NCBI GenBank assembly: GCA_031275645.1
Contig: JAISOL010000009.1
Span: 1-64,000 of the forward strand
Origin: Deltaproteobacteria bacterium
Lineage (GTDB): Bacteria; Desulfobacterota; Desulfovibrionia; Desulfovibrionales; Desulfovibrionaceae
Length of the DNA: 64,000 nt
Direction: 5' to 3'
Below, in pieces: positions 1 through 64,000 of the stretch (the first letter of the stretch is position 1; each line of letters opens with the position of its first letter). Position numbers and translations under genes: made by a program. Under the pieces are notes generated by a model. That model was given only the letters and a program-made list of their open reading frames with translations, had not been told where the DNA came from and ran no database searches.

Positions 1-2
1 AG

Positions 3-155
3 TTCGGCTCCGGCGGTCTGACCCTGAACATCAAGGGCGAGGGCGATACCCTCCAGACCATCAGCGTGGACTTCTCCGGAGGCTACACTCAGCCGGGCGG
101 CGACGACGAGGCGGCCCGCGCTCTGCTTATGGAAATGATCAAGAACAACATCTGA
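3..155 (+). CDS. C-terminal fragment of an unidentified protein (truncated by window start)
   Basis: Open frame from window start: FGSGGLTLNIKGEGDTLQTISVDFSGGYTQPGGDDEAARALLMEMIKNNI*, followed by a strong hairpin. Confidence 0.55.
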   Translation, partial: FGSGGLTLNIKGEGDTLQTISVDFSGGYTQPGGDDEAARALLMEMIKNNI

Positions 156-165
156 ACGGGAACAC

Positions 166-194
166 GGCGGGCGAGGCCCAGGGCCTCGCCCGCT
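166..194 (+). terminator. Stem-loop, probable terminator
   Basis: Perfect 11-bp inverted repeat GCGGGCGAGGC / GCCTCGCCCGC just after the stop at 155; no clear T tract. Confidence 0.5.
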
Positions 195-381
195 CGCGAC
201 CGGCCGGGGGACACAAACCCCGGTATGGATGTCCACACAGAGCGATCAACCGTCGTCCAAGCGCTCCGCCTTCTCCTGCCCGTAAAACATAACCCTACGG
301 CATTTAATACTCCCGTTTGAGCCCGTTTCCCGTCCTCCCCCTCCGTCAGGCGCTTACTCCCCGCGCTCGCGCCGTTTCGCC

Positions 382-410
382 TTGACGCTACCGGAAGCGC
401 GGTATAAATT
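382..410 (+). promoter_or_regulatory. Candidate sigma70 promoter for the skp-lpx operon
   Basis: TTGACG ... TATAAATT with 15-17 bp spacing upstream of skp. Confidence 0.35.
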
Positions 411-474
411 ACATCCCTGCTTGCGGCGCGAAAGGAAGTTCAGGTGTCAATCCCGCTAGAAGGAGTTTTTATTC

Positions 475-1035
475 ATGTATAAGCTGTTTGTTCCCTTAAC
501 TTTAATTTTTTGTCTGGCGGCCGGGGCGACCGGGGCGGCCGGGGCGGCTGAACTGAAAGTCGGGATGTTCAGCCTGAACGCCGTGGCCACGGCTTGTGAC
601 GCTTACAAGGCCAAACAGGCGGACATGAAGAAAAACTTTGAGGCCGAAGGCAAGGCCGTGGAGAAGCAGGGCCTGGATCTGCAGAAGCTGGTCAACGAGT
701 TCCAGATTCAGCAGCAGGCTCTTTCGCCCGAAGCCAGAGAAGACAGACAGGAGGCGCTCAGGCGCCAGTCGCGGGAGTTTGAGGATAAGCGGAACGATTT
801 TTTGCGCCGCTACAACAATGCGGAAAAGCGCGCCCAGGAAGAAATAATTTCCATAGTTCTGTACTCGGCCGCGGAGTACGGCAAGCGCGAGAAATTCTCT
901 TTTGTGCTGGAGATGGATCGCGCCGGCGTTCTCTGGGTGGATCAACCCCTCGACATCACCAAGGCGGTACTGGAGGAATCCAATAAAACCTGGAAGAACA
1001 AACCTAAGGAACTTTTCGATCAGCTGGGCAAATAA
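475..1035 (+). CDS. skp: OmpH/Skp family periplasmic chaperone
   Basis: Signal peptide, long coiled-coil, immediately upstream of lpxD. Confidence 0.85.
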   Translation: MYKLFVPLTLIFCLAAGATGAAGAAELKVGMFSLNAVATACDAYKAKQADMKKNFEAEGKAVEKQGLDLQKLVNEFQIQQQALSPEAREDRQEALRRQSREFEDKRNDFLRRYNNAEKRAQEEIISIVLYSAAEYGKREKFSFVLEMDRAGVLWVDQPLDITKAVLEESNKTWKNKPKELFDQLGK

Positions 1036-1115
1036 ACAAGGCTGTTCCGGCTACGGTTGCCGGCGCCCGAATCTTGAAGGCGTCTCATAATTCGTTATGA
1101 GGGCGGGGAATATTA

Positions 1116-2174
1116 TTGCCTGGAGATATTATGCCTACATTCCAGCTTTCTCATCTTGCCCGCGAACTGGGGCTTGTCCTGAAAGGCGGCGATCTGGTCG
1201 TGAGCGGCCTGAATACTCTGGAAGAAGCGGGGCCGAGGGATCTGAGCTTTCTGGCCAATCCCAAATACGCACGCTTTCTGGGCTCCACCAAAGCGGCGGC
1301 TGTCATTGTCGATGCGGAGCACGCGAAAGAGGTGGAGCGCGCCCTGATCAGCGAATATCCGTACAGGGATTTCGGGAGAGCCCTGGCCCTGTTCGCGCGT
1401 GGGGAAGGAGCCTTTTCCGGGATCAGCCCTTTGGCCTTTATCCATCCTGAAGCCAGGCTGGGAGATGACTGCACGGTTTACCCTTTTGTCTTCATCGGCC
1501 AGAGGGCTGAGCTCGGCGCGGGCTGCACGGTTTTTCCGGGGGTCTATATAGGCGAGGATTGCCTTCTGGGGCCGCGTTGCGTGCTTTATCCCAATGCCGT
1601 GCTCATGTCGGCGGTAAAACTGGGTAAAGAGTGCGTCATTCAGCCTGGAGCGGTGCTGGGAGCGGAGGGCTTCGGCTTTACCAGAACGGAGAACGGCATA
1701 CAGAAGATTCCCCAGGCGGGTTCCGTGACTTTGGGCGACAGAGTGGAAATAGGAGCCAACAGCGCCGTGGATCGCGGCGTTCTGGGGCCGAGCCGCGTCG
1801 GTGACGACAGCAAGCTGGATAACCTGGTGCAGGTGGGACATAACGTGAGTATGGGCAGACGGAATCTGGTGGTCGCCCTGACGGGCATAGCCGGGAGCGT
1901 GAGCATAGGCGACGGTAATACTTTTGCCGGGCAGGCCGGGATTTCCGGACATATCAGGGTGGGCGACAATACGGTCATAGGCCCGCGCTCCGGGGTTGCC
2001 CACGACGTGCCCGATAATTTCCAGGGAGGCGGCTCTCCCCTTATGGACAAAATGACCTTTCTGCGCCACCTCAGCCTAACCCCCAAACTTGGCGAGCTCT
2101 ACAAAAGCGTGAAAAGGTTGGAGAGAGAAGTGAAAGAGCTTCGAAACGCCGGCAAAAGTTCCGCTGCCCTGTAA
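1116..2174 (+). CDS. lpxD: UDP-3-O-(3-hydroxyacyl)glucosamine N-acyltransferase
   Basis: Hexapeptide-repeat protein with LpxD N-domain and C-terminal coiled coil; skp-lpxD-fabZ-lpxA order. Confidence 0.95.
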
Positions 2175-2239
2175 TTCCGGAGCGAATCAACATTGAGAGT
2201 GTATAATTTGCCCCGCGGGAATTTGCTTGCAAATCCCTG

Positions 2240-2305
2240 CCGCGAGATTGTCGCGAGGTGAATTCACTTCGCTGTCAAGTGATAATCTCAAGCGTAAAAT
2301 GCTCT
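2240..2305 (+). repeat. Palindromic leader/REP-like element copy 1 (upstream of fabZ)
   Basis: CGCGAGATTGTCGCG...GTGAATTCAC...AATCTCAAGCGTAAAATGCTCT; shares motifs with 29935-29999. Confidence 0.5.
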
Positions 2306-2317
2306 AAGGAGGAAAAA

Positions 2318-2788
2318 ATGATCGCGGACAGGAATGAGGAAGCTTTTGATATAGGGAAGATTATGGCTTTGCTCCCGCATCGCTATCCCTTTCTGCTGGT
2401 GGACAGGGTAGTGGAGGTCAAGCCCGGCGAATCCGTCCGGGCCTATAAAAACGTCAGCATCAACGAGGTCTTTTTTCAGGGCCATTTCCCCGGGCTGCCG
2501 GTCATGCCGGGCGTGTTGATCCTGGAAGCCCTGGCCCAGGCGGGAGGGCTCATGGTACTCTCCGGTTTTACGCCGGAAAAGAGAAGCGGAAAGGTATTTT
2601 TATTTACCGGGCTGGATAAGATACGCTTCCGCCGTCCGGTTTATCCGGGAGATCGCCTTGATTTGCATTGTAAGCTTCTGCGCAGCAGGCTCAACCTCTG
2701 GAAGATAGAGGGCAGGGCTCTGGTTGACGGAGAACTGGCGGCCGGGGGGGAGCTTTCCGCAGCCATTAGTACAAGGGAGGATCTCTGA
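2318..2788 (+). CDS. fabZ: 3-hydroxyacyl-[acyl-carrier-protein] dehydratase FabZ
   Basis: LLPHRYPFLLVDRV and GHFPGLPVMPGVLILEALAQ motifs; start after AAGGAGG. Confidence 0.95.
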   Translation: MIADRNEEAFDIGKIMALLPHRYPFLLVDRVVEVKPGESVRAYKNVSINEVFFQGHFPGLPVMPGVLILEALAQAGGLMVLSGFTPEKRSGKVFLFTGLDKIRFRRPVYPGDRLDLHCKLLRSRLNLWKIEGRALVDGELAAGGELSAAISTREDL

Positions 2789-3598
2789 ATGAGTGTGGTC
2801 GTCCACCCGAGCGCCTTTGTTTCCGCCGGAGCGAGTCTGGATGATGGGGTAGTGGTCGGGCCTTGCGCCGTGATCGAGGATAAGGCGGAGGTCGGCGCGG
2901 GCACGCGCATAGACGCTTTTGCCTCGGTCAAGTCTTATACCCGCATAGGCAGAAATAATCGCATATTTTCCTACGCCATGCTGGGGGAGATACCACAGGA
3001 TCTCAAATTTCGCGGAGAGGTCTCCAGGCTGGAAATAGGCGACGGGAACACGATCCGCGAGTTCGCCACCCTGCACCGGGGAACCGAAGGGGGAGGGGGA
3101 GTCACCCGCGTGGGCGACGGCTGCCTGCTGATGGCCTATACCCATGTGGCTCACGACTGTACTTTGGGCTCGCACATTGTCATGTCCAACGCCGCGACTC
3201 TGGCCGGGCATGTGGAAGTGCAGGATTACGCCATCATCGGAGGGCTCTCGGCCGTGCATCAGTTCAGCCGCATCGGGCGTTGCGCCTTTGTGGGCGGGAT
3301 GACCGGCATAGGGCAGGATCTGCCGCCGTATATGCTGGCTACGGGAGCAAGGGCCTGTCTGCACGGACCGAATCTGGTGGGCTTACGTCGCCTGAATTTG
3401 TCGCAGGAGGAAATCGGGGCGGTGCGCGCGGTATTTAAAATAATCTGGCTTTCCGGCGCTCCGCGTAGAGAAGCCCTGGAAAAGGCGAGCGCGGAGTACG
3501 CCCGCTTCCCCCAGGCCATGGAAATCGTTGATTTCGTCAAAGCCAGCAAGCGAGGCGTGCTTTCGGTGGATCGCAGCGAGGCCGGACCGGATGCCTGA
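2789..3598 (+). CDS. lpxA: Acyl-[ACP]-UDP-N-acetylglucosamine O-acyltransferase
   Basis: Hexapeptide repeats, LpxA C-terminal domain, ATG directly after the fabZ stop. Confidence 0.95.
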   Translation: MSVVVHPSAFVSAGASLDDGVVVGPCAVIEDKAEVGAGTRIDAFASVKSYTRIGRNNRIFSYAMLGEIPQDLKFRGEVSRLEIGDGNTIREFATLHRGTEGGGGVTRVGDGCLLMAYTHVAHDCTLGSHIVMSNAATLAGHVEVQDYAIIGGLSAVHQFSRIGRCAFVGGMTGIGQDLPPYMLATGARACLHGPNLVGLRRLNLSQEEIGAVRAVFKIIWLSGAPRREALEKASAEYARFPQAMEIVDFVKASKRGVLSVDRSEAGPDA

Positions 3599-4454
3599 GG
3601 AAAAAGGAGAAGGGGGGAAACCTCTTGGGAATATAGGCATTATCGCCGGTTCCGGGCAGTTTCCGCTCCTGGTGGCCCGCGCGGTCAGAGCCGGGGGAGC
3701 CGGGGTTTTTATCTGCGGCTTTGAGGAACAGACCGGAGAGGAGCTGGAGGGAGAGGCCGACGAGTTTATCCGCATACATATAGGGCAGCTCGGCCGGCTG
3801 CTTTCCTTTTTCAAAAAAAATGAGGTCGCCGCGGTCTGTCTGGCCGGAGCCATAAAAAAATCCAGAGCGCTGAATCTGCGTCCCGATTTGCGCGCGGCCA
3901 GACTGCTCTTCAAACTTTACAAAAACCACGGGGACGACGCCATCTTGCGCGCGGTGCTGGAGGAACTTCAGGCTGAAGGGCTGGAAGTCGTGCCGGCCTC
4001 GGCTTTTGTGCCGGATCTGCTCGGCCCGGCCGGAACTCTGAGCCGCAGGAAGCCCGGCCCGGAAGAGTGGAAGTCCATCAGGCACGGCTGGGGCATAGGC
4101 AAGTCTCTGGGCGCTTATGATATCGGGCAATGCCTGGTTCTGCGGAAAAATATGGTGGTGGCCGTGGAGGCGCTGGAAGGCACCGATGCCGTGCTGGAAC
4201 GGGGAGGGGAACTGGGGGGGGAAGGCTGCGTGGCTTTGAAAATGCTCAAACCGGGACAGGATACGCGGGTGGATCTGCCCTCCGTCGGCCTTGAAACCAT
4301 ACGGATACTGACGCGTCTGCGTTATGCCTGTCTGGCCTACGAGGCCGGAAGCACTCTCTTTTTTGATCGTTCCCCGGCCCTGGCCCTGGCGGACGGGCGG
4401 GGCCTGGCCGTTGTCGGCCTGAGGCCGGAAGATTTGCAGTCAACCTTGAGCTGA
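3591..4454 (+). CDS. lpxI: UDP-2,3-diacylglucosamine pyrophosphatase LpxI (DUF1009)
   Basis: IGIIAGSGQFPLLVARA N-terminus; overlaps the lpxA end; lipid A operon context. Confidence 0.88.
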   Translation: MPEEKGEGGKPLGNIGIIAGSGQFPLLVARAVRAGGAGVFICGFEEQTGEELEGEADEFIRIHIGQLGRLLSFFKKNEVAAVCLAGAIKKSRALNLRPDLRAARLLFKLYKNHGDDAILRAVLEELQAEGLEVVPASAFVPDLLGPAGTLSRRKPGPEEWKSIRHGWGIGKSLGAYDIGQCLVLRKNMVVAVEALEGTDAVLERGGELGGEGCVALKMLKPGQDTRVDLPSVGLETIRILTRLRYACLAYEAGSTLFFDRSPALALADGRGLAVVGLRPEDLQSTLS

Positions 4455-4473
4455 GGACAAACAGGAGAATCTT

Positions 4474-5196
4474 ATGTCGAGGGAAGAAATCGCGCGGGAA
4501 TTTTATGTGGATGATCACGCTCTGCTTTTCGCTCTCCTGGCCAAAAATATCCTTTCCGCGGCGGAGCGGGAGGAGGGGCTGGAAATAATCCGCCGGGGAG
4601 TTACGGAATACGGCCTGGAGCGCGGTCTGCGTTATGCCAGGCGCTGTCTGGAGTACGGCGACCCCCTGACCGTTCCCTCCTATATGGCTCATTCCGAACT
4701 GGTGGAACCCAGAGCCTGGAACAAATCCGTGACGGAATCCCTCTCTCCCTACAAGTTCAACACCGTCACCTGCGGCTGGTGCGCGACCTGGAAAAAATAC
4801 AATTTGCTGGAATACGGCAAGCTGTATTGCTCCCGGATCGACGTCAGCCTGTTGCGCGGCTTCAACCGGGATATAGTTCTGGAAGTCAGCCCCATTATGT
4901 CGCACGGCAGCGAAGTTTGTTCCTTCACCTGGAAGAATTTCGGCTTCAGGGATCAGGCTCAGGCGGATCTGGCGGCGCAACGCCGGCGGGAACTTCTTCC
5001 TCTGGTGGGGCGGGATTTTCTCTACCATTGCGCCCACCTGCTTTCGACCCTGCGCCGGGCGGTTTATTTCAGCCTAGGAGCCGCTTCAGGCAGCAGGGTT
5101 CTCGCTTCGGCCCTGCGCGACTATGCCGGGGAACGCGGAGAAAGCAGAAAAAAGGCCCTGCTGGACGATTCCAGGCAGGATTTCTGCGAGATTTGA
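4474..5196 (+). CDS. L-2-amino-thiazoline-4-carboxylic acid hydrolase-like protein
   Basis: Family-like features (NTVTCGWCATWKKYNLLEYGKLYCSRIDVSLLRGF); next to metNIQ. Confidence 0.65.
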   Translation: MSREEIAREFYVDDHALLFALLAKNILSAAEREEGLEIIRRGVTEYGLERGLRYARRCLEYGDPLTVPSYMAHSELVEPRAWNKSVTESLSPYKFNTVTCGWCATWKKYNLLEYGKLYCSRIDVSLLRGFNRDIVLEVSPIMSHGSEVCSFTWKNFGFRDQAQADLAAQRRRELLPLVGRDFLYHCAHLLSTLRRAVYFSLGAASGSRVLASALRDYAGERGESRKKALLDDSRQDFCEI

Positions 5197-5334
5197 ATTA
5201 ATGGCGCCCCGAACGCAAGCCGTTTTAACCGGCTCGCGTATATTCATATGCAATATAAGTATTTTGCCGATTCGCCGCTGAAAGATATGGCGGAAGTGAA
5301 GCGTGCCGAGTAATTTTTCCTGGGGTTTTCCGGT

Positions 5335-6387
5335 ATGATCCAGGTAAACGGTCTTTGTAAAAAATTCGGCGCGCATTTTGTGTTGCGGGATATTACCCTG
5401 CGGGTGGAGAAAGGGGAAATTTTCGGCATAGTGGGGCATTCCGGAGCCGGGAAATCCACTTTGCTCCGTTGCCTGAACGGGCTGGAGACCTACAGCGGAG
5501 GAAGCGTCAGGGTGATGGGGCGGGAAGTCGGAAGCCTGGGGCAGAAAGAGATGCTGAATCTGCGCCGGCGCATGGGCATGATCTTTCAGACCTTCAACCT
5601 CATGGAGCGGCGTAATGTCTTTGAAAACGTGGCCTTCCCCCTGGAGGTGTGGCGCGTTCCCAAGGAGCGCGCCAGGGAAAGGGTGGAGGATTTGCTGAAA
5701 CTGGTCGGTCTGGAGGGCAAAAGCTCTGTCCGGCCGGGCAATCTGAGCGGAGGGCAGAAGCAGCGGGTAGGCATTGCCCGCGCCCTGGCCCTCCGCCCCG
5801 ATATCCTGCTCTGCGACGAGCCGACCTCCGCTTTGGATCCCCATACCACCGCCTCCATCCTGGATCTGCTGCAGGACATAAATGAGCGTTTCAGCCTGAC
5901 CATTGTGCTGGTCACGCATCAGATGGAGGTGGTAAAGCGCATGTGCGGGCGCACCCTGCTTCTGGACGGCGGCCTTCCGCAGGGCACGGGCGAAACTTCC
6001 TCTCTTTTTCTGGCTCCCCCGGAACATTTGCGCCGGCTGATCCAGGAGGAATATGCGCTGCTTTCCGGCGGAGTGAATATACGCCTGGTTTTCGGCTCTC
6101 CCGTTCCGGACGCGTCTCCCGGAGCCGCCGCCGGTCCGCTACGGGCAAATTCCGGGAAAGCTCCCGGCTCATCTTCAGGGATCATCAGCGCTATGGCGCG
6201 CGATCTGGACCTGGATTTTTCAATTGTAGGAGGCAGGCTGGAACGCTACGGCAATGATATTCTGGGTTTTCTGATTATTAACGTGGAAGCTGAGGAAGCA
6301 GGCTCAGTGCTGGAATATCTGCGTGTCCGGAATGTCAGCCGGCAGATCGTGGAACGGCCCGCGCCAGGCGGGGGCGCGGATGCCTGA
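5335..6387 (+). CDS. metN: Methionine ABC transporter ATP-binding protein
   Basis: Walker A GHSGAGKST, LSGGQKQRVGIARAL, C-terminal NIL-like domain; followed by metI and metQ. Confidence 0.92.
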   Translation: MIQVNGLCKKFGAHFVLRDITLRVEKGEIFGIVGHSGAGKSTLLRCLNGLETYSGGSVRVMGREVGSLGQKEMLNLRRRMGMIFQTFNLMERRNVFENVAFPLEVWRVPKERARERVEDLLKLVGLEGKSSVRPGNLSGGQKQRVGIARALALRPDILLCDEPTSALDPHTTASILDLLQDINERFSLTIVLVTHQMEVVKRMCGRTLLLDGGLPQGTGETSSLFLAPPEHLRRLIQEEYALLSGGVNIRLVFGSPVPDASPGAAAGPLRANSGKAPGSSSGIISAMARDLDLDFSIVGGRLERYGNDILGFLIINVEAEEAGSVLEYLRVRNVSRQIVERPAPGGGADA

Positions 6388-7066
6388 CTTTTACGGGCAG
6401 ATATCGGTTTTTCTGGAGCGTCTGGCCCGTATCGCTCCCGAATTGGGTCTGGCCACACTGGAAACCCTGTATATGGTGGGTCTGGCCACCTTCTTTTCTC
6501 TGCTCGCCGGTTCCGCCCTGGCGGTTCTGCTGATCCTGACCGGCCCGGGCGGTCTGCGGCCCATGCCCCGCCTGTACCGCGTGCTGGACGCGGCGGTGAA
6601 TCTGGGGCGCTCTTTTCCTTTCATCATCCTGCTCATTGCCATACTTCCCCTTACCCGCCTGATTGCCGGCACCACCATCGGCAGCACGGCTTCCATTGTG
6701 CCGCTCACCATAGCGGCCGTTCCCTTTGTGGGGAGGCTCATGGAGGGATGCCTGCTGGAGGTGGACGCGGGGGTGATTGAGGCTGCGCGTTCCTTCGGCG
6801 CGGGCAATGCCAGGATTATTTTCAGGGTGCTTTTTCCGGAGGCTTTGCCTCCCATTATCCTGAACGCGGCGGTGACGGCCATCACCCTGCTGGGCTATTC
6901 CGCCATGGCCGGCGCCGTGGGCGGCGGGGGCCTGGGAGACCTGGCCATCAGATACGGCTACAACCGTTTCCAGATGGATGTCATGGCTTATGCGGTGGTC
7001 ATTCTGGTGGTGCTGGTGCAAATCATGCAATCGGCCTGTAATTTTCTGTACAAAAAATTGCGCTGA
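6380..7066 (+). CDS. metI: Methionine ABC transporter permease
   Basis: MetI-type membrane protein, 8-nt overlap with metN. Confidence 0.92.
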   Translation: MPDFYGQISVFLERLARIAPELGLATLETLYMVGLATFFSLLAGSALAVLLILTGPGGLRPMPRLYRVLDAAVNLGRSFPFIILLIAILPLTRLIAGTTIGSTASIVPLTIAAVPFVGRLMEGCLLEVDAGVIEAARSFGAGNARIIFRVLFPEALPPIILNAAVTAITLLGYSAMAGAVGGGGLGDLAIRYGYNRFQMDVMAYAVVILVVLVQIMQSACNFLYKKLR

Positions 7067-7094
7067 CCTCCTGTCGGCGCGCAAGGAGCGAAAA

Positions 7095-7871
7095 ATGAAA
7101 AAACTGATTCTGTCTTTAGTTTTACTGCTGTTGAGCGCCTTCCCTGCCCTGGCCGCCGAACGCCTGCTCGTGGGAGTGACGCCTTTTCCGCACAAGGATA
7201 TCATGTTGGCGGCCAAACCTCTGCTGGCGGCCCAGGGTTACGAGCTGGTTCTCAGGGAATTCACCGACTATGTGCAGCCCAACATGGCTTTGGCCGAAAA
7301 TCAGCTTTTCGCCAATTTTTTCCAGCATATCCCCTACCTGGAGAATATGAACGCCGAGAAAAAACTCGGCCTGATCTGGATTGCCAAGATTCACATAGAA
7401 CCCCTGGGGTTGTATTCCAAAAAGATCAAAAATATCAATGAGCTTAGAAAGGGAGACCTCATAACCCTGCCCAATGACCCGACCAACGAGGCCAGGGCCC
7501 TGCGCCTGCTGGAAGCCGGCGGGCTGATTACCCTGAAAGCCGGCGAGCTGATCACAATCAATGACATAGAGCGGAACAGGCTTGGTCTGCTCTTCAAGGA
7601 AATTGACGCTCCCCAGCTCCCCAGAACTTTGCAGGATGTGAGCGCCGCCGTCATAAACACCAATTTCGCCGTGGAGGGAGGGCTTATCCCGGCCAGGGAC
7701 GCCATTATTTCCGAGGGAAAGGAATCCCCTTACGCCAATGTGATTGTTGTGCGGGCCGCGGACAAGGATAGCCCCGCGGCCGCCGCTCTGCTCAAGGCCG
7801 TGCAGTCGCCGGAAGTTAAAAAGTATATTGAGGACAAGCTTGTTCCTTTGGGGATAGTGCCGGCTTTTTAA
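7095..7871 (+). CDS. metQ: Methionine-binding (NlpA family) substrate-binding protein
   Basis: MKKLILSLVLLLLSAFPALAAERLLVGVTPFPHKDIM; NlpA/MetQ family. Confidence 0.92.
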   Translation: MKKLILSLVLLLLSAFPALAAERLLVGVTPFPHKDIMLAAKPLLAAQGYELVLREFTDYVQPNMALAENQLFANFFQHIPYLENMNAEKKLGLIWIAKIHIEPLGLYSKKIKNINELRKGDLITLPNDPTNEARALRLLEAGGLITLKAGELITINDIERNRLGLLFKEIDAPQLPRTLQDVSAAVINTNFAVEGGLIPARDAIISEGKESPYANVIVVRAADKDSPAAAALLKAVQSPEVKKYIEDKLVPLGIVPAF

Positions 7872-7921
7872 AGCGCTTCACACTTGAAACGCTCGGCGAG
7901 GATTTGCGCCCGCGACCATAG

Positions 7922-9835
<1,914 letters not shown>

Positions 9836-9839
<4 letters not shown>

Positions 9840-10489
9840 AAACCGAACTCCTTGACAGCCTTGAACATTCCTTCCTGAGCCAGTTGCCCGGCCCCGACCC
9901 ACCGACCCCGCCGCTCGATGAACTTGTCCAGTTCCAGAAGATTCTCCAGTAGCGGGCGCTGCTTTTCGTCGTAACGCGAACGCGCGATCAAGGCTTTGAG
10001 GCGCGCGTCCAGCAAAAAGATGTCCATGACTACGGAAGCCGGTTCCTCCACTCCGAAATCACCGCCTTTTCTTTCCTGCCAGTGAATTATCTGCGGGACT
10101 ACAAGCAGATCCGCCTCCATGCACTCTCCCACCAGCGTCCAGTAATCCAGGGCCGGCAGAGCCGCGTTTTTGGGGATGGAGGCGGAGCAGACGGCGGCCT
10201 GTTCGCGGCTGATGAAATCCCGGTCTTCAATCCGGGACAGGATGACGGCAAAGTCTCTGTCCAGCCGGGGGAAGACCGCGGCGTCGATTTTGGCGATGTT
10301 TTCCGGAATATATCCGGCCAGCAGGTCGGATACGACCAGGGGCTGGGTAAAGGGAGCCACGCCGATGCGCGGCGTCCCTCCGGGAATCAGGCTGACCGGC
10401 TGCGGGGAACAGGCGGCCTGGAGCTGGAAAAGGCAGAGCGCCGCCAGAACTGACAGGAGGCGGAAGCCGGACAGGATAAAAGTTTTCAA
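9836..10489 (-). CDS. Hypothetical lipoprotein encoded between hisB and hisA
   Basis: TTG start overlapping the hisB stop (TTGA); signal peptide ending LQLQAAC-like lipobox; GTGA overlap with hisA. Confidence 0.65.
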
Positions 10490-11076
10490 TCTAATCTCCC
10501 CTTGGTGCTCAGAAGGCCGCCGCGGTTCAGTTGAACGGCCTGACGCAGGGCCAGGCCTGCTCCTTTGCCGGCCGATTCCAGCAGATGGTGTCCGTTTTTG
10601 CCGTAGAGAAAGCTGATATGCAGGTTCATGCGCGCTCCGGCGGCCAGAGCCCTGAAAAATTCTCTCCACAGTTCTCTCTCCTCTCCGGCCAGTACCGGCG
10701 GAAGCAGCTCGGACCCGTTGAAGACCAGATAGCTGCGCCCGGAAAGATCCAGGCAGACGTCGGCAAGGGCTTCGTCCATGGGCACCCTGGCCGCGCCCAC
10801 CCGGGCTATGCCCCGGCGATCCCCCAGAGCTTCAAGGATCGCCTGTCCCAGGCAAAGGGCGCTGTCTTCCACCGTATGGTGGGCGTCTATATCCAGATCT
10901 CCGGCGCAGTTCAGCTTCAGGTCGAAACCGGCCCAGAAGCAGAGCAGAGTGATGAGGTGGTCGGCCAGCCCGAAGCCTGTGCTGGCCTCGATTTGCCCCT
11001 TGCCGTCCAGGTTAAGTCTGAGAGAGATATTTGTCTCTCTGGTGCTTCTGCTGAGACTGGAACTGCGCGTTTTCAT
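10486..11076 (-). CDS. hisB: Imidazoleglycerol-phosphate dehydratase
   Basis: [18 protein letters not shown] and [22 protein letters not shown] metal-ligand motifs. Confidence 0.95.
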
Positions 11077-11102
11077 CGGGGTTTTCCTCCGGGGTTACGG
11101 GA

Positions 11103-11963
11103 TCAGGCCTGGGGGTCCGCGCTTTTTTCCGCGGAATCTCCGGGAGTCGTCGATTCCGGGGCGGCTTCCCCGGCAGCGGTTTTTTTGCCGCAAAGAGCCG
11201 CGATCAGGATGCTCGCCTCGTAAAGCAGGAGCAGGGGCGCGGCCATGAGCAACTGTGAAATCACGTCCGGCGGAGTGAGCGCCGCGCCCAGGATGAATGC
11301 TATTACCACAAAATAACGCCGAAAGGAACGCATGGCCGCCGCGCTCACCACGCCCAGACGCGACAGGAAAAAAGCCAGGACAGGCATTTCGAACACAAGG
11401 CCGAAGGCCAGGAGAAGCTGCATGGTAAAGCCGAAGTATTCGTCCATGCCGGGCATGGCCTTGAAAGGCCCCTTGGAGTAGGTCATAAAAAAGCGGAAGG
11501 CGTTGGGGAAGACCACAAAATAGCAGAAAGCTCCGCCCAGAACGAAGCAGACGGCGGAACAGGCGGCCACGGGCATGAGGAATTTTTTTTCCTCGGCATA
11601 TAGCCCCGGAGCGATAAAAGCCCAGATTTGATAGAAAATGAAAGGGCTGACCAGAAATATGCCGGCCACGATGGCCAGCTTCATGTGGGTGAAGAAACCT
11701 TCCGCTATGCCGGTAAAGATAATGCTGCTGGGCACGGCGTCACCGGCCGGCAGAACCCGCACCAAGGGCAGATAAAGGAGATCGGCCAGCAAGTCGGAAA
11801 ATCCCCAGCAGATTAAGAAGCCGGCGACAATGCCCAGGCCGATCCGGATCAGCCGGGAGCGCAGCTCGCGGAAATGCTCCGTCAGGCTGGTTGTTCCGGT
11901 GCCTGCCGCAATCTTCTGTTCCGGCCCGTTTTCGGGGGCGGGGAGGGAGGCGTTGCCGCTCAT
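11103..11963 (-). CDS. tatC: Sec-independent protein translocase TatC
   Basis: LTEHFRELRSRLIRIGLGI N-terminus, multi-TM, TPPDVISQLLMA-type motif. Confidence 0.93.
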   Translation of the reverse strand: MSGNASLPAPENGPEQKIAAGTGTTSLTEHFRELRSRLIRIGLGIVAGFLICWGFSDLLADLLYLPLVRVLPAGDAVPSSIIFTGIAEGFFTHMKLAIVAGIFLVSPFIFYQIWAFIAPGLYAEEKKFLMPVAACSAVCFVLGGAFCYFVVFPNAFRFFMTYSKGPFKAMPGMDEYFGFTMQLLLAFGLVFEMPVLAFFLSRLGVVSAAAMRSFRRYFVVIAFILGAALTPPDVISQLLMAAPLLLLYEASILIAALCGKKTAAGEAAPESTTPGDSAEKSADPQA

Positions 11964-12352
11964 GCTCCGGCCTCGGAATCGTTTTCAGGTGTAGGCCGGG
12001 CTTTATCCTGAACCGCCGGAAGAATTTTTTCAGCGGTTTTTTCGGCCTCGGCGCCCCGAACCGGTTCAGGCGCGGGAGACTCCCCGGTTTCTTCGTCAGC
12101 GTACGGAGGGCCAGCCGCTCCCTTTTCTCCGGTCGGGGGCGGATTGCCGCCGGCGCGCGGGGCGGGGCGGGGATTCTGTTCCTGCAGATAGGCTTCCACA
12201 TTAATGGTTCTTTGCAGATCCGTGCTTACGCGGCGCAGTTCCGAAAGCAGGCGGGTCACCGTGCGGATCGCTTTGGGCAGGCGTTCCGGGCCCAGCACCA
12301 CGACGGCGAGCAGAATGATCACCAGCAATTCAAAGGAACTTACGCCGAACAT
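11960..12352 (-). CDS. tatB: Twin-arginine translocase subunit TatB
   Basis: MFGVSSFELLVIILLAVVVLGPERLPKAIRTV; 4-nt overlap with tatC. Confidence 0.9.
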   Translation of the reverse strand: MFGVSSFELLVIILLAVVVLGPERLPKAIRTVTRLLSELRRVSTDLQRTINVEAYLQEQNPRPAPRAGGNPPPTGEKGAAGPPYADEETGESPAPEPVRGAEAEKTAEKILPAVQDKARPTPENDSEAGA

Positions 12353-12367
12353 CGTTACCGCCCCGAG

Positions 12368-13828
12368 TCAGTTGTTGTCCGTCTGGTAGTTGGGAGCTTC
12401 CTTGGTAATGATGACGTCATGCACATGGCTTTCGCGCAGACCGGCCGGAGATATCTCCACCAGGCGGGCCTTGCTCTGGAGCTCCGGTATGGACTCGGCT
12501 CCCACATAGCCCATGCCGGCGCGCAGTCCCCCCACCAGTTGATAAATGGTTTCCGACAGGGCTCCCTTGTACGGCACCCGGCCCACGATCCCTTCCGGCA
12601 CGAATTTCTTGCTCTTTTCCTGGAAGTAGCGGTCGGAACTGCCCTCACGCATGGCGTCTATGGAGCCCATGCCCCGGTAGATTTTATAGGTGCGTCCCTG
12701 GTATAGCATGGTTTCGCCCGGGCTTTCCTCGCTGCCCGCGAAGAGACCGCCGATCATCACGATATGCGCGCCCACGGCCAGAGCCTTGACTATGTCGCCG
12801 GAATACTTGATCCCTCCGTCGGCCACCAGACAGCGCCCCATTTCCGCGGCGGCGCGGGAGGCTTCCATGATCGCCGTGACCTGGGGCATGCCCACTCCGG
12901 CCACAATGCGGGTGGTACAGATGGAGCCAGGCCCTATGCCCACTTTCACCGTGTCCGCCCCGGCTTCCAGCACGGCCCTGGCCCCGGCGTAGGTGGCCAC
13001 GTTGCCCGCGATAAGCTGGCAATGAGGAAAGGCCGTCCTGACCTCGCGGATGGCCGCGAGCACATTGGCGGAATGCCCGTGGGCCGAATCCAGCACCAGC
13101 ACATCCGCTCCGGAGTTCAGCAGGGCGGCGGAACGCGGCAGGCAGTCCCTTCCCACTCCTATGGCCGCCCCCACGCGCAGCCTTCCCTGCTCGTCCTTAC
13201 AGGAGTTGGGGTATTTGCGCACTTTTTCTATGTCTTTCATGGTAATCAACCCGCGCAACCGCTTATCCCCATCCACCACCAGTAGTTTTTCGATGCGGTT
13301 AGCGTGGAGCAACTCCTTGGCCTCCTCCAGGGTAGTGCCCACCGGCACCGTGATCAGGCGCCGGCTGGTCATGACCTCTTTGACCGCGGTGTTCTCCAGG
13401 TCTTTAACAAAACGCACGTCGCGGTTAGTGAGGATTCCGACCAGCCTGCTCCCCCGCACCACCGGCAGGCCGGATACGCGGTAGGTGCGCATCAGCTCCA
13501 TAGCCTTGGTCACGTTGTCGTCAGGCCCGACAGTGACGGGATCGCTGATCATGCCGCTCTCGGATTTCTTTACCTTCTCCACTTCATGCGCCTGGGCTTC
13601 AATGCTCATGTTCTTGTGGATTACCCCCAGCCCTCCGTTGCGGGCCATGGAAATGGCCAGGGCGGATTCGGTCACCGTATCCATGGCGGAAGAGACAATG
13701 GGTATATTCAGGGTGATGCAGCCGGTCAGGCGGGAGGAGACGGAAATCTCGTCCGGCGTAAGCTCGGAATATCCCGGTTCCAGGAGTATATCGTCAAAGG
13801 TCAAGGCTCTGTTCACGTCAACGCCCAT
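12368..13828 (-). CDS. guaB: IMP dehydrogenase
   Basis: CBS pair; [20 protein letters not shown] catalytic loop. Confidence 0.97.
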
Positions 13829-14027
13829 GTGGCCTCCGCATTAAAGGGTTTGCATTCCGCTTCCGTCCGCAGGCGGTTTTATCCTCCGACCGCCGTATTG
13901 TCTCCTTCTGCGAAGGGAAGGGTCAACGGAAAAGTATTCCCGGCATTGCCAGGAGTCAAGCAGGAATCTCCAGCGGATGTTCCCGCCGCGCAGGCCCTGC
14001 CCGCCGGGCGGGCGCGGAACGAAATTT

Positions 14028-14070
14028 GCTCCTGTCGGTTTTTCGTGCTATAAACCGACCCGAAAGGAGC
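14028..14070 (+). promoter_or_regulatory. Large stem-loop in the leader of the 14152 ORF
   Basis: Left arm GCTCCTGTCGGTTT pairs with AAACCGAC and, after a 5-nt bulge, AGGAGC. Confidence 0.45.
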
Positions 14071-14151
14071 ATCTCAAGCGCAAACCGCCGCGTAAGGCGC
14101 TCGTTCGTAATTCCGGGAGTACAGGTTCTCCGGAGTTGAAAGAGACTGCAA

Positions 14152-14403
14152 ATGAAAACAGAAAAAAAAAGCTATCCCTTTGAATTCATAGTGGATGAGC
14201 ATTTTTTCCGCTCCAATCAGCGCAAGGAGACGGTCATGCTGATTGTGAACGGCTCAACCCACATTGTCCATATAGAAGGCTATATCCGTCTGCCCAACGG
14301 GCGATACAAACTTTACGGCAGTCCTCCTCCCCCGGGCAAGGAAAATTACCGCTCGATTATTTATCTGCAGAACATACAGGTCGTTCCGGATCCTCCCTCA
14401 TGA
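14152..14403 (+). CDS. Small hypothetical protein (83 aa)
   Basis: Complete ORF on the strand of the following gene; no recognised domain. Confidence 0.5.
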   Translation: MKTEKKSYPFEFIVDEHFFRSNQRKETVMLIVNGSTHIVHIEGYIRLPNGRYKLYGSPPPPGKENYRSIIYLQNIQVVPDPPS

Positions 14404-14449
14404 AGCTTCAGCCCGCGCCCCCGCCCCGCGCGCCTGCCGGCTCCGGCTT

Positions 14450-16126
14450 ATGCCGGGATTGAAGTTCGGGCGCCCGGCCCGCGTTCCGCGGCGGGCCGTC
14501 CAGATTTTCAGCCTGTTTCTTTTTCTCTGGCTGCTCTGGCGGACGGCTTGGCCCATGAAAGAGATCTTTTTGCCTTCCGAGTTTTTTCTGCGCCTGGATC
14601 CCCTGGCCGCTCTGGCCCTGCCCCTGGCTTTGCGCGAGTTTATTCCCTCCCTTCTGCCCGGTCTGGGCGTACTGCTCCTGGCCGTATTTTTCGGGCGCGT
14701 TTTCTGTGGCTACATCTGCCCCATGGGAGCGACCCTGGATTTATTCCGCCTGTCCGGCGGCCTCATTACGGGCCGGGAAAAAAAACTCCGCGCCGTTCCA
14801 GGTCTGCACAGGGCGAAGTATCTGTTTCTGGCTGTCCTGCTGGGCTCGTCCCTGGCCGGGGTAAACTTGGTTTTCTGGGGCTCCCCTCTGGCCCTGATCA
14901 CCAGATTCTACTCCCTTTTCCTGCATCCCCTGCTGCTCCTGGCCGCTGATTTTTCTCTGGAGGCTTCGCGGCCGCTGCTTTCCGCCCTGGATTTTCCCTC
15001 TCTCGCCTATGCTTCCCTCAACCCGCGCCGTTTTGACTCCATGTATTTTATTCTGTTCTTTTTCGGCCTGCTTTTTGTTCTGGAAGGGCTCCGGCCCCGT
15101 TTCTGGTGCTCCTGCCTTTGCCCGGCCGGCGCTTTGCTGGGGCTTTGTTCCCGCCGCCCGCTCTGGCGGCGCAGGGTAGGGATCTGCGGGACTTGCGGGC
15201 AATGTTCCCGCATCTGCCCGAGCGGAGCCATTTTAGCGGAGGCTCCGAGGATCTGCGCGCATTCCGAGTGTTTTGCCTGCCGCGCCTGCGCGGATATATG
15301 CCCGGTCAGGGGGACGAGTTTCGCCTTCAGGCCGGAAGCTGTTCCGGACGGAGACAAAGTTTTCCCCGAAGCGCCGCCGGTTCCGGCTTTTCTTCCTCCG
15401 CGCCGGGCTGTCCTGGGAATGGTCGGGGCCGGGGTCATCCTGGCCTCGGTGCAGTACTCCGGAGTTTATTCCCTCCTGCGTCCGGCCGCCAGAGGGAACG
15501 TCTGGCCGGACGGTCTGTTGCGCCCTCCGGGTTCCCTGCCGGAAGCGGAATTCCTTCTGCGTTGCCTGCGTTGCGGGCAATGTATGAAAGCCTGTCCCAC
15601 CAACGGCCTGCAACCGGCCGGCCCGGCTTTCGGCCCGGAAGCTCTTTTCAGCCCTGTCCTCCTGCCCAGGCGCGGGCCGTGTGAGCCGGAATGCAATCTC
15701 TGCGGGCTGGTCTGTCCGAGCAAGGCCATTTCTTCCCTGCGCCCCGAAGAAAAGCAGTGGGCCAAGATCGGAACGGCGGTGGTTCTGCGGCGGAGTTGTC
15801 TGGCCTGGGCTGAAGGGCGGCGCTGCGTGGTCTGCCAGGAGGTCTGTCCTTACGGGGCCATAAGTCTTTCCCGGCAGGAGAACACGCCCGTGCCCGTTCC
15901 TCTGGTGCTGGCCGCGCGTTGTTTCGGCTGCGGCTACTGCGAGCAGCATTGCCCTGTGCGTCTGCCCGCCATAGTGGTAAAGCCTCTGAACGCCCTGCGC
16001 CTTGCCGGGGGAAGCTACCCGGAGGCGGCCAGAGAAGCCGGCTTGGAACTTATCCTAGGCGACGGAGAAGGCGGTTTCGACGACTTCGTCCCCGCCGGGG
16101 AACTGCCTCCGGGCTTTACGGAATAG
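14450..16126 (+). CDS. NapH/NapG-like membrane polyferredoxin (fusion-like)
   Basis: NapH-type TM region with CGYICPMGA and CSCLCPAGA; internal RRAVLGMVGAGVILA segment; multiple CxxCxxxCP clusters. Confidence 0.82.
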   Translation: MPGLKFGRPARVPRRAVQIFSLFLFLWLLWRTAWPMKEIFLPSEFFLRLDPLAALALPLALREFIPSLLPGLGVLLLAVFFGRVFCGYICPMGATLDLFRLSGGLITGREKKLRAVPGLHRAKYLFLAVLLGSSLAGVNLVFWGSPLALITRFYSLFLHPLLLLAADFSLEASRPLLSALDFPSLAYASLNPRRFDSMYFILFFFGLLFVLEGLRPRFWCSCLCPAGALLGLCSRRPLWRRRVGICGTCGQCSRICPSGAILAEAPRICAHSECFACRACADICPVRGTSFAFRPEAVPDGDKVFPEAPPVPAFLPPRRAVLGMVGAGVILASVQYSGVYSLLRPAARGNVWPDGLLRPPGSLPEAEFLLRCLRCGQCMKACPTNGLQPAGPAFGPEALFSPVLLPRRGPCEPECNLCGLVCPSKAISSLRPEEKQWAKIGTAVVLRRSCLAWAEGRRCVVCQEVCPYGAISLSRQENTPVPVPLVLAARCFGCGYCEQHCPVRLPAIVVKPLNALRLAGGSYPEAAREAGLELILGDGEGGFDDFVPAGELPPGFTE

Positions 16127-16330
16127 GAGCCCTTTCCGGATTGCTCGCGGGCATCCCGGAGGTTGGCTTGACTATTTCACCCAGCTCGGTTAAGGACTTC
16201 ATCGTCGACTTCCGGATCAATTTTATTCTGAAATTGCTCAGATTATGGCAAATCCCGGAAGTAGGACTTTGTAAAGGCATGTCCGCTTCGGCGCTTTACG
16301 GCCGCATTCACTGCCGTCAGCGCCTTCGTC

Positions 16331-16366
16331 CGGATTGACGGAGCGTGAAACAAGAGTTTCAATCCG
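16331..16366 (+). promoter_or_regulatory. Stem-loop in the BKACE leader
   Basis: CGGATTG...TGAAAC-AAGA-GTTTCAATCCG. Confidence 0.35.
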
Positions 16367-16393
16367 CAAAAACATAAAAAGAGGAGATTCTCA

Positions 16394-17326
16394 ATGGCCA
16401 AGATATTTATCACGGCTGCTATCACAGGGGCCATTCACACCCCTACTCTCTCCGAGTATCTGCCCCTGACGGAGCAGCAGATTATTGACCAGGCGGTGGG
16501 CGCGCACGAAGCCGGGGCCGCCGTTGTCCATATCCACGGGCGGGATCCCGCCACCGGCAGGCCCTCGGTGGATAAAGGAGTTATCGGAACCATTCTTTCC
16601 GGCATAAAGAAGCGCTGTAACGTCGCCATCTGTCTGACCACCGGGGCCGGGCTGGGGATGAGCCTGGAGGAGCGCGTCTCCGGCGTGCCTCTTTTCGGGC
16701 CCGAAATAGCTTCCTGCAATTCCGGTTCCTTCAATTTTTATCTCGGCCCCCTGGCCAAGAACAAAAAAATGCAGAAACCTCTCTTTGACTGGGAAGTGCC
16801 GTATCTAGAAAGCACGGAAGATCTTGTATTCTCAAATACTTTCAAGGGATTGCGCTACTATATCAAAACCATGCACGAGCATGGCTCCCTGCCGGAATTT
16901 GAGGTTTATGAAGCCGGCATGATCAACAATATAGCCTATCTGCGGGAGGAGGGCACTCTCAAGGGGCTTATATATATTCAGTTTGTCATGGGCATCATGG
17001 GCGGCCTGCCGGCGAGCGTGGACAATCTCGTCTTTCTGCGCCAGACCGCCGACAATCTGCTGGGCAAGGGCGGCTACGTCTGGTCCTGCGCGGCAGCGGG
17101 GCGGAACCAGTTCCCCATAATTGCCGCCGGTCTGGCCATGGGCGGGAATATCCGCGTGGGTCTTGAAGACAACCTTTACCTCAAGCCCGGCGTGCTGGCC
17201 AAAAACAGCGCGGAGCAGGTCACGGCCGTCCGCAGCATCGCCGAAGCCATGGGTTACGAGATAGCCACTTCGGATGAGGCCCGCGCCGTCCTCAAGCTGA
17301 AGGGAGGGGACAAGGTGAAGTTTTAG
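16394..17326 (+). CDS. BKACE family protein (3-keto-5-aminohexanoate cleavage enzyme-like, DUF849)
   Basis: AGAAVVHIHGRDPATGRPS, ASCNSGSFNF and related BKACE motifs; substrate not determinable. Confidence 0.88.
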   Translation: MAKIFITAAITGAIHTPTLSEYLPLTEQQIIDQAVGAHEAGAAVVHIHGRDPATGRPSVDKGVIGTILSGIKKRCNVAICLTTGAGLGMSLEERVSGVPLFGPEIASCNSGSFNFYLGPLAKNKKMQKPLFDWEVPYLESTEDLVFSNTFKGLRYYIKTMHEHGSLPEFEVYEAGMINNIAYLREEGTLKGLIYIQFVMGIMGGLPASVDNLVFLRQTADNLLGKGGYVWSCAAAGRNQFPIIAAGLAMGGNIRVGLEDNLYLKPGVLAKNSAEQVTAVRSIAEAMGYEIATSDEARAVLKLKGGDKVKF

Positions 17327-17388
17327 GGGGAAAGCCGCAATCCGCGGGGTCAGGAGCCTTCCGCTTCAATTACAGCCGCTTCACGGGG

Positions 17389-17447
17389 AGGATGTTAAGC
17401 CGGGGATATCTCCCGGCGGCACATCCTACCCGTTCCCGCGGTTTTTT
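17389..17447. terminator. Compound hairpin between convergent BKACE and crotonase genes
   Basis: AGGATGT-taa-GCCGGG...CCCGGC-ggc-ACATCCT, then CCGCGGTTTTTT. Confidence 0.55.
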
Positions 17448-17455
17448 ATAAGGAA

Positions 17456-18235
17456 TCAGCTCTTGAATTGGGCCGGGCGTTTTTCCAGGAAGGCGCTCAT
17501 GCCTTCTTTCTGATCCTCGGAGGCGAAACAGAGGGAAACGAGCTCCCGTTCCAGACCTATGGCCTTATAGATATCTTCATCCTGGCCGCGAACGAGGGAG
17601 GCCTTGCAGTAGCGCAGAGCGCTCGCGGGCTTGGAAGTGATGATGTCCATAATCTTCCTGGATTCTTCCAGCAGTTTGTCCTGGGCAAATACTTTGTTCA
17701 CCAGACCTATGCGCAGGGCTTCTTCCGCCGTGATCGTATTCCCGGAGAAAATCAGTTCCCTGGCGATTCCGGGGCCCACAAGCCGCGGCAGGCGCTGGCT
17801 GCCGCCGAAGCCGGGCATGATGCCGAGGTTAACCTCCGGCTGGCCGAATCTGGCGTTGGTGCTGGCATAGCGGAAGTCGCAGGCCATGCACAGCTCGTTT
17901 CCGCCGCCCAGGGCGAAACCGTTCACCGCCGCCATAATCGGTTTTTCAATGCTTTCAATGTGGTTGAAAATCTGCTGACCCAGGAGCATATACCCCCGGG
18001 CCTGTTCGGGATTGTATGGAGCCATCTGGCTGATGTCCGCTCCGGCCACAAAGGCTTTTTCTCCGGCGCCCGTGATTATGGCTCCCTTGATGCCATCGTT
18101 GGCTTCAAGTTCGTCCAGGGCTTTGCTCAGATCATTCAGGAGATCGCTATTGAGAGCGTTTAAAGCTTTCGGCCGATTCATGGTGATGAGGGCAACTTTT
18201 CCGGTAACTTCGAAGAGCAGGTTTTCAAAAGCCAT
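17456..18235 (-). CDS. Enoyl-CoA hydratase / crotonase family protein
   Basis: ALGGGNELCMACDFRYAS and FGQPEVNLGIMPGFGGSQRLPRLVG with both catalytic Glu residues. Confidence 0.92.
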   Translation of the reverse strand: MAFENLLFEVTGKVALITMNRPKALNALNSDLLNDLSKALDELEANDGIKGAIITGAGEKAFVAGADISQMAPYNPEQARGYMLLGQQIFNHIESIEKPIMAAVNGFALGGGNELCMACDFRYASTNARFGQPEVNLGIMPGFGGSQRLPRLVGPGIARELIFSGNTITAEEALRIGLVNKVFAQDKLLEESRKIMDIITSKPASALRYCKASLVRGQDEDIYKAIGLERELVSLCFASEDQKEGMSAFLEKRPAQFKS

Positions 18236-18322
18236 GTCGCGTCTCCTTATATGCTTTTAAGTGGTTATTGAATATGGCCGCGCGCCCGCCGGGGAAAGGC
18301 GGGCGCCGCGGGACAAAGTTTC

Positions 18323-19855
18323 CTATTTTACCAGGCCGACGGGCTCGCTTTTGAATATGCGGGCGTCCATGAGCTTTGGCTGCCCCTTGATGACGGGTTT
18401 GAATTCCATGTGTTGCAGAATGTCTTTTTCGATGTCGATGCCCGGAGCTACTTCAATCAGATGCAGGCCGTCCTTTTGCAGCTCGAACACGGCGCGTTCC
18501 GTTATGTACAGCACAGGCTGTCCGGTCTGGACGGCATATTCGCCGCTGAAGGTCACATGGCCGACCTTTTTCAGAAATTTTTTCACGCTCCCTTCCTGCT
18601 CAATGCTCAGTTTGCCGTTTTCGGCCTTTACTTTCAGGCCTTTGGCGGTAAAAGTGCCGCAGTAGAAGAGCCGCTTGGCGTTCTGGGTTATATTGATGAA
18701 ACCGCCGCAACCGGTGATGCGCGGCCCCATCTTGCTGACGTTGATATTGCCTTTCTCGTCGCATTCCGCCAGACCCAGATAGGCCAGATCCAGACCGCCG
18801 CCATCGTAGAAATCAAACTGGTAAGCCTGATCCAGGATGCAGTCCGGGTTCACGGAGCAGCCGAAGAGACCTCCTCCGGCAGGAACGCCGCCCACAGGCC
18901 CGGCTTCCACGGTCAGGGTCATGTAATCGCCTATGCCTTCCTCGTTGGCCACCATGGCCACCGCTTCAGGCACGCCTATGCCCAGGTTGACTATGGCGTT
19001 GGGCGTAAGCTCGAAAGCGCAGCGGCGCCCTATGATTTTACGCTCGTCCAGGGGCAGGGGCGGGAGAGAGCTCGTGGGAATCTTCTTCATGCCCGCATGA
19101 ACATCGATCATGCCGGGCAAGGCCTCTGTCATGTTCTTTTCAAAGGGAACCTCCACCACGGCGTCAACGTAGATATGGGGGATGCGCACGGACTTGGAGT
19201 CAATGCTCCCCGCCTTGACCACCTTGCCCACCTGGACAATGACCTTGCCGCCGTTGGCTTTGACCGCCTGGGCTATGGACAGGGCGCCAAGGGTCACGCC
19301 CTCGCTTTCAAAGGAGATATTGCCCTTTTCGTCGGCACAGGTGCCGCGCAGGAAACAGCAGTTCGGGCGATGGGCCTTGTACAGCAACTGCTCCCGTCCG
19401 CCCAGAGTGACAACCTCGACAATATCCTCCTTGGTGGCGGAATTGAGTTTGCCGCCGTCCAGACGGGGATCCACGAAAGTCTTGAGTCCGACATGGGTTA
19501 CCGTGCCCACCTTGCCGGCGGCCGTGTCGCGGAAGAGCTGGGCAATGGTGCCCTGGGGAAGGTTGTAGGCTTCGATTTTGTTTTCCACGGCGAGTTTGCC
19601 GAGGTTGGGGCTCAGGTTCCAGTGTCCGCCGATGACTCTTTTCAGCAGGCCCTCATGCCCCAGGTGATTCAAATCGGCCTGTCCCGCGGCATAAATCAGA
19701 GTGAGATTCTTTGGGGAACCTGTCTTCAGGAAGCGCTCTTCCAAAGCGCAGGCCAGTTGTTCCGGGAACATATTCCGCACAAAGCCTTCTGTAGCCAGAA
19801 TGTCGTTGTCATTTACAAGGGCAGCGGCTTCTTCAGGGCTGATAAATTTGGCCAT
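18323..19855 (-). CDS. Acetate/propionate-type CoA-transferase (YdiF family)
   Basis: Fused alpha/beta CoA-transferase with TVEAGPVGGVPAGG catalytic Glu region. Confidence 0.88.
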   Translation of the reverse strand: MAKFISPEEAAALVNDNDILATEGFVRNMFPEQLACALEERFLKTGSPKNLTLIYAAGQADLNHLGHEGLLKRVIGGHWNLSPNLGKLAVENKIEAYNLPQGTIAQLFRDTAAGKVGTVTHVGLKTFVDPRLDGGKLNSATKEDIVEVVTLGGREQLLYKAHRPNCCFLRGTCADEKGNISFESEGVTLGALSIAQAVKANGGKVIVQVGKVVKAGSIDSKSVRIPHIYVDAVVEVPFEKNMTEALPGMIDVHAGMKKIPTSSLPPLPLDERKIIGRRCAFELTPNAIVNLGIGVPEAVAMVANEEGIGDYMTLTVEAGPVGGVPAGGGLFGCSVNPDCILDQAYQFDFYDGGGLDLAYLGLAECDEKGNINVSKMGPRITGCGGFINITQNAKRLFYCGTFTAKGLKVKAENGKLSIEQEGSVKKFLKKVGHVTFSGEYAVQTGQPVLYITERAVFELQKDGLHLIEVAPGIDIEKDILQHMEFKPVIKGQPKLMDARIFKSEPVGLVK

Positions 19856-20086
19856 GGGTCTTCTCCTGATGTGTTTGATGTGAATTAATGAATTCGGCGT
19901 AATACCTATTCTAGTCATGTGTGCGATAAAATCAAGCTGTTTTTTGCGGATCCGTATTAATCATGCCGTCGCGTTATATGCATATCCAAAGAAATCATAT
20001 CGGATACGGGTTTCCGGCATTTACAGAATCACGGTCCGTATGAGAAAAACAGAACGGAATTTCATCTGACAAAAAGGAGACTCATT

Positions 20087-21376
20087 ATGGCCGATGGAAA
20101 TTACAGGTTTGAAACCGTTCAGATCCACGCCGGGCAGGAAAAACCGGACTCCGCCACTGATGCGCGGGCGGTTCCCGTCTACCAGACCACGTCCTATGTG
20201 TTCCCCTCTTCAAAGTCCGCGCGGGATCGCTTTGCTCTGGCCGAAGCGGGCAACATCTACTCCCGGATCATGAACCCCACCTGGGATGTCTTTGAGCGGC
20301 GCATGGCCGCCCTGGAGAAAGGCGTGGCGGCTCTGGCGACCGCCTCGGGCGCGGCGGCCGTCACCTATGCGATCCAGAACATCACCAGAAGCGGCGATCA
20401 CATAGTCTCGGACAATCAGCTTTACGGCGGTACTTACAACCTTTTCGCCAATACTCTCAAAGATATGGGGGTGGAGGTCAGCTTTGTGGACGGCAGCGAC
20501 CCCGCAAACTTCGAACGCGCCATCCGGACGAATACCAAGGCTCTTTTTTTCGAAAGCGTGGGGAACCCGAACGCCAGCATTGTGGATATGGAAGAGGTGG
20601 CGGCCATTGCCCACCGGCACGGCATCCCCGCGATTGTGGACAGCACCTTCGCCACTCCGTACCTGTTGCGTCCCATTGAGTACGGCGTGGATATCGTTGT
20701 CCATTCGGCGACGAAATTCATCGGCGGTCACGGCACTTCCATAGGCGGCGTGATTGTGGACGGAGGCATATTCGACTGGGCGCAGAACGACAAATTTCCC
20801 GGCCTGAGCAGGCCCAATTCCAGCTACCACGGCATTGTCTTTACCGATGCGGTAAAGAATCTGGCCTACATCATCAAGGCCAGGACCACCCTGCTCCGTG
20901 ATTCCGGCGCCGCTCTCTCGCCCTTCAACGCCTTTCTTTTCCTCCAGGGTCTCGAAACCCTTTCGTTGCGCGTCGAGCGGCATATTGAAAACGCTCTCAA
21001 GGTGGTGGACTGGCTGAAAAGGCATCCCCAGGTAGAAAGGGTGAATCATCCCGCCCTGCCGGGGCATCGGGATCACGCGCTCTACAAGAAATATTTTCCC
21101 AAGGGCGGCGCTTCAATTTTCACCTTTGAGCTCAAGGGCGATGCGGAAAAGGCCAAACGCTTCACCGAGGAGCTTCATCTCTTCTCGCTCCTGGCAAACG
21201 TGGCGGACGTGAAGTCTCTGGTCATTCACCCGGCTTCCACCACCCACTCCCAGATGAGCGGGAGCGAACTTCTCGCGTCGGGCATCAAGCCCAATACGGT
21301 GCGTCTTTCCATAGGCACGGAGCACATTGACGACATCATAGACGATCTCGGGCAGGCTTTCGAGGCCGTGAGATAA
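20087..21376 (+). CDS. metY: O-acetylhomoserine aminocarboxypropyltransferase / sulfhydrylase
   Basis: Cys/Met metabolism PLP enzyme; SATKFIGGHGTSIGGV PLP-Lys motif; MetY-type length. Confidence 0.9.
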   Translation: MADGNYRFETVQIHAGQEKPDSATDARAVPVYQTTSYVFPSSKSARDRFALAEAGNIYSRIMNPTWDVFERRMAALEKGVAALATASGAAAVTYAIQNITRSGDHIVSDNQLYGGTYNLFANTLKDMGVEVSFVDGSDPANFERAIRTNTKALFFESVGNPNASIVDMEEVAAIAHRHGIPAIVDSTFATPYLLRPIEYGVDIVVHSATKFIGGHGTSIGGVIVDGGIFDWAQNDKFPGLSRPNSSYHGIVFTDAVKNLAYIIKARTTLLRDSGAALSPFNAFLFLQGLETLSLRVERHIENALKVVDWLKRHPQVERVNHPALPGHRDHALYKKYFPKGGASIFTFELKGDAEKAKRFTEELHLFSLLANVADVKSLVIHPASTTHSQMSGSELLASGIKPNTVRLSIGTEHIDDIIDDLGQAFEAVR

Positions 21377-21514
21377 GGCCGCAAAAAAAATTCTTGCCTT
21401 TTGTTATTCGGCAGGGTATCCACCTCTTTTGTGTGGTTTATCGTGCTCTTTCCGGCGTTGCCGGGGTGACTCATATGTTTCTTTTCAGGCGGGCGGGCTT
21501 TTCTATGGTTCGCC

Positions 21515-21533
21515 GGGCAAATTTTTTTTGCCC
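21515..21533 (+). terminator. Hairpin GGGCAAA-TTTTT-TTTGCCC
   Basis: Inverted repeat between metY and the Fur box. Confidence 0.4.
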
Positions 21534-21540
21534 ATTTAAC

Positions 21541-21559
21541 GATAATGATATTCAATTTC
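21541..21559 (+). promoter_or_regulatory. Candidate Fur box
   Basis: GATAATGATATTCAATTTC matches 16 of 19 positions of the GATAATGATAATCATTATC consensus. Confidence 0.65.
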
Positions 21560-21576
21560 AAACACAGGAGAAGATT

Positions 21577-22372
21577 ATGAAAAAATTCGTCGCTACCGCT
21601 TTACTGTTCACGCTTATGGGGAACGGCGCAAGCCGCGGAAGATGTCCGGTCGGGAGAGCAGCTTGGCCTTTATATCGGCGCGAAAATCGGCATGAGCAAC
21701 GTGCGGATGAGCAACAGAAAGTTCGGCATGTATGCGGGTGGTGAGAATTATGGAGGCGAGATTTACGCTTGGGACCATCAGACCCTTGGCATGGGCGATA
21801 AAAACGAAACTGTTTTCGGGGGTGGCCTGACCTTGGGATATGACTTTGATAAACGCCCGGATATCCCCGTGCGGATTGAGCTGGATTACACCGCCCGCGA
21901 CAAGTCCTCCAGATCCGGCTCCGTCGGCGCGACATGGGATGTAACCAGGGACGGAAATCCTGACGTTATAATCAACACCGTGGACATGAAGACCTCCGTA
22001 CAGTTGCAGACTTTAATGCTCAATGCCTGGTTTGACATCCCCACCGGCACGGCTTTCAGACCCTATCTCGGCGGCGGCATCGGCTGGGCGTTCATCGATT
22101 TTTCAGCTTCCTCCCTTGAAGATGGAATCCCCAGCAGCCTGGTTTCCACAGGCACAAAAAGCAGCACCAATTTCGCCTGGAGCCTGGGCGGCGGTCTGGG
22201 GTACGCTATAACGCGAAATTGGACGGCTGATTTGGGCTACCGCTACATCGACGCCGGGAATGTAAAAAAAGAACCTTTGAAATTTCCTGATGGTTCTGCC
22301 TCCCTCTACTACAGCAAGATAGGGCGAATTGAGGCGCACGATGTGATGCTTGGAATACGTTACACCTTCTAG
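21577..22372 (+). pseudogene. Outer-membrane beta-barrel protein, apparently frameshifted in the signal peptide
   Basis: Frame 1 gives MKKFVATALLFTLMG; removing one G of GGGG (21618-21621) joins it to TAQAAEDVRSGEQLGLYIGAKIGMSNVRM...YTF*. Confidence 0.75.
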
Positions 22373-22453
22373 GCGTAATTCCCCGGCTCACAGAGCCTTT
22401 GACAAACACAGCCCCGTCTTGAAAATCGGGCATGCACTTAGGGTTCAATGCTT

Positions 22454-23173
22454 TTAAATCCCGTCTTTGCCGGGGGCGCCTGACTTCAGCACGCTTTCCA
22501 CCCACTCCGGCACAATCCGCGTGGCCGGGCCGTAGTGGCTTTCGTTGAAGACTCTGGCCAGATTGGAGGGTTCAAGATTAAGTTCCACCAGTCTGGCCCC
22601 CCCCTGGCGGGCAAGAACGCAGAAGTTGGCGGCCGGATAGACGTTGCCGGAGGTCCCTATGGAAACAAAAGTGGAGCAGCGGCTCAGAGCCTGGGAGATC
22701 TCGTCCATAAAAAAAGGCACTTCCCCGAACCAGACTATGTTGGGGCGCAGAGTTCCGGTGGCGGAGCACTCCGGGCAGGGATCGGCGGTAAAGAGATCGC
22801 TCAGCCAGGGGAAGACCTTCCGGCAGCGGGTACAGCGCGCCTGCAGAAGTTCGCCGTGCATATGCAGCACGGCCTTGCTGCCGCCGCGCTCGTGCAGGTT
22901 GTCTATGTTCTGGGTAATCAGCAGCACCGGCTCGGCGGATTCTTTTTCCAGCCGCCCCAGAGCCAGATGGGCCGCATTGGGGGCAATGCTTTCGGACAGG
23001 AGCGTTTTGCGCAGGGAGTTATGAAAGGCGTGCACTCCGTCGGGATCCCGGGCAAAACCTTCCGGGGTGGCCACGTCTTCCATACTGACCTTCTGCCACA
23101 GGCCGCCGGCATCGCGGAAAGTATCCAGTCCGCTTTCCTTGCTGATGCCCGCCCCAGTGAGAATTACCAGCAT
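22454..23173 (-). CDS. cobB: Sir2 family NAD-dependent protein deacylase
   Basis: TGAGISKESGLDTFRD, TQNIDNLHERGG, HGELLQARCTRC zinc site. Confidence 0.92.
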   Translation of the reverse strand: MLVILTGAGISKESGLDTFRDAGGLWQKVSMEDVATPEGFARDPDGVHAFHNSLRKTLLSESIAPNAAHLALGRLEKESAEPVLLITQNIDNLHERGGSKAVLHMHGELLQARCTRCRKVFPWLSDLFTADPCPECSATGTLRPNIVWFGEVPFFMDEISQALSRCSTFVSIGTSGNVYPAANFCVLARQGGARLVELNLEPSNLARVFNESHYGPATRIVPEWVESVLKSGAPGKDGI

Positions 23174-23231
23174 AATCGCCTCCTTTTGTCTGTTCGTTTG
23201 CCTGTTACGCCCGCTCCCTTACAGACAAGCC

Positions 23232-23759
23232 CTATGCTCGCAAGTTCAGCTTTTGGCAAGAGAATTCCCCTGGGATTCCAGGGCCGCCTTCGATTTTTTC
23301 GTGAAGCCTTTCCAGGAGTCCGGAACCGAGCATGGCCTGGTAAGCCAATATGGCCGCCGCCGAAGAAAGGTTGAGGCTGCGCACGCCGCCGCGTATGGGC
23401 AGGCGCAGGCAGGCGTCGGCCGTTTGCAGCATATCCCGCGGCAAACCGCGCGTTTCCGGCCCCAGAACAAGGGCGTCCAGTTCGCTGAAGCGAAAATGCT
23501 GCACAGGCTCCCCCTGTCTGCTGCTGCTCATGAGCAGGCGATGTCCTCTGCGCCCTTGCTCCAGGTAGGTGGAAAACGAGGGCCAGACCAGCAGTTCCAC
23601 CTGCGGCCAGTAATCCAGCCCGGCCCGCCGGAAGTAGCGGTTCTCCAGTTTGAAGCCCAGCGGTTCTATGAGATGCAGGGGGAGGCCGAAGGCAGCGCAG
23701 AGCCGGGCCACATTGCCGGTATTGGGGGGGATTTCCGGTTCAAAGAGCACAATCTGCAC
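23232..23759 (-). CDS. trmL: tRNA (cytidine/uridine-2'-O-)-methyltransferase TrmL-like
   Basis: MQIVLFEPEIPPNTGNVARLCAA and LGPETRGLP, SLNLSSAAAILAYQ SPOUT motifs. Confidence 0.9.
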   Translation of the reverse strand: MQIVLFEPEIPPNTGNVARLCAAFGLPLHLIEPLGFKLENRYFRRAGLDYWPQVELLVWPSFSTYLEQGRRGHRLLMSSSRQGEPVQHFRFSELDALVLGPETRGLPRDMLQTADACLRLPIRGGVRSLNLSSAAAILAYQAMLGSGLLERLHEKIEGGPGIPGEFSCQKLNLRA

Positions 23760-23767
23760 GGGGAAGC

Positions 23768-25705
23768 CTACCCGGTTTGAACCTCTGCCGGGGACAGAAC
23801 GACAGCCCCCAGGGGCGGCAGAGCGAGTTCAAAGAAACTTTGGCCGTTTTCCGCATATTGCAGCTTCTGGTTTCCAAAATTGCCCACCAGGTTGGAACCG
23901 CCGTAATAGGCGCTGTCGGTATTCAGAATTTCGCGCCAGACCTGGTATTCGGCGCCGTATTGCCACCAGAGTTTGTATTTCGGGCGAGGCACGGGCGTGA
24001 AATTGAAAATCCAGAGCAGAGGTACGGAATCTTTATGCAGGCGGACGAAACTGATCACCGATGAGGCATAGTCGGAAAAATCCACCCAGCGGAAGCCTTC
24101 CCAATGATCGTCACTCGCGTACATGGCCGGATAGGCACGCAAAAGACGGTTCAAATCTTCCAGAAGAGCCTTGATTCCGGAGTGCTGCGGAAAGGTCAGC
24201 AGCGACCAGTCCAGTTCGCGCTCTTCCGACCATTCATTCCACTGTCCGAATTCGCCTCCCATGAAGATAAGTTTTTTACCCGGATGCCCCCACATGTAGG
24301 CGTAGAGCAGACGCAGGTTGGCCTGTTGCTGCCAGGCGTCCCCCGGCATTTTGGCGAGCAGGGCCTTTTTGCCGTGTACCGCTTCGTCGTGGGAAAAAGG
24401 GAGAATGAAATTTTCGCTGAAGGCGTACAGGAGAGAAAAGGTCAGATAGTTGTGATGATAGGAACGGTAAAGCGGATCTTCCTGCATATAGGCCAGGGTG
24501 TCGTGCATCCAGCCCATGTTCCATTTGAAGGTGAAGCCCAGCCCGCCGGTATATACCGGCCTGGAAACTCCGGCCCAGGCCGTGGATTCCTCGGCTATGG
24601 TCATGGCGCGGGGATACTGCCCGTGCACCACCGTGTTGAGGGTGCGCAGGAAGTCTATGGCTTCGATATTTTCTCTGCCGCCGTATTTATTGGGCAGCCA
24701 TTCGCCGTTTTTGCGGGAGTAATCAAGGTAAAGCATGGAGGCTACGGCGTCTATGCGCAGGCCGTCAAAGTGAAACTCCTTGATCCAGTACAAGGCGTTG
24801 GCCAGAAGAAAGTTTTTGACTTCGTTCCTGCCTACGTTGAAAATATAGGTGCCCCAATCCGGATGTTCTCCCTGCCGGGAGTCCTGGTGCTCATACAGGG
24901 CTGTGCCGTCAAAACGCCCCAGCAGCCAGTCGTCCTTGGGGAAATGGGCCGGCACCCAATCCAGAATCACGCCTATCCCTTCCAGATGGCAGCGGTTGAT
25001 CAGGTATTTCAGATCCTCCGGCGTCCCGAAGCGGGAAGTAGGGGCGTAATAGCTGCCGGTCTGGTATCCCCAGGAAAGATCCAGCGGATGCTCCGCCAGA
25101 GGCATAAATTCAATGTGGGTAAAGCCGGTTTCCCGCGCATAAGGCGCCAGCGCATCCGCGATTTCGCGATAATTGTAAAACTTGTCCGGCCGCGGATGCT
25201 GCCGCCAGGATCCGGCATGTACCTCGTAAATGCTCACGGGCCTCTTCTGGATGGAGCTTTCCGCCTGTCTGGCCAGCCAATCTTCGTCCTCCCAGGCATA
25301 AGGCGAGAGCCCCCAGGCGATGGAGGCGTTTCCCGGACGTTTTTCGGCGTAAAAAGCCAGAGGATCAGCCTTGTATACGATGCGCCCGCTACTCGCTTTT
25401 ATGCCGAACTTGTACAGCCAGCCTTTTTGAAAGCCCGGCACAAAGGCGGCCCAGACTCCTGAACTGCCCACAGGATACAGGGGGCAGAGCCCCCATTGCC
25501 ATTCGTTGAAATCTCCGGCCAGGTGGACTTCCAGAGCGTTGGGCGCCCAGACCGCGAAACGGAACCCCGTTTCTCCATCCTGCCGGTGCGGATGCGCGCC
25601 CAGAATGCGGTAAAGATCCCAGTGCTCCCCCTTGCCGAAAAGATAGAGATCAAAAGGTTCGATGAACAGACTTCTACTTGGGCCGGCGGAGTTGCGTGCG
25701 GTCAT
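23768..25705 (-). CDS. glgB: 1,4-alpha-glucan branching enzyme
   Basis: FDGLRIDAVASMLYLDYSR, AEESTAW and LPFSHDEAVHGKKALL motifs. Confidence 0.96.
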   Translation of the reverse strand: MTARNSAGPSRSLFIEPFDLYLFGKGEHWDLYRILGAHPHRQDGETGFRFAVWAPNALEVHLAGDFNEWQWGLCPLYPVGSSGVWAAFVPGFQKGWLYKFGIKASSGRIVYKADPLAFYAEKRPGNASIAWGLSPYAWEDEDWLARQAESSIQKRPVSIYEVHAGSWRQHPRPDKFYNYREIADALAPYARETGFTHIEFMPLAEHPLDLSWGYQTGSYYAPTSRFGTPEDLKYLINRCHLEGIGVILDWVPAHFPKDDWLLGRFDGTALYEHQDSRQGEHPDWGTYIFNVGRNEVKNFLLANALYWIKEFHFDGLRIDAVASMLYLDYSRKNGEWLPNKYGGRENIEAIDFLRTLNTVVHGQYPRAMTIAEESTAWAGVSRPVYTGGLGFTFKWNMGWMHDTLAYMQEDPLYRSYHHNYLTFSLLYAFSENFILPFSHDEAVHGKKALLAKMPGDAWQQQANLRLLYAYMWGHPGKKLIFMGGEFGQWNEWSEERELDWSLLTFPQHSGIKALLEDLNRLLRAYPAMYASDDHWEGFRWVDFSDYASSVISFVRLHKDSVPLLWIFNFTPVPRPKYKLWWQYGAEYQVWREILNTDSAYYGGSNLVGNFGNQKLQYAENGQSFFELALPPLGAVVLSPAEVQTG

Positions 25706-25744
25706 GAATTTTCCTTGGAGTGCGTTAATCAGGAATGGGCGCGG

Positions 25745-27202
25745 TCAGGTTTTGAGGCCCAGTTCCCTGTAAATTTCAATATACTTTTTGGCGGAATCGT
25801 TCCAGGTAAAATTTTTATTCATGGCCCGGATCATCATTTCGATCCACAAGGGGCGGTTCTGCGTCCATACGGCGCAGGCTTTCATTATGCAGTCGTACAA
25901 TTCGCCGGGGGCGGGACGGTAACAGGTAAAGCCGGTCGCGTCCGGGGCCGGCCAGGGGCGGATGCTGTCTTTCAGCCCTCCCACGGCCGTGGCCACCGGC
26001 GGGGTGCCGTATTTCAGGGCATACATCTGGGTAAGCCCGCAGGGTTCGTAGCGTGAAGGCATCAGAAAGCAGTCGCAACCGGCCTGGATGCGGTGGGCCA
26101 GATCTTCGGTGTATTTCACTACGGCGCAGTAGCGCCCGGGATAGGCGCGGGCAAGGGCCATGGATTCCAGCTCGTAATCCTCGCGGCCTTCACCCAGAAC
26201 GATAATGCCCAGATCATGGTGCTGCATGAGCTGAGGAACTATTTTGTTCAGGAGATCAATGCCTTTCTGGTCGTGCAGGCGGCCGATGAATCCCAGCAGG
26301 GGGCGGTTGATAAGCTGAGGCAGAAGCCCCAGTTCGACGATCAGATCCTCCTTGCATATTTTTTTTCCCGAGAGATCTTCCGGGGAATAGTTGGCGGTAA
26401 GAAAGCGGCAGGTGGAGGGGTTCCAGATGCTGTAATCCGCCCCGTTGATGATGCCCACAAGATCTCCGGCCCGGCGCCGCAGGAGTCCGGCCAGGCCGTA
26501 GCCCTGTTCCTCGGTGAGAATTTCCTTGGCGTAGCTGGGGCTTACCGTGGTAATCCTGTTCGCGTAAACCAGTCCGGCTTTAAGCATATTCAAGTCGCCG
26601 TGGAATTCCACTCCTTCCATGTTCCAGGCTTCGGCGGGCAGACCGCAGCCGGCGAAGAGGCGCGAGGAGAAGCGCCCCTGAAAAGCCAGATTGTGCACGG
26701 TGCAGACCGTGGAAGTGTTGGCCCAGAAGGGGTCTTCCCGGGCGTAATAATGGATGTAGGCCGGCAGAAGCGCGCTTTGCCAGTCGTGGATATGGACAAT
26801 GGCCGGAGGAGTCCCCAGACGGCGCATGAGGGCCAGACTTGCCCGGCAGAAGAAGATAAAGCGTTCCGCGTTGTCGAAATAATCATGGGCGGGGGTGTTG
26901 TAGTAATACTTGCGGTCGAAATATTCCGCGCGATCGATGAAAAATACAGGCATGCCCTGTATATTGGTGGAATATACGTCTGTGGTCACCGGCTCCCAGG
27001 GGTAGCCCACATGCAGATTTTCGGCCACATGGTCTATCTTGTGCCTGCCTGTGCGCAGTCTTCCGTAAAAGGGCGTGATTACCGCCACCGGCATGCCCAT
27101 TTTGTGCAAAGTCAGGGGCAAAGCGCCCATGACGTCTCCCAGGCCGCCGGTTTTGGAGAACGGATATATTTCAGAGGTAGCGAAGAAGATGTGTCTTGCC
27201 AT
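25745..27202 (-). CDS. glgA: Glycogen synthase (ADP-glucose type)
   Basis: [20 protein letters not shown] and C-terminal [29 protein letters not shown]. Confidence 0.96.
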
Positions 27203-27290
27203 TTACGCCTCTGCACGCGGTGGAGGGCACGCCGGCCGCAGCCCGCTCCGGGCTCAATCCCGGTATTTTCAGCCAAGTATATAATAATTA

Positions 27291-27806
27291 CTATATATCT
27301 ATAGATGTTGTCCAGTCCTCCGACAGTCGGGCCGGCGCGTTTTGCCTGGGAGTGCCGTTGCGGAGCAGGGCGGCGAAGTCGTTTATTATGCGCGCATGGT
27401 CGAATACAAGGGGCGAGGGCAGGGCGTCCAGAGGGAAAAAAACGGCCTCGCCGGCATCGTCCCCTCCCTTTATTTTTTCCGGGTTATTCGTCCTGCCCCA
27501 GAAAACCGTGCTTATCGTGTGCCGGCGGGGGTCACGCGCCGGATCGGAATACACGCCCAGCAGCCCTTTTATATCCGTTTCCAGGGAAGTCTCTTCCAGA
27601 GCTTCGCGTCTGGCCGCCTCCTCCACGCTTTCGCCGTAATCCACGAACCCTCCGGGAAGAGCCCAGCCCAAGGGAGGGTAGCGGCGCCGGATCAGCACGA
27701 TTCCGGCGCCAGGTTCATAGACGATCATATCCACGGTGGGCAACGGAGAAGGATGCCGTTTTATCTCCGCGCCGCAGGCCGGGCATTTGAAAATTTCGCC
27801 GGACAC
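27291..27806 (-). CDS. NUDIX hydrolase with N-terminal CPACG zinc-ribbon-like segment
   Basis: Nudix box GGFVDYGESVEEAARREALEETSL. Confidence 0.9.
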   Translation of the reverse strand: MSGEIFKCPACGAEIKRHPSPLPTVDMIVYEPGAGIVLIRRRYPPLGWALPGGFVDYGESVEEAARREALEETSLETDIKGLLGVYSDPARDPRRHTISTVFWGRTNNPEKIKGGDDAGEAVFFPLDALPSPLVFDHARIINDFAALLRNGTPRQNAPARLSEDWTTSIDI

Positions 27807-27831
27807 GATTTTCAGGTTCCCGCGGTCAGTT

Positions 27832-29907
27832 TTACAGCAACAGGGGAACGATGAGCAGGGCCACGATGTTGATGATCTTGATCAGGGGGTTGATGGCCGG
27901 GCCGGCGGTATCCTTGTAGGGATCTCCCACGGTGTCGCCGGTGACCGCGGCCTTGTGGGTTTCCGAACCCTTGCCGCCGAAATGCCCGCTCTCAATATAT
28001 TTTTTGGCGTTGTCCCAGGCTCCTCCGCCGGTGGTCATGGAAATGGCCACGAAGATGCCGGTGATGATGGCCCCCATGAGCACTCCGCCCAGAGCCTGCA
28101 CCCCGGCGTAAGGCCCCATGATCTCGCGAAGAACGACGCCCACCAGAATGGGGATGAGCACGGGCAGTATGGAGGGGAGGATCATTTCCCTGATGGCGGC
28201 CTTGGTCAGTATATCCACCGCCCTGGAATAGTCGGGTTTGCTTTCGCCGGTCATGATGCCGGGTATATCCCTGAACTGGCGGCGCACTTCGTTGACCACG
28301 GAACCGGCCGCCCGGCCCACGGCCTGCATGCCCATGGCCCCGAAAAGATAGGGCACCATGCCGCCGATGAAGAGGCCGATGATAACCGCCGGGTTGGAGA
28401 GCTCGAAACTGACGAGTTTACCGGCCGTTTCCAGAGCGTGGGTATAGTCGGCGAACAGAACCAGGGCGGCCAGTCCGGCCGAGCCTATGGCGTAGCCCTT
28501 GGTCACGGCCTTGGTGGTGTTGCCCACGGCATCCAGAGGATCGGTGATGTTGCGCACTTCCTCGGGCAGTTCCGCCATTTCGGCGATGCCGCCGGCATTG
28601 TCGGTGATGGGTCCGTAAGCGTCGATGGCCACGATGATTCCGGTCATGGAGAGCATGGCCGTGGCGGCGACGGCAATACCGTATAGTCCGGCCAGGGCAT
28701 ATGAAAGATAAATGGCCAGGCATACGCTCAGGACGGGCAGGGCGGTGGAGCGCATGGACAGGGCCAGACCGGCTATGATGTTGGTGCCGTGTCCGGTCTG
28801 GGAGGCTTCGGCTATGCCGCGCACCGGGCTGTACTCCGTGGAAGTGAAATATTCGGTCAGCCAGACCATGAGGCCGGTGAGGAGGAGACCGGTGGCCGCG
28901 GCTCCGTACAGGCGAAGATGGGCGCCGCCGTTGATGCCCAGAGTGGAATCCAGCCCGTTGTCCGGCATGAGCAGCAGGGTGATGGGATAGAAACCGGCCA
29001 GGGCTATGAGGGCGGAGACTATGAGCCCCTTGTACAGGGCTTTCATGATTTTGCCGTCGGCGGCTATTTTGACGAAACGGCAGCCTATGATGGAGGCAAT
29101 GATGGAGAATCCGCCCATGGTCAGAGGATAGGCAACGGCGTTGTAGGCGGATTCCGTGAAGAGCAGGGCGCCCAGAAGCATGGTGGCGATGATGGTCACG
29201 GCGTAGGTTTCAAAGAGATCGGCGGCCATGCCGGCGCAGTCGCCCACATTGTCGCCCACGTTGTCGGCGATGACGGCGGGGTTGCGCGGGTCGTCCTCGG
29301 GAATGCCGGCTTCCACCTTGCCCACGAGGTCAGCCCCCACATCCGCGCCTTTGGTGAAGATGCCTCCCCCCAGACGGGCGAAGATGGAAATGAGCGATCC
29401 CCCAAAACCCAGGCCAATCAGGGGTTTTACCAGCTCAGCCGGGGCGGCGTCGCTGAAGAGCAGAAACAGGGAATAGTAGCCGGCGACTCCGGCCAGCCCC
29501 AGGCCCACCACCAGAAAGCCGGTGATGGAACCGCCCTTGAAGGCCACTCTCAGAGCATGGGCGAGGCCGCTTCTGGCGGCTTCGGCGGTTCGCACGTTGG
29601 CGCGCACCGATACGTTCATGCCGATAAAGCCCGCCGCTCCAGAAAGCACGGCGCCCAGGGCGAAGCCGAAGGCCGTGCCGAAGCCCAGGGCGATCCAGAG
29701 GAGAATAAAGATGATCAGGCCCACAAAGGCGATGGTGATATACTGCCGGCGCAGATAGGCCGAAGCTCCTTCCTGAATGGCTCCGGCTATTTTCTGCATG
29801 CGCTCGTCTCCGGCGGGCAGGGCGAGAATTTCCTTGCTTGATTTTATGCCGTAAAAAATCGCTCCGGCGGCGCAGAGCATTGCGAATAAGAGACAGGAAG
29901 TAGCCAT
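27832..29907 (-). CDS. hppA: Membrane-bound proton-translocating pyrophosphatase, predicted K+-independent
   Basis: [48 protein letters not shown] carries Lys at the K+-independence position. Confidence 0.95.
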
Positions 29908-29934
29908 ATATGTTCTCCTTGGAAGAGCATTTTG

Positions 29935-29999
29935 AGAGCATTTTGCGCTTGAGATTGTAGCTTGGCCGCGGGCAAGGTCCGCCGCGCCAATCTCGCGGG
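29935..29999 (-). repeat. Palindromic leader/REP-like element copy 2 (upstream of hppA)
   Basis: On minus strand CGCGAGATTGGCGCG...CAATCTCAAGCGCAAAATGCTCT; AGAGCATTTTG is tandemly duplicated at 29924-29945. Confidence 0.55.
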
Positions 30000-30108
30000 C
30001 GTTGCTGTGCTTCGCATCGCCTGGGTGGGGATCATCCATCCGGCGCGTGAATTCGTGGTTATAGGCTCAGCCGGCCGTTTTGTCAAGGAAGTATGCCGGG
30101 AATCGGAA

Positions 30109-30225
30109 TCAAACCACTTTGGACAAGTTGAACCTGTCTAAAAAAGACATAGTTGGAAACGGCAGACTGCCAGCCTCAAATCCTTTGACGATGTCAACGT
30201 AGGTGGCGCCCAAGGCGGCGGACAG
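30109..30225 (-). pseudogene. Possible C-terminal fragment of an interrupted gene
   Basis: Open frame LSAALGATYVDIVKGFEAGSLPFPTMSFLDRFNLSKVV* abutting the putative IS end. Confidence 0.3.
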
Positions 30226-30378
30226 AGGTGGTCCCCCTTGTTCGGACAGGAATTAGCGGTTTCTTAGCTTGCCTTTTCCCTTATCAGGCTGCCTTTAACA
30301 AGTTCTGTGCATGGCACATGTCCGGAGTTATGCCTCCCAGGGCGGTATGAGGCCGGAGCCGCATGATCCGGGCGGTTT
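30225..30378 (-). mobile_element. IS3-family insertion sequence remnant (3' end of transposase OrfB)
   Basis: Minus-strand frame ...RIMRLRPHTALGGITPDMCHAQNLLKAA* (stop at 30284-30286) and terminal GAGGTGGTCCCCCTTGTTCGGACA. Confidence 0.7.
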
Positions 30379-30414
30379 GTTGACAGGGGCGTGTTCCATT
30401 CTTATTTATTTCCA

Positions 30415-30444
30415 GCCGCCGCGTTCCGCGGCGGGCTTTTGTTT
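30415..30444 (+). terminator. Rho-independent-type terminator upstream of the radical SAM gene
   Basis: CCGCCGCG-TTC-CGCGGCGG followed by GCTTTTGTTT. Confidence 0.65.
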
Positions 30445-30496
30445 AACCCTTTTACCGCCCGGCAAGTTTCAGGGCGCATCACCGGATGGGTGATAT

Positions 30497-31378
30497 ATGC
30501 GTTACGAAGGAATTATCTACCGTCCTCCCTCCGAGGGCGGCAGTCTTATTATTCAGGCAACCGTCGGCTGTCCGCACAATCGCTGCCGTTTCTGCAATAT
30601 GTACAAGGAGAAGCGTTTCCGCATCCGTAAGCTGGGAGATATCCTGGAGGACATAGAGGAAGCCGGGAGGTATTACGATCCCCGTTCCGTCCGCACGATC
30701 TTTCTGGCTGACGGCAACAGCGCGATCATGCGCACGGAGCAACTGCTGAGGATTTTGCGCAGACTCCGCGAAGTATTTCCGGGGCTTGAACGCGTGACTT
30801 CCTATGGAGCGTCGCAGTATCTTTCCCTCAAGACCAGGGAAGAATGGGAAGAATTGCGCGCCGCCGGTCTCACCCGCCTGCACTGCGGCATGGAAAGCGG
30901 ACATGACCCTCTGCTGCTCAGAGTGAACAAGGGAACGAGCATGCGCAAGCACATAGAGGGAGGGCGGGCTGTGCGCGCCGCCGGCATAGAACTGAGCATG
31001 TACTATATGGCCGGGCTGGGAGGCAGGGAAATGTGGGAAGCTCACGCTCTGGACAGCGCCAGGGTTTTGAACGCGGTGGACCCTGATTTTATACGTGTCC
31101 GCACCTTCAGCCCCATGCCGGATACGGAATTGGGCGAAGATTTTCTGGCCGGGAATTTTTCCCTGCAGGAACCGCGCGGAGTGTTGCGCGAGTTGCGTCT
31201 GCTGGTGGAAAACCTGGAGGGAAACGGTCTCTTTTTGAGCGATCACTGGCTGAATTTCGCCGACATTCACGGACGTCTCCCCCAGGACAAGGAAGCCATG
31301 CTGCTGAGTATTGACAGAGCCCTGGCCGCTCCGCGTGAGGATTTCCGCCCTGTGGGGCTCATCGCTTCCAGTCTCTAG
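30497..31378 (+). CDS. Radical SAM protein with CX4CX2C cluster motif
   Basis: VGCPHNRCRFCNMYKEKRFR; downstream radical SAM-like features. Confidence 0.88.
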   Translation: MRYEGIIYRPPSEGGSLIIQATVGCPHNRCRFCNMYKEKRFRIRKLGDILEDIEEAGRYYDPRSVRTIFLADGNSAIMRTEQLLRILRRLREVFPGLERVTSYGASQYLSLKTREEWEELRAAGLTRLHCGMESGHDPLLLRVNKGTSMRKHIEGGRAVRAAGIELSMYYMAGLGGREMWEAHALDSARVLNAVDPDFIRVRTFSPMPDTELGEDFLAGNFSLQEPRGVLRELRLLVENLEGNGLFLSDHWLNFADIHGRLPQDKEAMLLSIDRALAAPREDFRPVGLIASSL

Positions 31379-31457
31379 TACGAGGATTTGCCGGCGAATC
31401 CTTATCCTTTTTGGATTGTGAACCCATGCTATAAAAGCGGTTTGCGGCAATCTCGCT

Positions 31458-32225
31458 CTAAAAAATGAAGAACCCGCCCAGAACCGCGGCGCAGGCGACA
31501 AAGCAGACCATAGCCGCCGGTATGCGCAGGGCCATCAGTCCTCCCAGGGAGGCAAGGCAGAGCAGTACTCCCCAGTTGCACCAGGAAAGGTTATGGATGC
31601 CCGCAAGGTTTTTCAGCAGCAGGTTTGCCAGTACCCAGGCTCCCAGAGCTGAGGCGGCATAAAATCCGGCCCCCAGAAGAAGGACCTGGCACATGCCCAG
31701 GCGGATAATATTCTTCATGGAATCCGCAACCGGTTCGCGGCCGGAGGAGCCTGCTGTCCCGGCTTCTTCGCCTTGTTCCGGGCTATGCTCCAGGGAGCCC
31801 AGGCTTCTGTCGATAGCTCTGTTTATCTGGTGATAAAAGCTGATCTGGCGGCGCCGCAAAAATTCTTCCATCCTGGCGCTCAGCGGAGCCAGGGGCAGGC
31901 ACAGGGGCAGGGCGAAAGCGAAATTTTCCGTGCCGCGCAGATTGAAATACAGCAGGAGCGGCGCAAAAACCAGGTAGGCAAAAAGGGAATCCGGCGGGAC
32001 ATAGGTGCCGGCGTGAAACAGATCCAGCCAGAACAATTCAAAAAAAAACGCGGCCAAAAGGAGATTGTTGTCCTGCGTGAGCAGCCACAGGACAATCCCG
32101 GCCGTCAGAGGATGCCGGCACAGAATCAGCCCGAAGCAGTGGTAACCCAGACGAAGCAGGAGAAAAAACAGGCCGCAGAGCGCGAAGACGGCCGGGTGCG
32201 CGTACAGGTGGGATACAGCTTCCAT
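31458..32225 (-). CDS. PTS mannose-family IIC component-like membrane protein
   Basis: Multi-TM protein directly downstream of IIA(Man) and IIB(Man). Confidence 0.72.
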   Translation of the reverse strand: MEAVSHLYAHPAVFALCGLFFLLLRLGYHCFGLILCRHPLTAGIVLWLLTQDNNLLLAAFFFELFWLDLFHAGTYVPPDSLFAYLVFAPLLLYFNLRGTENFAFALPLCLPLAPLSARMEEFLRRRQISFYHQINRAIDRSLGSLEHSPEQGEEAGTAGSSGREPVADSMKNIIRLGMCQVLLLGAGFYAASALGAWVLANLLLKNLAGIHNLSWCNWGVLLCLASLGGLMALRIPAAMVCFVACAAVLGGFFIF

Positions 32226-32230
32226 GTTTC

Positions 32231-32692
32231 CTACCAGCCGTTTACTTCGGGCTTGTCGGCCGGAATACATCGGAAGTCCAGTTCCACTCCCCTGCTTTGC
32301 AGGAGGCGCAGACAGATCTCGTCGTCGGCGGAGAGGGCTATATGGGCGCAAAGCTGTTTTTTCCCCTCGGAATAATGTATATTGCCGACATTGCAGACCA
32401 GCAGCGGAGTTCCCATGTCATGGGCCTTGCGGGCGTCGCGGCAGTCGGCGAAAAGCACCAGAACGTTCAGTTTGAGAGCCGTGGCCTTCTCCACGAAAGA
32501 GAGCAGTTCGTCCAGGCGCAGGAATTCCGTGCGCACGCGGGAAGGCACGGCCATGAGCATGATTTCCCGGCGCAGTTCCTGTTCCGCCAGCTCATCATTG
32601 GCAATGACCAGGACTGAGGCCTTGGTGTAGGGCAGCCAGGATTCGATGATCTGTCCGTGGACCAGACGGTTGTCGATGCGATACCAGATCAT
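32231..32692 (-). CDS. PTS mannose/fructose/sorbose family IIB component
   Basis: MIWYRIDNRLVHGQIIESWLP with active-site His. Confidence 0.92.
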   Translation of the reverse strand: MIWYRIDNRLVHGQIIESWLPYTKASVLVIANDELAEQELRREIMLMAVPSRVRTEFLRLDELLSFVEKATALKLNVLVLFADCRDARKAHDMGTPLLVCNVGNIHYSEGKKQLCAHIALSADDEICLRLLQSRGVELDFRCIPADKPEVNGW

Positions 32693-32702
32693 GGCTCATG
32701 TC

Positions 32703-33158
32703 TCAGGCTGTTTCGCTTTTCTTGACCCGGTTGCGCAGGATTTCCCCGGCCACGGCAATGCCTTCGCGTCCAGCGGAGCAGGCCAGATCAGCCAGGCTAC
32801 GCAGATCCTGCTTGCGGTTGTTCAGGATTTTCAGGAGCATGGGCAGATTTACTCCGGTGATCACCTCGTTGCGGCCGTTCGCCTGACCCAGCAGGGAAAG
32901 GCTGAGGTTGGTGGGGGTGCCTCCGAACATGTCGGTGAGCAGAAGCACGCCCAGCCCGTTGTCCAGGCGTTCGGCCGCCTCTTTCAGGCGCTTGACCGTT
33001 TCGGCGACATCGCTGCTTATATCCACCTGGATGGAGGCGCAGTCTTCCACTTTACCAAGAATATGTCCGGCGGCGCGCAAAAGAGCCTCTCCATAGTCAC
33101 AATGGGTTACAATGACAATACCCACCTGCACTTCGGCCTTTTCTTTTTCCTGGTCCAT
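32703..33158 (-). CDS. PTS mannose-family IIA component
   Basis: VGIVIVTHCDYGEALLRAA, LTDMFGGTPTNLSLSLL. Confidence 0.9.
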   Translation of the reverse strand: MDQEKEKAEVQVGIVIVTHCDYGEALLRAAGHILGKVEDCASIQVDISSDVAETVKRLKEAAERLDNGLGVLLLTDMFGGTPTNLSLSLLGQANGRNEVITGVNLPMLLKILNNRKQDLRSLADLACSAGREGIAVAGEILRNRVKKSETA

Positions 33159-33186
33159 CAAAATTTCCTTACAAGCAGCGGGCGAT

Positions 33187-34098
33187 TCACCCGGCTCCTG
33201 TCTGCAGTTCCAGATGCCGGTGTTCAATGCTTACGGCGAAACCCTGTGTCTTCAAAATATGTCCTGCCGCCTCGGTGACGGCCACGGATCTGTGTCTGCC
33301 GCCGGTACAGCCGAAAGCTACGGTAACCCGGTAACGCCCCTCGGCTTCGAACAAGGGCAGAAGGTATCCCAGAAAGTCCAGCAGGCGCTCCATAAAAGAG
33401 CGTCCGGGATCGTGTTTGAGCACGTAATCGGAAATGGAGCGATCCAGCCCGCTTAAGGGGCGCAGTTCTTCCACAAAATATGGGTTGGGCAGAAAACGCA
33501 GATCGTAGATCATTTCCGCTTCCGTGGGCTGCCCGTGCTTGAAGCCGAAAGAGAGCAGATGCACCCTGAGCCGTTTTTGCTTTTCATCCAACTGCGCGGC
33601 ATATTGGCGTATATGCCGGCGCAGATCGTGAATGGAAGACGAACTGGTGTCAAAAAGCAGGTCCGCCCTGTTTTTCAGGGGGGCAAGGCGCGTCCGTTCG
33701 GCGTTCACGGCTTTTTCCAGACCCAGGCCCTCGGCTTCCAGAGGATGCGGACGCCTGGTGGCGGCATAGCGGCGGATGATGACCTCGGTGTCCGCATCCA
33801 TAAAAAGCAGGCGCAGTTTGGTGAATTTGCCGTGCAGCTCGCCGAGGAATTTATGAAAATCGTTTTCGGAATAGTGCCGGCGCAGATCCACTCCCACCAC
33901 GATGCCCCGGTAGTGGGACAAGGCGCCGGAGTTCAGAAGAGGGAGCATGGGGGAGACAAGTTCCAGAGGCAGACCGTCGAGCGTAAAAAACTGCATATCC
34001 TCGAAAACATCAAGGGCCGCGGTTTTGCCCGCTCCGGAAAGCCCGGCCAGGATAATCAGGGAAAAGTCGGAACTGGCCGCCTGGCTATGCGTGTTCAT
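33187..34098 (-). CDS. rapZ: RNase adapter RapZ (nucleotide-binding)
   Basis: GLSGAGKTAALDVFED, FGCTGGRHRSVAVTE. Confidence 0.95.
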   Translation of the reverse strand: MNTHSQAASSDFSLIILAGLSGAGKTAALDVFEDMQFFTLDGLPLELVSPMLPLLNSGALSHYRGIVVGVDLRRHYSENDFHKFLGELHGKFTKLRLLFMDADTEVIIRRYAATRRPHPLEAEGLGLEKAVNAERTRLAPLKNRADLLFDTSSSSIHDLRRHIRQYAAQLDEKQKRLRVHLLSFGFKHGQPTEAEMIYDLRFLPNPYFVEELRPLSGLDRSISDYVLKHDPGRSFMERLLDFLGYLLPLFEAEGRYRVTVAFGCTGGRHRSVAVTEAAGHILKTQGFAVSIEHRHLELQTGAG

Positions 34099-34549
34099 TC
34101 CAGGCTGTCTCCAGCATATTCCATATATCTTTGGCGGAGGCCGCTGCCATGAAGCTCTCCTTTAGTTCCTCGCTCCTGAATATACGGGCGAAACGGCCCA
34201 GCACGTTCAGATATGTGCCCGCCGCTTCAGGCGGGGCCAGAAGCAGGCACAAGATGCGGCATTCACGCCCGTCAACGGAGTTGAAGTCGCAGCCGGCGCG
34301 GCTGCGGGCCAGGATTACAACGATCCTGGGACAGCCTTCAACCTTGCCGTGCGGAATGGCCAGACCATCGCCTATGCCGGTGGAGCCGAGGGTTTCGCGC
34401 TGACGCAACACTTCCAGAGCCTTGGGCTTATCCAGGCCGGGGCAGTTCAGGCAGGCCTGTCCGACCAGGGAGGCCAGGGCTTCCTCTTTGTTCCGCGCGG
34501 AAAAGTCCGCCAGGATGTTTTCGCGCAGGAGATAATCGCCCAAAGACAT
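34085..34549 (-). CDS. ptsN: PTS IIA(Ntr)-like protein
   Basis: GIGDGLAIPHGKVEG active-site His; between hpf and rapZ. Confidence 0.92.
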   Translation of the reverse strand: MSLGDYLLRENILADFSARNKEEALASLVGQACLNCPGLDKPKALEVLRQRETLGSTGIGDGLAIPHGKVEGCPRIVVILARSRAGCDFNSVDGRECRILCLLLAPPEAAGTYLNVLGRFARIFRSEELKESFMAAASAKDIWNMLETAWNEHA

Positions 34550-35088
34550 TATTTGAACCCTGGAGAAATAAGTCCCAGGTTTCCGTTGCTTCTTTTATAG
34601 AGCACATTGACCTGTTCCGTTTCCGCGTTGAGAAAGACCAGGAAAATGTCGTCGCGCTGTTCCAGTTGCATGGCCGCTTCATCCACATGCATGGGTTTGG
34701 GCTCAAAATGATCCCGTTCCACCACTTTGCGCGTGGTTACGTTCCTTCCGGAGGAATATTCCACGAATTCCTCGGATTCAGCCGCCTTGTTCCGGCGTTT
34801 GTCCTTTACTTTTTCCACATGCTTTTTGAGCTGGGCTTCCAATTTCTCCAGCACCATGTCCACGCTGGAATACATATCCTGCGACTGTTCCACGGCGGAG
34901 ATATTCAGGTTGTCTCCGCTCACCTGCACTTCGATCTTGTGCCTGAACTTGTCCACCGCCATATTGACGTTCAGGGCTATATTGTTCGCCTTGGGCATAA
35001 AGCGGGCCAGTTTGTGGAAACGGCGGACGGCATAGCTTTTAAGATGTTCCGAAGGATCAAAATTTCTGAAGGTGTAAGCGATATTCAT
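34549..35088 (-). CDS. hpf: Ribosome hibernation promoting factor (long form)
   Basis: Two-domain HPF; rpoN-hpf-ptsN-rapZ order. Confidence 0.92.
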   Translation of the reverse strand: MNIAYTFRNFDPSEHLKSYAVRRFHKLARFMPKANNIALNVNMAVDKFRHKIEVQVSGDNLNISAVEQSQDMYSSVDMVLEKLEAQLKKHVEKVKDKRRNKAAESEEFVEYSSGRNVTTRKVVERDHFEPKPMHVDEAAMQLEQRDDIFLVFLNAETEQVNVLYKRSNGNLGLISPGFK

Positions 35089-35134
35089 ATAGAATCCTCT
35101 GTGAGTTTCATTGGGGGACGCCTTCCCGGAAGAG

Positions 35135-36613
35135 TCAGAGCATTTCTCTGCGCCTTGAAGATGAATCTATGCCCAGGGCGGTGCGGTACTTGGCCACGGT
35201 GCGCCGCGCGATATTCACTCCCAGGGCCTCCTTGAGCATGTTCACAATTTTTTCATCGCTCAGGGGAGCCTTGGCGTCTTCCTCGGCGATGTATTTTTTG
35301 ATCAGAATTTTTACGCTTTCAGAGCCTACCTCGTTGCCGTCGGACAAGGCCAGGGAACTGTTGAAGAAGAACTTGAGTTCGAACAGTCCGTGCGGGGTGG
35401 CGGCGTATTTGTTGGTGGTGACCCGGCTGATGGTCGATTCGTGCATGCCCACATCCTCGGCTATTTCCTTGAGGATGAGAGGTTTCAGACGGGATGGCCC
35501 GAACTCGAAGAAATCCTGCTGGTGGCGTACTATGCTTTCCATTACTTTGTACAATGTCCTCTGGCGTTGATGCAGGCTTTTGATCAACCAGCGGGCGGAG
35601 TTGAATTTTTCCTGCAGGTATTCCTTGTCCCTGCCGTTGCGCATGGCGCCCAGGCTGCCCGCGTACAGGGAGGAAAGCTGGAGCTGGGGGATGCCCTCTT
35701 CGTTCAACACTACCAAAAATTCGCCTTCATGCTTGTACACATAGACATCCGGCTCCACATAGTGCGGTTCGACATCTCCGTAACTGGCTCCGGGCATGGG
35801 GTCAAGAGTCTGAATAATATCAAGATACTCTCTGAAATCCTCCTGGGTAAGTTTGAATTTGCGCATAATGGGTTTATAACGGCGCTCCTGAAGATCTTCA
35901 AGATGATCCCGCACCAGGGAAACCAGAATGGGGTCGCGGTCGTAATGCAATACCTCCATTTGCACCAGCAGACACTCCTGCGGCGTGCGCGCCGCCACGC
36001 CCACGGGATCGAAAAGCTGCACTTTTTTAAGCACGCTTTCGGCTCTCCCGGCCGAACAGCCGGCTATGCCGGCCACGTCTTCAATGCTGGATTGAAGGTA
36101 ACCGTTGGAACCCAGGTTATTGATGATCGCTTCGCCTATTTCCTGCTCTTTTCCGGAAAGAGGGGAAAGATACAATTGCCAGAGCAGATGTCCTTCCAGG
36201 CTGGCTCTGGTGGAATAACTGTTTTCAAAGATGTTTGAGTCTTCGGGCAGTTCGCTTTCACGCAGGCTTGCCTGGCGCGAGGTGCTGGCGAAATCTCCCA
36301 GATAGTCTTCCCAATCCGCGTTCCTGGCTACTTCCTTGTCATAAATATCATCGTTTTCCGCAGACTCGCCGGCCGGAGCCTCCACCCTCTCCTCGTAGCC
36401 GTCCTGCTCCGGCTCTTCCGGTTTTTCCTCCAGACAGGGATTCTCCAACATTTCCTGCTGTACCATATCCGCAAGTTCCAGACGCGAAAGCTGGAGGAGT
36501 TTGATCGCCTGCTGCAGTTGGGGCGTCATGGTCAACTGCTGGCTCAATTTCAGTTGTTGTCTCAGTTCCAAGGCCATGTGGCATCCACAGTAACAAGTTT
36601 CTGGTAAAAACAA
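35135..36613 (-). CDS. rpoN: RNA polymerase sigma-54 factor
   Basis: Region I LRQQLKLSQQLTMTPQLQQAIKLLQLS; RpoN box ARRTVAKYR. Confidence 0.97.
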   Translation of the reverse strand: MFLPETCYCGCHMALELRQQLKLSQQLTMTPQLQQAIKLLQLSRLELADMVQQEMLENPCLEEKPEEPEQDGYEERVEAPAGESAENDDIYDKEVARNADWEDYLGDFASTSRQASLRESELPEDSNIFENSYSTRASLEGHLLWQLYLSPLSGKEQEIGEAIINNLGSNGYLQSSIEDVAGIAGCSAGRAESVLKKVQLFDPVGVAARTPQECLLVQMEVLHYDRDPILVSLVRDHLEDLQERRYKPIMRKFKLTQEDFREYLDIIQTLDPMPGASYGDVEPHYVEPDVYVYKHEGEFLVVLNEEGIPQLQLSSLYAGSLGAMRNGRDKEYLQEKFNSARWLIKSLHQRQRTLYKVMESIVRHQQDFFEFGPSRLKPLILKEIAEDVGMHESTISRVTTNKYAATPHGLFELKFFFNSSLALSDGNEVGSESVKILIKKYIAEEDAKAPLSDEKIVNMLKEALGVNIARRTVAKYRTALGIDSSSRRREML

Positions 36614-36822
36614 ACAGTGCAGAGGTCGGAACCTTAGCCGGCAGGAAACACACTTATGCCAGAATCATGCCATTTATTTAAATATAAAGCAAGCTCCGGA
36701 AAGCGGCTACGGCTGGGATCGGGAGTGAGACAGAAGGTGAAGGGCGCGGGAGAGGCGCTCTCCCAGGTTTGAAGACAGTCGGTATGGGCCCGCGGTGCTG
36801 GCCGTCCTAGGGAGGCTAGGGA

Positions 36823-36850
36823 GGGGGTTGGGGCGTCAGCCCCAGCCCCC
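36823..36850 (-). terminator. Strong hairpin downstream of phaC
   Basis: GGGGGTTGGGGC-GTCA-GCCCCAGCCCCC, 12-bp stem. Confidence 0.6.
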
Positions 36851-36880
36851 CCATTGTATCAGGCCTCGATCAGGCCCTGG

Positions 36881-37963
36881 TTACTTCTTGCTTTTTTCCG
36901 CCAGCCAGCGGCCGATCTGGGGCGCTATTTCCTTCTGGCTTCTGGAACTGACGTACATGCCTATATGTCCCACGGGGAAGGAAATGAAGGTCTTGTCCGA
37001 ACTGCCCACGGCGTCCATCAGGGGTTTACTGGAGGACAGGGGCACCAGATGGTCATATTCGGCGCAAATGGCGAAGAGAGGGCAGGTAATGTTTTTCAGA
37101 TCAACCTTCCTGCCGCCGAGCTCCAGTTCTCCCTTTATCAGCTTGTTGTCCTTGTAGAGGTCGTTGATGAACTGCCGTATGGTATCTCCGGCCTGGGCGG
37201 GGGAATCGAAAATCCATTTTTCCATCCGCAGGAAGTTGCCGAGAAACTCCGGATCCTCAATCTGCTTGTTCACGGCCAGACTGATATATTTGTCCAGCGT
37301 AAGGGAGAAGGGCTTGAGCATCAGGTAACTCACGTTCATCACCCCGCCGGGAATGACCCCGTAGGCATCCACCAGAGCGTCGGCGTCCAGGAATTTGCTC
37401 CAGGCGAACAGCAGAGCGTCGTTGGGGCTGAAATCCACGGGAGTGACCATAGTCACCAGAGCGTTGATCTTGTCCTGATGCAAGGCGGTGTAAATAGTCG
37501 AGAAGGTGCCGCCCTGGCATACGCCGAGCAGGTTGATTTTTTTGTGGTTCGTTTCCTTGCGGATGAAATCGACGCACTCGTCCATATACCAGTTGATATG
37601 GTCGTCCATGCTCATGTAGCGATCTTCGGCCGTGGGGTAGCCCCAGTCGATTATGTACACATCCAGTCCGGCTTCAAGAAACGCTTTGATGACCGAACGG
37701 TCGGGCTGAATGTCCATCATGTATTGCTTGTTCACCAGCGCGTAGGTGACCAGCACGGGAATTTTCACCTTGGAGGAGCCTGTTTTTACGGGTTTGTAAT
37801 GATACATTTTCATCTTGCCTATGGAAAATACCTTATCCTTTTCCAAGGTGTCGGATTTGATGTCATCTTTGGGCATATTGATTAGAGTTTTGATACCCTT
37901 GAGCACGTTACTCTGGAAATCAATGGTTTCCTGAGCGGCTTTTTCAAAAAGCATGGCATTCAT
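36881..37963 (-). CDS. phaC: Class III polyhydroxyalkanoate synthase subunit PhaC
   Basis: GVCQGG lipase-like box with catalytic Cys; followed in trans by PhaE. Confidence 0.93.
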   Translation of the reverse strand: MNAMLFEKAAQETIDFQSNVLKGIKTLINMPKDDIKSDTLEKDKVFSIGKMKMYHYKPVKTGSSKVKIPVLVTYALVNKQYMMDIQPDRSVIKAFLEAGLDVYIIDWGYPTAEDRYMSMDDHINWYMDECVDFIRKETNHKKINLLGVCQGGTFSTIYTALHQDKINALVTMVTPVDFSPNDALLFAWSKFLDADALVDAYGVIPGGVMNVSYLMLKPFSLTLDKYISLAVNKQIEDPEFLGNFLRMEKWIFDSPAQAGDTIRQFINDLYKDNKLIKGELELGGRKVDLKNITCPLFAICAEYDHLVPLSSSKPLMDAVGSSDKTFISFPVGHIGMYVSSRSQKEIAPQIGRWLAEKSKK

Positions 37964-37965
37964 AA

Positions 37966-39126
37966 TTACTTGTCTCCCTTCTTGGAAGCGGTCAGTTGTT
38001 CCACTGCGGCCCGGAGTACGGCCAGTTCTTCGCGTATTTCAGCCAACTGCTTGGTATTCTGGTACTCGGATTTGCGCAGTTCGTACACGGTCTTGTACAG
38101 ACTGGTCATGTCCGAATTTTTGGGGAACGGCGCCCAGCTTAAGGTCTGCTCCAGCACCTTGTCGAGGTGGATTTTGAATTCGCAGGATCTCTTCGCGAAA
38201 TCACAGAATATACGGGAGAACTGCGGTGTTCCGAACACCTTGACGAACGAGTCCTCATTGATCTTGACCCAGAGGTCGTAGAACTCCTTGAGCGATTGAG
38301 GCTGGTTGCCCTCTGTGACCAGGCGCTGGTACGCTTCAATGACGGACACCATGTTTTCCCGCGACACGTCGGTGACCAGGGACACCAATTCCGTCAGGGA
38401 GATGATCATCTTGAAGAAAGCATCGAACTGGCCCAAAAGTTCCTCATTTTGTTCACGGGTCAAACCGAGCCCGGCGGCGTTGAAAATCTTGCCGAAGGAC
38501 TCCTCATAGGCCCGATTCAGGCTCGCATAGAAGCTCGCGTATGCCGAAGTGTCGCCACTCATGATTTTTTTGATGTCCTCGGCGGTTCTTTGGCTGAGTT
38601 CCTGCCAGGGCCTCGTGAAATCTTTGCCGATGGTTTCATATTGTTTCGCCAGGGCAGCGGCGTTGGCGACCAGCGGCCGCATGCTCTCCGGGATGAACGG
38701 GTTGATGAAGTCTCCGGACAGTTTTTCAAAAGCGGTCCTGTTGTCTTCAATGAACTTCAGGATTTCGTCCCGCGTCTTGAAAGGATCCTTGCCCACAAGC
38801 CGCTGCCAGATGTCTGAGAGATCGGTGAGCGACTTGCCGCTGTTCATCATTTTGTTGAACATGTCGCGCATGGGATTTTCCGAATTGAACAGATTGTAGT
38901 TCCACGGCGTCAGTTTTACCCACGGGTTGTCAATGAAGTTTTTTTGCCACGTCTCGTAAATTCCTTTGTAAGCGCCGATTGTTGCGGAAAGAGGGTCTTC
39001 GTCGGCTGTTTTTCCGCCAGATGCGCCGGTTGCGGACGTATTTAACGCATCCATCCAGGTTTTGGCCATATTTTGCTGGATCTCGAAGCTTTTTTTGAAA
39101 AATTCACCCATACCATAGTCGTTCAT
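37966..39126 (-). CDS. phaE: Class III polyhydroxyalkanoate synthase subunit PhaE
   Basis: PhaE-type helical protein (NPW...PWNYNLFNS; C-terminal coiled coil) immediately upstream of phaC. Confidence 0.88.
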   Translation of the reverse strand: MNDYGMGEFFKKSFEIQQNMAKTWMDALNTSATGASGGKTADEDPLSATIGAYKGIYETWQKNFIDNPWVKLTPWNYNLFNSENPMRDMFNKMMNSGKSLTDLSDIWQRLVGKDPFKTRDEILKFIEDNRTAFEKLSGDFINPFIPESMRPLVANAAALAKQYETIGKDFTRPWQELSQRTAEDIKKIMSGDTSAYASFYASLNRAYEESFGKIFNAAGLGLTREQNEELLGQFDAFFKMIISLTELVSLVTDVSRENMVSVIEAYQRLVTEGNQPQSLKEFYDLWVKINEDSFVKVFGTPQFSRIFCDFAKRSCEFKIHLDKVLEQTLSWAPFPKNSDMTSLYKTVYELRKSEYQNTKQLAEIREELAVLRAAVEQLTASKKGDK

Positions 39127-39347
39127 ATAATCCTCCTAAAATACGCATTCAGCGTACGGCGCGCCGTCAACTTGCTCTTCCGTGAAGTTCAGTCCAGACT
39201 CCGGCGATGGCGATGCTCCCGCCATAACGCACATACGCCAGCTTGACCGGTCTGTCCGGTTTAAGCGGGAAAATTGTCCATTTACACTTGCTAAGACAAT
39301 AAAAAAAAGAAACAAAAAAGGCAGCGCTTAATAAAAAGATAGGATGT

Positions 39348-39365
39348 TAATAATACCTATTATTA
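39348..39365. promoter_or_regulatory. Perfect palindrome TAATAATA-CC-TATTATTA upstream of phaE
   Basis: 8-bp inverted repeat inside an AT-rich island. Confidence 0.45.
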
Positions 39366-39396
39366 CTAAGCAGAAAACATCATAACTAAAATTTTG

Positions 39397-39418
39397 CCTT
39401 TTTGCAAGGGCAAAAAGG
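39397..39418 (-). terminator. Hairpin downstream of lptB
   Basis: CCTTTTTGC-AAGG-GCAAAAAGG. Confidence 0.5.
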
Positions 39419-39471
39419 AAAAAAATCAGGGCAGACGCATATAAATTATGGAGGGGATCCGGAAGCGGAAA

Positions 39472-40194
39472 CTACAGGTAGAAGTCCCTGCCGAGGTAAA
39501 CGCTTCTGGCTTTGGGATCGGCCACGATTTTTTCCGGGGAGCCCTCAATGATTACCCTTCCCTGGTGCATGAGGTAGGCCCGGTCGCAGATGAGCAGGGT
39601 TTCCCGCACATTGTGGTCGGAAATGAACACGCCTATGCCTTTCTTTTTAAGATCCAGGACCAGACTCTGTATATCATCCACCGCCACCGGGTCTATACCC
39701 GCAAAAGGCTCGTCCAGCAGTATGAATTTGGGGTTTCGGATCAGGGAGCGGGCCAGCTCGAGCCTGCGCCGTTCTCCGCCGGAAAGAAAGGAAGCCGTGG
39801 ACTTGGCCAGATGATCTATGTGAAACTCCCGCAGGAGTTCCATGGCTCTCTCCCGGCATCGCGCGCGCGGCAGGTCGGTGTATTCCAGGATGATCATGAG
39901 ATTGTCCAGCACGCTCAGGCTGCGAAAAACGGAATTTTCCTGAGGCAGGTAGGACAACCCCACCCTGGCCCTTTCATGGAGCTGCCAACCGGCTATATCC
40001 GTGCCGTCCAGCAGAATGCGCCCGGAACTGGGCTTGCGCAGGCCGGTGATCATGTAAAAGGTGGTGGTCTTTCCGGCGCCGTTGGGTCCGAGCAGTCCCA
40101 CGATTTCGCCGGTGCCCGTCCTGATGGAGACGTCTATCACTACGGCGTGCTTTCCGTAATATTTGCTCAGATTTTCAGTCGCTATCTCGCTCAT
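39472..40194 (-). CDS. lptB: LPS export ABC transporter ATPase LptB
   Basis: GLLGPNGAGKTT, FLSGGERRRLELARSL; LptB-type C-terminus. Confidence 0.95.
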   Translation of the reverse strand: MSEIATENLSKYYGKHAVVIDVSIRTGTGEIVGLLGPNGAGKTTTFYMITGLRKPSSGRILLDGTDIAGWQLHERARVGLSYLPQENSVFRSLSVLDNLMIILEYTDLPRARCRERAMELLREFHIDHLAKSTASFLSGGERRRLELARSLIRNPKFILLDEPFAGIDPVAVDDIQSLVLDLKKKGIGVFISDHNVRETLLICDRAYLMHQGRVIIEGSPEKIVADPKARSVYLGRDFYL

Positions 40195-40197
40195 GGG

Positions 40198-40836
40198 TTA
40201 TCTGGCGTTCGGCGCGCCGCTCCTGCCCGTGCCGGCGCCGCTCTGTCCCTGGGCCTCGCCAGACGTGAAATCCATGGTTACGCGTCCGTGCACCTCGTTA
40301 CGGTTTTCTCGCAGATAGAAAATCATCCTGTCGCCGCGGATTTGATTATTGCCTTCCCGCAGCACGGGATTCCCTTCCATGAGCATAATCTCCTCATTTA
40401 CGGTATAAGTGGCCTTGGCGCAATTCGCGCTTTTGCCGTCCGGCAGCGTTATATTCACTCTGGATTCGGCGATGATTTTACGCAAGGCTCCGGAACTCAG
40501 CCCGTCCTGTCCTCCGCTGAGCCCGCGCGAGGCGCTTTCAGTCAGAAACAACTGCAAGGCGTCCGACTTCAGGGTAAAATCCGGGTGAGAGACCCGCACG
40601 TTTCCGGCAAAGGTCACCTTGAGAGCGAGGGAATCGTAGATCATGTTATCGGCCGTTATATTGGTCATAACAGTGGATGATCCCGGTCGGTCGCCCCGCT
40701 CCCCGGTTGCCGCCAGAGCTTCTACCCCGCCCCGGGCGGTCGCGGAAAGGAGGCAGATGAGGGCGGCCGCAAGTATGAGGCGGAGACGGATTGTCGGCAA
40801 ATTCAATGCAGGCATGGATTTTCGCAGGGTTTGCAT
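40198..40836 (-). CDS. lptA: LPS transport periplasmic protein LptA
   Basis: OstA-like repeats between lptC and lptB. Confidence 0.88.
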   Translation of the reverse strand: MQTLRKSMPALNLPTIRLRLILAAALICLLSATARGGVEALAATGERGDRPGSSTVMTNITADNMIYDSLALKVTFAGNVRVSHPDFTLKSDALQLFLTESASRGLSGGQDGLSSGALRKIIAESRVNITLPDGKSANCAKATYTVNEEIMLMEGNPVLREGNNQIRGDRMIFYLRENRNEVHGRVTMDFTSGEAQGQSGAGTGRSGAPNAR

Positions 40837-41469
40837 TCAGCGCGCGGAAGATGAAACGGCGCGGCGTTCAATCCGGCGCTCCGTTTCCAGGGTTATGCTG
40901 ACGCCGTTTTTGCCGAACAGGACGTTGTCCGCCAGATTCCAGAGCAATTCCGCGGATTCGCCCCGCAGCCCCGGACGGATCAGAGTGGAAGTCTCCGGGC
41001 AGAACATGGAGCGATCCTGGCCTTCATAAATGAGAAGATTAGTGTATAGAACGTCTTCCTTCCGTTTAACCACCACGTCTCCCGCAAAGCGGATGCGGTT
41101 CTCCCGCTGGTTCACATCTCCGCTGCCGGACTGCACGGTTACGGTTTCTTCCTCTTGGCCGGAGGAGGAAAAAGAAGCGCCAGCGCCGGTGCTGGCGGAT
41201 TCGCGGATATAATATGTCAGAAAAGGATTTTCCGCAACAATATCTCCGTCCTGCTGAGCCATGACCGCGCGCGTGGCTCTGAGGTTCCACAGTTCGCGCC
41301 CGTCTTCACCCTGATGTATTTCCAGTCCTGTAATATCCATATCCGAGGATTCGTCCGAAGCGGCATACTCCGAAAGATCTTCCGGGGAGGGATCTTCGGC
41401 TCCTCTCTTCCAGATGAAAATCGCCAGGCCGGCGCAAAGCAGGCAGGCGAGAACATTTCTTGTTTTCAC
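40837..41469 (-). CDS. lptC: LPS export protein LptC
   Basis: Single N-terminal TM, LptC-like beta domain, operon position. Confidence 0.85.
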   Translation of the reverse strand: MKTRNVLACLLCAGLAIFIWKRGAEDPSPEDLSEYAASDESSDMDITGLEIHQGEDGRELWNLRATRAVMAQQDGDIVAENPFLTYYIRESASTGAGASFSSSGQEEETVTVQSGSGDVNQRENRIRFAGDVVVKRKEDVLYTNLLIYEGQDRSMFCPETSTLIRPGLRGESAELLWNLADNVLFGKNGVSITLETERRIERRAVSSSAR

Positions 41470-42068
41470 TGCCGTTCCGTCTCTTCCTCCAGACTCAGGA
41501 AGTAGTTCAGCAATTCCTCCTGCCGGCCCTGCGCGGCCAGGATATGCCGCAGCACCTGCCGCACCGCGCCTCTGCCGCCGGCCAGAGGGGAGATATAATG
41601 GGCCAGGAATTTCGCCTCCGGCTGGGCGTTCCGCACGGCCACAGCCAGTCCGGCCAGACGCAGCATGGAGAGATCAATAACGTCGTCGCCCATGCAGGCG
41701 ACATTCTCCCACTCCAGGTTGTTTTTTTGCATGATCTCCAGCAGGCAGGGAAGCTTGTGAAAGCGTCCGGCGTGGCATTCCGTGATGCCCAGATCCGCGG
41801 CCCGCTGCTCCAGAGCGCCGGACTTCATGCCCGAAATAAGCGCTATTTCAATGCCCGCCCGCATGGCCTGCCTGATGCCCAGGCCGTCCTGCACGTCAAA
41901 GCGCTTAAAGGCCAGACCGGCATCGTTGTAATAGAGGCCGCCGTCGGTGAGCACGCCGTCCACGTCCAGCACTACCAGTTTTACGGCTTTGGCCCGTTGC
42001 GCCGGGAAGTCCGGATCCAGATCCAGAACGGCCAGGGCCTTGGAGAGATTCTTTTCAGCATCCGGCAC
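41466..42068 (-). CDS. kdsC: KDO-8-phosphate phosphatase (HAD family)
   Basis: LVVLDVDGVLTDGGLYY, LISG, GDDVIDL; GTG start overlapping the kdsA end. Confidence 0.93.
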   Translation of the reverse strand: MPDAEKNLSKALAVLDLDPDFPAQRAKAVKLVVLDVDGVLTDGGLYYNDAGLAFKRFDVQDGLGIRQAMRAGIEIALISGMKSGALEQRAADLGITECHAGRFHKLPCLLEIMQKNNLEWENVACMGDDVIDLSMLRLAGLAVAVRNAQPEAKFLAHYISPLAGGRGAVRQVLRHILAAQGRQEELLNYFLSLEEETERQ

Positions 42069-42945
42069 GGCAGACCTCCCACAGAGCGGATAAAGTTTTA
42101 AGCAGGGCCGGCAGATCCTTGAGCCGGAGGCTGTTGGGCCCGTCACAGAGCGCTCGATCCGGGTCCGGGTGGCATTCCATGAAAATCCCGTCCGCCCCGG
42201 CGGCCACGGCCGCCCGGGCCAGGATGGGAACATGGCGCCGCTCTCCGCCGGAGCTTCCTCCCAGGCTACCCGGCAACTGGGCCGCGTGTGTGGCGTCCAT
42301 GATCAGCGGCGCGTCGAATTCCCGCATGACGCCGAAGGAACGCATATCCACCACCAGGTTGTTGTAACCGAAGGAACTGCCGCGTTCCGTGGCCATTACC
42401 AGGCCGTTGCCGGTGGAACGGACCTTTTCGAGAGAGCCCCGCATTTCCGCGGGGGAGAGGAATTGCCCTTTTTTTATGTTCACAATCCTGCCTGTCTGCC
42501 CGGCTGCCAGCAAAAGGGAGGTCTGGCGGGATAAAAGGGCCGGAATCTGGAGTATGTCCACTGTTTTCGCCGCCAGGATCGCTTCCTCCCGTTCGTGGAT
42601 GTCCGTAAGGACAGGCAGGCCGCTTTCCTCCCGGATGCGGGCCAGCCACTCCAGGCCCAGTTCCTGGCCAGGTCCGCGAAATCCGCTGACGGAACTGCGG
42701 TTGGCCTTGTCGTAAGAGCTTTTGAACACCGCCGCGAGGCCGGCGGCTTCGGCGGCCTCGCGCACGGCCAGGGCTGTGGACAGGGCCAGCTCAAAACTCT
42801 CCAGCACGCAGGGGCCGGCAATGATAAAGGGGCGCTTTTTCAGCAGGGCGTATAAAGCCGTGGAGTCGCGCCGGGAGTTTTCTCCCGGTTGCGCCGTTTC
42901 CGCCTCAGGCTCTGCCGGGGGGGTTGCGCGGTTCTGTGTATCCAA
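42055..42945 (-). CDS. kdsA: 2-dehydro-3-deoxyphosphooctonate aldolase
   Basis: FIIAGPCVLES, FKSSYDKANRSS, DATHAAQLPG. Confidence 0.95.
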   Translation of the reverse strand: MDTQNRATPPAEPEAETAQPGENSRRDSTALYALLKKRPFIIAGPCVLESFELALSTALAVREAAEAAGLAAVFKSSYDKANRSSVSGFRGPGQELGLEWLARIREESGLPVLTDIHEREEAILAAKTVDILQIPALLSRQTSLLLAAGQTGRIVNIKKGQFLSPAEMRGSLEKVRSTGNGLVMATERGSSFGYNNLVVDMRSFGVMREFDAPLIMDATHAAQLPGSLGGSSGGERRHVPILARAAVAAGADGIFMECHPDPDRALCDGPNSLRLKDLPALLKTLSALWEVCRAGC

Positions 42946-42967
42946 AATATCCGTGTCCTAGGTTTTT

Positions 42968-44758
<1,791 letters not shown>

Positions 44759-44805
44759 TTATATATGCCCTCCTTTACACTGGAGGTCTGATTCCGGAGT
44801 TTGCG

Positions 44806-45645
44806 ATGTCAGGGCATGTTTCTGTTTTAATTATCACCGGTTACGGCACGAATTGCGAGATAGAGTGCGAATACGCGGCGCGGCGGGGCGGCGCGGACAG
44901 TACCAGAATCATCCATTTTTCCGCTTTGCGCACCGGCGAAGCGAGGCTGGAAGATTATAATTTTCTGGTTTTCCCCGGCGGATTTCTGGATGGCGACGAT
45001 TTGGGTGCGGCTCAGGCGGCGGCCCAGCGCTGGCAATACGCCCCCGACGATCGCGGGCGTCCTTTGCTGGAGCAGTTGCGCTCCTTTCTGGACAAGGGCG
45101 GCATCGCCATAGGCATTTGCAACGGTTTTCAGCTCATGGCCAAACTTGGCCTGTTGCCGGCGCTGGACGGAAAATATTTTGAACGCCAGTGTTCCCTGGC
45201 CAACAACGCCTCGGCCCGTTTTGAAGACCGCTGGTGCACTCTGAAGGTGAACCCGCGCAGCCCCTGTGTCTTTACCCGTGGCCTGGAAGAGCTTTATCTG
45301 CCCGTGCGGCATGGGGAAGGGCGTTTTGTGGCTATGGATGAAGACGTGCTCCGCTCTCTGGAAAAGAGCGGACAGATAGTCCTGCAATACGCCGATCCCG
45401 ACAACGGCTCCCCCACGCAGCTTTACCCCCACAATCCCAACGGCTCCAGCCTGGGCATCGCGGGCATTTGCGATCCTTCCGGCCGCGTCTTCGGCCTGAT
45501 GCCGCATCCGGAGGGCTACAACCACCCCACCAACCATCCTGGCTGGAGCCGGGGGGAAAGCTCGATTCAGGGCAATGCCGTTTTCGCCAACGGGGTGCGT
45601 TATCTGCGCGGGGCTTTCTCCGGGCAAGGCGAGAGCGCGCCGTGA
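44806..45645 (+). CDS. purQ: PurQ-like phosphoribosylformylglycinamidine synthase glutaminase subunit
   Basis: TGYGTNCEIE, GICNGFQLMAKLGLLP, LMPHPEGYNHPTNHP. Confidence 0.88.
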   Translation: MSGHVSVLIITGYGTNCEIECEYAARRGGADSTRIIHFSALRTGEARLEDYNFLVFPGGFLDGDDLGAAQAAAQRWQYAPDDRGRPLLEQLRSFLDKGGIAIGICNGFQLMAKLGLLPALDGKYFERQCSLANNASARFEDRWCTLKVNPRSPCVFTRGLEELYLPVRHGEGRFVAMDEDVLRSLEKSGQIVLQYADPDNGSPTQLYPHNPNGSSLGIAGICDPSGRVFGLMPHPEGYNHPTNHPGWSRGESSIQGNAVFANGVRYLRGAFSGQGESAP

Positions 45646-46088
45646 TCCCCTGTTACATTTGCGGCCGCGACGCCGGCACCGGCTGGATTATCGGCTTTCC
45701 TCCGGCTCCTGACAGCCAGAAAATGGCCCTGTGCCGTGAGCACGACCTGCCGCTGAACCGGGAGGAAGTGCAGCGGGCCTGGCAGGAGCTCATTTATAAT
45801 CAGCTTGATTGGCTGGGCAAGAACGAAGCCGCCCGCCAAGGCGGGGAGGAGTGGCTTCTGAGCCTTTATTTCACCGGAGGCGGAGCCTTGAGCCTGCCCT
45901 GCGTTTCGATTGATCTTACGGATAGCGGCACTCTCAAGATCACCACGCCGGAAAGGGATTTGGTTTTTTTTCCCCTGTCCCAGGTGCGCAATTATGCCCT
46001 GACTCCGCTCGGGAGCCTGGCGGAATCCTGTCGGGACACGCCTGAACCGGCCGCTTCCGAGGGGGGAGATTCCTCCTCCTCCCGCTGA
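45642..46088 (+). CDS. Hypothetical protein with N-terminal CxxC/CxxH
   Basis: GTG start overlapping the purQ stop (GTGA); IPCYICGRD...ALCREHD. Confidence 0.6.
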   Translation: MIPCYICGRDAGTGWIIGFPPAPDSQKMALCREHDLPLNREEVQRAWQELIYNQLDWLGKNEAARQGGEEWLLSLYFTGGGALSLPCVSIDLTDSGTLKITTPERDLVFFPLSQVRNYALTPLGSLAESCRDTPEPAASEGGDSSSSR

Positions 46089-46131
46089 ACGCGCATTTTT
46101 TCAAACAACATTCAACTTTGTGGAGAATACG

Positions 46132-46719
46132 ATGAGCGTGAAAAAGATTCTTGCCTTTGCCGGCGACTTTGTGGAAGACTACGAAATCATGGTCCCCTAC
46201 CAGATGTTGGTCATGGTCGGGCACAAGGTGGATGTGGTCTGCCCCGGAAAGAAAAAGGGCGAATACGTTAAAACGGCTGTACATGACTTTGAGGGGGATC
46301 AGACCTACAGCGAGAAACCCGGACACAGGTTTTTGCTTACCGCAGATTTCGAAGAAGTGAAATCGGCGGATTACGATGCTCTGTTCATACCCGGAGGGCG
46401 CGCTCCGGAATACCTGCGCCTCGATCCTAAAATTATATCCCTGACCAGGGAATTCGCCGCCGCCAACAAGCCCATAGCCGCGGTCTGCCACGGGCCGCAG
46501 ATTCTGGTGGCGGCTGATGTTCTGCGGGGCAGGACCAGTACCTGCTACATAGCCGTGAAGCCGGATGTGCTGGCTGCCGGCTCGGCCTGGAGCGAGATAA
46601 ATGAAACCGCCACCAATGTGTGCGTGGATGGAAATCTGGTCACGGCTCCCGCCTGGCCCGCCCATCCGGCTTTGATCCGCGAGTTTCTGAAACTGCTCGG
46701 GACGCGCCTGGAAGCCTGA
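46132..46719 (+). CDS. DJ-1/PfpI family protein
   Basis: DALFIPGGRAPEYL and AVCHGPQIL nucleophile elbow. Confidence 0.9.
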   Translation: MSVKKILAFAGDFVEDYEIMVPYQMLVMVGHKVDVVCPGKKKGEYVKTAVHDFEGDQTYSEKPGHRFLLTADFEEVKSADYDALFIPGGRAPEYLRLDPKIISLTREFAAANKPIAAVCHGPQILVAADVLRGRTSTCYIAVKPDVLAAGSAWSEINETATNVCVDGNLVTAPAWPAHPALIREFLKLLGTRLEA

Positions 46720-46795
46720 GCGGATTGGGCTGGCCGCTTCCCGTCGGCTTGCTTTTTTTGCCCGGCAGCCGGGCATATCGCGGGAAGGTGGGACA

Positions 46796-47432
46796 ATGCT
46801 TATGATAAAAAAAGCAACGGGCGTGTTTCTTGCCGCCTTGTCGCTTGCCTGCATTGCCGCCTGCGAACGGGATTCGCCTTTGCCGGCGCGGGATCAGTAT
46901 CCGGTCTATGCCTCTTACCGGGATATCCCCGGCGTGACGGCCGGGGATATCAGAGCTGTTGAGGATTTGCGGGCGCGCGGAGACGAGTTAGTCTATGGGA
47001 TGAACTGACCACCGAGACTTTTTACGACAAGAACGGTGAAGTCAGGGGATACAGCGCTTTGTTCTGCGCCTGGCTGACTGATTTATTCGGGATCCGCTCA
47101 GGACCGCGATCTATGAATGGGACGAACTGCTTGCCGGGCTGGAAGCCGGGAGCATTGATTTCACCGGAGAGTTGACCGCCACGGAAGAACGGCGGAAGAC
47201 TTTTATTTTCATGGATGTGCGTATGCCGGAGATGGACGGCTATGAAGGCACAAGGCGGATTCGGGCGCTTGCTTTGCCCTCCGCGGGGAAGATTCCTGTC
47301 ATAGCCATGACCGCCAATGTTTTCAGGGAAGATATTGAGAAATGCCTGGAAGCAGGAATGAACGACCATGTGGGCAAGCCGCTGAATCTGGAGGATGTGC
47401 TGGCGGCCTTGCGCAAATATCTGGTATCCTGA
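46796..47432 (+). pseudogene. Degraded hybrid sensor kinase: signal/SBP_bac_3 region joined to a REC C-terminus
   Basis: Three frames in series: ...ARGDELVYGMN | ELTTETFYDKNGEVRGYSALFCAWLTDLFGI | TAIYEWDELLAGLEAGSIDFTGELTATEERRKTFIFMDVRMPEMDGYEGTRRIRAL... Confidence 0.8.
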
Positions 47433-47469
47433 AGCGGGAGCGGCCGGCCGCGAATCTCTTTGCCTGAGG

Positions 47470-47528
47470 CTGCGCCGCCGCGGGGGGGCAAGTCCGCCCC
47501 GCGGCGGCGCAGGCGGGCCTTGCCCGCC
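47470..47528. terminator. Two consecutive GC-rich hairpins between converging units
   Basis: 16-bp perfect stem CTGCGCCGCCGCGGGG/CCCCGCGGCGGCGCAG, then GGCGGGC-CTT-GCCCGCC. Confidence 0.6.
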
Positions 47529-47547
47529 GTTAAGCTACAATCTCAAG
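47512..47547 (+). repeat. Partial copy of the dispersed palindromic element
   Basis: AAGCTACAATCTCAAG is an exact 16-nt reverse-complement match to 29948-29963, with similar adjacent GCGGGCAAGG.CCGCC. Confidence 0.55.
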
Positions 47548-47563
47548 AAATTGCTCCCGGTCG

Positions 47564-49126
47564 TCAGCGAATCTTTTCCTGTTGTTTCCACATGAGATCC
47601 GCCTTGGGCAAAAGAGGCAGATATCTGGTCCAGACATGGGATTCCAGAGCGGCCTTGTCCATTTGTTTTTCCCGGCTCCATTCCAGAAGAGGAGGCACAA
47701 TCTTTTTAATGTCGCCTTCCAGCCTCGGGGCTGTGCCGTAGTTGGTGGCCTGCATGGCGTAATTTACGGCCATCTGGCTGTATTCCAGGGATTTTTGGGC
47801 CGTATCCAGGGCTTTGGCCGGGTTATGGAAGCCCACGCTGTTTTCGGCGGAGAGATAATCCCAGTAGAACTGGCCCTTACGCACCATTTCCTTGGCCTGG
47901 ATCAAGAGCTGTTCGTAGTTGGCGTTTCTCGGGCCGCTCCATTCGTTGGCCAGACGCACGGCCTCATGCGCCCGCACCGACATATCCTGGGCCGAAAGCA
48001 GGTTTTCAAAGGTCTTATGCTGCGTGTAGAGCACGCGCTCGCGCAGATAGTCCGCGGATTTGTCCGTATGGCATTGCCGGCAGGCATTGTCTATGCCCTG
48101 CGGTGTCTTGAGCGGAGAAGTCCACTGGTGGCTGGAAACTTTCCTTTTGCCGTCCATGCGCACATAGGGCATGTGGCAGTCGGCGCAGCTTACGCCGGCC
48201 GCGCCGTGGGGGCCGTTGTACCAGGTTTCATATTCCGGATGCTGGGCCTTGATGATCAGGGTCTTGGAGGCGGGGTGGCGGAAATCGAAGAATTGCCCCT
48301 CAAAACCCTTATCTTCCGCTATACCGTGGCTTTTATAGTATTCATACATGGGCCCGGGGTCCATGCCGTTGTCCCAGGGTAACACGGGCTTTTTGTTCGG
48401 TCCGTACTTGGCTTCCTGGAAATAATATTCCACATGGCATTGGGCGCAGACCAGGGAGCGCATCTCGTTGCGGCTCATCTGGCGCCAGTCTTTGCCCTGG
48501 CGTTTCAGAGCTTCGTCCAGAGGAAAACTGGTGATCACCAGTTCCATGTTTTCCGGATTGTGGCAGTTGGCGCAGCCTATGGTGTGTTCATTGACGTCAA
48601 TCTTGTCCTTGGTCCTGAACAGGTTGAAGTTCATGGACCAGAACTTGTCATCTCCGTATTCCTCCACCCAGGAAGGGATTTTGGGAGTCTTGCAGTTCCA
48701 GCAGGTGGCGGGGAGTCCGGCCGCCATGTCATAGCGGTTGATCCGGTCGATTTCCAGAATATCGTACACGGCATAAGTGTGCCCGCGCGCTTCGTTGTAT
48801 TCAAAGCTGAAGGGGTAACCGGACCAGAGGTTTTTAAGATAGGGCTGAGCATGCTTGAAGCCTGTGGGCAGGGGGTTCACGTCGTCGTTTTTGTGATAGG
48901 GCACCGAACCTTTGAATTCGGTCATAATTTCGCTTTCGTTGTTGCGCAGGAAGGTGGTGTATTCCTGCGGAAACTGCCTGCCGAAGGCGGAAACGCGCAA
49001 TTCATCCTTGGCAAGAGATGTTTTATAGGTCGGGGTGAGCGGTTCCTCGGCGTCCGAACAGCCGATCAAGGCGATCAGGGCCGCGCAGGCCGCCATAATC
49101 AACAGAATGAGCAACTTTCTAGACAT
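47564..49126 (-). CDS. nrfA: Ammonia-forming cytochrome c nitrite reductase
   Basis: CWNCK active-site haem motif plus CANCH, CAQCH, CADCH, CRQCH. Confidence 0.96.
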   Translation of the reverse strand: MSRKLLILLIMAACAALIALIGCSDAEEPLTPTYKTSLAKDELRVSAFGRQFPQEYTTFLRNNESEIMTEFKGSVPYHKNDDVNPLPTGFKHAQPYLKNLWSGYPFSFEYNEARGHTYAVYDILEIDRINRYDMAAGLPATCWNCKTPKIPSWVEEYGDDKFWSMNFNLFRTKDKIDVNEHTIGCANCHNPENMELVITSFPLDEALKRQGKDWRQMSRNEMRSLVCAQCHVEYYFQEAKYGPNKKPVLPWDNGMDPGPMYEYYKSHGIAEDKGFEGQFFDFRHPASKTLIIKAQHPEYETWYNGPHGAAGVSCADCHMPYVRMDGKRKVSSHQWTSPLKTPQGIDNACRQCHTDKSADYLRERVLYTQHKTFENLLSAQDMSVRAHEAVRLANEWSGPRNANYEQLLIQAKEMVRKGQFYWDYLSAENSVGFHNPAKALDTAQKSLEYSQMAVNYAMQATNYGTAPRLEGDIKKIVPPLLEWSREKQMDKAALESHVWTRYLPLLPKADLMWKQQEKIR

Positions 49127-49592
49127 CTGCAGCCCTCCTCTTGTCCAGGGGAACTTTGTTCATGTGGGGCAGGGAACGGTGACAGTCCGTGCAATACGCC
49201 TTCACGTCCATGTTGACCTCCCGTACCGTCGCATAGTGGCAACGCACGCAGTTGGCCTTGATCACGTTCTTCATGCCGGCCTGGACCTCAATATTGTCCG
49301 CCACATCCATAAAGGTGTTGACCACGATGTCGCTGATTCCGGTTTTGGCCTTGTAGGCCAGCATGTAGGCCGCGCCGTTGTGCGGAATGTGGCACTCGTT
49401 GCAGGCCTGTTTCGCATGCGCGCTCTGTTTGTGGGTCCAGGCCGCCTCCGCCATGACGTGGCAGCTTGCGCAGAAGGAGGCCGTATCGGTGGCGCTCAGG
49501 ACGGCGCCTCCCCCCAGGATTGCAAGCGCGCCGGCCAGAAAGGCAGCCGCGGGTAAAAGACATTTCCCGCCAGGGCTCCTGTTTTTGGTCAT
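49119..49592 (-). CDS. nrfH: Cytochrome c nitrite reductase small subunit NrfH (NapC/NirT family)
   Basis: TM anchor; CASCHVM, CNECH, CVRCH, CTDCH. Confidence 0.94.
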   Translation of the reverse strand: MTKNRSPGGKCLLPAAAFLAGALAILGGGAVLSATDTASFCASCHVMAEAAWTHKQSAHAKQACNECHIPHNGAAYMLAYKAKTGISDIVVNTFMDVADNIEVQAGMKNVIKANCVRCHYATVREVNMDVKAYCTDCHRSLPHMNKVPLDKRRAADV

Positions 49593-49696
49593 TATTCCCT
49601 CCTTTGGGTTGCACGGGTGTGCTTTCGCGGCATAGTCCGCCGCGTACAGGCTGAACCTCCTCAATATCCCAGCTTTAATATTTTATTTATGGGAGT

Positions 49697-49717
49697 AACA
49701 ACCCCTTTCCAAAGGGG
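49697..49717. promoter_or_regulatory. Repeat/operator candidate copy A, upstream of nrfH
   Basis: AACAACCCCTTTCCAAAGGGG; identical to 50285-50305. Confidence 0.6.
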
Positions 49718-49786
49718 CAATTCCGAAACGGGAGCCCGTGTTTCCGCACAGGAAAGAAGTATGGAAGGCTCCTTCCGGAATAGGAA

Positions 49787-50197
49787 TTATTCCCGCGGGT
49801 ATTGCCGCAATATTTCTTCCAAGGAAATATTGTCGAGAGATTTTTGAAATTCGGCGGAAATTCCGTTCCAGACGGCGCGCCGGACGCAATTTAGCTGGTT
49901 GGGGCATTCGTTGGCTTTTTCTCCGCAGCAGACGGAAAAATCGACTCCCTCGTCCAGGATGGCTATGAGTCTGCCCAAGCTGATTTCCTGAAGAGGAACG
50001 GACAGGGATATGCCGCCTCTGGCTCCCACCGTCCCGGCGGTGAGGCCGCTCCTGCTCAGGGAGGCGTGCAGGTTTTCCACCGTGCGCGGGGCTATGCCCG
50101 TTTTTCTTGAGATAAGGGATATGGACAGAGGGGAAGAGTTTTTTTTCAATTCAAAGAGTATTCTCACGGCATAGCGGACTAAAGTGGCAAGTTTCAT
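49787..50197 (-). CDS. Rrf2 family transcriptional regulator
   Basis: MKLATLVRYAVRILFEL, HTH with PRTVENLHASL, Cys cluster CCGEKANECPNQLNC. Confidence 0.88.
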   Translation of the reverse strand: MKLATLVRYAVRILFELKKNSSPLSISLISRKTGIAPRTVENLHASLSRSGLTAGTVGARGGISLSVPLQEISLGRLIAILDEGVDFSVCCGEKANECPNQLNCVRRAVWNGISAEFQKSLDNISLEEILRQYPRE

Positions 50198-50284
50198 AAA
50201 ATTCGCACGGGTTGGAGCGTCTTCCCACAATCTCTTCAGCGCTGAATCTTCCTATAGCTCTGCTTAATTTCTCGATTCGGCTTA

Positions 50285-50305
50285 AACAACCCCTTTCCAA
50301 AGGGG
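50285..50305. promoter_or_regulatory. Repeat/operator candidate copy B, upstream of the rrf2 gene
   Basis: AACAACCCCTTTCCAAAGGGG; perfect inverted repeat CCCCTTT-CC-AAAGGGG. Confidence 0.6.
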
Positions 50306-50414
50306 TGATTCCAAATTCCGGGAATTAATTTTCCGGATGGAATTTGCGGTTTTATCCGGCGTACCGCGAAGGCGCGGGGCTCCAGCGTGACGCGATTTTT
50401 ATCTGGAATACGAA

Positions 50415-50693
50415 TCAGTCGGAGAGAAGGGCTTTTTTTATGCTTTCTTCCAGCAGGGGGTAATCCCCGGCGGCGGAGATCAGCTTTTTTCCGCTTCGGC
50501 CGCGCAACTCAGAATGCTCCGCGCATTGCGCCCGGCAGCCGCAAAGCACAGCCACGAAGTCGTGTTCGTTCTCCGGGTGTGCCTCCACAATTTCAAGCTG
50601 AGGCAGGGCGGTGCGCAATTTCAGGCACAGCGCCCTGCGATCGAAATGGGGGTTGCACCCTCCGCAGTATTTCACAAACACCCTTTTCGGCAT
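50415..50693 (-). CDS. Small Cys-rich hypothetical protein downstream of the abfD-like gene
   Basis: KYCGGCNPHFDRRALC and LCGCRAQC motifs; same strand as 50739-52187; start could be 50702. Confidence 0.65.
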   Translation of the reverse strand: MPKRVFVKYCGGCNPHFDRRALCLKLRTALPQLEIVEAHPENEHDFVAVLCGCRAQCAEHSELRGRSGKKLISAAGDYPLLEESIKKALLSD

Positions 50694-50738
50694 GGCCGGC
50701 ACACGTCAGGGAGTATTCCCGGTATTTCGCCGCCCCGG

Positions 50739-52187
50739 CTATTTGATGCGGGCTATGTTTTTGGCCAGGGCTTTCTTCCGCTCCATATTGCCCAGGCGGG
50801 CAATCACGATGCGCTGGGCCTGGGGAGAACCGGCTCCGTGCATGGACTCCGTGCGATAACCCACAGCGGCCGCGCCCAGAGTGAGGTTTTCGATAAGGCG
50901 CATAATTTTCAGGCGATCCTCCGTGGGCGTGGAAGCCACGCCGCGCAGGTATTTATCCAGATACGGCCCTATGCGGGGGTGGCGCAGATCCTTCTCCGAA
51001 GGAGCGGTGACCATGAGCCCGCCGGCTATATCCTCGGCCAGGCGGGTGATTTCGTAGGGGAAGCGGGTGACGTTCTGCTTGCAGACGTTGGCCAGAAGCA
51101 GATCTATGAGGTAATTGCCGGAGGCCGTTTCGGAGCCCTCGCAGGAACAGGCTATGCCGCTGGAGTACAGGGTTTCGTTAAGATGGGTCATCTCGATGAG
51201 CTTGTCCTTAATATGGCTGGCCTTGTGCGCGCCGTTGTATTCGGCGGCCAGGGCGGCCGCGCCTATGAGCACATCGCCCACGCCGACCTTGCAGCCGCCG
51301 TAGCTCTGGCGGTGGTAGCCGGCAAAGCGCTCCACCAGCATACCCGAAAAATCCGTCTCCCCGTTGAGGAAGATGCGCTCGTTCGGCACAAACACATTGT
51401 CGAAAATGACCAGGGCCTCAACCCCGCCGAATTCGCGGTTGCCCACGTCCAGATCGCTCCCTTCCAGCTTTCTGGTGTCGCAGGACTGGCGGCCTATGAC
51501 CATGAAAAGGTTCTCCGCGTCCAGGGGCACGGCGAAGGAAACGGCATAGTCCCTGTCTTCCGGCCCCATGGCGATGGTGGGCATGACCAGCACCTGATGG
51601 GAGTTGCAGATACCCGTCTGGTGCGCCTTGGCTCCGCGCACGACAATCCCGTCCTTGCGGCGCTCCACCACGCGGAGGTAAAGATCCGGGTCGGCCTGGC
51701 GGCCGGGGGAAAGACCGCGATCTCCCTTGGGGTCGGTCATGGCCCCGTCCACGGTCCAGTCTTTTTCCTGGGCTTCCTTGAGGAACTCCAGAAAGTTTTC
51801 GTGGTATTTCGTGCCGTGCTTCCTGTCGCATTCATAAGTGGTGCTGAAAACGGAATTGAAGGAATCCAGGCCCACGCAGCGCTGAAAACAGGAGGCGGTT
51901 CTCTGCCCGCACAGGCGCTGCATCTTGACCTTTTTCACCAGATCGTCCGTGCTGTGATGGATATGGCAGAAACGGTTGATCTTTTTCCCGGTAAGGTGGG
52001 ATTTGGCGGTCATCAGGTCGGCGTGTTCCGGCAGTTGCGCCAAATCGTAGGTGGCCTTCACCGAGTTGAGAGAGGGGCGCAGGATGGGGTTGTCCACCGG
52101 GTTATCCACGGTTTCTCCGAACATGTAAATTTTCATCTTCAATCGGCGTATGCTTTCCACATACTCATCGCCTGTCATAAGGGCCAT
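50739..52187 (-). CDS. abfD: 4-hydroxybutyryl-CoA dehydratase / vinylacetyl-CoA isomerase family
   Basis: LCGQRTASCFQRC and YHRQSYGGCKVGVGD match the Cys/Cys and His/Cys iron-sulfur ligand pattern. Confidence 0.88.
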   Translation of the reverse strand: MALMTGDEYVESIRRLKMKIYMFGETVDNPVDNPILRPSLNSVKATYDLAQLPEHADLMTAKSHLTGKKINRFCHIHHSTDDLVKKVKMQRLCGQRTASCFQRCVGLDSFNSVFSTTYECDRKHGTKYHENFLEFLKEAQEKDWTVDGAMTDPKGDRGLSPGRQADPDLYLRVVERRKDGIVVRGAKAHQTGICNSHQVLVMPTIAMGPEDRDYAVSFAVPLDAENLFMVIGRQSCDTRKLEGSDLDVGNREFGGVEALVIFDNVFVPNERIFLNGETDFSGMLVERFAGYHRQSYGGCKVGVGDVLIGAAALAAEYNGAHKASHIKDKLIEMTHLNETLYSSGIACSCEGSETASGNYLIDLLLANVCKQNVTRFPYEITRLAEDIAGGLMVTAPSEKDLRHPRIGPYLDKYLRGVASTPTEDRLKIMRLIENLTLGAAAVGYRTESMHGAGSPQAQRIVIARLGNMERKKALAKNIARIK

Positions 52188-52264
52188 GTTTTATACCTCC
52201 TCGGTTAATGATATCAGCGGCTTAGGGGTGGCGTATTCCGCGCCGCATGTCTGAGGCATACTCT

Positions 52265-55200
52265 TCAGGCTTCCTGGGCCTTTAAGGCGCGTTTTCCGGA
52301 TAGTATGCGGGCCAGACGCTTTTGGATGCGATCCAAATATACAAAATATACCGGGGTCAGGTAAAGGGTCAAAAATTGCGAAACCAGCAATCCTCCCACC
52401 ACGGCCAGGCCGAGGGGCTGGCGCGCCTCTCCCCCGGCCCCGTAGCCCACGGCGATGGGAATGCCCCCCATCATGGCGGCCAGGGTGGTCATCATGATCG
52501 GGCGGAAGCGGATCAGCGCCCCCTGGGTGATGGATTCCACAATGCCCATGCCGTGCCGGCGCTGTCCTTCCAGGGCGAAGTCAATCATCATGATGGCGTT
52601 CTTTTTGACAATGCCTATGAGCATGGTGATGCCCACAAAACCGTAAATATCCAGATCCCGGCCGAAGAGAAGGAGCGTGGCCAGGGCTCCCACCGCCGCC
52701 GAAGGCAGTCCGGAAAGAATGGTCAGGGGATGGATGAAGCTTTCATAGAGCATGCCCAGCACAATATAGATCACAACCACGGCCATAAGCAGAAGCAGCC
52801 AGAGATTGCCCAGGGAATCCTGAAAGACCTGGGCCGTGCCCTGGAAGCGTATGGAAATGCTGTCGGGCAGTTCCAGAGCGGCCAGACGTTCCACCTCCTC
52901 AATGGCGGTGCCGATGGAATGGCCGGGGGCAAGATTGAAGGAGATGGTCACGGAATTCATCTGCCCGGTATGATTGACCGAGAGAGGCCCGACGCCGGTA
53001 CTGGTGTTCACCACCGTGCGAAGGGGCACCAGACTCCCGGTATCGGAGCGCACATGCAGGTAATTCAAGGCGTTTATATTGCCGCGAAATTCCTCCTTCA
53101 GCTCCAGGATCACCGGATAGTCGTTGGTGGGGGCCAGGATGGTGCTCACGGTGCGGGTGCCGTAGGCATAGGCCAGAGCCTCTTCCACCTGGGAAGAGCT
53201 GAGCCCCAGAGCCGCGCACTTGGCCCGGTCTATTTCCACCCGGAGTTCGGGATTGCGCATCTGCAGATCCGAATTGACGTCAATAATGCCCGGCAGGTCC
53301 GCTATCTTGCGCATGAAGATCTCCGAACTCCGGTACATGGCTCCGCTATCCGGGCTTTGCAGGGTCACCTGGTACAGGGCGCGGGAGGAAGCTCCCAGGC
53401 GTATGGGCGGGGGCTGGCTCACGAAAGCCCTTATGCCCGGCACTTCCGCCAGCTTGTCGCGCAGACGCTGAATAACCCGCTGTATACTCTCGTTCCGTTC
53501 GGATTTGTCTTTAATACGCACTTGCAGGGAAAAGACGTTCATGGAGCTTTGCGGCCCGCTCGCGCCCACGGTGGCGGTATAATGGGTCAGATCCTTTTCC
53601 CGGCGGATGACGGCGGCGACTTTTTCCGCATAGTTTCTGGCCTGTTCAAAGGAACTGCCCTGCAAAATTTCGCAGGAGATGTTTATGGTTCCGGTGTCTT
53701 CAAAAGGCAGGAAACCCTTGGGCGCCGTCACAAACATGCAGGCGGTGAGAGCGATGATTCCGAAAGAACAGAGCAGGGCCGCTCCCCTGTGCCGCATAAC
53801 GAAGTTCAGGGATCGCCCGTAAAAGCCCAGAACGGAATTGAAAGCGCGCTCAATGCCTCCGTAGAGCCCCTCCTGCATATCCCGGCCCGGACGCACCCGG
53901 AGAAAACGGCTGCAGAGCATGGGAGTGAAGGTAAGGGCCACAATGCCCGAGATGGTGATGGCCGCGGCTATGCTCAGCGCGAACTCGTAAAAAAGCCGGC
54001 CCACCAGTCCGCCCATGAAGAGCACGGGTATGAACACGGTGATTAGGGATACTGTCATGCTCAGGATGGTGAAGCCTATTTCCCTGGAGCCGTCCAGGGC
54101 CGCCTGGAAGGGGGGCTTGCCCTGTTCCAGGTGGCGGACTATGTTCTCCAGCATGACAATGGCGTCGTCCACCACAAAACCCACGGACAGGGTCAGGGCC
54201 ATGAGCGAAATGTTGTTCAGGGAAAAGCCGTTCACAAACATGACGCCGCAGGCGCCGATGATGGAAAGGGGCACCGCCAGGCTGGGAATGAGCGTGGCTC
54301 TGGCGTTGCGCAGAAAAATGAAAATCACCAGAATTACCAGCCCTATGGTCAGGAGCATGGTAAATTTCACATCCCGCACGGATTCGCGTATGCTCTCGGA
54401 GCGATCGAACAGGGTGTTCATTTCAATGGCCGGGGGCACCTGGGCGCGCAATTCCGGCAATATGGCCCGGATGCGGTTTACGACTTCCACGGTGTTTGTT
54501 CCCGGCTGGCGCTGTATCGCCAGGAGCATGGAAGGCTTGCCGTTGTACCAGCTGCGCCGGCGATCGTTTTCGACCCCGTCGCTTACCCGGGCCACCTCCT
54601 CCAGACGCAGGGGAGCGCCGTCCCTCCAGGCCACGATGAGCGGGCGGAATTCAGCCGCGTTCATCAGTTTGCCCGAGCTTTGCAGGGTATATTCGCGGTG
54701 CTCTCCGCTGAGCACCCCCACGGGGAGGTTGCTGTTGCTGTTGCCGATGGCCAGGGCCACCTCGTCTATGCCCAGGTTCACAGCCGCCATCGCTTCAGGA
54801 TCGGCTTCCACGCGCACCGCGTATTTCTGCGCTCCGTAGACGCTGACCTGGGCCACCCCCTGAAGCATGGAAAGGCGCTGGGCCATGAAATTTTCCGCAT
54901 ATTCGCTCACGTCCGAGGGGCGCATGGTCTCCGAGGCCAGAGCAATGAAAAAAATGGGACTGTCGGCCGGGTTGACCTTGTACATGCTGGGAGGGTTGGG
55001 GAGATCGCGCGGCAGAGAGCGCTGGGCGGAGCCCAGGGCGGTCTGCACATCCTGCGAGGCGGCGTCTATATCGCGGTTCAGATTGAACTGCAGGGTGATG
55101 CGGGTCGAGCCCATGCTGTTCACCGAGGTTATGGAATCCAGCCCGGCAATGGTGGAAAGTCTTTTTTCCAGGGGAGTGGCGATGGAGGAGGCCATAGTCT

Positions 55201-55369
55201 CGGCGCTGGCTCCGGGCATGCTGGCGCTGACCATGATGGTGGGGTAGTCGATGGAGGGGAGATCCGCCATCGGCAGGCGCTGATAGGCCATGCTGCCGGC
55301 GGCGAGAAAGCCAAGCATGAGCAGGGTGGTGGCTATCGGCCTCCGGATGAACAAGGCCGAAATGTTCAT
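52265..55369 (-). CDS. RND efflux transporter permease
   Basis: Approx. 1030 aa; FIRRPIATTLLMLGFLAAG, DDAIVMLENIVRH. Confidence 0.95.
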   Translation of the reverse strand: MNISALFIRRPIATTLLMLGFLAAGSMAYQRLPMADLPSIDYPTIMVSASMPGASAETMASSIATPLEKRLSTIAGLDSITSVNSMGSTRITLQFNLNRDIDAASQDVQTALGSAQRSLPRDLPNPPSMYKVNPADSPIFFIALASETMRPSDVSEYAENFMAQRLSMLQGVAQVSVYGAQKYAVRVEADPEAMAAVNLGIDEVALAIGNSNSNLPVGVLSGEHREYTLQSSGKLMNAAEFRPLIVAWRDGAPLRLEEVARVSDGVENDRRRSWYNGKPSMLLAIQRQPGTNTVEVVNRIRAILPELRAQVPPAIEMNTLFDRSESIRESVRDVKFTMLLTIGLVILVIFIFLRNARATLIPSLAVPLSIIGACGVMFVNGFSLNNISLMALTLSVGFVVDDAIVMLENIVRHLEQGKPPFQAALDGSREIGFTILSMTVSLITVFIPVLFMGGLVGRLFYEFALSIAAAITISGIVALTFTPMLCSRFLRVRPGRDMQEGLYGGIERAFNSVLGFYGRSLNFVMRHRGAALLCSFGIIALTACMFVTAPKGFLPFEDTGTINISCEILQGSSFEQARNYAEKVAAVIRREKDLTHYTATVGASGPQSSMNVFSLQVRIKDKSERNESIQRVIQRLRDKLAEVPGIRAFVSQPPPIRLGASSRALYQVTLQSPDSGAMYRSSEIFMRKIADLPGIIDVNSDLQMRNPELRVEIDRAKCAALGLSSSQVEEALAYAYGTRTVSTILAPTNDYPVILELKEEFRGNINALNYLHVRSDTGSLVPLRTVVNTSTGVGPLSVNHTGQMNSVTISFNLAPGHSIGTAIEEVERLAALELPDSISIRFQGTAQVFQDSLGNLWLLLLMAVVVIYIVLGMLYESFIHPLTILSGLPSAAVGALATLLLFGRDLDIYGFVGITMLIGIVKKNAIMMIDFALEGQRRHGMGIVESITQGALIRFRPIMMTTLAAMMGGIPIAVGYGAGGEARQPLGLAVVGGLLVSQFLTLYLTPVYFVYLDRIQKRLARILSGKRALKAQEA

Positions 55370-56526
55370 GAGGCCTTGTCCGGACCGTGTTTTAAGGCTT
55401 CGGCGGGCATATCCGGGGTTTTTTCTTCGGGGGAGCTTATGGCCCGCGCGAGACTGCCGGGCATGAGGTTGAGCTGTCCGTCGGTGATTACCAGTTCTCC
55501 CGGATTGAGTCCGGCCGTGATCATGCATACCCCTCCGGCAAGTTCCACGGCCGAGACGTCACGGTTGATCACGCGTCCGTCATCCCGCAGAACATAGACA
55601 TAGCGGCTGTAAAGGCCTTCCAGAACGGCGCTTTCCGGGATAATCAGGGCATCGGGAATGGAATCCATGACTATGTTCACCCGCACAAACTGGCCGGGCC
55701 AGAGGCGTTCATCCTTGTTGGCAAAGCGGGCGCGCATGGAAATGGCGCCCGTGTTTCTGTCCACGGCGTTGTCAATGACGGTGAGAGAACCCGAAACAGG
55801 CTCTCCCCGGTCTCCTTCCGGCAGCACCCTTACCTCCACCGGGGCGGAGCGGAAACGCCGGTTCAGCTCCGGAAGAAAACGTTCCGGCACGGAAAAGCGC
55901 ACATCCGCCGGGCTGATCGTGTTGATCACCAGCAAGGTGCTGTCGTTGGCCTTGACGTTGTTGCCGGGGTCCACCAGCACCTCGCCCGCCCGCCCGTCAA
56001 TGGGGGCGGTGATGGTAGTGTGGCTGAGCTGCAGGGCGGCGTTTTCGCGCACGGCCTGATATTGGGCTATGGAGGCCTGGAGGGTTTCCACCTCGACCTG
56101 GCTTTGCTCGTATTGCTGCTGGCTCAGGAAGTTCTGTGAACTGAGAGTCTTGTAGCGGTTCAGATCCTGCTGCGCCCGGCGCAGTTGCGCCCGGTTGCTG
56201 CTCAGGCTGGCTTCGGCCTGGCTCAGGCTGCTCTTGAAGCTCCGGGGATCGAGCTTGAAAAGCAGATCGCCCTTCCTGACCTGATGCCCCGGCCGCACAT
56301 GGGACTCCAGAAGCTGGCCGCTTACCTGGGCTGTAATGCGCACGGCGGCGGAAGCCTCCACATGCCCGACAAGGTCCAGGGTCTGCCGCGCCTCTCCCTC
56401 CCGCGCCTCGGCCACGCGCACGGGAACTGGCTTTTCCCCGCCTCCCTGTTCGCCTGCGCCCTCCGAACAGGCCGCGCAGAGCATGGCCAGGAGGAACGGG
56501 CACAGACGTATAAGCGCGGCGGACAT
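55366..56526 (-). CDS. RND efflux periplasmic adaptor (HlyD/AcrA family)
   Basis: Lipoprotein signal AMLCAAC, lipoyl/coiled-coil adaptor motifs; 4-nt overlap with the permease. Confidence 0.93.
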   Translation of the reverse strand: MSAALIRLCPFLLAMLCAACSEGAGEQGGGEKPVPVRVAEAREGEARQTLDLVGHVEASAAVRITAQVSGQLLESHVRPGHQVRKGDLLFKLDPRSFKSSLSQAEASLSSNRAQLRRAQQDLNRYKTLSSQNFLSQQQYEQSQVEVETLQASIAQYQAVRENAALQLSHTTITAPIDGRAGEVLVDPGNNVKANDSTLLVINTISPADVRFSVPERFLPELNRRFRSAPVEVRVLPEGDRGEPVSGSLTVIDNAVDRNTGAISMRARFANKDERLWPGQFVRVNIVMDSIPDALIIPESAVLEGLYSRYVYVLRDDGRVINRDVSAVELAGGVCMITAGLNPGELVITDGQLNLMPGSLARAISSPEEKTPDMPAEALKHGPDKAS

Positions 56527-56751
56527 GATTTGTACTCCGGAGCGGAAGGGAATTTCAGACCGCTCCGGAAGAAATATATGAACAAATGCTCCTTTGCGCA
56601 AATAAATTTTGCGTTACATTTTGCCGCCTTTAAAAATATGGACAAGCATGCTGATTCCATGTTATCTTTAGAGTATTCCTAAAGTTTTTATAAAAACTTT
56701 CAGCCTTGCAGGAAGAAAAAGAGAGGGAGAATATAAAATGGAGAATATAAA

Positions 56752-57666
56752 ATGAGGATAAATTTCGCGCATTATATGTTGGCGGTGCTGTCATTGGCCG
56801 GTTTGCTCCTTTTTCCCGCGGGAGCGGCGCGGAGCGCGGATTTTTCCGAAGGCGCGGCTTCTTTTGGGGCGCATTTTTCCGACAAGGCTCTTTATTCCTA
56901 TGCGGATTTTTTTCTGCCCCTGTACGAAGTTCCTGAAAACGCGGCTTTTTTTATAAATCCCAACTTGGGCTTCGATCTTCGGCTCAAGAATGGCGGGCGT
57001 AACGCGGAACGGGGCTCCATAGGCCTGGGACACCGCCTCTATCTGCCGGGCGGGCAGTTCGGCTCCCTGGGAGGAGGTCTGCTGGACAAGGGCCTTATTC
57101 TGGGCTTCAACTGGAATCTGGACGGGCAGTATTCTCCTTACGACAATTTTCTTTTCAAGACGGGGGGAGGTGTGGAACTGCTCTCGGATTGGGTGGATAT
57201 GCGGCTTAACGGTTATTTCAAGCTGACCGGCGAGAAGCTTGTGAGCCGGAACAGGGGAAGTCTTTACGGGACAGCGGTTTACGCCTCCGGGAACAAACTC
57301 TATGAAACCCTTCTCTCGGGAGTTGACGGGGAAATCGGATTGCGGGCGCCCATTTGGGAGCAATTGGGCGAATTACGTTTTTTTGCGGGCGCTTTTTACC
57401 ATGACGCCGGGCATGTGGACAGAGTGGACGGATTTAAGGCCCGTGTGGAATGGAATCCCATACCTTCCGTGGTCATAGGCGCCTCCTGCTACAGCAACCG
57501 GGATCTGAACGGCGAAAAATGGCAGTTGCACCTGGGCTTCCGCCTGCCTTTCAGCATGAACGAGCTTCTGGCCGGCGGAAATCCCTTCAGCGTGGATACT
57601 ACCCCGAAAACCGGCAATCTCTGGAAGGATCGCTATACCGCCCAGGTAAGGCGCAACGGCCTGTAG
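56752..57666 (+). CDS. Inverse autotransporter (intimin/invasin-like) beta-barrel protein lacking a passenger
   Basis: Signal peptide; DWVDMRLNGYFKLTG, NPIPSVVIGASCYS, DRYTAQVRRNGL* resemble the IAT barrel and its terminal motif. Confidence 0.65.
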   Translation: MRINFAHYMLAVLSLAGLLLFPAGAARSADFSEGAASFGAHFSDKALYSYADFFLPLYEVPENAAFFINPNLGFDLRLKNGGRNAERGSIGLGHRLYLPGGQFGSLGGGLLDKGLILGFNWNLDGQYSPYDNFLFKTGGGVELLSDWVDMRLNGYFKLTGEKLVSRNRGSLYGTAVYASGNKLYETLLSGVDGEIGLRAPIWEQLGELRFFAGAFYHDAGHVDRVDGFKARVEWNPIPSVVIGASCYSNRDLNGEKWQLHLGFRLPFSMNELLAGGNPFSVDTTPKTGNLWKDRYTAQVRRNGL

Positions 57667-57702
57667 ACAAAACGCGACGGGCGGATTTCAGGAGGACAGA
57701 AC

Positions 57703-58866
57703 GTGGGCCATTACAATTTTGACGAACTCCCGCGCCGCCGGGGCACGAGCTGCGAGAAATGGGATACCTATCCCGAAGATGTCCTGCCCATGTGGGTTGC
57801 GGATTCTGACTTTCACAGCCCGCCGGAAATAAGCTCCGCCTTGCTGGATCGGGTGCGCCTCGGCGTATTCGGCTATTCCTGCGACGAACCCCGGCGTTTT
57901 GAAAAGGCCGCCGTTCTATGGATGCGCAAGCGTTTTTCCTGGGAGGTCGATCCCTCCGGGGTGGAATTCACTCCTTCCGTCTGCACGGCCCTGGCTATGG
58001 CGATTCAGGCCTATTCCCGGCCGGGGGACAAGGTGCTTTTTCAGACGCCCATTTATCCTCCCTTCAGGGGTCTGGTGCAGGCCAACAAGCGCCTCCCCCT
58101 AGCCAGTCCTTTGTTGTGGAAGGATGGAAATTACCGGATCGATTTTGAGGATCTGGAAAGTAAACTGGCGGATCCCGCGGTCACCCTCTTCCTTTTGTGC
58201 AATCCCCATAATCCCACCGGCCGCGCTTTTACCAGAGAGGAACTGCTCCGTATGGGAGAGCTTTGCCTTAAGCACGGAGTGCTGATTTTTTCGGACGAAA
58301 TTCATTGCGATTATGTTTTCGCCCGGCACGGGCATATACCTTTTCCTTCCCTGGGGCCGGAATTCGCGCGCATAAGCGCGATGGCAATCAATCCCAGCAA
58401 AACCTTCAATATAGCCGATCTGCGCACAGCGGCCGTCCTCCTGCCGCATGAGGATATGCGCGCCCCCTACCGGCGGACGCTTCGCGGCTGCTCTCTGGGC
58501 CGCTCCTCTCTGGGCCTGCTCGCCTTCTGCCTGGCCTATGAGCGGGGGGACGCCTATGCCGACGAGGTGCGCCTGTACGTTGAGGGCAACATCGACTACG
58601 CTCTGTCCCACATTGAAGCGCGTATTCCGGAAATCGGCGCCTACAAGCCCGAGGCCACTTATCTGCTCTGGCTGGATTGCCGGAAATTCGGCCTGGAACA
58701 GGACGGGCTCTTTTCCTTTTTTCTGGATAAGGCCAAGCTTGCCCTGAGTTCGGGAGATATTTTCGGTGAAGAGGGGAAAGGCTTCATGCGCCTTAATCTT
58801 GCCTGCCCCCGCTCTCTGGTGGAGGAGGCTCTCGGCCGCCTGGAAAGAGCGGTGCGCGAGAGGTGA
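57703..58866 (+). CDS. MalY/PatB family aminotransferase (cystathionine beta-lyase-like)
   Basis: LPMWVADSDFHSPPEI, CNPHNPTGRAFTREEL, SDEIHCDYVF; GTG start. Confidence 0.9.
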   Translation: MGHYNFDELPRRRGTSCEKWDTYPEDVLPMWVADSDFHSPPEISSALLDRVRLGVFGYSCDEPRRFEKAAVLWMRKRFSWEVDPSGVEFTPSVCTALAMAIQAYSRPGDKVLFQTPIYPPFRGLVQANKRLPLASPLLWKDGNYRIDFEDLESKLADPAVTLFLLCNPHNPTGRAFTREELLRMGELCLKHGVLIFSDEIHCDYVFARHGHIPFPSLGPEFARISAMAINPSKTFNIADLRTAAVLLPHEDMRAPYRRTLRGCSLGRSSLGLLAFCLAYERGDAYADEVRLYVEGNIDYALSHIEARIPEIGAYKPEATYLLWLDCRKFGLEQDGLFSFFLDKAKLALSSGDIFGEEGKGFMRLNLACPRSLVEEALGRLERAVRER

Positions 58867-58874
58867 TTTGGGCT

Positions 58875-59741
58875 TCAACCGCTCTGCCGCCGGTCGCGTA
58901 TGCAGACGGCCGTCAGGTTCAGAAGCAGGATCAGGAGAAAGAGCAGCAGGGCCGTGCCGTATTGCAGGGGCATGGTCTTGTCTATTTCCGTGCCCGAGGT
59001 GGCCAGCACATAGATGTGGTTGGGCAGAGCCATAACCGGGCTGAAAATTGAGTTTACCCCTTTGGTCGTAAAAAAAACGGCCCCCGTGAACATGATGGCC
59101 GCCGTCTCCCCGGCGGCGCGCGCCAGCCCCAGAATGGCCCCCGTGCACATGCCGGGCATGGCCGCGGGCAGGACCACGCGCAGAATGGTCTGGCTCCGCG
59201 TGGCTCCGAGCGCCAGGGAAGCCTGCCGGAAATCCGCCGGAACCTGGCGCAGAGCTTCTTCCGCCGTGCTGATGATTACAGGCAGGGTAAGGATGACCAG
59301 GGTAAGCACCCCGGAGAGCAGAGAGATGCCGAAGCCGCAGGTGAGTACGAAAAAACTCAGGCCGAACAGGCCGAAGACCACGGAGGGCACTCCGGCCAGA
59401 TTGTTCACCCCCAACCGCACATAGCCGGCAAAGGCGGAGTCGCCGGCGTATTCGTGCAGATATACCGCCGAGGCCACGCCCAGAGGAAAGGATATGAGCA
59501 GCGCGCCCAGAGCGAGCAGAGCCGTGCCGATCATGCAGGGCAGGACTCCGCCGGCGGTCATGGCGTCGCGCGGCGGCTGGCTGATCAGCTCCCAGCTTAA
59601 GGAGGAGAATCCGTTCCGGAAGAGGAAGGCGCAGACGCCGAGCAGAGCCAGGAGGTTGATCAGCGCCGCCAGACGCAGCAGGGAAAACATGACTGTTTCC
59701 CTGGCGCGGCGTTGCGCGGCGAATCTGCTTGAGGAAGGCAT
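58875..59741 (-). CDS. pstA: Phosphate ABC transporter permease PstA
   Basis: PstA permease motif ATRSQTILRVVLPAAMPGMCTGAILGLARAAGETA. Confidence 0.93.
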   Translation of the reverse strand: MPSSSRFAAQRRARETVMFSLLRLAALINLLALLGVCAFLFRNGFSSLSWELISQPPRDAMTAGGVLPCMIGTALLALGALLISFPLGVASAVYLHEYAGDSAFAGYVRLGVNNLAGVPSVVFGLFGLSFFVLTCGFGISLLSGVLTLVILTLPVIISTAEEALRQVPADFRQASLALGATRSQTILRVVLPAAMPGMCTGAILGLARAAGETAAIMFTGAVFFTTKGVNSIFSPVMALPNHIYVLATSGTEIDKTMPLQYGTALLLFLLILLLNLTAVCIRDRRQSG

Positions 59742-59760
59742 CGCGGTTTTACCCCGTGCT

Positions 59761-60645
59761 CTAGTTGAGGGTGAGGCGGTTTTTTTCCGTAATGCGCCTG
59801 GCCACGAGATTGAAGGCCAGCGTGAACAGAAACAGCACCATGCCGATGGCGAAAAGGGCGTGGTAATGCTCCCCCCGGAAGGGGGCTTCCGCTATTTCCG
59901 CGGCAATGGCCGCCGGCATGGGCCTTATGGGATCAAAGAGCGAGGACGGGATAATGCCGGCTCCGCCGGCCACCATGAGCACGACCATGGTCTCGCCTAT
60001 GCTGCGCGACATGCCCAGCATGCAGGCCGTGCCTATGCCGGAAAAAGCCGCCGGAATCACCACCCTTATGATGGTTTCCCAGCGGGTCGCTCCCAAGGCC
60101 AGAGAAGCTTCGCGCAGGGATACGGGCACGCTGTGCAGGGCGTCTTCGGCCACGGAGCATATGGTCGGCACGCTCATAAAGGCCAGCATCAGCCCGGCGT
60201 TGAAGAGATTCAGGCCTGTATCCAGATCAAAAAACGTCTGCGTCCGGGGCGCGACCACGGCCATGCCGAAAAATCCCACAACCACCGAGGGCAGGGCGGC
60301 CAGAAGTTCGATTACGGGCTTGAAAATGCGGCGCAGAGTCGAGGGGGCTATTTCCGTCAGCCAGACAGCGGTCATAACTCCCAGAGGTATGGCCAGAGAG
60401 GAGGCGACCAGGGTGACGGCGGCCGAACCCGCAATCAGGGGAAAGATTCCGAATTCCGGATATTCCGCCGTGGGCCGCCACTCCATGCCGAAAAGAAAGT
60501 CCGTGACGGGCAGTTGCCGGAAGACGGGCAGCCCCTCCATGAACAGAAAAACCATGATCAGGGCCAGGAAAAGCAGCGAACACCCGGCCACGCCCGCGAG
60601 CATAAGACGGATTATCTGTTCCTTGCGGGCTGAACCGGGCGTCAT
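59761..60645 (-). CDS. pstC: Phosphate ABC transporter permease PstC
   Basis: ATRWETIIRVVIPAAFSGIGTACMLGMSRSIGET. Confidence 0.93.
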   Translation of the reverse strand: MTPGSARKEQIIRLMLAGVAGCSLLFLALIMVFLFMEGLPVFRQLPVTDFLFGMEWRPTAEYPEFGIFPLIAGSAAVTLVASSLAIPLGVMTAVWLTEIAPSTLRRIFKPVIELLAALPSVVVGFFGMAVVAPRTQTFFDLDTGLNLFNAGLMLAFMSVPTICSVAEDALHSVPVSLREASLALGATRWETIIRVVIPAAFSGIGTACMLGMSRSIGETMVVLMVAGGAGIIPSSLFDPIRPMPAAIAAEIAEAPFRGEHYHALFAIGMVLFLFTLAFNLVARRITEKNRLTLN

Positions 60646-60674
60646 CGCTGCTTCCTCTTCAATGTCGATTCGCT

Positions 60675-61508
60675 CTACTTTTTCGGCAAGGGAATGAAAC
60701 CGGCTTCCGCGACGTTTTTCTGGCCTTTTTGCGGATCGAGCAGATAGTCGATCAGTCTTTTCACCGCCCCGGAAGGAGCGCCGTTGGTAAAGACATACAG
60801 TTCGCGGGCTATGGGCCAGGTTTTGGAAAGAGCCGTCAGGGCCGTGGCTTCCACCCCGTCCACATTGATTTTCTTCAGAGAATCGTTCATGTACCCGAAG
60901 CCTATGTAGCCGATGGCCCGGGGATTTTTTGAAACCGCCTGGGCCACGGCCCCGTTGGAGGCCTGCAGCAGAGCGGAAGCGGCCACTTTTTCCTTCCGCA
61001 TGATGAGTTCGTTCCAGGTTTCATAGGTGCCGGAGGAGGAATCCCTGGAGATCACGACTATATTCCCGTCCTTTCCTCCCACATCCTTCCAGTTGGATAT
61101 TTTTCCGGCGTAGATGTCGCGAAGCTGGTCCATGCTGAGATTTTTAACGGGGTTATCCTTGTGTACCACCGGCAGCAGAGCGTCCACGGCTATGGGGGTG
61201 CGCACGGCGTTCACTCCCTTGGCCTTGCCTTCATCCGCTTCCGAGCTTTTTATATCGCGTGAGGACATGGCTATCTGGCACAATCCCTCGTTCAGGGCCT
61301 TGATTCCGCTGCCCGATCCCCCGCCGGAAATGGCCAGGAATATGCCGGGATTGGCGGCCATAAAAGCCTCGCCGGCCTTCTGCATTACCGGTAGCACGGT
61401 GGTGGAGCCGCTGATGATCACTTCTTCCGCCGCCGCGGCCGGCAGAGCGGAGAGGGGCGCCGCCAGAAGACAGCCCAGCAGCGCGTATAAAAAATATAAA
61501 CGTTTCAT
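60675..61508 (-). CDS. pstS: Phosphate-binding protein PstS
   Basis: ISGSTTVLPVMQKAGEAF, SGSGIKALNEG, SRDSSSGTYETW. Confidence 0.94.
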   Translation of the reverse strand: MKRLYFLYALLGCLLAAPLSALPAAAAEEVIISGSTTVLPVMQKAGEAFMAANPGIFLAISGGGSGSGIKALNEGLCQIAMSSRDIKSSEADEGKAKGVNAVRTPIAVDALLPVVHKDNPVKNLSMDQLRDIYAGKISNWKDVGGKDGNIVVISRDSSSGTYETWNELIMRKEKVAASALLQASNGAVAQAVSKNPRAIGYIGFGYMNDSLKKINVDGVEATALTALSKTWPIARELYVFTNGAPSGAVKRLIDYLLDPQKGQKNVAEAGFIPLPKK

Positions 61509-61610
61509 GTAAAATCTCCTTTACTTTTTGGGCGGCGTCGGATTTTTCCGTATTCCGGGGCGCCGACCTGCCTGACGCCCCGCCGCCTGGAGCCAATGTC
61601 ACCCGGTTTT

Positions 61611-61627
61611 GTTACGGAGCGGTTACG
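61611..61627. promoter_or_regulatory. Candidate Pho box (direct repeats)
   Basis: GTTACGgagcgGTTACG, 11-bp repeat period, between divergent pstS and phoB. Confidence 0.45.
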
Positions 61628-61745
61628 CCCGCGTGAAATAAGCGGGACTTATTTGTCGCCTGTTTGTAACATTTTCTTTATATTTTTGACGCGGAGGAGG
61701 GCATATGGCTTTCCGGAGCGACGAAAACATTTTGCGGAGAAAGCC

Positions 61746-62435
61746 ATGCCCACGGTGCTGGTTGTGGAAGACGAAAAAGACATACGCGAACTCCTGCTTT
61801 TCAACCTGAAACGCGAGGGCTTTGCCGTGCTGGAGGCCGGGGACGGGAGGCAGGCTCTGGAGCTGGCGCGGCGGAAGAAGCCGGATCTCGTCCTGCTGGA
61901 CATCATGCTTCCGGATCTGGACGGTCTGAGCGTCAGCAAAGCCATGCAGAAGGATGAAGCCACATCCTCCATCCCGATCATCATGCTCACGGCCAGGGGA
62001 GAGGAAGTGGACCGCGTGGTCGGCCTTGAATTGGGAGCGGCGGATTATGTGGTCAAGCCCTTCAGCGTGCGGGAGCTGCTTTTGCGCGTACGGGCGGTGC
62101 TGCGGCGCGGCGCGGCGCGGCCGGAGGCGGTGAGCTTGCGTTGCGGCGATATTTTTATGGATGTGGCGGCGCATGTGGTCCGGCTGAAGGAGATTCCGCT
62201 GGAGCTTACCTTCACGGAGTTCCGCCTGCTGGAGGATTTGCTGCGCAACGCGGGCCGGGCGCGCAGCCGGGAGCAGCTTCTGGATGCGGTCTGGGGCTAT
62301 AATTTTTCGGGTTACGCCCGCACGGTGGATACGCATGTGCGCCGTCTGCGGGCCAAGCTGGGCGAGGCGGCGGAAAACGTGGAAACGGTGCGCGGCCTTG
62401 GCTACCGCCTTCGCGCCGAGGGAGGGGATATATGA
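61746..62435 (+). CDS. phoB: PhoB-like response regulator
   Basis: REC plus winged-helix OmpR family; divergent from pstSCA. Confidence 0.9.
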   Translation: MPTVLVVEDEKDIRELLLFNLKREGFAVLEAGDGRQALELARRKKPDLVLLDIMLPDLDGLSVSKAMQKDEATSSIPIIMLTARGEEVDRVVGLELGAADYVVKPFSVRELLLRVRAVLRRGAARPEAVSLRCGDIFMDVAAHVVRLKEIPLELTFTEFRLLEDLLRNAGRARSREQLLDAVWGYNFSGYARTVDTHVRRLRAKLGEAAENVETVRGLGYRLRAEGGDI

Positions 62436-64000
62436 TCTCCGCCTCGGGTTCCCTGCGGGTCAGGCTTTTTCTGGCCTTTACCCTGGTCACGCTGATTGCG
62501 GCCGTCCTGCCCGCCTTTTTTTCCAGGAAAGTTCTCTATGAGGATCGCCTGGCCCTGGCCGGAAAGCAGGCCCTGGCCCAGGCTATTTTCGCGGGAGGGA
62601 TGCTGGAGGCGCATCCGGGCGAGGAGCAGATCCGGAGCATCTTCGCCTCCGCGGCCAGGCTTTCCCTGCGCCTGACCCTAACGGACGCCGCCGGGCGGGT
62701 GCTGCATGATTCCCACATAGGTGAAGAGGCTTTGCCGGATTTGGACAATCACGCGGACAGGCCGGAAATTGAGGAAGCCATGACCAGGGGAACGGGCATA
62801 TCCCTGCGCCGCGGCAACAGCCTGGGCCTGGACGCGGTTTATGCGGCGGCGGCTCTCCGGGATGGGGGAGTACTGCGCGTGGCCGTGCCCGTGACCGAGA
62901 TCCGGGACGGACTGGAAAATGAATTCTATTCCCTGAGTCTGGCCATTGCGGGGGTGATCTGCTTCTGCCTTCTGCTCTCCGGCCTTATTACCAGCCGTGT
63001 GCGCCGGTCTCTGGGTGAAATGGCGGAGGTGGTGGCCTCCATTGCCGGGGGCGGGAAGCGCGTCCGCCTGCACAGCGTTCCGGGTCTGGAATTTCTGCCT
63101 CTGGGCAAGGCCGTGAACCATATGGCCGACGCCCTTGAAGCCTACGTGCGGACTGTGGGCGACCAGCAGAGCCAGCTTGAGACTATTCTGGAGAGCATGC
63201 ACGAGGGAGTGCTGGTGCTTTCTCCTTCCGGGAACATACGGCGTTGGAACAAGGCTCTGGAAGCTCTTTTTCCGGAGGTAAAAGGCGCGGAAGGCAAGCC
63301 TCTGATCGAGGGGCTCCCCGTTCCCGCGCTCCAGCGCCGGCTGGAGGCTCTCGTCTCCCGCGAAGCTTCCGGATCAGGGGGAGGCGGAGGCGACGAGGCC
63401 GCGCATTTCGAGTCGCCTCCGGGCCGTTTTCTGGTGGCGCATCTCTCCAGGCCGCTGGAGCGCGTGGACTCCATAGGAGCGGTGATCGTGATCTACGACG
63501 CCACTGAAATCATGCGCCTGGAGAGGGTGCGCCGGGATTTCGTCTCCAACGTTTCGCACGAGTTGCGCACCCCGCTCACCGCGGTGGCCGGCTACGCGGA
63601 AACGCTGATGAACTCCGGGGATCTCCGGGAGGAATACCGGAATTTCGCGCGCATCATCCATAAACATGCCTCCTCTCTTGCCGGGGTGGTCAGGGATCTC
63701 CTGGCTTTGTCCAGGATTGAACATACGCCGGAGCCGCCGGATCTCTTTCCCGTGGATGCCGGCTCCTCCCTGGCCGGCGCTTTGGCCTCCTGCCGGGAGC
63801 AGGCTTTGGCTCGCGGCCTGTCCTTCAGGATTGAACTCGCGGATGTCCGCGTTCTCGCGGACGCCTCGCTTCTGGAGCAGGTTTTCCGTAACCTCCTGGA
63901 AAACGCCTGCCGCTATTCCCCGCTTGGCGGAGAGATTCGCGTCCTGTCCCGTCCGGAGGGCGGGGACGTTCTGTTCAGCGTGGCCGACGACGGCCCGGGC
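62432..64000 (+). CDS. phoR: PhoR-like sensor histidine kinase (truncated by window end)
   Basis: ATGA overlap with phoB; HAMP/PAS region; VSNVSHELRTPLTAVAGYAETL H-box. Confidence 0.9.
   Translation, partial: MISASGSLRVRLFLAFTLVTLIAAVLPAFFSRKVLYEDRLALAGKQALAQAIFAGGMLEAHPGEEQIRSIFASAARLSLRLTLTDAAGRVLHDSHIGEEALPDLDNHADRPEIEEAMTRGTGISLRRGNSLGLDAVYAAAALRDGGVLRVAVPVTEIRDGLENEFYSLSLAIAGVICFCLLLSGLITSRVRRSLGEMAEVVASIAGGGKRVRLHSVPGLEFLPLGKAVNHMADALEAYVRTVGDQQSQLETILESMHEGVLVLSPSGNIRRWNKALEALFPEVKGAEGKPLIEGLPVPALQRRLEALVSREASGSGGGGGDEAAHFESPPGRFLVAHLSRPLERVDSIGAVIVIYDATEIMRLERVRRDFVSNVSHELRTPLTAVAGYAETLMNSGDLREEYRNFARIIHKHASSLAGVVRDLLALSRIEHTPEPPDLFPVDAGSSLAGALASCREQALARGLSFRIELADVRVLADASLLEQVFRNLLENACRYSPLGGEIRVLSRPEGGDVLFSVADDGPG

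Follow-up and report, generated by a model that had tools for sequence, protein, structure and literature searches.

The nrfHA-rrf2 locus and its repeat

The window, i.e. the whole 64,000-nucleotide stretch that was analysed, carries an rrf2-type regulator gene, nrfH and nrfA, all on the minus strand (Table 1). The nrfH and nrfA products are typical NapC/NirT-type and c552 proteins; the best NCBIfam match of the former is NrfH (TIGR03153), at 107 bits below the cut-off of 134. The closest named relatives of NrfA come from Desulfovibrionaceae metagenome bins, D. cuneatus or D. piger, several of these bins being presumably, from their isolate names, termite-gut genomes. No hcp match at E ≤ 1e-60 was present in the genome to which the window belongs.

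Some neighbouring features were noted in passing. Directly downstream of nrfA, at 46860-47432, lie the remains of a broken hybrid sensor kinase, namely pieces of the input domain, interrupted by stops and frame changes, and then an intact receiver domain (PF00072); a similar but intact kinase is found near hcp-rrf2 in another genome (G196, L068:10682-14122). Upstream of rrf2, a 95-aa ORF (50418-50702, minus strand) that contains a CGGC motif and matches nothing in Pfam or NCBIfam adjoins the gene of an HpaB-like flavoprotein (50742-52187).

Table 1. Genes and predicted regulatory elements of the nrfHA-rrf2 locus (coordinates of the window)
Feature	Position	Strand	Characteristics and basis
nrfA, cytochrome c nitrite reductase	47564..49126	-	PF02335, E=2.2e-120
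nrfH, tetrahaem quinol dehydrogenase of the nitrite reductase complex	49119..49592	-	PF03264; start at 49592
-10-like TATTAA (predicted nrfH promoter)	49675..49680	-	spacer of 15; individually weak
-35-like TTGTTA (predicted nrfH promoter)	49696..49701	-	overlaps inner operator half; fixed spacing over 16 promoters
26-bp operator (predicted) upstream of nrfH	49697..49722	-	sense strand AATTGCCCCTTTGGAAAGGGGTTGTT; kept at nrfH in 11/16 testable clade genomes
rrf2-type regulator gene	49787..50197	-	136 aa; invariant C90-X7-C98-X5-C104; PF02082, E=1.3e-24; start at 50197
-35-like TTGTTT (predicted rrf2 promoter)	50284..50289	-	overlaps inner operator half; no clear -10
26-bp operator (predicted) upstream of rrf2, autoregulation	50285..50310	-	sense strand AATCACCCCTTTGGAAAGGGGTTGTT; sites also in relatives

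A first-pass annotation of the sequence had described an identical 21-bp repeat, in the same orientation, about 105 bp upstream of nrfH and 88 bp upstream of rrf2. The repeat, AACAACCCCTTTCCAAAGGGG on the plus strand, is exact at 49697-49717 and 50285-50305, both copies do point the same way, and the gaps, once remeasured, were of 104 bp (nrfH) and 87 bp (rrf2). The similarity extends beyond the 21 bp to a 26-bp element, AACAACCCCTTTCCAAAGGGG(CA/TG)ATTCC. No exact repeat of its kilobase is longer than these 21 bp; the best of 500 Markov-simulated kilobases reached 15 bp, and no other 1-kb segment of the 64 kb contains an exact repeat of at least 16 bp.

The genome was searched by pattern matching on its draft assembly (1.81 Mb, 89% complete). 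The dyad core CCCCTTTNNAAAGGGG occurs at these two places only, and the 26-bp pattern, with up to three mismatches allowed, gave 13 other matches versus 13 for a reversed-pattern control. As the looser matches are no more numerous than in the control, the local regulon is apparently limited to rrf2 and nrfHA. Used alone as a pattern for the whole family, the core CCCCTTTNNAAAGGGG proved unspecific, most of the other matches being the cores of long, hairpin-like, purine-rich inverted repeats; for that reason the flanking AAC/GTT bases were required. Two genomes of one genus (G012 and G053; L005, L006, L017 and L018) contain 19 and 11 copies of CCCCTTTNNAAAGGGG, mostly within longer purine-rich inverted repeats: these are probably terminators or a small family of palindromic repeats.

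The regulator and its clade

The regulator belongs to the Rrf2 family (87.2 bits for PF02082, cut-off 30; 79.3 bits for rrf2_super, cut-off 73.3). By the curated cut-offs it is neither IscR, NsrR, RirA nor CymR: it scored 27.3 bits against the NCBIfam NsrR equivalog (cut-off 182) and 75.1 bits against that of IscR (cut-off 207.55). In profile comparisons, its nearest solved relatives were IscR, then other Rrf2 proteins including CymR and NsrR. A search of the genome contigs for loci related to the Rrf2 protein returned none.

The cysteine cluster of Fe-S Rrf2 type seen in the first-pass annotation is a constant trait of the clade to which the regulator belongs: C90, C98 and C104, located in the C-terminal loop with a C-X7-C-X5-C spacing, are invariant in all members. 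The spacing differs from that of NsrR, and so does position 8, an invariant Arg in the clade versus Asp in NsrR, where Asp8 is a cluster ligand of the ScNsrR protein (PMC5411485). The position aligned with 107, a His ligand in IscR, is an Arg in the regulator. On a 12-row alignment, E41 is invariant together with R8; it aligns with E43 of IscR, which contacts a C of the operator half-site (PMC9338935). The wing sequence is VGxxGG or IGxxGG in the clade (once GGARGG) and RGxxGG in other Rrf2 paralogues. In some clade regulators (L021, the rrf2 of G063; L048, of G056; L053, of G119) an in-frame stop near the C-terminus, just past the conserved domain, leaves a short C-terminal end.

The clade was found in 21 of 288 genomes of the family, with a maximum likelihood support of 100/100. 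Full-length members scored below 1e-47 with the clade's own profile; a truncated copy (G111, 2.8e-39) was assigned by the tree. A sample of 395 genomes of the phylum held no full member besides the window's own copy. In most genomes the clade gene has nitrogen-oxide genes as neighbours: nrfHA (the window genome, G000, and G111, G199, G195), nrfHA with cytochrome c maturation genes (G063, G049, G008, G101), nrfHA and hcp (G017), hcp (G196, G123 and also G008) or napA (G107, G095, G131, G225, G226 and also G111, G199, G195).

Conservation of the predicted operator and promoter geometry

Related 26-mers were found upstream of nrfH in 11 of the 16 testable clade genomes versus 1 of the 39 genomes without the clade protein. 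They share the motif AAY..CC..GGGTTGTT, located 47-128 bp before the start codon, with GGTTGTT always toward nrfH. The corresponding Fisher p value (4e-7) is descriptive only, because the motif was picked on the same data and because related genomes were counted as independent. With matrices built by leaving out one genus at a time, the sites were recovered in g1, g18, g40 and most of g20 (the window site and those of G111, G063, G199, G195, G017, G107, G056 and G095), and from 0 to 2 of the 39 controls scored as high; in the remainder of g20 (G131 and G119) the outer half-site has drifted and the score was weak. A site is also present in the rrf2 promoters of the window genome, G223 and G107, and in G199 and G195 a single site lies within the region shared by the divergent rrf2 and nrfHA. 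In G107 the nrfH site and a close copy of the regulator are on different contigs, which makes the link between them independent of adjacency. The one genome with a site and no clade regulator found in its assembly is G078.

The nrfH site was absent in five testable clade genomes (G196, G008, G049, G101 and G062). Some clade genomes without it have the motif in front of hcp instead, as G196 and G008 among these five; the other three are without any convincing site. The search near hcp, which the first-pass annotation had suggested, was thus positive. A matrix derived from the nrfH and rrf2 sites only, the hcp sites of G123, G008 and G196 being left out of its training, gave the hcp promoter region as the top match of the 16-20 kb surrounding the regulator in each of these genomes: two palindromes in G123, AACTCCCCCTTTGCAACGGGGTGGTT and ATCCACCCCGTTGCAAGGGGGTAGTT, one site about 64 bp before hcp in G008, AACTCCCCTGTTCTAACGGGGTAGTT, and one in G196, ATTTCCCCACATCCAAAGGGGTAGTT. 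In G017 a near-perfect palindrome, AACAACCACCTTGCGAGTGGGTTGTT, lies between the divergent nrfH and hcp, with a second site facing hcp. No site was detected in the hcp upstream regions of four non-clade genomes, nor at hcp in G095 and G107, where the hcp matches were more divergent from the query.

The position of the sites relative to the promoter is fixed. Over 16 promoters, a TATAAT-like box is found 16-18 bp past the end of the operator, an arrangement equalled by none of 1000 shuffles (p = 0.0006 for the nrfH promoters alone). As a consequence of this spacing, the inner half-site covers the -35 position, the dyad centre falling near -44; the -35 hexamers within the inner half are TTGTTA, TTGTTT or TAGTTA.

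The proposed switch, its alternatives and its relation to known regulators

The first-pass annotation had interpreted the repeats as operators of an autoregulated switch for nitrite ammonification, and the footprint at nrfH (11 genomes), rrf2 and hcp of the clade supports that view. The two repeats are very probably the operators of the adjacent Rrf2 regulator, which would most likely be an Fe-S repressor. A dimer of the regulator would bind the 26-bp dyad AAYNNCCCC-N8-GGGGTTGTT, the gene-proximal half of which covers the -35 region of both the nrfHA promoter and the regulator's own promoter. The three invariant cysteines would hold an Fe-S cluster, and the repressor would be released once NO or nitrite stress damages it; the outcome would be a small autoregulated switch for nitrite ammonification. 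Candidate signals are NO, nitrite, O2 or Fe-S status. Since the clade and its operator also serve hcp in relatives, the job of the regulator would be the handling of nitrite and NO, a role similar to that of NsrR.

Other readings of the repeats were considered. The two copies are 21/21 identical, as expected for a recent local duplication or a dispersed repeat without regulatory role, a reading that we hold to be hardly credible: only the motif is common to both places, the flanks being different, its position is conserved in other genera, and the draft genome holds no further close copy, so that the dispersed repeat envisaged by the first-pass annotation found no echo there. Both repeats could also end the transcripts of the upstream genes, as intrinsic terminators or attenuators, the other possibility that had been raised from the outset. 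A terminator scan did flag both of them as terminator-like on the minus strand, they fold as RNA at about -12 kcal/mol, and each is located downstream of another minus-strand gene or ORF. Yet the folding z-scores are just -1.3 and -1.4, the tail is TTGTT and not a true U-tract, and the homologous sites of G199 and G063 do not fold stably; moreover, in G199 and G195 the site lies between two genes transcribed away from each other, a place that calls for no terminator, and conservation goes with the regulator and with the spacing to the -10 box. A terminator is for these reasons very unlikely. Slightly less so, but still improbable, is a site for another regulator (e.g. HcpR, NrfR or an unlinked factor), the linkage to rrf2 being incidental. 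In other Desulfovibrio, NrfR and HcpR act on nrfHA and hcp (PMC5701242, PMC1274295), and G078 has a site without the clade protein; on the other hand, the motif differs from the TGTGA-N6-TCACA of HcpR (PMC5701242), no sigma-54 activator gene is present near nrfHA in the contig, and genomes without the Rrf2 clade lack the nrfH site, with 1 exception in 39. The eleven PF00158 matches of this genome are all on other contigs, and a sigma-54 promoter pattern, with up to two mismatches, was found at nrfH in 7 of the 39 non-clade genomes and in none of the clade genomes, a contrast that is not decisive.

The alternative that deserves most attention keeps the same operator and regulator and changes the sign of the control: the protein would be a class-II-type activator, bound next to a weak -35 with its centre near -44, where it would recruit RNA polymerase. 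This mode of action has been proposed for apo-IscR at suf. We regard such activation as possible, albeit as the lesser prospect. The operator-to--10 spacing is fixed over the 16 promoters and the -35 hexamers are poor matches (TTGTTA, TAGTTA, TGGTTT), both of which suit an activator; a repressor sitting on the -35, however, would give the same geometry, and the promoters of G199, G195 and G017, with TTGTTA, a 16-17 bp spacer and good -10 boxes (TGTAAT, TATAGT, TATATT), could work unaided. In E. coli, hcp and nrf belong to the NsrR regulon and are repressed by NsrR, according to a passage of PMC12285233 that cites Filenko 2007. By analogy with this repressor of the same targets, we give a modest preference to repression over activation by the Rrf2 regulator.

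The relation of the proposed Rrf2 repressor to IscR and NsrR is one of partial resemblance. IscR is among the closest solved relatives and shares with the clade the E41/E43 position; a CCC...GGG dyad of about 26 bp also recalls the IscR type 2 sites, the half-site spacing being different. The regulator lacks the His at the H107 ligand position, and its gene is unlinked to isc or suf. NsrR, an NO-sensing Fe-S repressor, has in common with it the Rrf2 fold and three invariant cysteines, as well as a small regulon with autoregulation and the same types of target, predicted here in silico from sites upstream of nrfH, of rrf2 and, in relatives, of hcp. The NsrR site is a 23-bp, AT-rich sequence; the CCCC/GGGG dyad is, as the first-pass annotation had it, unlike the NsrR consensus.

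In sulfate reducers, nitrite ammonification has been described as being under the control of the sigma-54-dependent NrfS-NrfR and of HcpR (PMC5701242, PMC12285233); a 2025 review gives NrfS-NrfR for D. vulgaris only. D. vulgaris, of the same bacterial family, has its nrfHA operon controlled by the two-component system NrfS-NrfR, but NrfR, a sigma-54 activator (PMC5701242), belongs to another protein class and uses another type of promoter. In Desulfovibrio, hcp and the genes of nitrosative stress are under HcpR, which is of the CRP/FNR family and, as seen above, has another operator. The Rrf2 family takes its founding member, the Rrf2 of the hmc operon of D. vulgaris, from the same bacterial family; the target of that protein is hmc. 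In the open-licence papers searched, no report came up of nrfHA or hcp being regulated by an Rrf2 protein in Desulfovibrio. The protein would thus be a regulator undescribed in that literature, with an NsrR-like role and set apart from NsrR and IscR by its scores against their cut-offs, its residues at the ligand positions and its operator. We lean towards the view that a separate Fe-S Rrf2 clade, confined to the Desulfovibrionaceae, evolved an NsrR-like regulon (nrfHA, hcp and itself) with its own operator, one half-site of which doubles as the -35. If so, the clade would replace the known NrfSR and HcpR circuits in these lineages, or act beside them: this points to a third, independent and Rrf2-based circuit for nitrite ammonification, with explicit operator, promoter geometry and targets, and suggests that hcp and nrf came under NsrR-like control on another branch of the Rrf2 family, by way of another DNA site.

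A last observation concerns the four genomes where cytochrome c maturation genes accompany nrfHA (L060, L253, L062 and L069). There, NrfHA is of a second, divergent type (34-37% identity), and its operon, with two genes for cytochrome c maturation, has the rrf2-clade gene at its end.
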